This document shows, piece after piece, positions 1-64,000 of a stretch of 64,000 nt of DNA. The stretch is from Tolypeutes matacus. Taxonomy: Eukaryota; Chordata; Mammalia; Cingulata; Chlamyphoridae. The stretch spans positions 33,600,083 to 33,664,082 of the forward strand of contig JAKSZT010054334.1 of assembly GCA_026826555.1 (NCBI GenBank), in the 5' to 3' direction. The translations under genes were made by a program, and so were the position numbers. The notes beneath the pieces were generated by a model. It was not told the DNA's origin. It was given only the letters and a program-made list of their open reading frames with translations, and searched no databases. The stretch's first letter is position 1; each line of letters begins with the position of its first letter.

Positions 1-40
1 TCTAAACTCAATTACTTCCTGTTCAAGTGCATCGCGTTCA
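1..40 (-). CDS. PIBF1: PIBF1 coding exon, 5' part only (cut by window edge)
   Basis: On the minus strand the intron ends ..TTTTAATAG and the exon opens with T, which completes a serine codon (AG|T) begun by the exon at 15203-15070. It then reads ERDALEQEVIEFR, matching the segment that follows DKVKS in PIBF1; human has a leucine where F is read. The acceptor AG lies at 42-41. The first 40 bases of the exon are visible and the rest is outside the window. PIBF1, also called CEP90, is a long coiled-coil protein of centriolar satellites and centrioles needed for cilium formation, and was first described as a progesterone-induced factor. Assignment rests on recognised peptide, phase continuity and order. 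Confidence 0.9.
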
Positions 41-1156
41 CTATTAAAATAAAATTAAAATACTGTGTAAATTTTACACCCCCCCCCTTTTTACATCCCT
101 TTTTACAGAGAACATTTTAAAAGGTTTGCTGTTTTAGGAAACAGAGAAAACCCATAGCAGTGATGCAGTGGTCTCATTCTATGTATCAAATGTCTACTTG
201 TTAAATTTAGGAGAGACGGTGTTCAAAATCTTGTTCACATTCATAAATATGAATTTAAAATATAAATATGTAAACTACACTAACCAGTAAATAACAGAAC
301 TTCCTAAGATACACTGTGGTATCTTTTCACTAATTTTCTTTAATCTTATCTTGAAGCCAAACTTTTAAGGAATTTATAGGTGGCTCTAGCTTTCAGTTCA
401 GTTAGGTTAAAAAAAAAAATACTTAAAATTTATTTTTCAAGATTGCAAAATAGAAACAAAGGAAGGCATTCTTGTGACTATTTCATTCACAAATTATGAT
501 TACCCAGGGACTATGATTACTATTTTCAGACCATCTCGCTCTCCAAAAACAGAAAAACCAAAGAATTAGACTGAAACCTACAGTGAGCATCTAAAAAATA
601 AGCAGAAAAATGGATTTATTAACGCATTAACTAATCAACTGCAGTCAGGAGCAGTGCATTTGCATTTTATTTCATCTACCTACCTATGGAAAATGGATGC
701 TAAAAATTATTTTTCTTTACTTCAGCTTTTCAATAATTCATGTAAAAAGTTTTGCTTTTTTCTCATTAATAAGTTGTGTTTATTGAATGGAGAAAAACAC
801 AAACCGAAAAATAAGAATCACAGGTAAACCCGCCAACTAAAGAAAACTATCATTTTGGTATATATAACACAATTATTTTGTGCTTTTATATGCAAATATT
901 TCTATGCTAACAAGGTAAGATGCATTTTCTTATGTGAAAAAATAATTACAAAGCATGAAATTTGCAATACAATACAATCATGAACTTGCCACCTGTAATT
1001 AACAATAGCTAACATTTGCCCATATTTGCATTAATAATTTGTTTTGCTTATTAAAAAGAGAAAGCATTACAGGTAAACCTGAAGTCCTCTATATTTTCCT
1101 CACTGCTCCTATACTATCTCCCTAGATATAATCATGAATTTAGTGTGTTTCTGTAA
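41..1156. other. PIBF1 intron, no recognised element
   Basis: AT-rich intronic sequence with no open frame of note and no repeat that I can name. A C8 run near 80-87 and an A11 run near 410 are the only simple-sequence features. Confidence 0.6.
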
Positions 1157-3460
1157 CATGTGTTTTTAAAACAGTATTATTGATACATATTAATAAAGCA
1201 TAAATCCATCTGAAGTATACAAAAAGTGGTATCTTGTATAATCACATAGTTGTGCATTCATCACTTCAATCACTATTACAGCATTTTCATTATTCCAATA
1301 ATAATAAAAAAACCAAAAAACAAAGAAACCCGCATCACCTCTCAATCCCTCTCTGCTTCCACTGACATACATAGCTGCTGTTCTGTTTTTTGAAACTTTA
1401 TTTTGTTCATTTAATAACTGAAAATATAAACAATTAAAAACTAAAAAAAAACCAAAAACAACACAGTTTACTAAAAGCATACATTACTCAATTAAATGTA
1501 CTGGATACATATGAAATTTAAAAAAAATTATACAATATGTTATACAATATATTTGGTTCATAGTAACACATTCATACAGTATTTGTCCTTTTGAGTCTGG
1601 CTTGCTTCGCTCAACATAATGTCCTCCAGGTTCAGCCATGTTGTCATATGCTTTACGACTTCATTTCTTCTTACAGCTGCATAATATTCCATCATGTGAA
1701 TAGACCACAGTTTATCCATTCATCTGTTGATGGACAGCTGGGTTGTATCCAACTTTTGGCAATCGTGAATAATGTCACTATGAATATTGGTGTGCAGATG
1801 TCACTGCTCTAAGTTCTTCTGGGTATATACCCAGTAGTGGTATTGAAGGGTCATGTGGCAACTCTATATTCAACTTCTTTAGGAAAATGCCAAACAGTCC
1901 TCCACAGTGGCTGTACCATTCTGCATTACCACGAACAGTGAAGAAGTGTTCCTATCTATCCACATACTCTCCAACACTTGTAGTTCTTTGTCTTTTTAAT
2001 AGTGGCCATTTTGATAGGTGTGAAATGATATGTCATTGTAGTTTTGATTTGCATTTCCCTAATCATTAGTGATGTTGAGCATTTCTTCATGTGTGGTTTT
2101 GCCATTTGTATTTCTTCTTTAGAGAAATGTCTATTCAAGTCTTTTGCCTATTTATTAATTGGGTCGTTTGCCTTTTTATTGAGTTGTAATATCTCTTTAT
2201 ATACCCTGGATATTAAACCCTTATCGGATATGTGACTTCCAAATATTTTCTCCCATTGAGTTGGCTGCCTTTTCACCCTTTTGACAAAGTCCTGTGAGGT
2301 GTAAAAGTGTTGAATTTTGAGGAGGTCCCATTTATATATATATTTTTTGTTGTTGCACATGCTTTGGGTGTAAGGTCCAAGAATCCACCACCAACTATAA
2401 GGTCTTGAAGAGGTTTCCCTACATTTTCTTCTAGCAGTTTTATAGTCCTGGCTTTTATATTTAGGTCCTTGATCCATTTTGACTTGATTCTCATATAGGG
2501 AGTGAGATAAAGGTCCTCTTTCATTCTCTTCATTCTTTTGGTTACTATATCCAATTGTCCCAGCAACATTTGTTGAAGAGACTGCTTTGTCCATTAACAT
2601 GGACTAGGAAGGTTTGTCAAAAACCAGTTGACTGTATAGGTGAGGGTTTATTTCTGGGTTCTCAATTCTATTCCACAGATCGATGTGTCTATCTTTATGC
2701 CAGTACCATGCTGCTTTGCCCACTGTAGCTTTGTAACATGTTTCAAGGTCAGGCAGTGAAATTCCTCCCACTTTGCTCTTCTTTTTTAGAATGCTTTTGG
2801 CTATTTGGGTGCACTTACCCTTCCAAATGAATTTGGCAATTGCCTTTTCTAATTCTGTAAAGTAAGCTATTGGGATTTTGATTGGTATTGCACTGAATCT
2901 ATAAATCAGTTTGGGTTAAGATTGACATCTTCACGATATTTATTCTTCCTATCCATGAACACAGAATGCCTTTCCATTTGTTTAGGTCTTTTTAAATTTC
3001 TTGTAGCATTGTTTTGTAGTTTTCTGCATATAGGTCCTGTACTTCTAGTAATTCCTAGGTATTTGAGTCTTTTTGTTGCCATTGAAAATGGAATTTTCCC
3101 CCTGATTTTATCCTCAGATTGCTCAGTGCTAGTGTACACAAACATAACTGATTTTTGCATGTTGATCTTGTATCCTGCCACTTTGCTAAAGTCATTTATT
3201 AGTTCAAGTAGCTTTTCAAGGATACTTCAGGATTTTCTAAGTACAGTGTCATGTCATCCACAAACAGTGAGAGTTTTACTTCCTCTCTTCCTATCTGGAT
3301 GCCTTTAATTTTTTTTTTCTTGTCTAATTGCCCTAACTAGAACTTCAAGTACAATATTGAATAACAAGAGTGACAGTGGGCATCCTTGTCTTGTTCCTGA
3401 TCTTAGAGGGAAAGCTTTCAACCTTTCCCCATTGAGTATGATGTTGGCTGTGTGTCTTTT

Positions 3461-3646
3461 ATTTTATTTTTTTTTAAAGATTTTATTTATTTATTCATTT
3501 ATCCCCCCCTTGCTGCTTGTGCTCACTGGGTCAGCTAACCACGCCGTGCGGGCGGGCTTGCCTTCACCAGGAGGCCCCGGGAACTGAACCCGGGGCCTCC
3601 CATATGGTAAACGGGAGCCCTACTGATTGAGCCACAGCCGCTTCCC
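3461..3646 (-). mobile_element. DAS-type SINE (monomer with about 100-bp body)
   Basis: The minus strand reads GGGAAGCGGCTGTGGCTCAA.. (box A), a ..GGTTCAGTTCCC-like box B, GGGGCCTCCTGGTGAAGGC, a body and an A-rich tail with AAATAAATAAAATC. The target duplication TGTGTGTCTTTT (3449-3460) recurs as TGTGTGTTTTTC (3647-3658). It is inserted in L1-A ORF2. Confidence 0.92.
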
Positions 3647-4175
3647 TGTGTGTTTTTCATATATGCCTTTTATCATATTGAGGAATTTTCCTTCTATTCT
3701 TAACTTTTCAAGTGTTTTTATCAAAAAGGATGCTGGATTTTGTTGAATGCCTTTTCTGCATTGATTGAGATGATCATGTGTTTTTTTTCCTTCAACTTGT
3801 TAATGTGGTGCATTATGTTGATTGATTTTCTTATGTTAAATCAGCTTTGCATACCAGAAATAAATCCCACTTGGTAATGATGTAGAAGTCTTTTGATATG
3901 CTGTTGGTTTCGATTTGCAAGTATTTTGTTGAGAATTTTTGCATCTATGGTCATTAGAGAGATTGCTCTGTAATTTTCTTTTCTTGTATAATCTTTATCT
4001 GGCTTTGGTATAAGGGTGATGTTGGCTTCATAATATGTGTTTGGATAATTTTCCCTCCTCTTCAATTTTTTAAAAGAGTTTAAACAAGATTGGTGTTAAT
4101 TCTTTTCAAAATGCTTGGTAGAATTCACCTGTGAAGCCATCTGATGGTCCTGGACTTTTCTTTGCTGGGAGATTT

Positions 4176-4357
4176 TTTTTTTTTTTTAAGATTTTATTTA
4201 TTTATTCATTTATCCCCCCCTTGCTGCTTGTGCTCGCCGGGTCAGCCAACCACGCCGTACGGGCGGGCCCGCCCTCACCAGGAGGCCCCGAGAACCAAAC
4301 CCAGGGCCTCCTATATGGTAAACGGGAGCCCTACTGATTGAGCCACAGCCACTTCCC
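4176..4357 (-). mobile_element. DAS-type SINE, sister copy of the one at 3461-3646
   Basis: It has the same subfamily structure as the copy 700 bases away. The duplication GCTGGGAGATTT is perfect at 4164-4175 and 4360-4371. The clean duplication suggests a fairly recent insertion into an older L1. Confidence 0.93.
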
Positions 4358-5642
4358 CTGCTGGGAGATTTCTGATGATGATTTTAATCTCCTTAAATGT
4401 GATTGGTTTGTTAAGTTCTTGTATTTCTTGTAGTGTCAGTGTAGGCTGTTTGTGCATTTCTAGGAATTTGTCCATTTCATCTAGGTTGTCTAGTTTGTTG
4501 GTATACAGTTTCTCATAATATCCTTTTATGGTTACTATTTACATGCAGTATCCTTTTCTAACCTTTCATTTTCAGCCAATTTGTATCCCTGGGTCTAAGG
4601 TTACTTTCTTGTAATTAGCATATGGATGGCTGATGTTTTTTTCATCCATTCTGTCAGCCTGTATCTTTTGACTGGGTGAAGTTTAATCCATTCACATTCA
4701 ATGATATCACTGTAAATGCACTATTTACTTCCTCCATTTTATTGTTTGGTTTTCATATGTCATATCTTATTTTTGTCTGTCTTTTTACTCTTTTGGTCAT
4801 CCTTTCTGCTATTATTTCTTCTATACTCTCGTCCGTACCTGTCTCTCCTGTCTGTTTCTTTCAGATTCTAAGGCTTCCTTTAATATTTCCTGCAAAGGTG
4901 GTTTCTTAATTGTAAACTCTTAGTTTCTGTTTGTTTGTGAATATTTTATACTCACCTTCATATCTGAAGGACAATATTGCTGGATAATTTCAGGCTGCAG
5001 CACTCCTTTTAGTATCCCTTGTAGTTCTGTTCTTTTAGTAACATACTCTCTCAGATTTTGTATTTCTGTGAAGACTTTAAACTCACTCTCATTTTTGAAG
5101 GACAGTTTTGCTCTACAGGATTCTTGGCTGGCAGTTTTTTCTCCTTCACTACCTTAAACACATCATACCACTTTCTTTTCGCCTACATGGTTTCTGATGA
5201 GAGGCTGGCACTTAATCTTATTGAGGCTCCCTTGTATATGATGCTTTGCTTTTCTCTTGCTGCTTTCAGAATCTTTTCTATCTCTGATATTTGTCATTAT
5301 GAATAGTAGATGTTCCAGAATAGGTCTATTTGGATTTATTCTGTTTGGGGTGCTTTGTCCTTCTTGGATATCTTGGATATTGAGATTTAAGAGTTGGGAA
5401 GTTTTCAGTCATTATTTCCTCAAATATTCTTTCTGCCCCTTTTCCATTCTCTTCTCTTTCTGGGACACTGATAATGCATATGTTTGTGTGTTTCACGCTG
5501 TCATTCAATTCCCTGAGAGCCTGTTCCTTTTTTTCCATTCTTTCCTCTTTCTGTTCTGTCTTTTCTAGTTCAGATGTTCTGTCCTCAATATCATTAATTC
5601 TCTCTTCAAGCAATTCAAATCTGATATGTGCCTCTAAACTAT

Positions 5643-6477
5643 TTTTTAAACAATTTATTGAAGTATATCATTCATACATGAACATACATAAACTACAAGT
5701 GTTCAGTAAACATTGTGAACTTATAAAACAAACATGCATAACATCATACAGGCCTCCCACACATCACTCCCCGCCCCAAACCACCTGCATCTTTGTGAAA
5801 CATTTGTTAACAAATCATGAAAGAGCATCGTCAAAGTAGTATCACTGTATCTTCCTCCCCTAAACATTTTTTAAGGATTTATTTAATTTACTTTTATCCA
5901 TTTTTACCCCTCCCCCCACTTTTGCTGTTTCTGTGTCCATTCACTAGGCAACTCTGTGTCCGTTTCCTGCCCTCTTTTCTCATCCTTCTCCTCATATCTT
6001 CACTGGGATTCGATCCTTGGAATCTCCGATGTGCGAGAGAAGCATCCTACTGCCTGTGCCACCTTAGTTCCTGGTTTTTCAGTGCATCTCGTCTTGGCTC
6101 TCCCTGTGTCACTCTCCCGTTATGCCATCATCTTGCTGCATGGTTCTCAGGGCCTGGCGGCGCACCCGCACACATGGCCTGGTGGCCCACATGCCTTCTA
6201 TATTTTTCTTTTTTAAATTTTTACCGGGAGGTCCCGGGGATCGGACCCAGGTCCCTCCATATGGGAGATGGATACCCAACTCCCCAATCCACACTTGTTG
6301 TCCAAAGACACCCAAAGTTATAGTCTTTTCCCATACAGGATGGTCATATAATAAATCAGGCTTAGTTTATCACCAGTATTCTAAAACCTAGACCTAGGGA
6401 GAAAAACTAGGTCTGGGGATACATGCATGGTTTCTATAATAGCGAATGTATAGCCTACCCTTATTATTACAAAATCA
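5643..6477 (-). mobile_element. 5'-truncated L1 tail (3' UTR only) inside L1-A ORF1
   Basis: The block 5643-5862 is the reverse of a 3' UTR end also seen in sense at 39900-39990 (TATACTTCAATAAATTGTTT). The block 6304-6477 looks like the upstream part of the same kind of 3' UTR. A dimeric SINE separates the two pieces. The net L1 length is about 390 bp. Confidence 0.65.
5866..6303 (-). mobile_element. Dimeric DAS-type SINE, two tRNA-like heads
   Basis: The minus strand shows a degraded first head (ATGGAGGGACCTGGGTCCGA, then CCCGGGACCTCCCGGTA), a spacer, and a second head with GAGATTCCAAGGATCGAATC and a short A-rich tail. It has the same architecture as the plus-strand copy at 39320-39765. Confidence 0.85.
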
Positions 6478-7619
6478 GGCCAGCAAGAATATTTTTAATC
6501 TCATCCATCGTGTCTTTCATTCCCATAAGCTCTGTTACTTTCTTTGTAGGCTTCCAAATTGTTCTTTATGCTCACCCAGTGTCTTTGTAATATCTTTTAT
6601 CTCTTTAATCATATTTTCCTTTAATTCTTTGAATTGATTTATGAGATTTGTGTGATTATCACTGATTAGCTGTCTTAAATCCTGTATGTCAACAGGATAT
6701 TTGGTTTGTTCTTTTGGGTGGGGCCATCTCTTCCTGTTTCCTAGTATGGCTTGTAATTTTTTGCTGATGTCTAGGCATCTGAATATTTTTGTGAATTTAC
6801 TTTGATGATCAATTTCTCTCCCTTGCATACTCCTGCACCTCCCACCCCCATGGCCCTTCTTTGATTTTTGGTTCAACAAACCAAAAAATTGCCTTTAAAA
6901 CTGCCCAGCTTACATTGTCAAAATTGGACCAGGGACTCACTAATGGGGTGCTGATTTTCTCCCAGGAGCTGGGACTAAAGAGAGACCTTAAAGTAGTTTT
7001 TTTTCCTTACAGTTTCATGGCTAGTCAGCAGATGTTGCTCGTCAGCGAATCTTTCTATGGAGGTGTTTTTCTTTTAACCTCCACTTGCCCATGTTTATGG
7101 TCTGGCCAGAGCTGAGATTCAAATCAGACTCTGCTGGCTGAATTTACTGAAGAGAAACCACTCTCCACCCTCTGACGCACCATGCCTCTTCCCTTGAAAC
7201 AGCTGATGGGGATGAAAATATCTGTTCCCCTCTCAGTTGGCTGCAGTGAGCCAGGGCCTTTATCTAAGCTTAATGTCTTGAGGGATGGGGATGGGTGCCC
7301 TTCCTGGCTGCCACAGGGATTTAATAACTCACGTTTGTTGTTTTGGGTTTTTCGTTTCTCTGGCCCTCACCCTCCTGGGGGTTATACAGCACTGTCCTGG
7401 TCTGCTGACTGCCAAAGAAGGTACCTCAGATAGCTTTTGTCCCTTTCTCCTGTGTTTATGTGAAAGAGATGTGCTCTGCCTGCCTACTCCAATGACACCT
7501 TCCTAGAACTCCATACCATGTTTTTTAAAAAATACTTTTACTATTTATACATGTATAACACTGTTTTTTGTTTTTTATTATTTATATGTGTTTTGAGATT
7601 TACACAGTATAGTAAGCAT

Positions 7620-7745
7620 GGTTTTGCATTTTGCTTTCTTAAAACTTTTATTTTGAAATAATTTTAAACTTATGGAATTGCAAAAATAGCACAGAAATCC
7701 CATGTACTATTCACCCAGATAAAACAATTATATTAAATATTTTGT
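7620..7745 (-). mobile_element. Old L1M-type 3' end fragment
   Basis: TTTATTTTGAAATAATTTTAAAC..ATTGCAAAAATAGCACAGA is the reverse of the end shared by many old mammalian L1M copies (TGTACTATTCACCCAG-like end). Diverged. Confidence 0.55.
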
Positions 7746-7934
7746 CATGGACAAAAGACTTGAATAGACATTTATCCAAAGAAGAAATACAAATGGCAAA
7801 GAACACATGAAAAAGTGTTCAACATCACTAATGATTAGGGAAATGCAAGTCAAAACTACGATGTGATATTATTTCACACCTATCAGAATGGGCACTATTA
7901 AAAAGATAGAGAACTAAAGTGTTGGAGAGGATAT

Positions 7935-8307
7935 TGTATTAGTCAGCCAAAGGGTTGCTGATGCAAAATACCAGAAATCTGTTGGCATTTATAAAAGGTA
8001 TTTATTTGAGGTAGAAGCATACAGTCACAAGGCCATAAAGCGTAAGTTACTTCCCTCACCAAATTCTGTTGCTACATGCTGGAGCAATATGGCTGCTGAC
8101 ATCTGCAAGGGTTCAGCCTCCCTCTTCCTCTTAAGGCTCCATGAGGGAAGCGGCTGTGGCTCAATCAGTAGGGCTCCCGTTTACCATATGGGAGGCCCCG
8201 GGTTCGGTTCCTGGGGCCTCCTGGTGAAGGCAAGCCCGCCCACACGGCGTGGTTAGCTGACCCAGTGAGCACAAGCAGCAAGGGGGGGATAAATGAATAA
8301 ATAAATA

Positions 8308-8343
<36 letters not shown>

Positions 8344-8802
8344 CTCCATGGTCCCAGCTTCTTCCAATACCAGCTGTAGGCTGGGATAAGTCTCATCTCC
8401 CTCCCAGGACTCATTCCTTTCTGGGCTCAGCTGCTCTGTTCTCTCCACAAGGCAGCTGTAGACTATCAGGCTCTCTCTCTGCCCAGGGCCTCTGCCATGT
8501 CTATTGAGACGTCTCTATTAACTCTGTGTTCTTCTCCTGTGTGTTTACTTCCCAGGGTTCCAGCATCAAAAACTCCAAATAACTCCTCTGCCATTAGTTT
8601 TCTCTGAGTCCCTACCCACCAAGGGGGCAGGGACTCAATATCCCACTGACAAGGCCCAATCAAAGCTCTAAATACAACTCAATCAAGTAAAAGTGAAACC
8701 TCTGAATCCAATACAATCTAATATGCCCAGAGGAACAGACCAGTTCACAAACACAATCCATTATCTATTTCTGAAATTCATAAACAATATCAAACTGCTA
8801 CA
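7935..8802 (-). mobile_element. Solo LTR (ERVL/MaLR-like), carries a SINE
   Basis: On the minus strand it begins TGTAGCAGTTTGATATTG and ends ..ACTAATACA, so it has TG..CA termini. The flanking 5-mers are GATAT (7930-7934) and GATGT (8803-8807), one mismatch; 5-bp duplications are typical of ERVL-class elements. AATAAATACC near the end is the likely poly(A) signal. The net length without the SINE is about 670 bp. It has the same family as 24756-25306, 25587-26273 and 41351-41975. Confidence 0.8.
8144..8339 (+). mobile_element. DAS-type SINE in the LTR
   Basis: The head reads GGGAAGCGGCTGTGGCTCAA and GGTTCGGTTCCTGGGGCC, followed by the standard body and a long A tail (about 28 A). The duplication AAGGCTCCATG is exact at 8133-8143 and 8340-8350. 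The intact long tail suggests youth. Confidence 0.94.
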
Positions 8803-9489
8803 GATGTGGAGAGATAGAAACACTTATTCACTGTTGGTAGGAATGTAGAATGGTACAGCCACTGTGGAGGACTGTTTGGTAGTTCCTAAAGAGTTGAATA
8901 CAGATTTGCCACATGACACTGCAATACCACTATTGGGTATACACCCAGAAGAACTATGAGCAGTGACACTAACAGACACCTGCATACCGATGTTCATAGT
9001 GATGTTATTCATGATTGCCAAAAGCTGGAAACAACCCACATGTCCATCAACAGATGAATGGATAAATAAACTGTGGTCTATTCACATGATGGAATATTAT
9101 GCAGCTATAAAAACAAATGAAGTCGTGAAGCATGTGACAACATGGAAGAACCTGGAGGACATTATGTTGAGTGAAGCCAGATACAAAAGGACAAATACTG
9201 TATGATTATGCTACTATGAACTATATTGTGTAAAGTATTGTATAATTCCATTTATATACAATGTAAATATAAATCAATATATAAAGATGAAATTAGATTT
9301 AGTGGTTATGTAGGGCTAGAGAAGGCATGCTAAGGGGTGTGAAGGTTTTCTTTTTGGAGTAATGAAATGGTTCTAAAATTATTTGTGGTGAGGAATGCAC
9401 AACATTGTGATTATACTAAAAGCCATGGATTACACTTTGGACAGATTGTATGGTATGAGACTAAATCTCAGTAAAACTCTTAATTATGT

Positions 9490-9750
9490 AAGAATTGCCA
9501 GAAATAGCAGCTACGTATAGCAGGGGAAACATAGAGATTGAGGTGAAGAATTTTCTTGCTTATTTGTTCATCTGTGTTTTATTATTATTATTGAAATAAT
9601 GAAAATGCCCTAATAATCCTTGAAGTGATAAATGCACAACTATGTGATTACACCAAATACCACTGATTGTGCACTTTGGATGAACTGTATGCTTTATTAT
9701 TATGTACCAATAAAAATAATTGTATTTTTTAAAAAAGAAATAAAAAATAA
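9490..9750 (+). mobile_element. Second L1 3' UTR fragment
   Basis: It repeats the pattern GATAAATGCACAACTATGTG, CACTGATTGTGCACTTTGGA, then ACCAATAAAAATAATT, an L1 3' UTR end seen also at 9390-9485 and 43420-43525. It is probably a separate insertion directly downstream of L1-H. Confidence 0.65.
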
Positions 9751-9789
9751 TAATACTTTGTCTTATTTATTCATTCCCTTTTTCTCCTA

Positions 9790-10370
9790 TATCATGCATT
9801 CTATTTGGATGCCCCTCATTTCTTCTTTGTGTGATGTTTGCTCATGATTAGATCCAGGTTAAGCACTTTGGGCAGGAATACTACAGAAGTGATAATGTGT
9901 CCTCAGTATATCACATGAAGAGGCACATGTGTCAGTTCATCCCACTATTGATATTAACTGTGATGACTTGGTTAAGGTAATGTCTTCCAGAGTTTTCACT
10001 GTAAAGGTTGCAATTAATAATAAGTTATCTGTGGGGAGATTTGAGATAGTATAAATAACCTGTTCCCTAACATACTTTTGGTTTTAGCTTCTATTGATAA
10101 TTATGAATCAATTATTACTATGAGGGATACAATATGGTAACTATCATTCTATACACATTTACTGGTGGGTATTCTATTGCAAAGAGCCTCTCTATTTATT
10201 AGTAGTATGCATTCAAGGATTCTTATTTTATTGAATCGATTAATTACTGTCATAATTCATTCTTATATACAAGTTGTACTATATTTGTGAGAATTTCTCC
10301 AGGGAATAAAAGTGGGTTTAGTTTACCTTAATATTTTTTGATCTGTCCATTTTTTAAAAACCAAGTCCTA
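9790..10370 (-). mobile_element. Ancient L1M (ME-type) 3' region
   Basis: TCAGTTCATCCCACTATTGA, TATTAACTGTGATGACTTGG, GGTAATGTCTTCCAGAG and GTTGCAATTAATAATAAG follow the reverse of a well-known old mammalian L1 3' segment, with many substitutions. From memory of the family only. Confidence 0.6.
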
Positions 10371-10470
10371 TTGAGTCATTTGGCTCTGTTGTAAATTTTT
10401 AAAAATGTATTTTAATTAAGATACTAACTCTTTTTTATGTTATAGCTTTTTCCTGATGTCCTGCTTATCA

Positions 10471-10842
10471 TTTTTTTTTTTTTTTTAAGATTTATTTATT
10501 TCTCTCTTTGTGTCCATTTGTTGTGTGTTCTTCTGTGTCTGCTTGTCTTCTCTTTAGGTAGCACCAGGAACCGACTGTGAGGTCGGTTCTAGCGAGGGAG
10601 AGAGAAACTAAATCTCTTGTGCCACCTCAGCTCTCTGGTCTGCTGTGTCTCTCACTGACTTTCCTGTGTGTGTCTTTCTGTTGTGACATCTTGCTGCGCT
10701 AGCTCTCTGCATGGGCTAACACTCCGCTCAGGCCAGCACTCCTACACAGACCAGCTTGCCTTCACCAGGACCCGGGAATCGAACCCTGAACCTCCTATAT
10801 GGTAGAAGGAAGCCCAATCGCGTGAGCCACACCTGCTTCCCT
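10471..10842 (-). mobile_element. Dimeric DAS-type SINE
   Basis: The minus strand begins GGGAAGCAGGTGTGGCTCA, with box B GGGTTCGATTCCCGGG, and continues through the spacer (GTGCTGGCCTGAGCGGAG, CAGCAAGATGTCACAAC). The second head reads GAGCTGAGGTGGCACAAGAG, followed by AAAGAGAAGACAAGCAGAC and an A tail. Candidate duplication CTGCTTATC / CTCCTCATC is weak. Confidence 0.88.
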
Positions 10843-10845
10843 CCT

Positions 10846-13085
10846 CATCTTTTAACCTTGTTTTTGTTATCTTTGGTGGTATAAAAATTGTCATTTTTAT
10901 TACCATTTTTTTCATTTATAATTTATGTTTCTATGTCTTAAAGAATCTTACTTTACATACGGTATAAAGCTAATTTCACATATATTCTAACAGTTTCAAG
11001 TTGTTTTCCCACTTAGGTATTTAATCCTTCTGGGGCTCTAGTTTGGGATATGGAATGAGGCAATGATCAATTTATCTTTTTTCCATAGGGAAAGCCAATC
11101 ACTATGACATCATTCACCATACTCTCCTCTGTGTTTACTAATGCCTCCTTTTACCTTGTATCAAGACCTCAAATGTTTGGGACTTTTAGAGGGCTCTTTA
11201 TTCCCATATAGTGACTTAAATTACTTATACTGACTTAATATTGATCAGTCTTAATCGCTATACCTTTATAATAAAAACTGATATTTGGAATGGGCTGCTT
11301 GCTCTATCAGTTTCTGAGAGAGGTGAATTATAATTTATAACAATTTATCCTTGTAATTCTGTCAGTTTTTATTTTATGTATTTCTAGACTATTTTGTCAA
11401 GAGAAAATAAGACTTTGACCTTCCTGGTCAGTTGTTCATTTTATTACTTTACTGTATTTCCTTTTATCTTTTTTTAGCATCCTCTTATTTTCTGCATTTT
11501 TGTATGAAGTATGTCTCTTAACAGCAGTATAGAGGTGAATTTTTAAAACCCATGTCGGGTAATTATTTTTTAATATATGAGTTTCATCTATGTACACTCC
11601 TTTTAATTACTAATATATTTGGAATTCTGCCATCTTATTTTTTTTTAAAGTCAATATATAATTACATTTACCTATGTACTTTGCCAATTTCTGTTCACAC
11701 TGTATTTCATACCTTTTTTTAAAAGAATATTTATTTGTTTGTTTGTTTGTTTATTTTACCGGGAAGTCCCGGGGATCGAACCCAGGTCCCTCCATATGGG
11801 AGACAGAGGCCCAACCATTTGAGCCACATCCACCCCCTGTATTTCATACTTCTTATTCTTTCCTTGTTGGTTAACTTTTTATTTTGCTCAGGTACATCAT
11901 TTAGTCATTCTTTCCACCTAGTTTTGGGTATATAGATTTTGGATTTCTGAAGATATTATTTTTATTTTACACTTATTCTTGAATGATTAAATTAGGGAGA
12001 TACAGAGTTTGGGGGTGAAGGTATTTACCCTTGCTACTTTGAAGATATGCTATCTTCTTCTAACACATGTTACCGGTAAAGAAAAGTCTGCTATTGGTAT
12101 AATTGTTTGGTGGATAATGCCATTCTTTCTCTGGGAGCTTTTGATTTTCATTTCATCCCTTATATTCTGTAGATTCATTAGACTGCATGTAAGACTAGAT
12201 TTATATTTATTAAATCTGTTTGACACTTGTGTACTTTTACTGTGAGTCATTCTTCTGCAGTTCTACAAAAAAATCTTTTCAAATGTGTTTTTCTGTCATT
12301 CCTTCTATTTTCTTTTTTTTTTTTTTTAGAATTCTTATCAATGTATTAGGAAGACTCTAAGCCTAACTTTCATGTGTCTCAACTGCTCTTTCATTATCGT
12401 GGTCATTTTATCTCTGGGCTCTGTTCTGAGAGCAATCTACATTCCAAATAACTCTCTTCTCAGCTTTGTTCATGTTTCTGTCTGTTAACTTTTCCCCTTC
12501 AATTATAGCATTATTTCTGGGAGTTTTAATTGGTTCCTTTTTATATTTATCTATTTTATTTCACTTTTCTTGTTTTGTTTAATAAATTTCTTGTTTTCCT
12601 TTATGGATATTACTCATTTCTTTATATTTCTGAGAATCTTAAACATAATTATTTTGAAGTATCTTTAGATTGTTCTTTATTTTTATTTCCAATTCCTTAT
12701 TATTCATTTTGTCTGCTGGGTTAAATTGCATTAGTTCTCCTCATTCATATTAGAGTTTTAATTTGCAGGCTCATCTTGGACTTTGTGGGTTGCTTTCCTT
12801 TTTACTTCCCCTTCTCCCTAGTAGTTCTGCTTCTATCTGGTTCCAACACCCTCCTGTCCAGAACCAAGTCTCATTTGGCTTAGAGCTCCTTCTCACAATG
12901 AGATATTATGATTGAGTCTCTAAGTCCACATAAGACTTGGCTTAGGTCCTGGTTGTGAAGCTCTCTATTGCTTCCAGCTTTCCTAGGTATGTAACTTAAT
13001 ATAAGCCATAACCTCAGGAAAATAAGGCAGCTTTCTCAGTCTTTTCCCCACAAAGCTGGGAAGCTTTCACCCAGTGCCTGATTTC
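10846..13085 (-). mobile_element. Ancient L1M/HAL1-like relic, reverse orientation
   Basis: Dispersed similarity to old L1: about 11000-11300 matches the reverse of the ORF2 late region (ATGAGGCAATGATCAATTT, CTTTATAATAAAAACTGATA). Near 11500 it matches the reverse of the endonuclease start (GAAGTATGTCTCTTAACAGC). Near 12050-12090 it matches the reverse of the ORF1 end (AAAGAAAAGTCTGCT). Very diverged with internal deletions. It is interrupted by a SINE at 11713-11836. Confidence 0.5.
11713..11836 (-). mobile_element. Short DAS-type SINE monomer
   Basis: One tRNA-like head only (GGGGGTGGATGTGGCTCAAA, GGTTCGATCCCCGGGACTTC) and an A/ACAA-rich tail. The duplication CTGTATTTCATAC is exact at 11700-11712 and 11837-11849. 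Confidence 0.93.
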
Positions 13086-14409
13086 AGTATGTTTCTCATT
13101 TTTAAATATCATTATCCCACATGATTAACATTTCCAGCTGCTTTTGAATTTCTTTGACACATGGACCCCAAAAGGTTGTTTTAGTTCCTTTTGCATGTTA
13201 GTTTTCCCACTCCATTTCTAGCACATGAAGATATTTATCATGCTTTTTATCAGGTCTATTTTTCCCTTCTAAGTTTTCTCTATAGAAAATGCAAAAATAT
13301 AAAAATAGAGATGATGAAATGAACTCCCTTTTTCCCATCACCAGTTTCAGTAATTATCAACTCATGACTGTTATCTATCCTCCATCCATGCCTCCCTGGA
13401 TTATGCTGATGGTTATGCTTTTTAGTTTTCTCTTATTATATTTTATCTATCATTACTATAAGTTTAGAGTGACAGAGGGGACATCAAAATACCAACTCAA
13501 AGTATCATCTTACCATCACCATCTACTTTATTTTTTAAATGCTTCTTTTGAAATATAGCTTTTTTTCTAAGAACTCACTGAGTATATCTCTCATGGATTC
13601 CAAGTATTTATCTCTAATACTTATTGTATATCGGCATAATAATACATACTACAAATCAATCATGGTGGTAGGAGGAACACCAATGTTATATCTTATGCAC
13701 CCTTGCAAATTTACTTATGGTGTTATACAATTCATAAAGCATTCGTTCATTCATTCAACAAACATTCATTGAGTGACTACTGTAGTTCAAGTATTAATTT
13801 AGGTACAGGTAAATATAGCTATGAACAGTAAGAATAAAGGACCTCTAGATAAACTTAAAGTCTTTCATAAATATTTCTTTATTTGAACCTCTTAGTTTAT
13901 ATAGTGCAATTATTTGTATTAACATCATCACAAAGATGACAAAACTTAGGCTCATAAGGATAAGAGACTTACCTAGGAATATACAGCTAAGTAGGGATTC
14001 ATTAAATTAATGCAAACACACAATAGAAAAGTATACTCTGATTAAAGGAAGATTATTTGCCATAATTACCTAGCATTCATTTTGCAACACAATGGGAAAC
14101 AAAAATAGTCTCAGAAAGAGTTATTTTCTGGAAGTGCATGTGCCTTTTTTCAGAAAGCAGTAGTTGGAAAAACTGTGAAGTACTTAAATTGATTCCATAA
14201 CAAAAAAATAATCATCAAAAACTATTAAAAATATTTACACATGAGGTATCTTATTAGGTTCCTATCTTCTAAGACTTTACATTTTAAAAGATAGCAGCAA
14301 CATCTAAATAAAAGAAAAAGAACCAAAATAAAAATTCTATCTGAAGACCAACAAACAAATCTCCCAAACCACATGCTTTTGTACAATGAAGAAGATGCAA
14401 AGTAGAATT
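13086..14409. other. Intron with faint old repeats
   Basis: About 13280-13400 (AAAATGCAAAAATATAAAAA, ATCACCAGTTTCAGTAATTA) resembles an old L1M tail. About 13740-13830 (TTCATTCAACAAACATTCAT) is a common old mammalian repeat motif. 13890-14005 looks like a MIR core (ACAGCTAAGTAGGG end). No open frame of interest. Confidence 0.4.
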
Positions 14410-14423
14410 AACAATGTTGATGG

Positions 14424-14991
14424 TTATTGTAATATTTTTGCAGCAGTGACAAATAAGATATTGTATCAATTCTAAGAGACAACTATAGAGAGTAAAAGGG
14501 GGTATGGGATTTTTCCTTTTGAAGTACTGCAACATTCTAAAATTGACTGAGATGATGATAGCACAACTCTGTGATGAAAAATGAGAGCCAATGAGTGTGC
14601 ACTTTAAATGGATTGTTCAAAGCACGAGGCTGTACAACACAAGCAATCCAGTGGTGGTAGATGAACTGCGGTTAACAGGATAATTATGACAACATTCTCT
14701 CATGATCTATATAACAAATGTATAATACTAATACAGGGTGTTATAATTGGGTGGGTTGGGGAAAAAGTACACCAAATATAAGATATTGGCTATAGTTTGT
14801 AGTAATATTTTGACGATGCTATTTCATAGTTTGTAACAAAAGTTTCACAATAATGTAAGGAGCTAGTGGTGAGGAGCCTTGTATGATGATATACATGTTT
14901 GTTTTCTAAGTTCACAACTTTTACTACACACTTATTGTTTATGTATGTTCATGTATGAATATATACATCAATAAAATTTCACTAAAAAAAA
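14424..14991 (+). mobile_element. 5'-truncated L1, 3' UTR only, beside a PIBF1 exon
   Basis: It contains the 3' UTR markers TATAGTTTGTAGTAATATTT, TGTATGATGATATACATGTT and the end ATACATCAATAAAATTTCAC plus an A tail. The duplication is AACAATGTTGATGG (14410-14423) and AACAACGTTGATGG (14992-15005), one mismatch. It ends 64 bases from the splice donor of the exon at 15070-15203. Confidence 0.9.
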
Positions 14992-15069
14992 AACAACGTT
15001 GATGGCAAGAATTCAGGTGACTGATGTGTGCTAAAAATGAGAACTAATGCAAGCATATTAACTTCTTAC

Positions 15070-15203
15070 CTTTTGACTTTATCATAGTTCTCCTGACGGT
15101 AGTTACCTTGTTGAATTAATTGTTTTGTGTCTGCTAATTCTAAGGCCAACCGTTGACATCTAATTTGAAACTCAGAGCAGTTTCTTCGCTCTTTCTCATA
15201 TTT
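15070..15203 (-). CDS. PIBF1: PIBF1 coding exon (about residues 225-269)
   Basis: A minus-strand exon of 134 bp. The acceptor reads ..GATTTATAG|AAATATGAG and the donor ..GTCAAAAG|GTAAGAAG. It encodes [20 protein letters not shown] and then [19 protein letters not shown], ending YDKVK plus two bases of a serine codon. This is the PIBF1 central coiled coil; human has TYEEDRKNYSEVQIRC and [10 protein letters not shown], so the armadillo-like copy differs at several residues but keeps the frame. Phase 0 at the start and phase 2 at the end fit both neighbouring exons exactly. It is separated from the exon at 47494-47375 by about 32 kb of retroposon-rich intron. An L1 tail and a SINE lie within 65 and 31 bases of it. 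Confidence 0.96.
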
Positions 15204-15233
15204 CTATAAATCAAAAGAATAATAAAACAATTA

Positions 15234-15635
15234 TTTTTTTAAAAGATTTATTTTATTTAATTCTCTCCCCCACCCCACTCCCACTCCCGTTGTTTTTGCC
15301 CTCTCTGTCTGCTCTCTGTGTGTTCTTCTGTGTCTGCTTGTCTTCTCTTTAGGCTGTACTGGGAACCGATCCTGGGACCTTCGAAGTGGGAGAGCTGCAC
15401 TCAATCTCTTGAGCCACTTCAGCTCCCTGGTCTGCTGCATCTCTTATTGTCTCACCTCTGTGTCTCTTTTTGTTACGTCATCTTGCTGTGCCAGCACTCC
15501 ATGTGGGCCAGCACTCTGCTCAGGCCAGCTCACCACGCAGGCCAGCTTGTCTTTCACCAGGAGCCCCTGGGAATCAAACCCTGGACCTCCTATATGGTAG
15601 ACGGGAGCCCAATCGCTTGAGCCACATCCGTTTCC
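15234..15635 (-). mobile_element. Dimeric DAS-type SINE, 30 bases upstream of a PIBF1 acceptor
   Basis: The minus strand reads GGAAACGGATGTGGCTCAAG, GGTTTGATTCCCAGGGGC, a spacer, the second head GGAGCTGAAGTGGCTCAAGA with GGATCGGTTCCCAGTACAGC, and a tail AATAAAATAAATC. The duplication AATAAAACAATTA (15221-15233) / AATCAAACATTTA (15638-15650) has two mismatches. It is in sense with PIBF1, so its A-rich tail lies just upstream of the pyrimidine tract. Confidence 0.92.
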
Positions 15636-15650
15636 ATAATCAAACATTTA

Positions 15651-16259
15651 AAACTACATATAGTTGACAAATTCTGTACTGAATTTTTCTGTTAAGCTGT
15701 GAAAATTCTTGTAATTAAAAAAAAATCATCGATTTTTCTACTTACAACTTTTTCTCTTCCTAAGGAAAGGTAATCTTAAACTACAGAGTAGTCTGTAAGT
15801 TCTCTGTAAGTCATTTGTTTAAAACCTGAACTTTGTTTCTCATAGAAAAAATATGACAGGAATACTTTGGTTCCCAGAATAATATATAAAATGATTATAA
15901 ATGTCTAATAACTTTTTTCAACATTTACTGAATTACTATTAGGTGCAAAAGATACTGATCCAAACAGTCTCTCTATTTGAGGACCTCACAATTTAGAGAT
16001 GAAGAGCCACATGAATATCAGACATCTGCAATGAAAAATATTTACCACAGGGATTAATCATACAGTTTCAACTGTGGTCTTCAGCAAAAAAAAAAAAAAA
16101 GGAATTTTGTGGCATTCAGAACACATCTCTACAGTGTTCTCCCTTTTACTGACCATACCAGTTAACACCTAAGAAAAGGATTATTAAGATATGAGGCGTG
16201 GTGAAAGTGAAAACTCACAAGGTTGATTTATAACCTGGCCTTGCTTACAAGCTTACTTT
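15651..16259. other. Intron, nothing recognised
   Basis: AT-rich unique-looking sequence with an A15 run near 16086. No gene or named repeat seen. Confidence 0.5.
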
Positions 16260-16309
16260 TTCACTGGTGTTCATGTTCATATTTCACCCTCCAACTCTAA
16301 TCGTTATCT

Positions 16310-16600
16310 GAAGTTCTCTTAATCCACCATGCTTCCTCTTAACCTCAAGGTTTTTTGGACATGCTGTTTCCACTGCCTGGATACCTGCATCTAATGTGAG
16401 TATCTGCCTCCCCTAGAACACTGATCTCACTGGTACTACTGATTTAGATTTCTATATACCTCACCAGAATGTAAACATCTTTAGGGCAGGGACTTAATTT
16501 TGTTCATCCATGGATCTCCATCACTTTACAAAGTACCTAGCATACAGTAAGAATGAAATAAATGCTTTTGAATAAGTAGAAATAAATGAATATGGATACA
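16310..16600 (+). mobile_element. L2 3' end
   Basis: AGAATGTAAACATCTTTAGG, GCAGGGACTTAATTTTGTTC, AGTACCTAGCATACAGTAAG and AATGAAATAAATGCTTTTGAA reproduce the L2 3' terminal consensus pattern (GTAAGCTCC..GCAGGGAC..CATAGTAGG..AATAAAT). Upstream, CTGTTTCCACTGCCTGG fits too. Confidence 0.75.
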
Positions 16601-17059
16601 ACAGGGGGAGAGAGGGGAAGCAGGACACAGAATTGTGTTCCTACTTCTTTTCTGCTTTGAATTTGCCCTATCTTGCAACTAACCATCCACTCCTCCCCAG
16701 AACTTGGCATGTTAAATACATTCTGTTATCAAGTCAAGTAAGTAGCTGACCAGCTAAGTATGGTCACATTCATTCCACAAATATTGAATGAATTATTTCT
16801 AATTCTGGTCCTGGGCTAGGCACCATAGATTCAAAAATGAGTAAGGCACAGTTGTTGGCTTCTTTAAACCATTAAACATAACTTTGAAATGTTTCCTCTC
16901 AAATTTCTATTGAGAAATGTAATTATGGTAAAATTGGTAAAATTATGGTAAAACTGTATTCAGCATGTTTTGCTGTAGTATAGTATTACATTTATCTTCC
17001 ACACTGAGCATCTCTATTAGAATGGAATGTTGCTATTGGATTTATTACAGGATTATAGC

Positions 17060-17460
17060 TCAGCCCTGGTAACCTCTAATCTACTGTCTCTATGAATTTG
17101 CCTATTCTAGATATTTCATATAAGTGGAATCATACAATATTTGTCCTTTTGTTTCATGGTCCATCCATGTTGTAATACATATCATAATTTCATTCCTTTT
17201 TACAGCAAATAGTCCATTATTGTATTTTATCAATTTTAAATGAAATTCAAGAATATTATCAAGTATCTGCAAATAAAACATCTCATCTGAAACAATAAAA
17301 TTCCATACAACATGATTGTAGAATATTCTCAAAGCTTTTGAGAAAGACAGTATGAAGGTAAGTTTTGTCTCTTGATCTGGGTGGTGGTTAAAGGGATATG
17401 TGCACTTTGAAAAAATTTACCAAGCTGTATAATTACATATATATATAGTAGTAAATAGCT
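17060..17460. mobile_element. L1M fragments, two orientations
   Basis: 17060-17225 is the reverse of an old L1 3' UTR (CTATGAATTTGCCTATTC, ATATAAGTGGAATCATACAA). 17355-17460 is a forward 3' end (TGATCTGGGTGGTGGTTAAA, TACCAAGCTGTATAATTAC). They are probably two old insertions. Confidence 0.65.
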
Positions 17461-17639
17461 TATTTTATTAAAGGATATAGGAACTTTTTTTTAAAATGTA
17501 GCACCGCTAATTTGAATCTCTATTTCTTAATATTTCTTTCTTAAAGTCTTAATTTCACAGATTATCTACTGCAATGGAGAAACAGAAATGATAAAATCAT
17601 GAAAGAAGATATGTACATTAATGTATTATCTATTTACTT

Positions 17640-18215
17640 TTTTAATTATTTTTTTTTTTAATTAGGGAGGTTGTAAGGTTTAAAGAAAAATCATGCATAA
17701 TATATAGTTCCCATATACCACCCTAATATTACATCTTGCAGTAGTGTGGCATATTTGTTACAATTCATGAAAGAACATTTTAATAATTGTACTTATTGAC
17801 TACAGACCATTGTTTACAATACGGTTTACCATTGTGTGTTGAAGATTCCTGTTGGCTGTTTTTAAAATTTATATTCTAGTAACACACATAACCTAAAATT
17901 TCCCCTTTTAACCACATCCACATATATAATTCATTGTTGTTCATCACATTCACAATGTTGTGCTACCATCAACACCATCCATTACCAAAACTTTCCAATC
18001 AACCCAAACAGAAACTGTACAATTTAAGCCTTAACTCCTCATTTCTTACCCTCACCTGACTCTTGGTTCCCAGAGTCCTTCTTTACCCCAATATTTAAAG
18101 AGCAACCCCTGTCCCTCCCACACCCTCTGTCTCCCTCACTGCTTAATTTTTCCACAGAGCTCTAATCACCATTTAATAAACCTCTATTTGACTTGAAAAA
18201 AAAAAACAACAAACA
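17640..18215 (-). mobile_element. L1 3' UTR, reverse, subfamily 1
   Basis: AAATCATGCATAATATATAG, TTGACTACAGACCATTG, AACACACATAACCTAAAATT and AATGTTGTGCTACCATCAAC are the reverse of a long L1 3' UTR. No ORF2 is attached, so the copy is severely 5'-truncated. Confidence 0.65.
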
Positions 18216-18540
18216 AATCAATTTTATTGATACATATTACTGAAGCATAAATCCATCCAAATGTATAATCAATGGTATCTGGTATAATCACACAGTTGTG
18301 CATCCACCACTTCAAACATTATTAGAGCATTTTCATTATTCCAATAATAATAATAAACAAAAACAAACAAAAAAACCCATCATCATCTCTTAATCTCTCT
18401 ATGCTTCTCCTGCCATACATAGCTGCTATTCTGTTTTCATCTCTCTAGATTAATTGTATTTATATTTTGTAAAAATATATATGCAATATTACCCATTTTC
18501 ATATTTCACATAAGGTTTCACTACATTTATATTTTTTATT
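18216..18540 (-). mobile_element. L1 3' UTR, reverse, same subfamily as L1-A tail
   Basis: TTTTATTGATACATATTACT, AGCATAAATCCATCCAAATG, CAGTTGTGCATCCACCACTT and CATACATAGCTGCTATTCTG match 1180-1390 almost line by line, so both belong to one L1 subfamily. Confidence 0.75.
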
Positions 18541-20168
18541 ATGATTTCTTTATGTATGTTACACTTAAGCATTAAAAAAATAAAAACAAGAGGCTTCAAC
18601 AGGAAAAACATAATTGAGGAGAGGTTCTTCAAGGATGCTTATATGAGGAGCAGAAAGGGAGATGTGAGAGTCACATTAAAGGGGAAAAGGAGCTGGATGG
18701 AAGAGGGTGGTGGTGAAGACAACTTTTTATTTTATATACTTATCTGCTGTTTCAGTTTTTCTACAATAAGCATGTATTGTTTTTAATTTCAAGATGTTAT
18801 ATTTAAAAACCAAAACAGATTATTTATTTTTGTATTCATGGTGATTTAGCCTGGGGTTTGGGAATACTCAAATGAACAATGCCCAAACAGATATATGACT
18901 TAAATTTCCTTGAACATAATACATTTCCAAGAATGAAATATGAAATTTTTTTTTCTGAGAAAAGTTTAATTTTATAAAGCTGATTTTGCTTTAAAATGAA
19001 CTACATCACATAAGAAACTGAAAATGTTATACTATATAGTGTTTTGGCTAAGTTATAAACGATTAGACTTTATATTTTTATAATGAGATTTATTTTCTTC
19101 TCTATCTCTTGTTTCCAAATAACAGCAACTAAGCATTCTGGATTTACAAATTTTGAGATGAAAGATACCCTGGGAGATAATCTACTACAATCTTCTTTTA
19201 TAAAGATAAGAACATTAAAGCCTAAAGGAGCTAAATGATATGTACAGGACTCCAGAGCCAACAGAGATAGAGCTAGAATTTATACATAGGTCCTTGAATT
19301 TATACATAGTTCATTCTTTCCTTAATTTCAAATTCCTATTCTTTAAAGAATCTATTCTGTACAAACTCTAAAACCATTGATTGGAAGTTAATATTATTTA
19401 TTGCTCAAATCCAGGGTGTTAAAAAAAACTTCAAATGAAAATTCTGTGGGTTCAAATATGACAGTTAATTTAAAATCACTACAATTATTTAATATACATA
19501 TTAAAAAATCATTTGACAAAATAATATTGACCTAAATGTTTTCTACAAAATTTAAAGTGTTCAAAGATGTAATTAAATAGGCACATTTTGAACAGTCAGC
19601 AGTTGTTTAAACAAAAAGGCAATTACTTGGGATATAATGAATTTCTAAGCATCACTGAAATTTCTTATCTCTCACATTTTGTTAAATGGCAACCTATGTG
19701 TTAAAAAATCTTTAATAAATGAATTGATCTCCTGACTGTGGAGAGAGAGGGCAGGTAAGGAAATTGGAATAAGAAGTGACAGTCACCTTAAAGTCAATGG
19801 GTCAGATCAGAAGCAGTTTACAAGGGATAGAAGTTTAGTAAATGATAAGAATTGGTTCAGTATGCTATGCTGGTAATTTGAGAATTCATTCCTTAGAATT
19901 CCCAAAATTTTACACTATCAATAATCTATTCCAAGCAACGAAATACCAAAAAGAACAAGAAATCTAATTAATCTTTGATTGTTATAAACTGTCTTTTTAA
20001 ATAATACAAGTCTGTTTGTTGCCAGAAGCTATTTTGTTGTCTTTTTTATTAAGATCTTTAAGAAATACATTAAAAAAGAAGAGTTTTGAATTCTTTTAAA
20101 GCCTTAAAAAAAAAAAAAAAAAAAAAGATAAAAGTTTTAAAAATTTCCTGTGGATTAAAAAGAAAAAA
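18541..20168. other. Intron, one MIR and an A22 run
   Basis: 18700-18795 may be an old L1M end. 19150-19330 is a MIR (see separate entry). A poly(A) run of 22-23 lies near 20106-20128. No coding signal otherwise. Confidence 0.5.
19150..19330 (+). mobile_element. MIR fragment
   Basis: AACATTAAAGCCTAAAGGAG, CTAAATGATATGTACAGGAC, AGCCAACAGAGATAGAGCTA and AATTTATACATAGGTCC follow the MIR core (GAGGAAACTGAGG..AAGTGACTTG..GGTAGAGCTGGGATTTGAA) with many changes. Confidence 0.6.
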
Positions 20169-20262
20169 GGGGAGTGGAGGTAGCTCAAGTGGTTGAGTGC
20201 CTGCTTCCCATGTATGAGGTCCTGGGTTCATTCCCAGTACCTCCTAATAAAAAAAATTAAAT
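20169..20262 (+). mobile_element. tRNA-Ala-like SINE monomer
   Basis: GGGGAGTGGAGGTAGCTCAA, GTGCCTGCTTCCCATGTATG, AGGTCCTGGGTTCATTCCCA and GTACCTCC track a nuclear tRNA-Ala from acceptor stem to T arm, followed by a short A-rich tail. Confidence 0.88.
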
Positions 20263-20510
20263 ACTTTATATAACATGCTGATTTTTCAATTATATATATA
20301 TTTCAATAAATAAACCCTACAGATCAAGAAAATGAAGTGTTCATAGTATATCTGGATTTAAGCCAAGGTATTTCAAAAGGTCTCTCATGAGGTGTTTTCT
20401 ATGGCATAATATGATGTATACCACCTTGGCCACTGGGTTCAAAATTTCACTTCAAGACCTGATAAACCCCTCAAAACTTGCTCCTGAAATTAAAATTAAA
20501 AGTGTTACTG

Positions 20511-20598
20511 AGCACAGTAGATGTAGCTCAGGGGCTGAGCGCTGCTTCGCCTAAACGAGGTCCCTAGTTCGATCCCCGGTTCCCGCCCCCCCAAAAAA
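20511..20598 (+). mobile_element. Minimal 88-bp tRNA-Ala-like retroposon
   Basis: ATGTAGCTCAGGGGCTGAGC, GCTGCTTCGCCTAAACGAGG and TCCCTAGTTCGATCCCCGGT are very close to tRNA-Ala; CGC at 20548-20550 sits where the Ala anticodon would be. It lacks a SINE body and has a short A6 tail. The duplication AGTGTTACTG is exact at 20501-20510 and 20599-20608. It is retroposed, not a functional tRNA gene: the acceptor stem no longer pairs well. Confidence 0.88.
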
Positions 20599-20705
20599 GT
20601 GTTACTGGACTTATTTAGGGTTATAAACACTTAAATAAATGAAAAGGAAAAAAGTCATTACTTGCATATTTATCTGTAAGTCATTTACATTATTTGTAAA
20701 AATTC

Positions 20706-21066
20706 AGGGGAAATGGATGTGGCTCAACTCCTTGAGTGCCTGCCTACCACATGGGAGGTCCTGGGTTTGGGTCCCGGGGCCTCCTAAAAGAAGATGAGCA
20801 GATGCCACCTCCCGCCACAACAAGCTTAGACTTCACCCCTGCCACAATAAGCAGGTGCCACAAGCCAGCAGACGCCGCGGCACGTGGGGTGCGCATGTGG
20901 CTCAGGCTGTTGTGCACTCGCCTCTCATTTGGGAGGTCCCAGGTTCGGTTCCCGGTGCCTCCTGGAGAAGGTGTGCAAACAATAAGCAGACAGACCAGAG
21001 AACCATCTGAGGGATGGGAGGATAAATAAAGAAAAACAGAGTAAATAAAAAAAAATAAACCTTAAA
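20706..21066 (+). mobile_element. Dimeric DAS-type SINE with repeat-rich linker
   Basis: Head one is GGGGAAATGGATGTGGCTCA with GGTTTGGGTCCCGGGGCC. The linker has GCAGATGCCACC, GCAGGTGCCACA and GCAGACGCCGCG units. Head two is GCGCATGTGGCTCAGGCTGT with GGTTCGGTTCCCGGTGCC. The tail is AATAAAAAAAAATAAACC. It has the same layout as 62870-63235. Confidence 0.9.
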
Positions 21067-22734
21067 AAAATTCAATAGGTTTGTGAAGAAGTAATGTTTT
21101 AGAGGTGTGCTACTACAGCTTGTGTTACTTCAGTTATAATCTTGGATATGTTAAATATATTAAAATATATTAATTTTATTTTGAAGGTAAGGAATGGCAT
21201 TAATAATATATGAAAAAAAACACGAAATTTAACTAAGAATTCAAAGTTTGTTTTTCCTCAAATGATTTGTTTTCATGGGCCCTGAACCAACATTAGAACC
21301 CTAATTTTATTTATTTATTTTTTTAAGTAAAAATTGAGATTCCTAGTTCCAACTCTGACCAAAATCAGAACCTAGGAAATTTAGATTCTGTCCATGAATC
21401 TAAATTTTAAGCAGTGCTTATTCACTTTAAATATAATGTGAAGAGGCAAATTTATTAGTTTACTAATGAATTTGTTAAACACTCTAGGATAATTATAACT
21501 AACGTGTTTCATCATAAAAATGTATCTTATCACAATTTTAAGCTCATTTGCTGGAAACTTCAGAAAACCAACAGTTAATACTCCCTGAATTATAGAAACT
21601 TGAGTAACAAGTATGCATTATTAATATAATAACTCATTTTCACACAAATCAAAGTGACCAGATTACTTACATATGAATACTTAGGAAGAGATGAAGGTTA
21701 GCTTGTAGATTTTTTTTCTCAACAAATGTATGCTTTTAAACAAGGACATTATCTTGAACCAAAGTTCTAATAAGAGAAAAATATTTTACCATTTCTGCAT
21801 GAAACTTAATAGTTTTGTTAAATGCAAATTCATTAATGCCTTACATTATATTAACGTTTCTTTCTTTTGAAATGAAAGAAGCATGCTGAAATAACTCTAC
21901 CATAGCAAAACACCTGCACATGGCTTAGCTGTAAGTATTAGATCAAAATTCTGAACTGCTATAAAGAGAATTCATAAGTAGCAAATAAAAGTATCTATAG
22001 CACTTATAAAACATTAAGTGTCATATACAAGCTCACATATATAAGACAGCTAAAAATATGCTATATTTAGAGTCTAGATTAAAAAAATATATGAGCCCTA
22101 GTTTCCAGTATTAGCATCTAGGTATCATTTTCAAATAACTAAAGATCTGGGAAAAAATTATGAAAGAAAATCCCAAAATCTACTATATTAGACATTGGGA
22201 AGAATGGCCTTTTTTTTAGACTTCTTTTTCATAAGGTCAAGAATCACATTTTATTACATTTCTAAAACAGTACTCACCTCATATTTACCATGAACTAGAT
22301 TATATGAACAAAAGCAGAGTTAAAATAACTGTGGAATGTGTGGCTTTAACATTTCTGAACATTTTTGACAGGCATAATTTGAAATAGATGTAAATTGAGA
22401 AACCTCTGATCTAAAAAAATACATATTATGCCAGAAAAGGTTTGCTTTTAGTCATTCTTTCTCCCAGTTATAAATCTCCTGAATTTTACTAGGAAGAATA
22501 GTACTTTATTGGTTGTGGGAAGTCAAACCAAAATAAGGAGTATAAATGAATATAAGGTAATTTAATGTAATGCTTTGGCCTCTAGATCAAAACTGAAAAT
22601 ATTTTCTGAGTATAACAAAACTTGTTAAAAAAAAATAGATGGGCATATGCTGCCACCATGTGGTTAAAGAAAGACCACTGTGGATAAGACAAATTCAAGT
22701 GTGAAATAGTTTATAAACAGAATATTTGAAGATG
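21067..22734. other. Intron, nothing recognised
   Basis: About 1.7 kb of AT-rich sequence without an identifiable repeat, exon or RNA gene. Confidence 0.5.
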
Positions 22735-23047
22735 TCATTACTTAAGGTGAGGCTCACCAATAAACCAGTAAGACTGGTGTCCTTACAAGGAGAGAAAATT
22801 TGCCACAGGGAATGAGAGACACAGACAGAAAGATGGCCATGTGATGGAGGCAGAGACTGAACTGCAACAAGCCAACAGATATGGAATGCAGGTCACCACC
22901 AGAACCATACAGATGTCAAGAGACCTGGCCCTGCAGACACCTGGATTCAGACTTCTAACTTCTGGAACCGTGAGATAATATATTTATGTTGTTTAAGCTA
23001 ACTTATCTGTGGTACTTTGCTACAGAAGCTCTGGAAAACTAAAACAG
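22735..23047 (+). mobile_element. MLT1-type MaLR LTR fragment
   Basis: ACTGGTGTCCTTACAAGGAG, ATGGCCATGTGATGGAGGCA, GATTCAGACTTCTAACTTCT, GGAACCGTGAGATAAT and AGCTCTGGAAAACTAAAACA follow the MLT1 LTR consensus pattern. The 5' end is missing. It is an old relic without coding sequence. Confidence 0.75.
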
Positions 23048-24099
23048 TGCCCATCTGATACCTCCTAATCTTTATATGTCCTCATTTAGTAAACTCCAAA
23101 GTAACCTCAGGCCCCCAACTACCAGATTTTGGTTTCTATACTCTGAACTTCACAGCTTTATATGCAATTCAATAATTCTTAATTGGTAAAAAGTATAAAC
23201 AAAATTATAAACAGTATTTCAAAAACTGCATATTTTGTTCAAAGGTATGGTAATATTTTAAATTTTGTTTCTAATATTTTTCTTAAATATATCTAACATA
23301 TCATCACCTATGTTGACACAAGCCAAAGCAGGTTGAGAAAGATAGTCTCCAATGAAGATAAAAATCTATGCAGTAGATAAAATCTAATGTGTAGACTGCA
23401 TTTTTTTAAAAGAGTAGTGGACTTACAAAACAATCATGCACATGTGTGAAATTCCCATGCAACACCTCTCCAACAATATAACACACCATTGTGGAACATT
23501 TGTAATAGATTATGTGATAATATCATCAGACTATTAATACTAACTATGGTCCATAGTGTACATGTGGCATATTTTTCCATACCCTCTATTATTAACACAG
23601 TACATCTTTGGCACTGACACAAGCTTATTACACTATTGCCATAAACGATGGCCCATAGGTTACATTAATTGCATTTTCCCCATGCTTCTCCACATTCCCA
23701 CCACCACGCAATAATACATCCATTCTATTCACAGAACAACATTCTTGCATTTGTACCATTAACTACAATTCTCATCCACCTCTGAGTTCACTATGTTATT
23801 CAGTCCCTAGATTATTCTCTGGTTTTCTTTCAACTGACATTTGCATCCTTAGACTACTCTCTTCAGCCACAATCCCATTTATAAACCAGCTGCATTAGTT
23901 CTATTAACTAAGTGTTACCATCAACTCTATCCATTTCCATCCTTTTACAGTCAAGTGAATGAATGTTCTTCATACATTAAACATCAGTACTCCTTTTCTT
24001 GGCTCTCCTCTTATCCCCTAATAACCTATACTCTAGGTTTTAACACCATCTGTTTATTCTTCATATTTAGTTCATATTAGTGAGACCATCCAATATTTG

Positions 24100-24750
24100 T
24101 CCTTGTGTGTCTGGCTTATTTCACTTAGCATAATGTCTTCAAGGTTCATCCATTTATCATGTGTGTTCCAATTTCATTTCTTCTTACAGCAGCATAGTAT
24201 TCCATTATACCACATTTTGTTTATCCATTCAATGGTTGATGGACACATGGGTTGTTTCCATCTTATGGCACTTGTGAATAATGCCACTAAGAACATCAGT
24301 GTGCAAATGTCTGTTTGCATCATAGTTTTCAGTTTTTCTGGATATATTCCTAGTAGGGGAATTGCCAGATCATATGGCAGTTCTACATTTAGCTTCCTGA
24401 GGAACTGCCAAACTGTCTTCCACAGAAGCTGTGCCATTTTATAATCCCACCAACAGTGAAGGAGTTTTCCTATCCTCTCCAGCACTTACTGTTTTTTAAA
24501 AAATAATGGCCATTCTAGGCAGTGTGAGATATCTCATTGTAGTTTTGATTTGCATTTCTCTGGTAGCTAGTAATATTGAACATTTTTTCATGTACTTTTT
24601 GGCCATTTCTAATTACTTTTTACTTTTTGAAGAAATGTCTATTTAAGTCTTTTGCCCATTTTTAAAATGCAATGCTTGCTCTTTTATTGTTGAGTTGTAT
24701 GATCTATTTATATAGAACGGAAATCAAATCCTTATCAGATAGGAGGTTTC
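24100..24750 (-). pseudogene. L1-D ORF2 C-terminal remnant
   Basis: The minus frame 24485-24174 reads LLHCWWDYKMAQLLWKTVWQ, RKLNVELPYDLAIPLLGIY and KQPMCPSTIEWINK, the conserved tail of L1 ORF2 after the reverse transcriptase. Its upstream side is cut where the LTR at 24756-25306 begins. Confidence 0.85.
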
Positions 24751-24755
24751 AAAAT

Positions 24756-25306
24756 TGTGGCAGTTTGGCATAATTTATGAATTCCAAAAAGAGATAATTG
24801 GATTATGTTTGTAAACTGGTCTATTCCTCTGGGTGTGATTAAATTATGATTAGGGCTTTGATTGGGCCATATCAGTAGGGTGTTTAGTCCCCGCCCCTTG
24901 GTGGGTGGAGACTCAGAGATAAAAGACATGGCAAAGATCAGAGTTGGAATTCTGATGTGGAGTCTTGAGCTGGATCCCCAGGAAGTAAGCACACAGAGGA
25001 GATTGGTTGTGAGGAAAGAGAGAAGGCCCCAGGAAGAGAAGCCATTTGCCTAATAGTCCACAGCTGGCCTTGTGGAGAAAACAGAGCAGCTGGGCCCAGG
25101 AAGAGGCAATCCCTGGGAAGAGAGGAACCCAGGAAACCTGAACCCTTACAGACGTCAGCAGCCATCTTGCTCCAACATGTGGCAATAAGCTTTGATGAGG
25201 AGGTAACTTGTGCTTTATAGCCTGGTAACTGTAAGCTTCTACCCCAAACAAATACCCTTTATAAAAACCAACTGATTTCTGGTCACCCCTTTGGCTGACT
25301 AATACA
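24756..25306 (+). mobile_element. Solo LTR without matching target duplication
   Basis: Starts TGTGGCAGTTTGGCATAATT and ends GGCTGACTAATACA, so TG..CA. It contains GATAAAAGACATGGCAAAG (TATA-like region) and CAAATACCCTTTATAAAAAC at the poly(A) signal position. The left flank is AAAAT and the right flank GTACT, with no duplication. The flanking L1-D sequence is discontinuous by about 2.8 kb. Same family as 25587-26273. No retroviral genes are present. Confidence 0.8.
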
Positions 25307-25530
25307 GTACTCCAGCTTTTTTGGTACTGCATGCATAGAATATATTTTTCCAGCCTTTTACTTTCAATCTATTGGTATCTTTGGGTCTAGGGTGCATCTC
25401 TTGTAGGCAGCATATAGTTGGCTTGTCCTTTCTTATCCATTCTGCCATTGTGTGTCTTTTGGTTGGGAAGTTTATTCCATTAACACTGAATGTTATTACT
25501 GTAAAGGCAGTTCTTACTTCACCCATTTTG
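25307..25530 (-). pseudogene. L1-D ORF2 N-terminal (endonuclease) remnant
   Basis: The minus frame from 25526 reads FTVITFSVNGINFPTKRHTM and PTICCLQEMHPRPKDTNRLK, the start of the L1 apurinic-like endonuclease with the metal-binding glutamate (QE of QETH, here QEMH). About 75 codons remain before the LTR. Confidence 0.85.
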
Positions 25531-25586
25531 ACCTTTAGGTTTTATCTGTCATATTATTTTCACCACTCTTTTATACTTTTAGTTAC

Positions 25587-26273
25587 TGTAGCAGTTTGGC
25601 ATTGTTTATGAATTCCAAAAATAAATATTGGATTATGTTTGTAAACTGGTCTGTTCCTCTGGGCATGTTCCCCTTTGACTGTATTAAATCCAGAGGTTTC
25701 ACTTTTACTTGATTAAATTATGATTAAGGCACATCAGTAGGACGTTGAGTCCCTGCTCCCTTGGTGAGCGGGGACTGAGAGAAAATGACAGGGCAGAGGA
25801 GAGAGATGGGAGTTTTGATGCTGGAGCCCGGAGAAGTAAATGCATGGAGAAGGAGAAAACAGAGGAAAAGAGACAGTTCATTAGACAGGATGCTGCAGCC
25901 CCAGGAAAAGAGATAAGCCTTTCGCCTGATAGTTTGCAGCTGCAGAGACCAGAGCCCTGAGCAGCTATCCTGGAAAGTAACGAACCCCGGGGGAGAGACA
26001 AGACTTATCTCAGCCTACAGCTGATATTGGAAGAAGCTGGGACCATGGAGTCTTTAAGAGGAAGAAGGAAGGCTGAACCCTTGCAGACAGTGCCCACCAT
26101 CTTGCTCCAACACGTGGCCAATACCTTTGGGTGAGAAAGTATCTCTCATAGTACCTTGAGTTGGACTCTTTAGAGCCTTGTGACTGTAAGTTTCTACCCC
26201 AAATAAATACCCTTTATAAAAGCCAACAGAATTCTGGTACTTTGCATCAGCACCTCTTTGACTGACTAATAAA
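25587..26273 (+). mobile_element. Solo LTR (ERVL/MaLR-like) with exact 5-bp duplication
   Basis: Starts TGTAGCAGTTTGGCATTGTT and ends GACTGACTAATAAA (terminal CA mutated). The duplication GTTAC is exact at 25582-25586 and 26274-26278. CCCCAAATAAATACCCTTTA carries the likely poly(A) signal. It lies between ORF1 and ORF2 of L1-D. Confidence 0.86.
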
Positions 26274-26279
26274 GTTACT

Positions 26280-27286
26280 TTTACTGATATAATTTTCATT
26301 TCTAGACTCTTTCCAAGCCTCTCTGTCCTGTCTTTTCTTTTCAGGCTATAGCACTCCCTTTAGTATTTCTTGCAAAGCTGGTCTCTTGGTTACAAACTCT
26401 CTCAGTTTCTGTTTATCTGTGAATATTCTAAACTCTCCCTCATTTTTGAAACACAGTTTTGCTGTATATAAGATTCTTGGCTGGCAGTTTTTCTCTTGCA
26501 GTATCTTAAACATATCATACCATTGTCTTCTTGCCTCCATGGTTTCTAATGAGAAATCGGCACTTAAACTTATTGGGCATTCCTTGTACGTGATGCATTG
26601 CTTTTCTCTTGCTTCTCTCAGAATTCTCTGACTTTGGCGTTTGACATTCTGTTTAGTATGTGTTCTCAGGGTAGGTCTACTCGGAATTATTTGGATGGGA
26701 GTACATTGTGCTTTTTGGACATGGACAACTATGTCCTTTGATAGAGTTGGGAAATTTTCTACCATTGTTTCTTCAGATATACCTTCAGTCCCTTTCCTTT
26801 CTCTTCTCATGTATGTTTGCACATCTCTTACCATCATTTAGTTCCCTGAGACTTTCCATTCTTTTCGTCATCTGTTTTTTGTATGTTTGCTTTTTGGAAG
26901 GCTCATTGATCCTTTCTTCTGCCTCCCGAAATCTGCTGTTATATGCCTCCAGTGTACTTTTTTTTTTTTTTACCGGGAGGTCCCGGAGATTGATCCCGGG
27001 TCCCTCCATATAGGAGAAGGATGCCCAACCATTTGAGCCACATCTGTCCCCCCTCCAGTGTACTTTTAATTTCATTTATTGTGCCTTTCGTTTCCACAAG
27101 ATCTGCTATTTTTCTATGTATGCTTTCAAATTCTTCTTTGTGCTCACCCAGTGTCATCTTAATATCCCTAATCTCTTTAGCTATCTCACTGAATTTATCA
27201 AGGGGATTTATTTGAACATCTATGATTATTTGTCTCAACACATTTATGTCTCCTGGAGGCTTCTCTTGTTCCTTTGACCGGGCCAT
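26280..27286 (-). pseudogene. L1-D ORF1 remnant
   Basis: Begins ATG at 27286 with MARSKEQEKPPGDINVLRQI, then a coiled coil (SEIAKEIRDIKMTLGEHKEE, FESIHRKIADLVETKGTINE). A SINE follows at 27051-26962. The C-terminal part includes ISLSADFSLETMEARRQWYD, the conserved C-terminal domain, and ends near the KRPALQEILKGVL segment at 26346. Frameshifts and the SINE make it non-functional. The intact protein is an RNA-binding trimer. Confidence 0.85.
26962..27051 (-). mobile_element. Short DAS-type SINE in L1-D ORF1
   Basis: A single head (GGACAGATGTGGCTCAAATG, GGGATCAATCTCCGGGACC) and an A tail. The duplication CCTCCAGTGTACTTTT is exact at 26946-26961 and 27052-27067. Confidence 0.94.
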
Positions 27287-27469
27287 ATCTTACTGTTTCA
27301 TGGTATGGATTGTAATTTTTAGTTGGTGTCTTGGCTGACTAGTGACTTACTAGATGTATTTATTCTGGACACAGTTTCTCTCTTTAGCTCAAGGATTTCT
27401 TGCCCTTTCTCCCTTGCTGGTTGTGTAGCAGGACTCAAGGATATAGTTGGTATTGTAAGCTGTGGAGGC

Positions 27470-28060
27470 TTGAAGCTGCTCGTGTTGCTCCAGGAACCGA
27501 TGAAGCTTCTCCACCTTTCTCCTCTGCCAGCAGTAGGGACAGAGTGGCAGCCATGTGTAGTAATCTAAGCCATGCAGGCCAAGACCGTCTGTAGTTGACT
27601 GGAGAGACTGATGAAGCTTTAGTCCCCTTCCTCCCCTACCTGGAGCATGGACGAGCTGCAGATGTGGACAGCAATCTATGCCATGTGGGTCCAAAATGAC
27701 TATAGTTGCCCAGGTAGACAGATGTAGCACCAGCCCTCTTCCCCAGTGCCAGGGGTGGGGATGGAACCTACAGAGTACCCACCAATCTAATCTGTGTAGG
27801 CCGAAATCACCTGCAGTTGTCCAGAGAGGCTAAAGAAACACAGCTCCCTCCTATCCTATGGGGGATGGGGGAGCAAGGATGGAATCGAAGGCACCCAACA
27901 AACTAGTCCAAGCAGATCAAAAGCACCTTCAGTTGCCCAGAGAGGCAGAGTAAACACAGCTCCCTTCCTAGCCTACTGGGGTACAGGGATGGAGCCCCAA
28001 GTGTCCGACTATCCAGTTTGTGCTGGCCAAAAGCACCTGCAGTTGCCCAGAGAGGTCAGT
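27470..28060 (-). repeat. L1-D 5' UTR tandem array, about six units of 110-116 bp
   Basis: The anchor TGCAGTTGCCCAGAGAGG (plus-strand view) or a variant recurs at about 28038, 27928, 27812, 27701, 27590 and 27476, spacings 110, 116, 111, 111 and 114. Each unit also has a GCACCYGCAG..ACACAGCTCCCTYC-like part. The array lies between a unique 5' section (28617-28110) and ORF1. The same unit builds 54891-56300. Confidence 0.88.
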
Positions 28061-28601
28061 GCAGGTCCCCCTGCAGGTCCATGCCAGAGAAGGGGCAGGA
28101 GTCTAGGCTAGGGTTGTAATCCGATCTGGGTGGAAAGAAGCTGGTTCCTGCCGTCACTATGATTTTCAAAGAGCCCTGATCCCCTTGTGCCAGGGGCGGA
28201 GTTAAAATGGTGGCTACTTGCCTCTTCCCAACTTGGACAGGTTCAGACTTTAGTTAGCTGTTCTTTGGATTACACTTTAGCCAGCTGAATTTACTAATCA
28301 GTAATGAAGTTGGTGCCTGACTGTTTCTTCCTCCTACAGTTTTTGGGAAATGAAGTTTCCAACTTCAGCTATGGCATAGCTCTCGAGGAGGCTTTTGTTA
28401 TACTCCATGGCGGACTCTATGGCATGGTATGCTCTCCCCATGAGTCTTCACTGCAGATGTGTAGTCTCCTCCTTCCATTTTTTCAAGAATGTTGCAGGAG
28501 ACTCTTCTATTCTCCTGGTCCCCCCTCAAACAGGTGCTTTAGATAGCTCTGGGTGCTTACTAACTGCCTTGTAGGACGAGCTGACTCTTGGAGCTCCTTA
28601 C

Positions 28602-28613
28602 TCTGCCATCTTC
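28602..28613 (-). promoter_or_regulatory. YY1-like site at the 5' end of L1-D
   Basis: The minus strand has GAAGATGGCAGA a few bases from the 5' terminus. AAGATGGC is the YY1 core known at the start of primate L1s, where it fixes the transcription start. Here the function is inferred from position and motif. Confidence 0.55.
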
Positions 28614-28629
28614 TGCATAGACTGGATTT

Positions 28630-29335
28630 AGTTTTTCTTCACCTGCACTTAAAATAAAAATATAAAGTAGTTCCTCTTCTGGTAGGGACCAAGTAAGAAT
28701 CCATCTGACCAATTCAAATGCAGAAACGACTATAAATTCTGGACATAATACAGAAACAACCACCTCAAGGCACAGGAGAGTTACCAAAATCAGTAATATT
28801 CTGGATGGAAGTCCACTCATCCATACACATGTGGAAGAAGACAACAGCACTGCTTGAGTTTCCTGGTTTTTTTTTTTTTGTTGTTGTTGTTGTTTTGTTT
28901 TGTTTTTTAATGGCTTTTAGCCTGAGGGCAGACCCAGTCTATGCCATGCTGGATAGACAAAAATGCAACAGAAAATCCTTTGTCTTTCTAGTCTGAAGAA
29001 TGAGAAGACAGAGTTGGGGCAACCACAGCTGCTCAAAAATGAGGGGGCAATTTCAGAAACAGCCAGGGGCAGAGGTCTTTGAATTCAATGTATAATCTCT
29101 GTCCAACTCTGACAACTAAACAATACATATGTAAGACAGACTCTCAGCAGCCCTTCTAAGGCTAAATGAACTGAACTGAAATTGGAGCTGCTGCCCAAGA
29201 GATAGAGTGTGCAGTTTTAGTGCAACCAATTTAACTGCCTACTAAAAGAAAAATAGTAGTACTCTCTAGAGGAATATAACAAAATCCAAAGTTTTGACAA
29301 CTTAACATTCACAATGTTATTATCTAATTTTCTGC
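28630..29335. other. Intron with a (GTT)n/T-rich tract
   Basis: 28868-28909 is T16-(GTT)5-(GTTTT)n. Otherwise no repeat or exon recognised; the sequence around 28700-28860 could be an old L1 5' region but I cannot support it. Confidence 0.45.
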
Positions 29336-29337
29336 AA

Positions 29338-29740
29338 TGATCTTGATCCTCTTGCTGGAGTCCTTTATAAGTGGAGGACTGAAAACAGAGGCACTCAGAA
29401 AAAAGTCTCAGAGACAAGAAGAGGTTCTAGAGGTTGCAGGCTGGAATCAGCAGAGCACAGAGACATGGGAAGAGGCCACTGGGAGGCTAGGCCCATGGAA
29501 CAGCTCAAAGCTGAAGACACAAGGCTCAGAGGAGAGGGGAGAGATAACTGAAATGGCATTTCACTCTGCCATGTGCCTGATCACCCACAGCTACAACATG
29601 GTCAGGCAGCATCTCCTAAAGATGCCTTGATTTGGATACTTTCATGGCCTCAGAACTGTGAGCTTTTGACCTAATAAATCCCCAATATAAAAGTGAACAT
29701 ATTTCTGATACACTACCTTAGCAGCCGTTAACACACTAAA
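29338..29740 (+). mobile_element. MaLR-like LTR fragment
   Basis: GGAGTCCTTTATAAGTGGAG, GGCCTCAGAACTGTGAGCTT, TGACCTAATAAATCCCCAAT and AGCAGCCGTTAACACACTAA resemble the MLT/MST LTR pattern (TCCTTATAAG..CCTCCAGAACTGTGAG..AATAAAT..CCTAGCAAACTAA). Subfamily unknown. Confidence 0.55.
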
Positions 29741-29754
29741 TCCCACTATCAAGT

Positions 29755-30130
29755 TTTTCCAAAAGAAATGAAAACATATGTGCACACAAAAATCCATATG
29801 CAAATGTTTCTAGCAGCTCTATTTATAATTTTTCCAAAGTGAAAATAACCACTATCCATCGACTGGTGAATAGATACAGTAATATAACAGAATATTACTC
29901 AGCAATAAAAAAGGGAATAAATTACTGAGACATGAAAAAAATGATCTGAAGGCTTCTCACAAAATTAAACATGATTGAGGGATGGAAATATGGATAGTTT
30001 TGTGATAAAGCAAGAAGAGTAAAACGTTAATGGGTAGAATCTGGATAACAGATATACTGATGTTCACTGTAAAATTCTTTCTAGTTATCTATGTGTTTGA
30101 AATTTTTTATAATAAAAGAGAAAAAATTTC
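29755..30130 (+). mobile_element. Old L1M 3' end, sense
   Basis: CAGAATATTACTCAGCAATA marks the ORF2 end. TTCACTGTAAAATTCTTTCT, GTTTGAAATTTTTTATAATA and AAAGAGAAAAAATT follow an old L1M 3' UTR. Confidence 0.65.
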
Positions 30131-31025
30131 CAATAAATAGGACAGGTGATCAATTTTAAACATACTAATTTCAGGAATATAAACTGACAGTTTATTAAAA
30201 AGAAAACATGTTACAATCAGTCCACATATTATCTATTGAGAGCTTCCTCTAATTTGTCCTGTTAGTTTAGTATTCTGCTATTAAGAAAAACTTTCTTATC
30301 TGCAAATTCAATATTTTACTTTGTGCTTCTCTCCAATGTAATGTATTAAAATGTTAAATACTGAATAAGCTTGAACTTAACAGTCATCTCTGGAAAATAT
30401 ACCTATTTTCATTTCTAAATGAATAAAGTTCCTGTCTATTCCTACTTTTTGGCTCTTACCTTTTCAACCACTGAAGAGAAAACAATTCCCTGAGAATGCA
30501 TGACAACAATTTCTAAAACATACATGAATTTTTTTAAACTAAAATTTTGAACCATGTCAATAGTTTTTAAAAGTCTATATATTTCATCCCCTATTTCCTT
30601 CTTATACACACATATAATTATTATCCAAATAAAATACTATCATAACGATGTTCGTTTATAAAACTTTGTTGCTCTTTCCCCAATAGGTTATACTTGCCTA
30701 AGTAGTCACCGATCTAAATCCTCACACATTCCATAAGCTGAATAAGGAAGGAAGAGTGCTTTATAAGTTTGTAGTTCTTGGGGTTCTCAGCTCCTAGGAT
30801 CAGGGAGATAATTTACTAGCTCTCCAGCAATTGGACCTACCTTGACTGTTCTATTTGGTAACAAGATTATACAAAGTCTGTGGTTGCAGGTTCATCCATG
30901 AGGTCCTATAAAATTCTTGGGTGAATACTCTTTTGACATATTATTATATGTTTAAATTTTATGTTTTATTTACATTTAAAATTATATAAAATTATTTATG
31001 AGATCCACATCACTCCCCTTAAAAC
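30131..31025. other. Intron, nothing recognised
   Basis: AT-rich, no repeat or gene seen. Confidence 0.5.
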
Positions 31026-31036
31026 ATTTAAGTCTA

Positions 31037-31243
31037 GGGGAGTGGATGTGGCTCAAGTGGTTAAGTGCCTGCCTCCCACCTGGGAGGTACTGGGTTCAGT
31101 TCCTGGTGCCTCCTAAAAACAAAACAAACAAACAAGTAAAGAAATGAAAAAACCAACTCGGGGAGCTGGCTTTTCACATACGAGGCCCCAGGTTCAATCC
31201 TGGCCCTGGTACCTCAAAAACAAAACAAAACAAACAAATAAAA
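31037..31243 (+). mobile_element. Composite SINE, two tRNA-like units
   Basis: Unit one is GGGGAGTGGATGTGGCTCAA..GGTTCAGTTCCTGGTGCC. Unit two, from about 31155, is GGGGAGCTGGCTTTTCACAT..GGTTCAATCCTGGCCC..GGTACCTC, the second head type. The whole is flanked by ATTTAAGTCTA (31026-31036) and ATTTAAGCCTA (31244-31254), so it may have moved as one composite. Confidence 0.85.
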
Positions 31244-31612
31244 ATTTAAGCCTACATATATGTAAATTAAAGACTGAATTACTATATCAAATTCAGGAAA
31301 GCTTAGAATCAATGAATACCATCTTTCACTCTGGATTCATGTTCAATTTGTTCACTACAAAATAAAATGTTTAATTCCCTAAGGGAAGAAATCTGAATTT
31401 TTGTTCATAATAAAGGAAAGCTTACTTTTTTGGGTGAAGAGATGTAAAATTGATGACACCACTATAAAAGTAAAAAACTTTTGCTACTCCATCTGGTTAA
31501 AATCACATTCTCCAGTTGTTTTCTATACTAAGCCTCAAATTTTTGTGAGAAGATCCTATATATTAAAAATCTAGTCATTAAAAACTAAATGATCTTGGAT
31601 TCAACTTCCAAG

Positions 31613-31623
31613 GAAGATGGCAG
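31613..31623 (+). promoter_or_regulatory. YY1-like site at the 5' end of L1-E
   Basis: GAAGATGGCAG sits within the first 20 bases of the element, the same position as in L1-D although the rest of the 5' UTR is unrelated. Function inferred. Confidence 0.55.
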
Positions 31624-32754
31624 AGTAGGGAACTCAGTCCTTCCACCTTAACAACTATTAAAGAGGCAGGAACTGTCTGAAATGACTATTTAGAAACTCC
31701 AGAGGCCAGAAGAACACTGTACAGTTTCCAGGGAAGAGGATGGGGAAAAGGCTGATAAATTACTATAAAAAACTGTGAATTGCTCTCTTTATGCATTGGC
31801 TACTAGAATCCATCTCCCACTCTTGTGGTATGTTGCCACTGGGTCCAGTCTCTGGCTAGATGCTGTTGACACAGGACATAAAAATCCTCTTCCCTAAGAG
31901 GCTTTTTATGGCTGATCACTGATTACGGCTTTTTATTAGCAAATTTGGATGGCTGGGTACTGGGTCGAGACAGCTATTATTTCAAACTGCTCCAGACAAA
32001 GTCAGCAGCAGCCATGCTTTCAGTCCTCCTTGGACACAGGCAGAGGCAGTGAGGATTTAAAGATCAGGACTTCCTCAGAGCTGTGGGGGAAAGTTAGCTG
32101 AAGAGCTGCATATGATGGGCAGGCCAGGAAAGCTCAGCTTTTAAGAGTCGTCGGAAAAGCTGTTGGAAGAGCTTCCTGACCCCCTTCCACAAGGCACTTT
32201 AAAGTTGCTCTGCACCCCTTTGGGGGGATCCCTGGTCTTGTTTTATTTGGGAAAAGCCAAGTTGAGAAAGTTCTCCCACGGGTTACCTTCCTCCCAGAAT
32301 CTGCCTGACAGGCAAAAGCAGTGTAAGACAATGAAAGGAGTGTAAAAAACTACAGAGGCAGACAGTCTGGGACAACCAAACGTCCGTAAATAGGGGGACT
32401 CCAAAACAACTAACAAGCAAAAACCCAGGACAAAACAGAGGGCCAGTAAGACAGGGAAAACCCAGCACAGTGCATTCACCTTGGGCAAACCTTCCTGATA
32501 AGAGGACTGAAGCTCAAGTAAATCTCTGTTTTATCACAAGCTGATTACAAAACCAAGAAACAGACAACCCAGGGAGTCAACCCCAGAGTTAACATTATAT
32601 AATATTAAAATGTACAGTATGTAACAAAAGAGTACAAGGCAAACAAAGAAAAAGGAAATGACCCATCCAAAGGAAGAGGCTAAACATACAGAAAATATCA
32701 ACGAAGACAAAAAGAAAATGGGCACACAGAACAAACCCTTTAAAAAAAATGATG

Positions 32755-33600
32755 TTAAAAATGCTTAAGGAGATGAAGGAAAGTACAGAGAGTTACACGA
32801 AATCAAGAAAAGAATGAATGAACAATATGAGAGTCTAAGTAAAGAGACAGAATTTTTAAAAAGGAACCAAACAGAACTACTGGACTTGAAGACAACAATA
32901 ACTGCAATGGAAACTACCCAAAAGGGTTTCAAAAGCAGACCGGAATAGGCAGAAGAATGAATCAGTGAATGTGAAGACAGGACACTTGAAATGTGTCAGG
33001 CTGAGGAAAGGAAGGAAAAAAAATATTAAAAGCAAAATAGCTGCACACAGTTATGGGACACTATCAAACACACCAATATACATGTTATTGTAGTCCCAGA
33101 GTAGAAGAGAGAAAAGAGCAGAAGGAATAGTTAAAGAAATAATGACAGAGAACTTCCCAAACTTAGCAAAAGATGTGAAGAAGCTCAAAGAACACAAAAC
33201 AGGATAAACATGAAGAAAAATATATCCTGTTATACATTGATTACACTATCAAATGCATAGGACAAGAAGAGGGTTCTGAAAGCTGCAAAGGTAAAGCAAT
33301 GTGTTATATATAAAAGAGTCTCAATAAGATGGAGTGCCGATTTCTCATCAGAAACCATGGAGGGAAGAAGGCAGTGGGTTGAAATACTTGAAGTGATGAA
33401 GGAAAACAAATGTCAGCCAAGAATTTTATATCTGGCGAGATCTCTTTCAAAATAAGGGATAAATTTAGACATTATCGGATTATCAAATGTGAAGGAGTAC
33501 ATCACCACTAGACCTACCTTACAAGCAATGCTAAAAGGAGTTCTTCAGAATGAAACGAAAGTACACTAGTGGTTTAAAGCAGCATAAAGAAATAAAGACT
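32755..33600 (+). pseudogene. L1-E ORF1 remnant
   Basis: A coiled-coil-coding stretch near 32800-32960 is followed by the RNA-binding region. The C-terminal block TCTCATCAGAAACCATGGAG..GAAGGCAGTGG encodes the SSETMEGRRQW-type motif, and CTGGCGAGATCTCTTTCAAA follows. Several stops and frameshifts. Old copy. Confidence 0.7.
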
Positions 33601-34308
33601 TGTAGTAAAGGTAACTATTTGGGTAATTATAAATACCATATTATTGTATTGTTTTGTTTGGTATGTAACTCCATTTCTTACTGCTGACAGGTGCTAACAT
33701 GCAATTGCATAAAAAGTAATGATAAATCTAGGTTTCCGACATACAATATACAATGTATAAATATAAAAATGGTGGGGGGCAGATATAGGAAAAGTGTATG
33801 TACATGCTATTGAAGTTAAGTTGATATCACACCAAACATAATTGTTACATATTTAGGCTGTTAAATTTTAACTCTATGATAACCACAAGGAAAAAAGATG
33901 AAAAATATATCAAGATAGAAATGGGAAGGCACTCAATATGGAACAACACAAGAAAGGAAATAAATATAAAAGTAGGCTTTAATGGAAGTGAAGAATAAAA
34001 AAGGCCTAAGATTTACAAAGGCTAAATAGCAAAATGGCAGAGAAAAGACCTGTTTATTAGTAGTGACTTAAAATGTAAATGGATTAAACACTCTAGTCAA
34101 GAGGTGGAGACTGGCAGAATGGATAAAACACCATGACCCAACTATATGCTGTCTACAAGGGACTCACCTTAAAGTAAATGGAAAGATACAAGTAGGTTGA
34201 CAGTGAAAAGATGGGGGGAAAAATATACCATGCAAATAGTAACCAAAAGAGAGCTGGGCTGGCTATAAAAATACTGGATAAAATAGATTTTAACCAAAAA
34301 GTTATGAG

Positions 34309-34600
34309 GGAGAAGTGGATGTGGCTCAAGTGACTGGACTCCCATCTACCATATGGGAGGCCCCAGGTTTAATTCCTGGGACCTCTTAGTGAAGGCAAGC
34401 TGGACCGCACGGCGCCGAGAGCTGGCACAGCAAGATGATGCAACAAAGGGAGACTAGCAGACACAGATAAAAAAATGCACAGTGAATGGACACAGCAAGC
34501 ACAAGCAGCAAGTGGGGAGGAAGAGGAGAGAAATAAATAAATAAAATAAATCTTTTTTTAAAAAAAGCAAAGTGCTAAAAAGAGACAAAAATAATTTTTA
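34309..34600 (+). mobile_element. DAS-type SINE with long tail in L1-E
   Basis: Head GGAGAAGTGGATGTGGCTCA and GGTTTAATTCCTGGGACC, a body with CAGCAAGATGATGCAACAAA, and an A-rich tail. The duplication AAAAAGTTATGAG is exact at 34296-34308 and 34601-34613. Confidence 0.94.
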
Positions 34601-35031
34601 AAAAAGTTATGAGGCACAAAAATGGTCTTTACACACTGATAAAGGAGACAATTCAATAGGAAAATGTAACAATTATAAATATATATGCACCTAAAAGCAG
34701 TGCCCCCAAAAACATAAAGCAAGGTAGTTTTGAAAAGAGAAGTTAATAGATCTACATTAAAATAGGAGACTTTAACATAGCACTCTCAATAATGGATAGA
34801 ACATCTAGTCAGAAGACAAATAAGGAAGTATAGGACTTGAATGACACTTAACCAACTAGACCTAACAGACATATAAGAACACTGCACCCAGTGTAAAGAT
34901 AAAGAGCATACACATTCTTCTTGAATGACATGGATCATTCCTTCTCCTGGACAGAGCATATGTTAGATCATAAAACAAGTCTCAATACATTTAAAAAACA
35001 ATAAAATCATACAATGTATATTCACCGACCA

Positions 35032-35469
35032 TGTGATGGTTAGGCTCAAGTACCAATTTGGCCAGCTGTTTGGTCAAGCAAGCTTATGTCCTGATTGTTT
35101 CTGTAAGGACGTTTCATGGACTTAAATCATCAGTGAGTAATTACATCAATGACTGATTACACCTATAATCAAATAAGGAGATTTGCCTTCAGCAATGAGA
35201 CATCTCATCCAATCAGTAGAAGGCCTTAAAAGGAGAAGTGATTTTAGCAGTCTGAAGTAGAGAGAGACTTCTCATCTCTACTTCAGACAGCCAGTTTCTC
35301 CTGGAGAACTCACCAAGGACCTTTATCGAAGTTTGTGGCTTGCAGCCTGCCCTACAGCATTTGGACTAGTGTGTCCCCACAAGTCGTGTGAGACAGTTCT
35401 ATAAAATCTCATAATATTTACAGATATCTCCTGCAGGTTCTATTTCTCTACAGAACTCTGCCTATTACA
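35032..35469 (+). mobile_element. Solo LTR, second family, 438 bp
   Basis: Begins TGTGATGGTTAGGCTCAAGT and ends CTCTGCCTATTACA, with TG..CA ends. The duplication GACCA is exact at 35027-35031 and 35470-35474. Inside is a near palindrome (AGAGACTTCTCATCTCTACT region). It is inserted in the L1-E endonuclease between TTCACC and TAATGAAATGAAG. ERVL/MaLR class by duplication length; no internal genes. Confidence 0.88.
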
Positions 35470-36709
35470 GACCATAATGAAATGAAGCTAGAAATCAATA
35501 ACAGAGGGAGAAAGGGAAAATTCACAAATATGCAGAAATTAAACAACATACTCTTAAATAAAGAAGAAATAAGAAGCAAAATTAGGAAATACCTTGAGGC
35601 AAATGAAAATGAAAATATGACATAATAAAACTTATAGGATTCAGTGAAGGCAGTGCTGAGAGGGAATTTTATAGTTCTAAAAGCTTACATTAAGGACTTC
35701 CAGAAAGATGGAGGACTAGAAAGACATGGGACTCTCACCTCTTCCAGAAAAATAGCTACAGGACAGGTAGAAATGGCCTAGAAAAAAATCTTTAAGGGTT
35801 TAGGATACCAGTAGAAAGCTATACTGCCCAGAAGAGGGGATAAAGGAAAAAAATCTCAATGGCAAAACTGTGAGTTAAAGCTGCAGCTGGAGCTGCCAGT
35901 GCCCTCCATCAAACTATAGATAATGTGAATTCTCAGGCTTCAGGGCTGGCTACTAGAAACAAAGTGAGCCCCAGGGATCCACCTCCCCAGGAAACAGGAG
36001 AGGGACACAGCTTAAGGCTAACTCAGATTTTGACCCACAAATTTGTTCTGCTGAATTCCAGGAGCCATTCCAGGCTGGGAGTAACCATGCCATTATTGCC
36101 TTGGGAGCTAGAATGGGACTAAAGAGCTCTGATCCTCTCAAACAGCCTCCCTACTGACTGGGACTGGTTGTTGAGGATGCAGAGAAGAGTGGAATTATTT
36201 CCTACCCAGGAAAAGAGGGGGCTGCCAGCAAAGGTTGGAAAACAACCTCTGAGAAAGTTTGAATTACGAGGTTCTTGGTCTTCAGGCAGGATCCTCTATC
36301 ATATTAATTTGGTCCATGTTGCAGCAAAAACACTCTGACCAGGCTTTGAACTGAGAGGGCTGCAAAAGAGCACCATGTGTCAGCAGACAAAAGAAGTGCA
36401 TGTGAGGAAATTAAAAGTAAATAACAGCATTTTTTTCTGGCCTTTACACCCTCTCTCCCGTCAGATCCCTTGGAAGTGGGTCTGCAACCCATTACTGGGT
36501 CCAGGGCCCAGATTTGAGCAACTAACATAGACAATCCTAAAGACCCAGAACAGGTTGAACAAAGAACCAAAGAACACAGTAACACAAGCCTCCTGCCACT
36601 AAAACCCTACGAAAGAGAGAAATATTGAGCATCTGAGTAAACTCATCACCCTAATCAGATGCCTAGACATCAGCAAAAAATTACAAACCATACTAAGAAA
36701 ATGTAAGAA

Positions 36710-37400
36710 ATGGCCCAAGCAAAGGAATATAACAAAGCCCCAGATGAGACACAGGAATTAAGACAACTAATTAATAAGATGAATACAAATTTCCAAAATC
36801 AAATTAATGAGTTGAAAGACAATATGGCTAAAGAGATAAAGGCCAACAAGAAAAACAGCAGACTCAAAATGATAGAAGAAAGAATAAGTGATACAGAAGA
36901 CAGAACAGCTGAAATTGAAAAGAGTGAAGAACAGAGAGAAAAGAATGGAAAAAATTGCACAGGGGCTCAAAGAGTTGAATGATAAGACAAAACACAACAG
37001 CATATATGTCATGGAGTTCCAGAAGGAGAAAAGAAAAGAGGCACAAAGAGTATCTGAGGAAATAATGGCTGAAAATTTCAACTCTCATGAAAGAAATGAA
37101 TTTACATGTCCAAGAAGTGCAGTTTACCCCAATCAGAATAAATACGAATGGATCCATTCCAAGACACATACTACTCAAAATGTCAAATGTGAAAGATAAA
37201 GAGAAAATTCTGGGAGCAGCAAGGAAGAAGCAAACCATCACATACAAAGGACACCCAATAAGCATTAGTGTGGATTTCTCATCAGAAACCATAGAGACAA
37301 GAAGACTGTGGTATGATATAATTAGAATAACTGAAAGAGAAAAACTGCCAGCTGAGTATTATTTATCTGGCAAAATTGTCCTTCAAATATGAAGGTGAGT
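36710..37400 (+). pseudogene. L1-F ORF1 remnant
   Basis: Starts MAQAKEYNKAPDETQELRQL, with a coiled coil to about residue 80. After a frameshift come NSIYVMEFQKEKRKEAQRVS (RNA-recognition region) and then SISVDFSSETIETRRLWYDI, the C-terminal domain. At least two frameshifts separate these pieces. Confidence 0.85.
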
Positions 37401-39011
37401 GTAAAATATTCACAAAAAAACATAAAGATAGTTCATAAAAAAGAATCTGCCTTTGCAGGAAATATTAAAGGAAGTCTTACAACTCGAAGAAAAAGACAGT
37501 AGAGAGAGGCTTGGAGGAGAGTGTAGAAGGCAAGACTAGGAGACAGCATAACCAAAAGAATAAAAAGACAGATGAAAATAAGATATGACATATGAAAACC
37601 AAAGAATACAATGGTGGAAGTAAATAATGCATTTACAGTAGTATCATTGAATGTGGATGGATTAAACTCCCCAATCAAAAGATATAGGCTGACAGAATGG
37701 ATTAAAAACAAACAAACATGAACCATCCATATACTGCCTACAAGAGACTTACCTTACACCCAAGGACATAAACCAGCTAAAAGTGAAAAGTTGGAAAAAA
37801 ACACACCACGTAAACAATAACCAAAAAAAAAAAGCAGGGGTAGCTATACTAATATCAGACAAAACAGACTTTAAATGCAAAAAAAGTTATGAGAGATACA
37901 GAAGGCCATTATATATTAATAAAAAGGACAATCCACCAGGAAGATATAACAGTCATAAATATCTATGCACTTAACCAGGGTGCCCCCCAAAATACATAAG
38001 ATAAACTGGCAAAACTGAAGGGAGAAACAGACATCTCTACAATAATCGCTAGAGACTTCAACACACCACTCACATCATTAGATAGAACAATTAGACCGAA
38101 GATCAACAAGGAAACAAAGAACACAAACTATATGAAACTGACCTAGACCTAAGAGACATATACAGAATGTTGCATCCTAAATCAGCAGGCTATACATTCT
38201 TCTGAAGTGTTCATGGATCTTTCTCCGGGAGAGACCACATGTTAAGTCACAAGGCAGGTCTCAATAAATATAAGAAGACTGAAATTATACAAAGCCCCTT
38301 CTTGATCATAATGGAATGAAACTGGAAATCAGTAATAGATGGGAAAGGGGAAAATTCTCAAATGTCTGTAGGCTAAACAACACACAACATACTCCTAAAC
38401 AATCATTGGGTCAAAGAAGAAATTGTAAATGAAATTAGCAAATATATTGGGATGAATGAAAATGAGAACACAACTTATCAAAACTTATGGGATGCAGTGA
38501 AAGAGTGTGTGAGGGAAATTTATAGCCCTAAATGCCTATATTGAAAAAGAAGAGCTAAAATCAAAGATTTACCTGAACAACACAAGGAACTAGAAAAAAC
38601 AAACAGCAAACCATTCCCAAAGCAAGAAGGAGGGAAGAAATAAGAGCAGAAATAAATGAAATTGAGAACAACAAAACAATAGAGAAAATCAACAAAACCA
38701 AAGGCTGGTTCTTTGAGAAAATCAATAAAATTGACAAACCCTTAGCTAGACTAACAAAGAAAAAAGAAAGAAGATTCAAATAAATATAATCAGAAATGAA
38801 AGGGGGGAACTTACGAATGACCCCACAAAAATAAAAAAAGATTTTAAGAGGATATAATGAGAAACTGTATGACAACAAACTAGACACAACCTAGATGAAA
38901 TGGACAAATTCCTAGAAACACACAAACAACCTACACTGACTATAAGAAATACAGGAACTTAACCAATCACATTTAAAGAGATTGAATCAGTCATCAAAAA
39001 TCTCCCAAAAA

Positions 39012-40016
39012 AAAACAACCCAGGTGCCCATCAACTGATGAATAAATAAACAAATTGTAGAGTTTGGAATATTATGCAGCAGTAAGAAGAAATGAAGTCA
39101 TGAAATATATGGCAACATGGATGAACCTGGAGGACATTACGTTGAGTGAAGCAAGCCAGACACAAAAGGCAAACACTGCATGACTGCCCTATTATGAACT
39201 AAATATATTGTGTGAAATATGAGTATATTATGTGAAATATGAATATGGGTAGAATTGCATATATAAGACCGTACCTAGACTGTAACTCTAGGTACCTTTG
39301 GTCGACCTTAAGAGATATAACGGGGACAGATGTGGCTCAAATGGTTGGGCATCTGTCTCCCATATGGAGGGACCTGGGTTTGGTCCCCAGGACCTCCCGG
39401 TATAAAATAAAAAAAAGAAAAACATAGAAGGTGCGTGGGCAACCAGGCGCCATGTACGGATATGCTGCCAGGCCCCGCTGGCCATGTAGCAACATGATGA
39501 CGTAGCAGGAGAGTGACACAAGGGAGGGCCAGGACAAGATGTGCCAAAAAACCAGGAACTAAGGTGGCACGGGCGGTAGGACACTTCTCTCCCACATCAG
39601 AGGTTCCGAGGATCGAATCCCAGTGAAGACAGGAGGAGAAGGATGAGAAGAGAGAGCAGGAAACGGACACAGAGTTGCCCAGCAAATGGACAAAGAAACA
39701 GCAAAAAATGGGGGGGGGAATGGATTAAGGTAAATAAATAAATAAATAAAATCCTTAAAAAATGCACAGGGGAGTAAGATACAGACTATAGTTAGTAGTA
39801 ATACTTTGATGATGTTCTTTCAAAATTTGTTAGCAAATGTTTCACAGCAATGCAGGGTATTTGTGGGCAGGGGGGTGATGTGTGGGAGGCCTGTATGATG
39901 TTATACATGTTTGTTCTGTAAGTTCACGATGTTTGCTGAACACTTATAGTTTATGTATGTTCATGTATAAATGATATACTTCAATAAATTGTTTAAAAAA
40001 AAAAAGAAAAAAAAAA
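39012..40016 (+). mobile_element. L1-G: 5'-truncated L1 inserted in L1-F ORF2
   Basis: Starts inside the ORF2 tail (CAGGTGCCCATCAACTGATG, GATGAACCTGGAGGACATTA), has a 3' UTR split by a dimeric SINE, and ends CTTCAATAAATTGTTT followed by two A tracts (A11-G-A11). L1-F sequence flanks both sides. A 21-bp tandem (TGTGAAATATGARTATATTA) lies near 39215-39250. Confidence 0.88.
39320..39765 (+). mobile_element. Dimeric DAS-type SINE in L1-G
   Basis: Head one GGGGACAGATGTGGCTCAAA, GGTTTGGTCCCCAGGACCTC; spacer with GCAACATGATGACGTAGCAG; head two AACTAAGGTGGCACGGGCGG, GAGGATCGAATCCCAG; tail AATAAATAAATAAATAAA. About 446 bp. Confidence 0.9.
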
Positions 40017-41350
40017 AGAACTATACACCACGACCATGTGGGATTTATTCCTGGTATGCAAGGGTTCACTGTAAGAAAATAAATGTAACACATCACATTA
40101 ACAAACTGAAGGGAAAAAAACAAAAGGTCATCTTGAACGATGCAGAAAAGGCATTTGACAAAATCCAGCATTCTTTCTTGATAGAAACACTTAGAAAGAT
40201 ATGAATAGAAGGAAAATTCTATTTTGATATATATGATAAAGGGCATCTATGAAAAATCCACAGCCAACATTGTACTCAATGGGAAAAGGTTGAAAGCTCT
40301 CCCTCTACGATTGAGAACAAGACAAGGATGCCCACTGTCACCACTGTTACCTAATGTTACAGAAGTTCCAGCTAGAGCAATTAGACAAGGAAAATAAATA
40401 AATAAATAAAATGCATCCAAATAGGAAAAGACTAAATAAAACTCTCACTATTTGCAGATGACATGATCCTATGTTTAGAAAATTCTGCAATGTTTACAAC
40501 AAAGCAAGTTGAGCTAATAAATGAGTTCAGCAAAGTGGCAGGATAAAAGATCAACACATAAATCAATAATGTTTCTGTACACTACTATTAAACAATCTGA
40601 GGAGGAAATCAGGGAAAAACTTCCATTTACAATAGCACAAAAAGACTCAAAACCTAGGAATCAATTTAACCAAAGAAGTACAGGACCCATATGCAGAAAG
40701 TTATAAAACAATGTTAAATGAAATCAAAGAAGACCTAAACAAATGGAAAGACATTCTGTGGTCATAGATTGGGAGACTAAATATCGTGAAGATGACAATC
40801 TTATCGAAACTGATTTATAGATTCAATGCAATACTAATCAAAATCCCAACAGCCCACTTTACAGAATTAGAAAAGGTATCCTTCATTTGGAAGGGAAAGT
40901 GCACCCAAATAGACAAAAGCATTCTAAAAAATAAGAGCAACATGAGAGGAATTTCATTGCCTGACCTTGGAACATATTACAAAGCTACAGTGGTCAAAAC
41001 AGCACGGTACTGGCAAAAAGATAGACACATTGATCAGTGGAATAGAATTGAGAACCCAGAAATAAACCCTCACCTATATGGTCAACTGGTTTTTGACAAA
41101 CCTGCCAAGTTAATGTTAATGGGACAAAACAATCTCTTCAACAAATGGTGCTGGGAGAACTGGATATCCATAACCAAAAAAATGAAAGAGGATCCCTATC
41201 TCACTCCCTACAGAAGAACCAATTCAAAATGTATCAAAGGCCTAAATATAAAAGCCAGGACCATAAAACTACTAGAAGAAAATCTACAGAAACATTTTAA
41301 ATATCTTTTGGTAGGTGGTGGTTTCTTGGACCTTACATCCAAAGCACACT

Positions 41351-41975
41351 TGTATTAGTCAGCCAAAGGGGTGCTGATGCAAAATACCAGAAATCTGTTG
41401 GTCTTTATAAAGGGTATTTATTTGGGGTAGAACCTTACAGTTACCAGGCCACAAATCATAAATTTCTTCCTTCACCAAAGTCCGTAGCATGTGTTGGAGC
41501 ATGACAGCTGCCAGCGTTTGCTAAGGTTCAGGCTTCTTGGGTTCCTCTTCCCAGGGCTGCGTTTCTCTCTGGTTCCTCCACAAGGTCAGCTGCAGACTAT
41601 GAGGCTCTCTAGGCTCTACCTCTCTCCACAAGGCCAGCTGTGAACTGTCAGGAGAACTGCTCGTCTCCATCCTGGGGCCTTCTCTCCTTCCTCACGACCA
41701 AGCTCCTCTGTGTGCTTGCTTCCCCAGGCTCCACATTAAAATTCAGCTTCAGAACTCTAACTCAAAACTCCAACTCTATCCTTTGCCATGTCTTTTATCT
41801 TTGAGACCCCACCCACCAAGGGGCAAGGCTCAACACCCATCTGATGTGGCCCAATCAAAGTCCTAATCATAACTTAATCATGCCCAGATGAACAGACCAG
41901 TTTACAAGCATAATCCAATATCTATTTTTGGAATTCATAACTATATCAAACTGCCAAACTGTTACAATGCTCAAC
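41351..41975 (-). mobile_element. Solo LTR in L1-F ORF2, same family as those in L1-D
   Basis: The minus strand starts TGTAACAGTTTGGCAGTTTG and ends GGCTGACTAATACA. Flanks ACACT / ATGCT form a degraded 5-bp duplication. CTACCCCAAATAAATACCC holds the poly(A) signal. Solo, no internal genes. Confidence 0.83.
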
Positions 41976-43184
41976 CAAAAGAAAAAATAGATAAATGAGA
42001 CCTCCTCAAAATTAAACACTTTTGTACCTCAAAGGACTTTGTCAAAAGGGTGAAAATGGCAGCCGACTCAATGGAAGAAAATATTTGGAAATCACATATC
42101 CGATAAGGGTTTAATATCCATAATACATAAAGAGATGCTAAAACTCAACAATAAAAAGACAAACAACTCGATTAAAAAATGGGCAAAATAAATGAATAGA
42201 TATTTGTCCAAAGAAGAAATACCAATGGAAAAAAACACTTGAAAAAATGTTCAACATCAGCAGTAATTAGGGAAATGCAAATCAAAACTACAATGAGATA
42301 TCATTTCACACCAATTAGAATGGTCACTATTAAAAAGACAGAGAACTACAAGTGTTGGAGGGGATGAGAGAGATAGGAACGCTTATTCCCGGTTGGTGGG
42401 AATGCAGAATGTCACAACCACTGTGGAGGATGTCTGGCAGTTTCAAAGGAAGTTGAATACAGACTTGCTATGTGACCCAGCAATACCTTTACTAGGTATA
42501 TACCCAGAAGAACTGAGAGTAGTGACACGAACAGACATAGCATACACTATGTTCACAGTGGCATTATTCACGATTGCCAAAAGGAAACAAGCCAGGTGTC
42601 CATCAACTGATAAATGTATTAAAAAAAAACTGCAGTATATACACACGATAGAATTTTATGCAGGTGTAAGAAGAAATGAAGTCGTGAAGCATATTACAAC
42701 ATGGATGAACCTGGAGGACATTATGTTGAGTGAAGAAAGCCAGACACAACAAGACAAATATGGTATGATTGCCCTTATTATGAAGTAAATACATTGTGTA
42801 ATCTCATGGAGTTAATAAATAGAATATAGGTCACCAGAAAATAGAATGAGGTGAGAATGGAAAGCTGAAGATTAACCTGTGCAGAATTTACCAAAAGGAT
42901 GTGTGTTAATCTTTGGAAATAAACAGAAAAGGTGAAAGCACAATATAAGGTTTTTAACTAGCAGTGCTATTATATGGGTATGACAATTGTTTGAAAGGGA
43001 AAGACTAAAGTCATGTATATTACTAAAAGGAACTGTATATTACTAAAAGAGACTGTATAGTGTAGTAAAACCTCACGTGATATATGAATATGGGTTATAT
43101 TACATATATGACTGTTTTTCTTTAAAACTGAACAAATGTACGTTAATGTTACAAGACATTAATAGCAGGCAAAAATAAAGCAAA

Positions 43185-43525
43185 AAGCACATTACGCTAA
43201 GTGAAAGAAACGAGACATGAAGTACCATATATTTTATGCTCCATTTATATAAAATGGAAATATAAATCACTTTATAAAGATAGAATTAGATTAGTGGTTA
43301 TGTAGGGCTGGGGAAGGATAGAGGGATTGAGAGGTGACTGATAAGGGATGTGCAGTTTTTCTTTTTGGAGTAATGAAACTGTTCTAAACTTTCTAAATTT
43401 TTTTGTTCTAAAATTTTTTGTGGTGATGAATGCACAATACTATGATTATACTAAAAGTCATTGATTGTACACTTTAGATAGATTATATAGTATGTGAAAA
43501 TATCTCAATAAAACTGCTTTAAAGA
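43185..43525 (+). mobile_element. Older L1 ORF2 end and 3' UTR
   Basis: CACATTACGCTAAGTGAAAG is the ORF2 end. TTAGTGGTTATGTAGGGCTG, TTTTTGGAGTAATGAAACTG and ATATCTCAATAAAACTGC form the 3' UTR, closely like 9290-9485. It may be the downstream remainder of L1-E. Confidence 0.7.
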
Positions 43526-44078
43526 AAAGGGAAGAATGCCTCTGAGGGTGGCTCAGAGGCCAGCAGGGGTGCTGCGAATACCATGGACCCAGAGGGTGTG
43601 GGCCCAGAGGCCAAGACCACTAAATCTTATAGCCAAGGCCTTGGGCTGAGAGAATGTAGTCACTGCCTAGCTTGAGCTGAGAGGACAGGGTCACCGCCTT
43701 AGACCTAGCACTCTGAAACTTGATGGAATGGAATGTGCCCAGCTATTTTGCAAACCTGATTTAGATCAGTGACCTTTTAACTCCTCCCCATTTTCTCCCG
43801 TTTTTGTCCAATTGTAATTTGGAAGCAGATAAATTGTTTTCTAAGTTTCATAGGTCCACAGATGGAGAGGAACTTTGCCCAAGGATGGATCATATCCAGA
43901 GTCTCATTCATAACTAACTTAGATAATTTAGAAGATGAGATTTGGGACCTTCTGAGTTTATTCTATTTAGATATCATTTTGGACTTAGGATTGATACTGC
44001 AATGGGTTAAGACTTTGAGGAAGTTGTTATGTGGTGAATGTACCTTGCACATGAATTTTCAGTGAACAGAGGGTGGAC
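43526..44078 (+). other. Probable internal remnant of a MaLR element
   Basis: GC-richer than its surroundings (GGGTGGCTCAGAGGCCAGCA, GCCAAGGCCTTGGGCTGAGA) and directly abutting the 5' end of an MLT1 LTR at 44079. A purine-rich stretch (GTGAACAGAGGGTGGAC) lies just before the LTR, as a polypurine tract would. The 67-codon frame 43862-44065 is probably chance. Inferred from context. Confidence 0.5.
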
Positions 44079-44532
44079 TGTTATAGGTTGAACTGTGTCT
44101 CCCCAAAAATATGTTTAAGTCCTAATCCTCAGAATGTGTCCTTATTTGGAAATAGGGCCATTGCAGATGTAATTAGTTAAGACGGTGTCACACTGGAATA
44201 GAGTGGGCTCTTAATCTAATATGACTGGTGTCCTTATAAGAAGAAAAAGAGATGCAGAAACATGACACATAGGGGAGAAGGCCATGTGAAGACAGTGGTA
44301 GAGACTGGAATTATGCAGCTATGAGCCAAGGAACACCAACGTGTGCTCACCACTGCTAGAAGTTGAGAAGAAGCAAGGAAGAATTCTCTCTTAGAGCCAT
44401 GAGAGAGAACATGGTCTGGCTGACACCTTGATTTCAGACTTCTAGCCTCCAAAACTAGGTGAACACATTTCCATTGTTTTATGCCAACCAGTTTGTGATA
44501 TTTTGTTACTGCAGTGTTAGGAAACTAATACA
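44079..44532 (+). mobile_element. MLT1-type MaLR LTR, nearly full length
   Basis: Starts TGTTATAGGTTGAACTGTGT and ends TGTTAGGAAACTAATACA, 454 bp. It has the family landmarks CCTTATTTGGAAATAGGGCC, ATGACTGGTGTCCTTATAAG, GGCCATGTGAAGACAGTGGT and TTGATTTCAGACTTCTAGCC. No retroviral coding sequence. Confidence 0.9.
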
Positions 44533-44951
44533 GGATTTAAAACAGAAGATCATACTTTTAGGTGAGATTGATACATCTTTAAGAAACAAACTTAGACATG
44601 GAATGGTTCACAAAACTGTTACCTATGTTCAAAGAGTATTAGCATGTTAAAAAACTCAGGAACTCTGAGTCAAACCAGTGTTAATTAAGTATGCTGCCTA
44701 GCAATAAAATACTGAGTGTTAGCAAAGTTGAAAAAAGCAAAAATCTGAGATATAAAGGGGGAAAAAAAGGGACTGGTTAAGCCATTAGTGACCCTTGACT
44801 CTTCAGAGTAGAGAGACTCGCTTTATAAGAGTAAAAAAAAATACATCGCATACTAATGACAATTCTGGAACTGCAAGTTTGTTTTTTTTTTTTTTTTGGC
44901 CCAGGAATCCTTTGTTCAAGAGAAATCACTCAAAAAGTCCCAAATGTAAAA
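44533..44951. other. Intron, nothing recognised
   Basis: No named repeat; a T15 run near 44882-44897. Confidence 0.5.
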
Positions 44952-45320
44952 GGGGGGAAGCAGATGTGGCTCAAGTGATTAGGCTCCCGTCTACCATAAG
45001 GAGGGTCTCAGGTTTGATTCCCAGGGCCTCCTGGTGAAAAGCAAGCTAGCCTGCGCAGCGCAGAGAGCTGGCGCAAGATGATGCAACCAAAAGAGACACA
45101 GAGGAGAGACAGAGACACAACAAACCAGGGAGCTAAGATGGCTCAGGCGATTAAGTGCCTCTCTCTCATGTCAGAAGGTCCCAGCATCAGTTCTCAGTGA
45201 CCCCTAAAGAGAAGATGAGAAGACAAGGAGACACAGAAGAACACGCAGCGAATGGACAGAGAGAGCAGACAGCAAAGCGCAAGCAGAGGGGAAGGGGAGG
45301 GGATCGGATCTTTAAAAAAA
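44952..45320 (+). mobile_element. Dimeric DAS-type SINE
   Basis: Head one GGGGGGAAGCAGATGTGGCT, GGTTTGATTCCCAGGGCC; spacer GCGCAAGATGATGCAACCAA; head two GGGAGCTAAGATGGCTCAGG; then AAAGAGAAGATGAGAAGACA and a short A tail. Confidence 0.9.
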
Positions 45321-45331
45321 AAGTGACTTAA

Positions 45332-45422
45332 AGGAGCCAATATGGCTCAGTGGTTGCGTGCTGGCTTCCTACATACGAGGTCCTGGGCTCAATTTCCGGT
45401 ACCTCAAAAAAAGAAAAAAAAT
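45332..45422 (+). mobile_element. SINE monomer, second tRNA-like head type
   Basis: AGGAGCCAATATGGCTCAGT, GCTGGCTTCCTACATACGAG, GTCCTGGGCTCAATTTCCGG and TACCTC plus an A-rich tail. The duplication AGTGACTTAA is exact at 45322-45331 and 45423-45432. It inserted at the tail of the preceding SINE. Confidence 0.92.
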
Positions 45423-46104
45423 AGTGACTTAAAAAAAGAGATGCAAGGATGCAAGGTAAGAGAGAGCCTCCAGCCCTGCCCACTACCACAATAAGTCCTT
45501 GAGGGCTGCTGAGGTACCAAAAGATATTGCAGGACAAAGTCTCAAAAGTTGTATGATTTCCTCCTTCCCAATAACCCTTACAATGCTGCCATCACTACCC
45601 TGGGCCTTTTACAGAAGCAATAGAGTTTAAATGATTTGCCCAAGACTGCATAATTAGTGGACAAATTGGGGGCTTCTCACTTTGTCCTTTGTTATTTTCA
45701 CTAGAGATGAAAATTTAAAGAGTTAAGAGCTGTCTTTCTAAATGTGCAAAACAGTTTGCCTGTGCAATGTGGCAGATTAGAAGAAGAAAAAAGAACCTTG
45801 TAATCAGGTCCCATGTATACATATGACTCTCTGACACTGCACCTGCTGACTTCAGTGCTCCTATGAGGAGAGAAAAGAAGCTGAAACTTCATTTTGCCTG
45901 TTATATTGGCTCTTTAATAATCATTTAAGTAGATTCTGCACAGTACTAATAGTAAAGCAAACCAGAGCACCAAAAATGTAAATATTAAATAAATTATAAT
46001 TATTTATTTCTGGATAATAGACCATTGGTAAAATTGCCCATGAAATAGCAGATAAATACTGATAGGCAAATTTGCTAAAATCATATTTTTACTTTGAAAC
46101 AGAA

Positions 46105-46215
46105 ACATAGGCAATTCCATGAAATGAATCGACAAACAATATTATTTTCTCTATTTGACAGAGCAGGAGATGTAAGACAATCTGTTCAAGGTCATACAGT
46201 ATATGACAGTGTCAA
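46105..46215 (+). mobile_element. MIR fragment
   Basis: TATTTGACAGAGCAGGAGAT, GTAAGACAATCTGTTCAAGG and TCATACAGTATATGACAGTG follow the MIR core. Confidence 0.6.
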
Positions 46216-46349
46216 GATATCTCCTAATGTAACAACAGGGTAGTATATGGGAAACCTCTATTTTATGCATGATTTGTTCTATAAATCTACAACTTCCCTA
46301 ATAAAGAAAAAGAAAAGGTATCATCTAATGTTTTAACACTCATCTGCTA

Positions 46350-46440
46350 GAATTTAAACGCTAAAAGGGCAGACACTGTCTGTACTTGTGTTCACTACTG
46401 GTAGCACCTAGCAGAGCACCAAGCAGCTCAGTGGGGTTAA
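46350..46440 (+). mobile_element. L2 3' end fragment
   Basis: TAGAATTTAAACGCTAAAAG, GGCAGACACTGTCTGTACTT and AGCACCTAGCAGAGCACCAA follow the L2 3' consensus. Confidence 0.6.
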
Positions 46441-47374
46441 TGCTGAGATCAGAGCATGTGCTCAGAACAAGTATTATGAGAGTTAACAGTATTTAATGAA
46501 GAGACAAAGTGACTGATAAATGGACACTACCTCCCTTTCATATTACAAAAAAAAAAGTGCCCTGTAATGAATAACTGCAGCCAGACCTTATTCATAACCT
46601 ATTACCTTACGTTTTTTCCTTCTAGATTGAAATCTCTGAAGAAAAGCAGCAGCCCTATTTCTGTTACATGGTAGAACTGATGAATCTAATACTCTTTTTT
46701 CTTAGACTATAATGACATGATAGTATTCTGGGACATGTGGTCGATGCTATAAATGAGCTAATGACTAGTCAACCCTTCCATAAAAGAGAGTTATAAGTTG
46801 AATGATGATGTAATTTATCATTCTGCTTGGGACACTTTTGAAAATAAATGGAGTGCTATTAATACAGCCACAATAAATAGGAACAGTCCTGGGTAAATCA
46901 CAACAAATCAGTCACCTTAGTTAAAAGGCAAAAGTGCTCTTTTCTTCTTTATTGTGGTACCTGCAGAGAGTCCCTGCACATCTTGGCCCTACAATTCTGT
47001 TTCTTGCTTAAGTTTTCTGTCAGTACTTTAGAGACTTAGAGTATCAAACTCATAGATGCATATGCCTCTTTTGGGTAATTACACAGCAATTTCCACATAT
47101 ATTTATATTAGGATATCAAAAGCAGTTAATTATGAAAATTAGTTTCAACAACAAAACGGTCAACAACAGACATGTCAATATGATAGACATAACCTTGTCA
47201 ATTTTTAAGATTACTATTTCCATTTTGACCTTCTTCTCACTACTTAAGAATCTCAACAGTCATCTCATAGTCCCATTTTTGCATTGACTTTTATATTCCT
47301 TATCATAAATACTGACCAATTCCTTATAGAAAAAGTCAGAACCTCTTCCCTCCAGCAATTAAAACCATACAAAC

Positions 47375-47494
47375 CTCTGTCAGTTGCTCCAGTTGGCCTC
47401 TGTTTGCACTTAATTCTTCCGAAAGATCATTCTTTTTGACTTGTAGTTCACAAATTTCCTTTCTCAAAGGATTCACTTGTTCATAGAATCGAAT
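47375..47494 (-). CDS. PIBF1: PIBF1 coding exon (about residues 185-224)
   Basis: A minus-strand exon of 120 bp, exactly 40 codons, phase 0 at both ends. Acceptor ..TTTTTTTAAAG|ATTCGATTC; donor ..CTGACAGAG|GTTTGT. The peptide is [20 protein letters not shown], then [20 protein letters not shown], aligning without a gap to human [20 protein letters not shown] and its continuation. The second half differs at several residues ([13 protein letters not shown] against KNILAEELSTNKN). All heptad-compatible, consistent with a coiled coil. The donor GTTTGT is a weaker variant of GTAAGT. The next exon downstream is 32 kb away. Confidence 0.96.
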
Positions 47495-48595
47495 CTTTAA
47501 AAAAATAGTTAATAAGCAGTCTTGAAAACTAAGTTATAGTTACAATATTTGCTAATACACAGTGCTCTCAAATATCAGTCATAAAAGGGAATATTTACAA
47601 AACTAAAACAAGACAGTCATTATTTGACCCTAAATAATACTTAAAGTCTTACTGTTCAACTAAGTTACTTCAAAGTCTAGATTATTTGCAACTACCCACT
47701 CCTGCCATAGTCTCTTTCCTCTCTTCTACCCATACTCCATTTACTCTGCCTCATCTCCCACTACTGCTCACTTCACACCAACAGTTTATTTCCTGAACAC
47801 TCTTGCTCTTTCCTCTACTATTCTCCACTCTATGTGATCTGTCATTTTCTTCTATTTTGATTTACTTCCTAGGAAGAAAAGGGGTTAAGAGCAGACCTGT
47901 GACCCACTTCTCCCTTATAGGGATGCTGGGGGAAATGAATCACCTTCTCCAGACCTTCTCAAGTATATGCTTTTAAGCTAGATAAGACCTTCTATCCATA
48001 AATTGTTTTTAACTATCAGGATATATCTGCTCTATCCAGAGTCCTTATTTAAATAAGTTTGGAATTTATAACATTTCAGAGCATGGTTTTCTGGAAAATG
48101 ATGGATAAACTAATGTAAACATCTTCCTACCTGTAGTAAATAAAGGAAGATAAAAGATGGTTATAAAATCTAAATTTTCCAATGACAACCTAACCATTCC
48201 CCAGCAAAAAAACTTTCAACCTGTAGTCCAACCCTACTATCTATGAATGAAATAATATCCTATTGGTGGTAAATACCTTCACAAAGATGGCATATTTCAT
48301 TTTCTGCAGAACACCAAATTTACAATGGTCATAAATTAGCAATCGATGATACAATATTTCATTTCTATGGAGAATGCAACCCCTAACTTCAGAGTCCTAT
48401 TTACTGCTTGACTTTGAAGATCAGTGCTCATTAACAAACCTCTAAAATTTGATGATCTGAATACCACTCACCATCTTTAGATCAAGGCCGTAAAATAATT
48501 TATCAGTTGGGAACTTCAAAACGGTTACCAAAGAAATGGCATATTTTAGTCTAAAATTTATGCAGTATTTTTAGAAAGTGATAAAAGACACTTAC
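47495..48595. other. Intron between PIBF1 exons, nothing recognised
   Basis: 1.1 kb; pyrimidine-rich around 47695-47880 but not assigned to a repeat. Confidence 0.5.
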
Positions 48596-48794
48596 AGATA
48601 CATATTCAGGAATGGAAAGCTGATCTTCAGGAAAAGGTTTTAGTTTCATATATTGCTCTTCCGTTAACTCAAAGTCACGAAGGTTTCGACGAATATCGCC
48701 AGCCTTCTCTCTTAGCTGGAGATTTGTCTCTTCCAGTTGTTTCTGTCTCAATAGAATAGTTTCCATTTCTTGTTTCATTAGCTCTTGATATTTT
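48596..48794 (-). CDS. PIBF1: PIBF1 coding exon (about residues 118-184)
   Basis: A minus-strand exon of 199 bp. Acceptor ..TTAATGTAG|AAAATATCAAG; donor ..TATGTATCT|GTAAGTG, a near-consensus donor. One base completes the codon split from the upstream exon, giving R where human PIBF1 has S; 66 codons follow. They read [40 protein letters not shown] and [20 protein letters not shown], ending IPEYVS, with only a few substitutions from human (V to I, I to M, A to P). High conservation and clean phase leave no doubt. Glutamine- and leucine-rich heptads indicate coiled coil. Confidence 0.97.
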
Positions 48795-49010
48795 CTACAT
48801 TAAGAGAGAATTTATGGCAAGCTTAAAAACAAAGTTTTGAGATTTCCCAGTTTCCTTTTAAAAGTAACATAAAATTAAGAAATGAGAAGTGCCATTGTAT
48901 TTTTGTCTCTAGCTAAATGCTTTTCACTTAACCAGTTAAACTCAAAATGACAATTCTATACTAATAACGAAATTGGTAGCCACATAAACTAATAGAGAAC
49001 TGATATTCCT

Positions 49011-49218
49011 TTTTTTTTTTTTTCTATCTGGTTGTGTTATCGCCTTTTTGGTGTGTTGCTTCACCACGCAGCTGTGCCACGGGGGTCTGCACCTCTCCAC
49101 TCCACACCGCCGCCTCACCGGCAGGTCTGGGACACCTTATTTCTTTTATTACCAGGATCAAACCAGGTCCTCCATTTGGTAAACAGGAGCGCAAATGCTT
49201 GAGCCACAACTGCTTCCC
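49011..49218 (-). mobile_element. tRNA-derived SINE with an unusual body
   Basis: The minus-strand head is GGGAAGCAGTTGTGGCTCAA, with box B GGTTTGATCCTGGT. The following body (GTGTCCCAGACCTGCCGGTG, GCGGCGGTGTGGAGTGGAGA) differs from the other copies. The duplication CTGATATTCCT (49000-49010) / CTGATATTCTT (49219-49229) has one mismatch. Possibly a separate subfamily. Confidence 0.85.
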
Positions 49219-49264
49219 CTGATATTCTTAAAGAATAATTTTAAAAATTAAAATTACTCTTGAC

Positions 49265-50030
49265 CCCAATTTACTGGCTCCTCTCCTTGTTCCCCTAAGT
49301 AGCAAAATTCTCAAAGGTTGTTTCCAATTCCTTTCTTCTTAAATCCATGCCAATCAGGTTTTCTCCTTGTTACCAATGACTTCTAGATTGGCAAATTTAA
49401 TGATCAATTCTTAGACCTTTTCATTCATGACCTACCAATAGCATTTGACACAGATGAAGTCTTTCTTGAAATATTTTTCTTCACCTGGCTTCCAAGATAC
49501 GATACTCTCTTCATTTTTCTATTTTACAAGTGGCACAATCCTAGTCTCCATTGTTGGTTTGTCTTAATGATAGAGTACTTGGTCCTTTTATCTATCTATA
49601 CTCTCTCCCTTGGAGAACTCATCCAGTCTCATACCTTTAAATACTGTTGATGCTCTAACAACTCCCAGATTTATTGCTCCAATCCAGACTTCTCATATTC
49701 CTCCACATGAATATCTAATAAGGACAACTCTAACTTAAGGTCTCCCAAATTGAACTCCAGAGGCTCTTCACCTAAAAACCTGTTCCACTGACATTTTCTC
49801 CATCTTAGTTGACAGCAATTCCATGCCTTTTCATTTATGCAGGTCAAAAATGTTCGTGCCATCCCCAGTTTCTCTTTTTCTCTTAAACCCCAAATCTAAG
49901 CTATCAGGAAATCCTATCAGCTCTAATTTCAAAATATATTCAGAATCCAACCACCTTTTATTTCCATAAGCTATCAAGAAGATTAATGCAATAGCTTCTG
50001 AACTGCCCTCTCAGTAGCATTCCACCTATT
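49265..50030 (+). mobile_element. L2 ORF2-derived relic, sense
   Basis: TCTATACTCTCTCCCTTGGA, GAACTCATCCAGTCTCATAC, CTTTAAATACTGTTGATGCT, TCAAAATATATTCAGAATCC and ATTAATGCAATAGCTTCTGA reproduce the reverse-transcriptase-coding part of L2 as known across mammals. Roughly 30% diverged by eye. No ORF survives. Confidence 0.8.
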
Positions 50031-50180
50031 GAAAAATGTACAAAGAATTTAGTATTATATAGCAATACTCAAAGTGTAGTCCCTCGATCAGCAATATCAG
50101 CATCACCTGAGAACCTGGTAGAAATGCAAATTCTCAGGCCCCACTCCAAATCACAACCTCTGAAGATGGGGCCTGGCAAT

Positions 50181-50278
50181 TTTTTTTTTTTTTTTTGAGG
50201 TACTGGGGGCCGGGGATTCAACCCAGGACTTTGTTTGTAGGAAGCTGGTGCCCAACCACTGAGCCACACCAGCTTCCC
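50181..50278 (-). mobile_element. SINE monomer, second tRNA-like head type, in MER5A
   Basis: The minus strand reads GGGAAGCTGGTGTGGCTCAG, GGTTGGGCACCAGCTTCCTA, GGTTGAATCCCCGGCCCCCA, GTACCTC and A16. The target copy on its left is CCTGGCAAT. Confidence 0.9.
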
Positions 50279-50397
50279 TGAGTTGGTTTTATCATTTGTT
50301 TTGCTTTTTTCTCTCCTCTCAGGAGGCACCAGGAACCAAACTTGGGGCCTCTTGTGTGGGAGGCGGGAGCTTAACTGCTTGAGCCACATCTGTTCCC
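50279..50397 (-). mobile_element. SINE monomer, DAS type, in MER5A
   Basis: The minus strand reads GGGGGAACAGATGTGGCTCA, AGCTCCCGCCTCCCACACAA and GGTTCCTGGTGCCTCCTGAG, with a degraded tail. Followed by the target copy CCTGGCAATCT at 50398-50408. Confidence 0.85.
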
Positions 50398-50409
50398 CCT
50401 GGCAATCTA

Positions 50410-50820
50410 TTTTTTGCTTTTGTTTTTTTAAGATTTATATTTTTATTTATTTATTTCCCGCCCCCAACCCCTTGTTGTTTTTGCACTCACTGTCTGCTCT
50501 CTGTGTTCTTCTGTGTCTGCTCTTCTGTGCCGGGAACTGATCCTGGGACCTTCCGGAGTAGGAGAGAGGCATTCAATCTCTTGCGCCACCTCAGCTTCCT
50601 GGTCTGCTGCATCTCTTCTCTATGTCTCTTTTTGTTGCATCATCTTGTTGCACCAGCTTTCCACGTGGGCCAACACTCCATGCGGACCAGCACTCTTGCA
50701 CAAGCCAGCACTCTGCGCGGGCCAGTTTGCCTTTTTTTTCACCAGGAGGCTCCAGGAATCGAACCCTGGACCTCCTGTATGGTAGATGGTAGCCCAATCG
50801 CTTGGGCCACATCTGTTTCT
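50410..50820 (-). mobile_element. Dimeric DAS-type SINE in MER5A
   Basis: The minus strand reads GGAGAAACAGATGTGGCCCA, GGTTCGATTCCTGGAGCC, a spacer, head two GGAAGCTGAGGTGGCGCAAG with GGATCAGTTCCCGGCACAGA, and a tail AAATAAATAAATAAAA. Flanked by CCTGGCAATCT (50398) and CCTGGCAGTCT (50821). Confidence 0.92.
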
Positions 50821-50836
50821 CCTGGCAGTCTGTTTT

Positions 50837-51093
50837 TTTTTTGTTTTTTTTTTCTTTAAGCTTGAGATTTTAATGTCAAAACATAAAGTCTTAAAATAAT
50901 CCTTTCACAAAATAAGACAGCTTTAAGCCATAAAAATATGTAGTTGTCAAAGGTTAAGTTTTTCTGTCCTCATTTGCTGTAACCAGCTGTCAGCATCTTC
51001 TTTAGAGATCAGTTTTTTCTTCATAACGATACCTGTATGCGGCTCTTTGGCTGTCCAGGTATGGTTTACAGCCTAAATGTATAACACTGCCAA
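50837..51093 (-). pseudogene. Processed pseudogene (mRNA 3' end), parent not identified
   Basis: Flanked by an exact 13-bp duplication GGCAGTCTGTTTT (50824-50836 and 51094-51106). The minus strand ends with ATTAAA about 17 bases before an A-rich tail (50837-50862). It has no SINE or L1 similarity and looks like the 3' part of a spliced mRNA. Two possible coding ends are visible: one frame ends ..RAAYRYRYEEKTDL stop, the other ..KEDADSWLQQMRTEKLNL stop. I do not recognise either. The insertion is 5'-truncated, about 257 bp. Confidence 0.7.
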
Positions 51094-51162
51094 GGCAGTC
51101 TGTTTTAACAAACACTCTAGGTGTTTCTGATGCATGCTAAAGCGTGAGACCCATTAATCTAA

Positions 51163-52789
<1,627 letters not shown>

Positions 52790-53225
52790 GTACCCATTGA
52801 CCAGTGTTCAGTTAGACCCCTATCATCTATCCCTCATCTAGACTGTTATAATAGTTTCCTCATTGTATTCCCTGCCTCCAGCTTATCAATCTCCAAATTT
52901 ATCTTCTTTTGACCTTTAAAAATTGCTAGCAAAATTTTATTTCCCCAGTTTTAAATCCTTCAGAGGATCCTCAGTGTCCTCCCTAGAATAAATTCCAAAC
53001 TGTGACATAATACACTAGTCCTTCATCTGGCCATTGCCAGCTATTACTCTTGTCCCTAGCCTAAAAGGAAAATCCATTCTAGCCAAAATAAGAACTTGGC
53101 ATTCCCCAAATAGGCTCTCTTAAGCCTCCCTGCATGTGGAATTTGTTCCTAGTCTATTTGGGTAATTCTTTCCTCCTTCCCTTTCAACCGAGGCAACTCT
53201 TGTTTGCCCTTTAAAATTCTATAAC
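52790..53225 (+). mobile_element. L2 relic, downstream part of ORF2 and 3' region
   Basis: CATCTAGACTGTTATAATAG, TTTCCTCATTGTATTCCCTG, TTTAAATCCTTCAGAGGATC and GTCCTTCATCTGGCCATTGC follow the L2 segment that lies downstream of the part at 49265-50030. The two could be pieces of one old L2 now separated by MER5A and an exon, or independent copies. Confidence 0.65.
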
Positions 53226-54210
53226 TAGGATAAATGGTAGTACTATTCACAGATGTAAGATATATTGCAAAAGGATAAGAATAGGAGCACAGGAAAATCA
53301 TGAGTTCAGTTTTTTATATATTGAGTTGAAGATGGCTCTAAAAAGCTCAAGTGAGACATCAAATAGCATGTTCTTCTAATAAATACTTCAATAGCTCAAA
53401 ACACTTAAATAATTTCTAAGCTTGTTTGGTAAGATTTTTGCTTCCCTCACTATACACTGAACACCCTAAAGGCAGATCTTTTTTATATAGTAGACTGCAT
53501 AGGACATGATAGTATCTGATAAATGGTCGGTATTTGTCCAAATTGATCTTTGCCCTACAAAAGAGAAGACAATGCTCCAGGTCAGAAAAGAATATATCTA
53601 GGAATTCTAATTTCAAAGTACAGACTTTTCATTCACCTCCATTATTCTACTTTCATACTTCTTCCTAATCTCTAGGCATCCTAATTTCAAAGTACAGACT
53701 TCTCATTCACCTCCATTATTCTACTTTCATACTTCTTCCTAATCTCTATATTCAAACATATTTCTTCTAAACCATTCTTTTTGGAAGCAGAATCTAATCA
53801 TTGCTACTTATTCTGACTCATTGCCTCTGTCCCAAAGTGACTTAGAAATCTGGTTTTATAGGGAAAAGATCATCTGTCACATACAACTCTTTATTATGAT
53901 CCAGGGAAACAGACTGATATTCCTATCCCAAATTTGCTAATCACTTTGAACAAAAGTCCCCTAAAAGGCAGCTAAAGAGCAACAGACCTGTGTGACTTAC
54001 AGATTTCTGTAGAAATTGTTTACCACAGGGCTCCTTCCTGCAAAGACACTTCTTTAAGACTCCAAATACTAGCCACAAAGCAAGCTTCAACACACAAAAT
54101 AACAAGTATAGACAGATCGTATTCTCTAAACACAATGCAAACAAATTAGAATATCATTAACAAAATTGCACATAAACCCCCTTCTGTATTTTAAGAATTA
54201 AAAAACAACA
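53226..54210. other. PIBF1 intron with a short tandem duplication
   Basis: Unique-looking; see 53607-53748. No gene recognised. Confidence 0.5.
53607..53748. repeat. Tandem duplication, period 74, two copies
   Basis: CTAATTTCAAAGTACAGACT at 53607 recurs at 53681, and identity runs to ..TTCTTCCTAATCTCTA with one T/C difference over about 68 bases. The low divergence suggests a recent event. Confidence 0.92.
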
Positions 54211-54299
54211 ACAACAACTTCTAATTCATGTGTAAAAGAAATCCTAATCAAAATGGCAGAAGTGAATGAGAACAAAAACACCATGGACTAAAATTTGAG
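54211..54299 (+). mobile_element. Old L1 ORF2 fragment, left part (target of L1-C)
   Basis: AGTGAATGAGAACAAAAACA and CTAAAATTTGAG correspond to the L1 ORF2 stretch before the LWDAxKA motif. Its continuation is at 63501-64000. L1-C inserted between, duplicating AAAATTTGAG. Confidence 0.75.
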
Positions 54300-54306
54300 A
54301 GCGGGG

Positions 54307-54317
54307 CAAGATGGTGG
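54307..54317 (+). promoter_or_regulatory. YY1-like site at the 5' end of L1-C
   Basis: CAAGATGGTGG eight bases from the 5' terminus. It has the same core and position as in L1-D and L1-E; L1-F has AAAGATGGAGG at 35704. Function inferred from primate L1. Confidence 0.55.
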
Positions 54318-54890
54318 CTAAGTAAGACGATCCAAGAGTCAGCTCTTTCTACAAGACAGTTAGTAATCTAAATTGAGCTATCTAAAGCACTTGTTTGGGG
54401 GACCCAGGAGACCACAAGAGCATCCTGCAACATCCTTGAAAGAATGGAAGGAGGAGACTGCCCAACTGAAGGTTTGTGAGTACAGCAGGTCATACAGTAG
54501 AGCACGCCATACCACAGAGCAGGTGCCCATCCTCCACTGGTAGCGCAAGCCACCTAGGAGCTATTCTATGGCTGGAGTGGGAAGCTCCATTTCCCAAAAC
54601 TGGGAGAGGAAGAGACAGTTGGCCACGAACTTCAGCTACTGAATAGTAAATCTGGCTACCAAAAGTATAATCCTAAGAACAGCTAAAGTTTGAACCTGTC
54701 CAAGTCAGAAAGAGGTCAGTGTCTGCCATTTTAACTCCACCCTGGGCATGAGGGGAAGTGGGGCTGATTGAAAATCACAGTGACAGTAGGAACTGGCTTC
54801 TTTCCACTCAGAACATATTGCATCCCTAGCCCAGGCCCTGCCTCACCTCTGGCAGGGAAGAAGTTGGAGGGACCTGCACCACCCTCTCCA

Positions 54891-56300
54891 GGCAATTGCA
54901 GGTACTTTCAGCCAGCACAGACTGAATAATCGGGCACCTGGGGCTTCATCCCCGCACCCCAATAGGATAAGAGAGGAGCTGTTTCTTCAGCTTCTCTTGG
55001 CAACTGCAAGTGCTTTCAGCCTGCACGAACTGGTTTGTTGAGCATCTTTGATTCCATCTCCACCCCTCCATCCCTATAGGAAAGGAGGAAGCTAGTGTTG
55101 CTTCAGCCCCTCTGGGCAATTGCAGGCACTTTCAGTCCTTTCAGACTAGATACTTGGGACACCTGTACCTCCATCACCGCCCCCCCCAACAGGATAGGAG
55201 GGGAGCTGTGCTTCCTTGGCCTCTCTGAGCAACTGCAGATGTTTTTGGCTGGCACAAGTTCGTTTGTTGAGAGCCTTCGATTCCATTTCCACCCCCCAAC
55301 CCCTAAAGGATAGGAGAGGGCTGGTATTTCCTCAGTCTCAAGACAACTGAAGGTACTTTTGACCTGCATGAACTCAACTGCTGGGCCTCTGTAGCTCCAC
55401 CATCACCCCCGATAAGAAAAGAGGGAGGCAGTGTTTCCCCAGCCTCTCTGGGTAACTGCAAGTGCTTTTGGCTCACACAGACTGAAAAGTCAGACACACC
55501 TGTAGCTCCATCCCTGCCCCTAAGTAGCATAGGAGGAAAGCTGTGTTTCCTCATCCTTTCCAGGAAATGGCAGGCACTTTTGGCCTACACAGATTGGACT
55601 GGTGGGTGACTGTGGATTCATCCCCCGCCCCAATAAGATAGGAGTGGATGGGTGTTTCCTCAACCTCTCACAGCAACAGCAGGCACTTTCGGCCTACAGG
55701 AACTGAACTGTTGGATGCCTGTGGCTCCACCTCCACCCTCCAACAGGATAGGAGGAGCTGATGTTTCCTCAGCCTCACTGGGCAATGGCAGGCACTTTTG
55801 GCCTACACAGACTGAACTGTTGGGTGCCTGTGGTTCCATTCCCACCTCCTAAAGGGTACAAGGGACAGACCTCCCTCAGCCTCTTAGGGCAACTGCAGAT
55901 GAATTCGGCCCACACAGAGGGCCCATCCCCACCACTGGCAGGAGAGGAGGGGGCTGGTGCTATGCCAGTCTACCGGGATAAGTGCGGATATTTTGGACCC
56001 ATACAGCATAGACTGCTGCCGATATCTGCAGCTCCATCCCTGTCCCAGGCAAGGGAGAAAAGGGTGTGAAGCTAAATCAGTCTCTCCAGGCAACTGCAGA
56101 TGGACTTGTCCTGCACAACTTGGATTATTACACATGACTGCTGCTCTGTCCCTACCCCTGGCAGAGGTGAAGGGTGGGAGAAACTTTATTGGTTCCTTGG
56201 ACAATACAGGCAGCTTCAACCTCCACAGCGTACAGTACCAACTATAGCCTCAGCCCCTACTACACAACCAGCAAGGGAGAAAGGGCAAGAAAGCGGTAAA
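54891..56300 (+). repeat. L1-C 5' UTR tandem array, 13 units of about 109 bp
   Basis: The anchor GGCAAYTGCAGGYACTTTYG or a variant starts at about 54891, 54999, 55115, 55228, 55342, 55451, 55563, 55672, 55781, 55888, 55975, 56089 and 56199; spacings 107-116 except one of 87. Each unit continues GCCTRCACAGACTGAACTG, TGTRGCTCCATCCCCRCCCC, then AGGATAGGAGGRGCTG and TTTCCTCAGCCTCTCTG. The array is GC-richer than its surroundings. Units have diverged, so the array is not newly amplified. Confidence 0.92.
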
Positions 56301-56399
56301 CTAAAGAGAGAAACTTGGAGCCCAGAATAAAGACTGTAGTAAGCCAGTTGCCAAGACACCAACAAAAAATTACAATTCACACCAAGAAACAGGAAAATA

Positions 56400-57190
56400 A
56401 GACCCAGGCAAAGGAACAAGATAAGCCTCCATATGACATAAAGGAGTTGAGACAACCAATCATAGATGTTCAAATATATCTCCTTAATAAATTCAATGAG
56501 CTGGCTAAAGAGATTAATGATATTAAGACGACACTGGGTGAGCAAAAAGGAGAATCTGAAAGCACACACAGAAAAATAGCAGATCTTGTGAAAATGAAAG
56601 GCACATTAAATGAAATTTAAAATATACAGGAGGCATATAGCAGCAGATTTGAGGAGGAAGAAGAAAGGACTGGTGAGCTTGAAGACATGGCTTCCAAAAG
56701 TGAACACACGAAAGATGAAGAAAAGAATGGAAAAAATTGAACAGGGTCTCAGGGAACTATATGAAGGCAAGAGATGTGCAAACATACAAGTCATGGATGT
56801 CCCAGAATGAGAACAGAAGGGAAAAGGGCAGGAGGACTATTTGAAGAAATAATGGTAGAAAATTTCCCAACCCTATTCAAAGGACATAGATATCCGTATC
56901 CAAGAAGCACAATGTACTTCCATCCAAATAACTCTGAATAGACCTACTCCAAGACATATACTAAACAGAATGTCAAATGCCAAAGTCAAACAGAGATTCC
57001 TAAGAGCAGCAAGAGAAAAGTGATACATCACATACAAGGGATACCCAAAAAGATTAAGTGCCGATTTCTCATTAGAAACCATAGAGGCAAGAAGGCAGTG
57101 GTATGATATATTTAAGATATTACAAGAGAAAAACTGCCAGCCAAGAATCTTATATCCAGCAAGACTGTCTTTCAAACATGAGGGGAGAGT
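56400..57190 (+). pseudogene. L1-C ORF1 remnant
   Basis: The ATG seen in L1-D (MARSKEQ) is mutated here; AKEQDKPPYDIKELRQPIID and NKFNELAKEINDIKTTLGEQ follow, then a stop in the coiled coil. The RNA-binding part is frameshifted. The C-terminal part near 57060-57190 (GATTTCTCATTAGAAACCAT) is the DFSLETxEARRQ motif. Confidence 0.85.
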
Positions 57191-57209
57191 TTAGAATATT
57201 CACAGGCAA

Positions 57210-60200
57210 GCGAAAGGCTGTAAAAAAATATTCCACGCATGCAGTAACCAAAAAAAAAAAAAAAAAGCTGAAGTAGCTATATTTATATCAGACGAAATAG
57301 ACTTTAAAAGCAAAACTGGTAGTAGAAACAAGGAAGGACTATATATTAATAAAAAGAGGCAATTTACCAGGAAGAAATAACAATCATAAATGTATATGCA
57401 CCTAACCAGGATAATACAAATTGCATGTGGCAAACACTGGAAAAACTGAAGGGAGAAATAGATGTCACTACAATAATAATTGGAGAGTTCAATACACCAC
57501 TGTCAGCACTGGATAGAACATCTGGGTAGAGGATCAATAAAGAAACAGAGAGCTTGAATAATATGATAAATGGACTAAAGCTAATAGACACATACAGAAC
57601 ATTGTACCCCAAAACAGCAGGATATACATTCTTCTCAAGTGCTCATGGATCTTTCTCCACGATAGACTATATGTTGGGTCACAAAGCAGAGCTCAATAAA
57701 TACAACAAGATCAAAATTGAGCAAATCACTTTCTCTGATCATGATGGAATGAAGCTGGAAATCAACAAGAGGCAGAAAAAGAGAAAATTCACAAATGTAT
57801 GGAGATTAAACAACACACTCTTAAATAATCAGTGGATCAAAGTAGAAATTGTGAGTGAAATCAATAAATATTCATGACAAATAGAAATGATAACACAACA
57901 TATCAGAAACTATGGGATGCAATGAAGGCAGTACTGAGAGGGAAATTTCTATCCCTCAATGCTTTACATTCAAAAAGAAGAAAGAACTAAAATCAATGAC
58001 CTAACTACACAGCTGGAGTTACTAGAAAAAGAACAGCAAACTACTCCCAAAGCAATCACAAAGAATGAAATTACAAAGATCAAAGCAGAAATAAATGAAA
58101 TTGAGAACAAAAAAACAACAGAAAGAATTAACAAAACCAAAAGTTCGTTCTTAAAGATTAACGAAATTGATAAACATTTAGCTAGACTGACAAAGGAAAA
58201 AAGAGAAGATGCAAATAAAATAAAAAATGAAAATAAGGACATTACTACTGTCCCCACAGAAATAAAAGAGATCCTTTGAGGATACTATGAACAACTGTAC
58301 GCCAACAAACTAGACAATGTAAACAAAATGGACAAATTCTTGGGAACATACAAACAACATACACCGACCTTAAAAGAAATAGACAACCTCAATAAACCAA
58401 TCACATGTAAAGAGATTGAAACAGTCATCAAACAACTTCCCAAATGAAAAGCTCAGGACAAGATGGTTTCACAGGTGAGTTCTACCAAGCATTCAAAGAA
58501 GATTTAATACCAATCTTACTCAGGCTCTTCCAAAAAACTGAAGAAGGAAAGCTACCAAACTCATTCTATGAAGCCAGTATCACCTTAATACCTAAGCCTG
58601 ATAAAGATGTTACAAAAAAGAAAATTACAGACCTGTTTCCCTAATGAATGTGGATACAAATATCCTTGATAATCAAATCCAACAACACATTAAGAGTTAT
58701 TCATCATCAAGTGGGTTTTATATCAGGCATGTAAAGTTGGTTCAACACAAGAAAATCAATCAGCCTAAAATACCACATTAATAAATCAAAAAAGAAAAAT
58801 CACATGATCCCATGGATTGATGTAGACAAGGCATATGAGAAAACAGAGCATCCTTTCTTGATAAAAAATACCATAAAAGAACTGGAGGAATCTTCTTTAA
58901 CACGATAAAGGCCATATATGAAAAACCCACAGCTAACAGTGAACCCAATGATGAAAGACTGAAAGCTTTCCTTTTGAGATTGGGAATAAGACAAGGATGC
59001 CCACTGTCACCACTGTTGCTCAATATAATGCTAGAGGTTCTAGCTAGAGCAACTGGGCAAGACAAAGAAATAAAAGGCATCCAAATCAGAAAGGAAGAAG
59101 TAAAACTTTCGCTATTCACAGATGATATGATCCTATGTCTAAAAAGTCCCAAAAAATCTATAAAAAGGCTGCTAGATTTCAGTAGAGTGTCAGGATACAA
59201 GATCAATACACAAAAATCAGTGGTGTTTCCATACACTAGTAATGTGCCATCTGAGGAGGAACCCAGGGGAAAAAATTCATTTACAATAGTGACTAAATGA
59301 ATCAAATATTCAGGAATAAACTTAACCAAGAATGTAAAGCAATTGTATTTAGAGAACTACAATGCATTGCTAAAAGAAATTTTAAAAGATCCAAATAATT
59401 GGAAGAACATTCCACGCTCATGGATTGGAAGACTAAATATCACTAAGATGTCAATTTTACCCAAATTGATATACAGATTCAATGCAATTCCGATAAAAAA
59501 TTCCCCAGCATTTTTAAAAGAAATGGAAAACACAATTATCATATTTATTTGGAAGGGCAAAGGGCCCCAAATAGCTAGAAACATCTTAAAAAGGAAAAGT
59601 GAAGTTGGAAGACTCTCACTTCTGGACTTTACAGTAAAAACAGGGTAAAAACAGCATGGCACTGGCGTACAGATAGGCACATAGACCAATGGAACTGAAC
59701 TAATGGTTCAGAAACAGATCCTCACATCTATGATCAAGTGATTTTTGACAAGGCTGTCAAACCCTACACAGCTGGGGCAGAATAGTCTATTCAACAAATG
59801 GTGTTGGGAGAAATGGATATCTGAATCAAAAGGAAAGAGAGAGGACATCTATCTCACAACTTATACAAAAATTAACTCAAAATAGATCAAAGGCCAAAAT
59901 ATAAAAGCGAGAAACAGAAAGCTCCTAGAAGAAAATATAGGAAAACATCTTCAAGACCTGGTGGTAGATGGTGCATATTTAAACCTCACACCAAAAGCAT
60001 GAGCAACAAAAGAAAACATGGATAAATGGGAGCTTCTTAAACATTTTTGTGATTCAAAGGACTTTGTCAAGGTGAAAATGCAGCCCACTCAATGGGAGAA
60101 AATGGAACCCACATATCCCATAAGGGTTTGATTTCCATTCTATATAAAGAGATCATACAACTCAACAATAAAAGAGCAAACAATCCAATTTAAAAATGGG

Positions 60201-60790
60201 CAGAAGATTTAGAGACATTTCTCCAAAGAGGAAATACAAATGGCCAAAAAGCACATGGAAAATTGTTCAATATCAACAGCTTGTAAGGAAACACAAATCA
60301 AAACAACAATGAAATACCCTCTCATACCGCAGAGAATGGCCATTATTTAAAAAACAGAAAGTGTTGGAAAGGATGTGGAAAAATTGGAACACTCTTTCAT
60401 TGTTGGTGTGATTGTAAAAATGGTACAGCCTCTGTGGAAGAGAGTTTGGCAATTCCTCAGGAGGCTAAATATAGAACTGCCATATGATCTGGCATTCCCT
60501 CTACTAGGAATACATCCAGAGGAACTGAAAACTGTGACACAAACAGACATTTGCACACTGATGTTCAAAGCAGCATTATTCACAATTGCCAAAAGATGGA
60601 AACAACCTAAGTGTCCATCAACCAATGAATGGATAAACAAAAATGTGGTATATTCATAAGATGGAATACTATGCTGCTGTAAGAAGAAATGAAATTGGGA
60701 CACATAATGATAACATAGATGAACCTTGAAACATTATGCTAAGTAAAATAAGCCAGACACAAAAGGACAAATATTGCATGGCCCACTAAT
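57210..60790 (+). pseudogene. L1-C ORF2 remnant
   Basis: The first endonuclease part (NVNGLN, QETH) is deleted; the frame resumes near 57240. The endonuclease end reads FSTIDYMLGHKAELNKYNKI and ITFSDHDGMKLEI, keeping the SDH motif. Reverse transcriptase: [20 protein letters not shown], then [20 protein letters not shown], with the catalytic box FTDD at 59115-59126 (A to T). C-terminus at 60375-60659: LPYDLAFPLLGIHPEELKTV and KRWKQPKCPSTNEWINK. Several frameshifts. Inactive. Confidence 0.88.
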
Positions 60791-60820
60791 GTGAACTAAA
60801 TATTAAGAATACATGCGTGG

Positions 60821-62037
60821 CCACCTGAGAGCCTCCTTGTTGCTCAAATGTGGCCTCTCTCTAAGCCAAACTCAGCATATGAATGTACTACCTTCCCCCC
60901 AACATGGGACATGACTCCCGGGGATGAGCCTCCCTGGCAAGAGGGATTAATACCAAGTGCCAACTGGCAACACGACTGGAAAAAGACCTTGAATAAAAGG
61001 GGGAAAAGGTAAAGACAAATGAGTTCAAGTGGCTAAGAGACTTCAAAGAGAGTCGGGAGGTCATCCCAGAGGTAATGCTTATGCACACCTCAGTAGGAGC
61101 TCATAGAACATCAAAGTGCATATCACCCCACACAGAGGGGCTCCAGAGAGCTCTGGAGACACCCAGGTCCTATATAAGGGGGGATAGCCCCAGAGACTGA
61201 CGCCTTATCAGTGGGCTCTATTTTGGAATCCGTGCTCCTAAGAGTGACAGAATTGGACTCAAATAAGTCCTCCCTGCACATGGTTCATCAGTTCCTTCTA
61301 TTCAAACCTATTTGTGATACTGGAGTTTTTAGGTATACTTCCAGAGACTGGAGCCTCTGGCCTACCTATGTGCCAGGTGTGCGTGGAATCTCGGTGGAGC
61401 TGCAACTCCTACCCTACAGCTCAACAGACTCATCCAAGACATCTGGCGAGGAGACAACAATGGGCAACGGCCATCCCAGGGAATGGAGAGGGCCTGCATC
61501 TGCAGGCAGGATCATCCCACCCACCATATCCATGGGATATAAGCCCTCTCTCACTTGGAGGTGGAGTGGACATCACCATCCCAGTCCCCTCAGGATTGGG
61601 GGAAGAACTATGGACTAGAGTGGACTTAATGGTATTCTGTTGTACACATATGGTGATTCTAGCAATGGAAGAAATTATAACAGTGAGGTGGAGCCAGTGG
61701 CCACTAGACACTTTCGGGGCAGGGAGGGGATGTGCAGTTGAAATACAGGGGCTTTTTCGAGATTTGGAGGTTGTCCTGAGTGCCGTTGTAGCAACGGATG
61801 TAGGCCATTTTAAATCAGCACACACCATTCAGAACTGTGTGGGAGAGAGAGTGGTCTACAATGTGAACTGTGGTCTATGGTTGATGGCAAGGCCCCAGGA
61901 TGTGTAAGTCCATTGAGGGTGATGGGCCACACTTGTGGGAGATGTTTGTGTGGGATGTGGTGGGAGGTGTGGGAGGTGGGGAACATGGGAATCCCGGTAG
62001 GTTCCATGTAATATTTTAGGTAATCTAAGCACCTCTT

Positions 62038-62075
<38 letters not shown>

Positions 62076-62199
62076 TATCATTTTGGTAAGCAAATGCACA
62101 TATATGCATATATATTTACATATCATTTTACAAATATTGGTATGTATTGTGAAAATTTTCTTACCCACAATAAAAAATAAATTAAAAAAAAAAAAAAAA
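60821..62199 (+). mobile_element. 1.38-kb retroposon in the L1-C 3' UTR, class uncertain
   Basis: Flanked by AAGAATACATGCGTGG (60805-60820) and AAGAATACATGCATGG (62200-62215), and ending in an A17 tail, so it was inserted by target-primed reverse transcription. It is not L1 ORF2 and has no tRNA head. It begins CCACCTGAGAGCCTCCTTGT, has CCTATATAAGGGGG (TATA-like) near 61170, and the longest plus-strand frame is 61314-61907 (197 codons, no recognised domain). An internal A16-(AT)n at 62038-62079 is followed by about 120 bases and a second poly(A) signal, AATAAA near 62170. It may be a long 3' UTR of a different L1 lineage or an independent non-autonomous family; similar sequence is, as I recall, common in xenarthrans, but I cannot verify that. 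Confidence 0.7.
62038..62079 (+). repeat. A16 followed by (AT)n
   Basis: An internal A tract directly followed by about 12 AT units; probably the original tail of the retroposon body that turned into a microsatellite. Confidence 0.85.
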
Positions 62200-62869
62200 A
62201 AGAATACATGCATGGAGTTAAAACCTAGACTATAGGATATTAGGAGAAAAGAGAACAGTTATGAAGGAGTGCTGATGCTTAATGTAGGTGGAAGTTTTAA
62301 TTAACTTGACTGTAAAATTGTGGAAATGGATAGTTGATGGTAACACATTATAGTGAGTAGCAGCTGGTTTATAAATGGGATTGTGGCTGAAAAGGGTAGT
62401 CTAGGGATGTAAATGTCAGTTGAAAGAAAGCTAGAGAATAATCTAGGGACTGAATAACACAGTGAACCCAGAGGAGGATGAGAATTGTGCTTAATAATAC
62501 AAATGCAAGAATGTCCTTCTGTGAACTCAAATGGATGCACGTCACTATTGCAGGGTGGTGGGATTGTGGAGAAGCATGGGAAAAATACAATTAATGTAAC
62601 CTATGGACTATAGTTAACAGCAATAGCGCAATATTCTTGCATCAATGTCAAAGATGTACTATGCTAATAATAGGGGGTATGGAAAAAGTATACCAAATGT
62701 CCATGATGGACCATATTTAGTGGTAATAGTCTGATGATATTATCTCATAATCTGTAACAAATGTTCCAAAACGGTGTGGTGTGTTGGTGAAGGGGTGTTG
62801 TATGGGAATTCTACACATGTGCATCATTGTTTTGTAAGATCACAACTTCAGTAATAAAAATATATTTAA

Positions 62870-63235
62870 GGGGAGCAGATGTGGCTCAAGCAATTGGGCG
62901 CCTGCCTACCACATGGGAGGCCCTGGGTTCGGTTCCCAGTGCCTCCTAAAAAGGACGAGCAGACGCCACAATCAGCAGATGCCGCAGATGCCACAACCAG
63001 CAGACACTGCAACTGCCGCAACGAGCAGATGCTGCAAACAGCAGATGCCACAGCCAGCAGGAAGCAGAAGTAGCTCAAGCAGTTGGGCACTCGCCTCCCA
63101 CATGGGAGGCTCCAGGTTCAGTTCCTGGTGCCTCCTAAAGAAGATGAGCAGACAACCAGCAAACAGATGAGGAGCTAACTCAGGGGGAGGGGGATGAGGG
63201 GGAAATAAAAATTAAAAAAAAACAAAACAAACATT
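62870..63235 (+). mobile_element. Dimeric DAS-type SINE with minisatellite-like linker, in the L1-C tail
   Basis: Head one GGGGAGCAGATGTGGCTCAA and GGTTCGGTTCCCAGTGCC. The linker at 62957-63062 has repeated AGCAGATGCCRCA-like units (at least seven). Head two GAAGCAGAAGTAGCTCAAGC and GGTTCAGTTCCTGGTGCC. The tail is ACAAAACAAAC. It abuts the L1-C end. Confidence 0.92.
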
Positions 63236-63254
63236 AAAATACATATATATATTA

Positions 63255-63474
63255 GGGAAGCAGCTGTGGCTCAATTGGTTGGGTTCCCATTACCATATGG
63301 GAGTCCCCGGGTTCGATCCCTGGGGCCTCCTGGTGAAGAAGCTCCCACGCGGCGCGGTGAGCTCAGGGCCCACACAGCGCTATGAGCTGGCACAACAAAG
63401 GAAGACAAGCAGCAAGGGAGAGATAAATAATAAATAAATAATAAAAATAAAAAATAAAATTGATTTAAAAAAAT
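63255..63474 (+). mobile_element. DAS-type SINE in the L1-C tail
   Basis: GGGAAGCAGCTGTGGCTCAA, GGTTCGATCCCTGGGGCCTC, CGGCGCGGTGAGCTCAGG and a tail (AATAAATAATAAA). Its flanks are both ATATATATATT-rich, consistent with insertion in an AT-rich tail. Confidence 0.9.
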
Positions 63475-63500
63475 AGCTTTAAATATATATATATTTATAA

Positions 63501-64000
63501 AAAATTTGAGGGATGCAGTTAAAGATATATTTAGCAGAAAATTTAAAGCCTTTAATGTGTAAGAAAAAGACAACTTTAAAGAAGCAATCAGTTCAAGAAG
63601 TTAGGCAAAAAAGGATAAATACAAAGAAAGCAGAAAGAGAAAAAGAATAAAGAGAAGACACTAATGATGTAAAAACAAAATGGGATGCCATTAAATAATA
63701 TATAAATAGAGAAAGACATAAGACTCAATATAGAGGGAGTGGATGTGGCTCAGGCCGTTGGACACTCGCCTCCCACATGGGAGGTCCTGGGATTGGTTCC
63801 CGGTGCCTCCTGGAGAAGACAAGCAAACAATGAGCAGACAGATGAGAGAATCATCTGGTGGGGGGGATAAATAAAAAAATAAAAAATAGAGTAAATAAAT
63901 AAATCTTAAAAAAAAAAAAAAAAGACTCAATAACAATATAGTAAAAATATCTGTTGTCTTCAAATTGATTTGTACAGTCAATGCAATTTTTTAAATCTGC
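63501..64000 (+). mobile_element. Old L1 ORF2 fragment, right part
   Basis: TTTGAGGGATGCAGTTAAAG, ATTTAGCAGAAAATTTAAAG and TTGTACAGTCAATGCAATTT follow L1 ORF2 (LWDAxKA.. and YRFNAI..) on the plus strand, with large deletions. It continues past the window and is interrupted by a SINE. Confidence 0.7.
63731..63922 (+). mobile_element. DAS-type SINE in the old L1
   Basis: GGGAGTGGATGTGGCTCAGG, GATTGGTTCCCGGTGCCTCC, a body with AAACAATGAGCAGACAGATG, and a tail AATAAATAAATC plus A17. The duplication AGACTCAATA is exact at 63721-63730 and 63923-63932. Confidence 0.94.

What the first reader, a model, noticed from the sequence alone, without database searches (positions are those of the whole stretch)
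54891..56300. L1 5' UTR built from a tandem array of about 110-bp units, 13 copies
Thirteen anchors with a near-constant spacing (107-116 bp) lie between a unique 580-bp 5' section and ORF1 of L1-C. Mouse L1s carry promoter monomers at their extreme 5' end; here the array is internal to the 5' UTR. A tandem-unit 5' UTR in a xenarthran L1 may be an independent origin of a monomeric promoter or enhancer. Whether the units drive transcription is inference.
Basis: partly seen in the sequence, partly recalled or inferred. Interest (0 to 1): 0.75.

Follow-up and report, generated by a model that had tools for sequence, protein, structure and literature searches.

The report
Tandem-repeat leader of a LINE-1
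A decayed jumping gene (LINE-1) in this DNA carries, between its start and its first protein gene, a row of 13 copies of a unit of about 110 letters, and a related copy nearby has six; similar rows are already reported for LINE-1s of several other mammals, so this looks like one more example rather than a new kind of thing.

Summary
A tandem array of 13 units (spacing 107-116 bp in 11 of 12 intervals, one 89 bp) fills 54891-56301, between a 585-bp non-repeated 5' section and ORF1 of a decayed L1, element C. A second L1 of the same family, D (minus strand), inserted independently, has the same layout with 6 units. Outer units match one to one, so D lacks seven whole units, C3-C9. The array was therefore part of the mobile source, and its length differs by whole units. 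Both copies begin at an AAGATGG (YY1-like) block about 0.6 kb upstream of the array. Three other L1 5' regions in the window have no units. I infer a fixed upstream start, with the array transcribed as leader and perhaps acting as a repeated enhancer; promoter activity could not be tested. Novelty weakens: passages seen report repeat-bearing L1 5'UTRs in rat, hyrax, horse, elephant, opossum and naked mole-rat, and one paper says only the mouse arrays lie near the 5' end. Genome-wide counts could not be made (genome search did not complete) and the species was not established. New member of a known kind.

The parts
54306..54890 (+). Element C: non-repeated 5' section of the 5'UTR, beginning with an AAGATGG (YY1-like) block at 54308
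   Evidence: 76% identical to D over 546 aligned columns; terminal block
54891..55887 (+). Element C array, units 1-9 (core units, 107-116 bp)
   Evidence: Anchors, unit alignment, profile matches
55888..56301 (+). Element C array, units 10-13 (diverged units; unit 10 shortened to 89 bp)
   Evidence: pair with D units 3-6 at 80, 75, 81 and 73%
56302..56400 (+). Element C: non-repeated link from the array to ORF1 (tether-like); end approximate, placed by eye
   Evidence: 56301-56630 is 85.8% identical to D; similarity to other L1s of the window begins near 56301-56345
56400..57210 (+). Element C ORF1, broken by frameshifts and stops; start approximate
   Evidence: Pfam Transposase_22 and Tnp_22_dsRBD on one frame piece with X at stops; translations
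28048..28614 (-). Element D: non-repeated 5' section, same start block as C
27385..28047 (-). Element D array, 6 units (matching C units 1, 2, 10, 11, 12, 13)

Best explanation
Element C is an old copy, with its 5' end kept, of an L1 family whose 5'UTR (about 2.1 kb) has three parts: a fixed 5' end with an AAGATGG block and 0.58 kb of non-repeated sequence, a tandem array of ~110-bp units, and a short link to ORF1. The array belonged to the mobile source element, since an independent insertion (D) has it in the same place. Its length differs by whole units: D lacks C3-C9, more likely by contraction in D's line than by later expansion in C's. Inferred mechanism: transcription starts at the 5' terminus under a YY1-like site, the array lies downstream inside the transcribed leader, and its repeated unit most likely acts as a reiterated activating (enhancer) module that strengthens the upstream promoter, as added monomers do in mouse, without supplying the start site. 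Shown: anatomy, homology, whole-unit length difference, common 5' end of two copies. Inferred: initiation at the terminus, enhancer action.
For: Array statistics and profiles. Unit matches C1-D1 80%, C2-D2 74%, C10-D3 80%, C11-D4 75%, C12-D5 81%, C13-D6 73%. Both copies start at the same block with unrelated upstream flanks apart from an AAC simple repeat. The first 23 nt of the start of D match G at 91% although the rest of the 5'UTRs is unrelated. Forcing C1-C9, C2-C9 or C3-C9 into one clade is disfavoured (AU p 0.036, 0.0495, 0.016), so extra units seem to predate the C/D split. YY1 largely sets the human L1 start (PMC11602158 abstract); mouse monomers add promoter activity (PMC9022269 and PMC6454616 passages). 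AAGATGG occurs in both 5' sections and in neither array, on either strand. Sense ATG is scarcer than in shuffles in both arrays (C 11 against 18.3+/-3.2, D 4 against 9.2+/-2.2), weakly in line with a scanned leader.
Against: No expression or reporter data. C and D differ more in the 5'UTR (K2P 0.25-0.30 in the 5' section and matched units) than in later ORF1 and the end of ORF2 (0.13), so the units are not specially constrained. Conservation is not concentrated in blocks within the unit (permutation p 0.19). The ATG result rests on repeats of one unit, so its effective sample is small. The YY1 core as ATGGC/GCCAT also occurs in the arrays (2 in C, 3 in D, sense ATGGC), and C's own start block reads ATGGT, not ATGGC. 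AAGATGG occurs 22 times in the window. 5' ends are known for two copies only; candidate target-site duplications are weak (69 of 1000 and 65 of 500 random stretches score as well). The AU values are borderline and the groups were named after the tree was seen.
Confidence: 0.55

Rival explanations
1. Passive array: the units arose by slippage, unequal exchange or template jumping during copying and are carried as leader sequence with no regulatory role.
For: Faster 5'UTR than ORF divergence between C and D; no block conservation within the unit; none of 8 units folded (of 19) has z below -2; length differs twofold between two copies.
Against: Two independent insertions kept a multi-unit array; GC of the C array is 0.53 against 0.37 for the window, in line with the GC-rich L1 5'UTRs described in PMC5872511 (passage); arrays recur in other mammalian L1s (passages).
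Confidence: 0.3
2. True mouse-like monomer promoter: units contain their own start sites, and the 585-bp 5' section is a later addition or an extra upstream start.
For: Tandem units upstream of ORF1 with a number that varies between copies. PMC5872511 reports one horse family with ~1200 bp upstream of the usual 5'UTR, read there as a start recruited upstream (passage). ATGGC occurs 2 and 3 times in the arrays.
Against: Both copies extend to the same terminus, 0.57-0.59 kb upstream of unit 1, instead of ending inside the array; no AAGATGG in either array.
Confidence: 0.1
3. A local satellite, or a local duplication that arose after insertion in this copy only.
For: Within the window the units lie only in C and D; a 117-bp satellite (SATCHO1) exists in Choloepus sloths (PMC7644632 passages).
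Against: D is an independent insertion with matching units in the same place. The two published SATCHO1 primers match the arrays no better than shuffled primers (the satellite's full sequence was not seen).
Confidence: 0.02

Closest known systems
Mouse L1Md A/Tf/Gf monomer promoters
   Same: Head-to-tail units in the 5'UTR, number varying between copies, a non-repeated tether before ORF1 (PMC9022269 and PMC6454616 passages)
   Different: Mouse units are about 200 bp and lie close to the 5' end; here ~110 bp and 0.58 kb inside a fixed 5' end. No promoter test here
Tandem-repeat 5'UTRs of other mammalian L1s (rat, hyrax, horse, elephant, opossum)
   Same: Tandem repeats in the 5'UTR, stated not to lie close to the 5' end outside mouse (PMC6454616; species list in PMC9022269; perissodactyl types 1 and 3 in PMC5872511)
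   Different: Horse type 1 has 2-3 repeats; 13 and 6 here. No counts for the other species in the passages seen.
Naked mole-rat L1 5'UTR
   Same: Repeats inside a 5'UTR that has promoter activity in a reporter (PMC7952902 passages)
   Different: Repeats of ~30 bp there, ~110 bp here
Human L1 5'UTR
   Same: YY1-bound sequence at the 5' end that largely sets the start (PMC11602158 abstract); AAGATGG at the 5' end here
   Different: PMC9022269 contrasts the human 5'UTR with monomeric ones (passage)

Membership tests
L1 (LINE-1) retrotransposon | ORF1 with L1 RBD-like and dsRBD-like domains | tested here: met
   Transposase_22 E 9.4e-14, Tnp_22_dsRBD E 9.9e-14 on one of two pieces searched
L1 (LINE-1) retrotransposon | ORF2 with endonuclease and reverse transcriptase downstream | not tested
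   Frame pieces within 57195-60659 read like L1 ORF2 by eye; no domain search was run on them
L1 with tandem-repeat 5'UTR | Head-to-tail units between the 5' end and ORF1, in more than one copy, with variable number | tested here: met
   13 units in C, 6 in D
Mouse-type monomer promoter | Array close to the 5' end, copies ending within units | tested here: not met
   2 of 2 array-bearing copies in the window extend 0.57-0.59 kb beyond unit 1 to the same block
Mouse-type monomer promoter | Units have promoter activity | not testable with these tools
   Needs reporter or CAGE data
Xenarthran L1 family | Host is a xenarthran | not tested
   SINEs beside and inside the elements resemble armadillo DAS-SINEs from recall only; the window's own genome could not be reached

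The most novel reading that the evidence does not exclude
A two-part L1 promoter: an old start block (AAGATGG) kept at the 5' end through the exchange of otherwise unrelated 5'UTRs in the same genome, coupled to a downstream array of ~110-bp enhancer units whose number is reset by whole-unit gain and loss. It would be a monomer system that arose separately from the mouse one, with the array downstream of the start site, so that unit number sets promoter strength and leader length together.
Probability: 0.25. Interest if true: 0.55.

Novelty: new member of a known kind. Interest (0 to 1): 0.35.

Why it matters
It adds a lineage, probably xenarthran, to a recurring pattern in which mammalian L1s carry tandem-repeat 5'UTRs. 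Thirteen units exceed the numbers in the passages I saw (horse 2-3; mouse averages of 3-4 and two insertions with 5.7 and 7.5), though those passages give no counts for the other species. Because the array lies downstream of a fixed start block, copies differing by whole units (13 against 6) would let one ask whether unit number affects L1 activity apart from the choice of start site.

Tried and rejected
Satellite origin: the two published SATCHO1 primers do no better than shuffled primers. RNA structure of units: 0 of 8 units folded (of 19) has z below -2. Block conservation within the unit: p 0.19. A chimeric junction in D at the missing units: the 5' half of D unit 3 is most like core units and its 3' half most like C10, but C10 has a deletion there, so undecided. 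Units in other collections: exact patterns gave 0 in viral contigs and 0 in prokaryote genomes, as expected for a mammalian element. Genome-wide count: the genome search did not complete. Transcription-factor motifs other than the YY1-like block were not scored; no motif library was at hand. Literature: nine searches of open-licence PMC text listed no paper whose title or abstract start describes tandem units in a xenarthran L1 5'UTR; only passages of ten papers were seen, none as a whole, and subscription papers and Repbase reports were not searched.

Full report
OBSERVATION. The array is real. Thirteen matches to one 23-nt anchor lie at 54891-56199 with intervals of 107-116 bp, except one of 89 bp; with the same cut-off (up to 9 mismatches) there are 7 further matches on the + strand and 4 on the - strand outside C and D in the whole window. 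Gapped self-comparison gives off-diagonal matches at offsets of 1-6 and 8 units. The lag-109 match fraction is 0.353 against a largest value of 0.316 in 1000 dinucleotide shuffles. A profile of all 19 units finds 13 units in C and 6 in D and five weak other matches (E 0.04-0.96); it was built from these units, so those 19 hits are not independent. A profile of 13 better-preserved units (C1-C10, D1-D3) finds four of the six units that were left out of it (C11, C12, D4, D5; E 1e-9 to 2e-4), misses C13 and D6, and finds nothing outside the arrays at E<=1. TRF reports only 55499-55846, 3.2 copies.

ANATOMY. C starts near 54306 with an AAGATGG block, has 585 bp without clear repeats, the array to 56301, a link of about 100 bp, and then ORF1, which is broken but gives Pfam L1 domains at E about 1e-13. 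The ORF1 start near 56400 is placed by eye from comparison with D. ORF2-like frames follow; they were not searched for domains. D lies on the minus strand from 28614 and repeats this order with 6 units.

C AGAINST D. Unit identities: C1-D1 80%, C2-D2 74%, C10-D3 80%, C11-D4 75%, C12-D5 81%, C13-D6 73%. D1 is next closest to C6 (75%). The tree pairs the same units, with strong support for C12-D5 and C13-D6, moderate for C1-D1 and C10-D3, weak for C2-D2 and C11-D4. D thus lacks the equivalents of C3-C9. Forcing C1-C9, C2-C9 or C3-C9 into one clade costs 17.8, 14.5 and 17.0 log units, AU p 0.036, 0.0495 and 0.016. This favours a long array in the common source and a loss in D's line, but the values are borderline and the groups were chosen after the tree was seen. 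Flanks upstream of C and D are unrelated except for an AAC simple repeat, so they are independent insertions. Candidate target-site duplications sit at the expected places but are weak alone (69 of 1000 and 65 of 500 random stretches score as well).

DIVERGENCE. K2P between C and D: 0.297 in the 5' section, 0.277 in units 1-2, 0.253 in units 10-13, 0.157 from the array end into early ORF1, 0.133 in later ORF1, 0.129 at the end of ORF2, 0.176 further 3'. The 5'UTR changed about twice as fast as the coding parts measured. CpG is depleted (observed/expected 0.11-0.18 in the four 5'UTR parts, 0.18 for the window). This speaks against strong constraint on the units.

OTHER L1 5' REGIONS IN THE WINDOW. 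Three more were examined: G (31560-32700), E (35600-36640) and F (minus strand, 6780-7750; its 5' end was not located). None of the three shows units or self-repeats. Against the 5'UTRs of C and D they show only a 23-nt match of the start of D with G (91%), a 36-nt match of C with G next to ORF1, and a marginal 24-nt match of C with F (E 0.04). AAGATGG stands at the start of C, D, G and E, but the starts of G and E were located by this block, and it occurs 22 times in the window on both strands. The looser pattern CAAGATGGCNG with up to two mismatches occurs 57 times against 43 expected. The independent evidence for the block is the shared start of C and D and the 23-nt match of D with G.

MECHANISM. 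Two independent copies end at the same place, 0.57-0.59 kb upstream of unit 1, which points to a start site at the terminus. In human L1, YY1 at the 5' end largely sets initiation (PMC11602158, abstract and one passage seen). The array would then be transcribed leader and, by analogy with the additive action of mouse monomers (PMC6454616 and PMC9022269, passages seen), a repeated activating module. AAGATGG is absent from both arrays; the shorter ATGGC core occurs 2 times in the C array and 3 times in the D array. Sense ATG is rarer than in shuffles in both arrays (22 and 16 of 1000 shuffles as low); in the 5' sections it is not clearly so (67 and 520 of 1000); antisense ATG is not clearly depleted (C 18 against 21.9+/-3.4, D 15 against 10.6+/-2.4). 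This fits a scanned leader, but repeats of one unit are not independent. Enhancer action remains inference; a passive array is the main rival.

PRIOR ART. [quoted passage not shown] PMC6454616 (passages) says that tandem structures occur in other genomes but only in mouse close to the 5' end. PMC5872511 (passages) describes two repeat-bearing perissodactyl 5'UTR types, with 2-3 repeats in one. PMC7952902 (passages) describes ~30-bp repeats in a naked mole-rat L1 5'UTR with promoter activity. In passages seen of PMC1764860, PMC13251070, PMC13174262, PMC7644632 and PMC8535693 such an array in a xenarthran L1 is not mentioned. The layout is therefore a known kind. A xenarthran example may be new to print, as far as nine searches of open-licence text show.

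LIMITS. Only two copies, both in this window, were available. The species was not established.

Noticed in passing
60811-62195: An insertion of about 1.4 kb in the 3' part of element C, ending in poly(A) and flanked by a near-perfect 16-bp duplication (AAGAATACATGCGTGG / AAGAATACATGCATGG); identity of the insert not determined.
   Followed up: partly
57204-57244: Element C joins late ORF1 to the inside of ORF2 with only about 40 bp between, where another L1 of the window (37414-37810) has about 400 bp: probably an internal deletion in C.
   Followed up: no
62838-63970 and about 26957-27053: Several SINE-like sequences with A-rich tails, in the 3' end of C and inside ORF1 of D; they resemble armadillo DAS-SINEs from recall only.
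   Followed up: no
31613-32650 and 35704-36600: Two further L1 5'UTRs of about 1 kb that begin with AAGATGG (used to locate them) and share no detected 5'UTR sequence with each other; with C/D this makes three unrelated 5'UTR types in one window.
   Followed up: partly
53597-53748: A two-copy tandem repeat of 74 bp, 96% matching, just upstream of element C.
   Followed up: no
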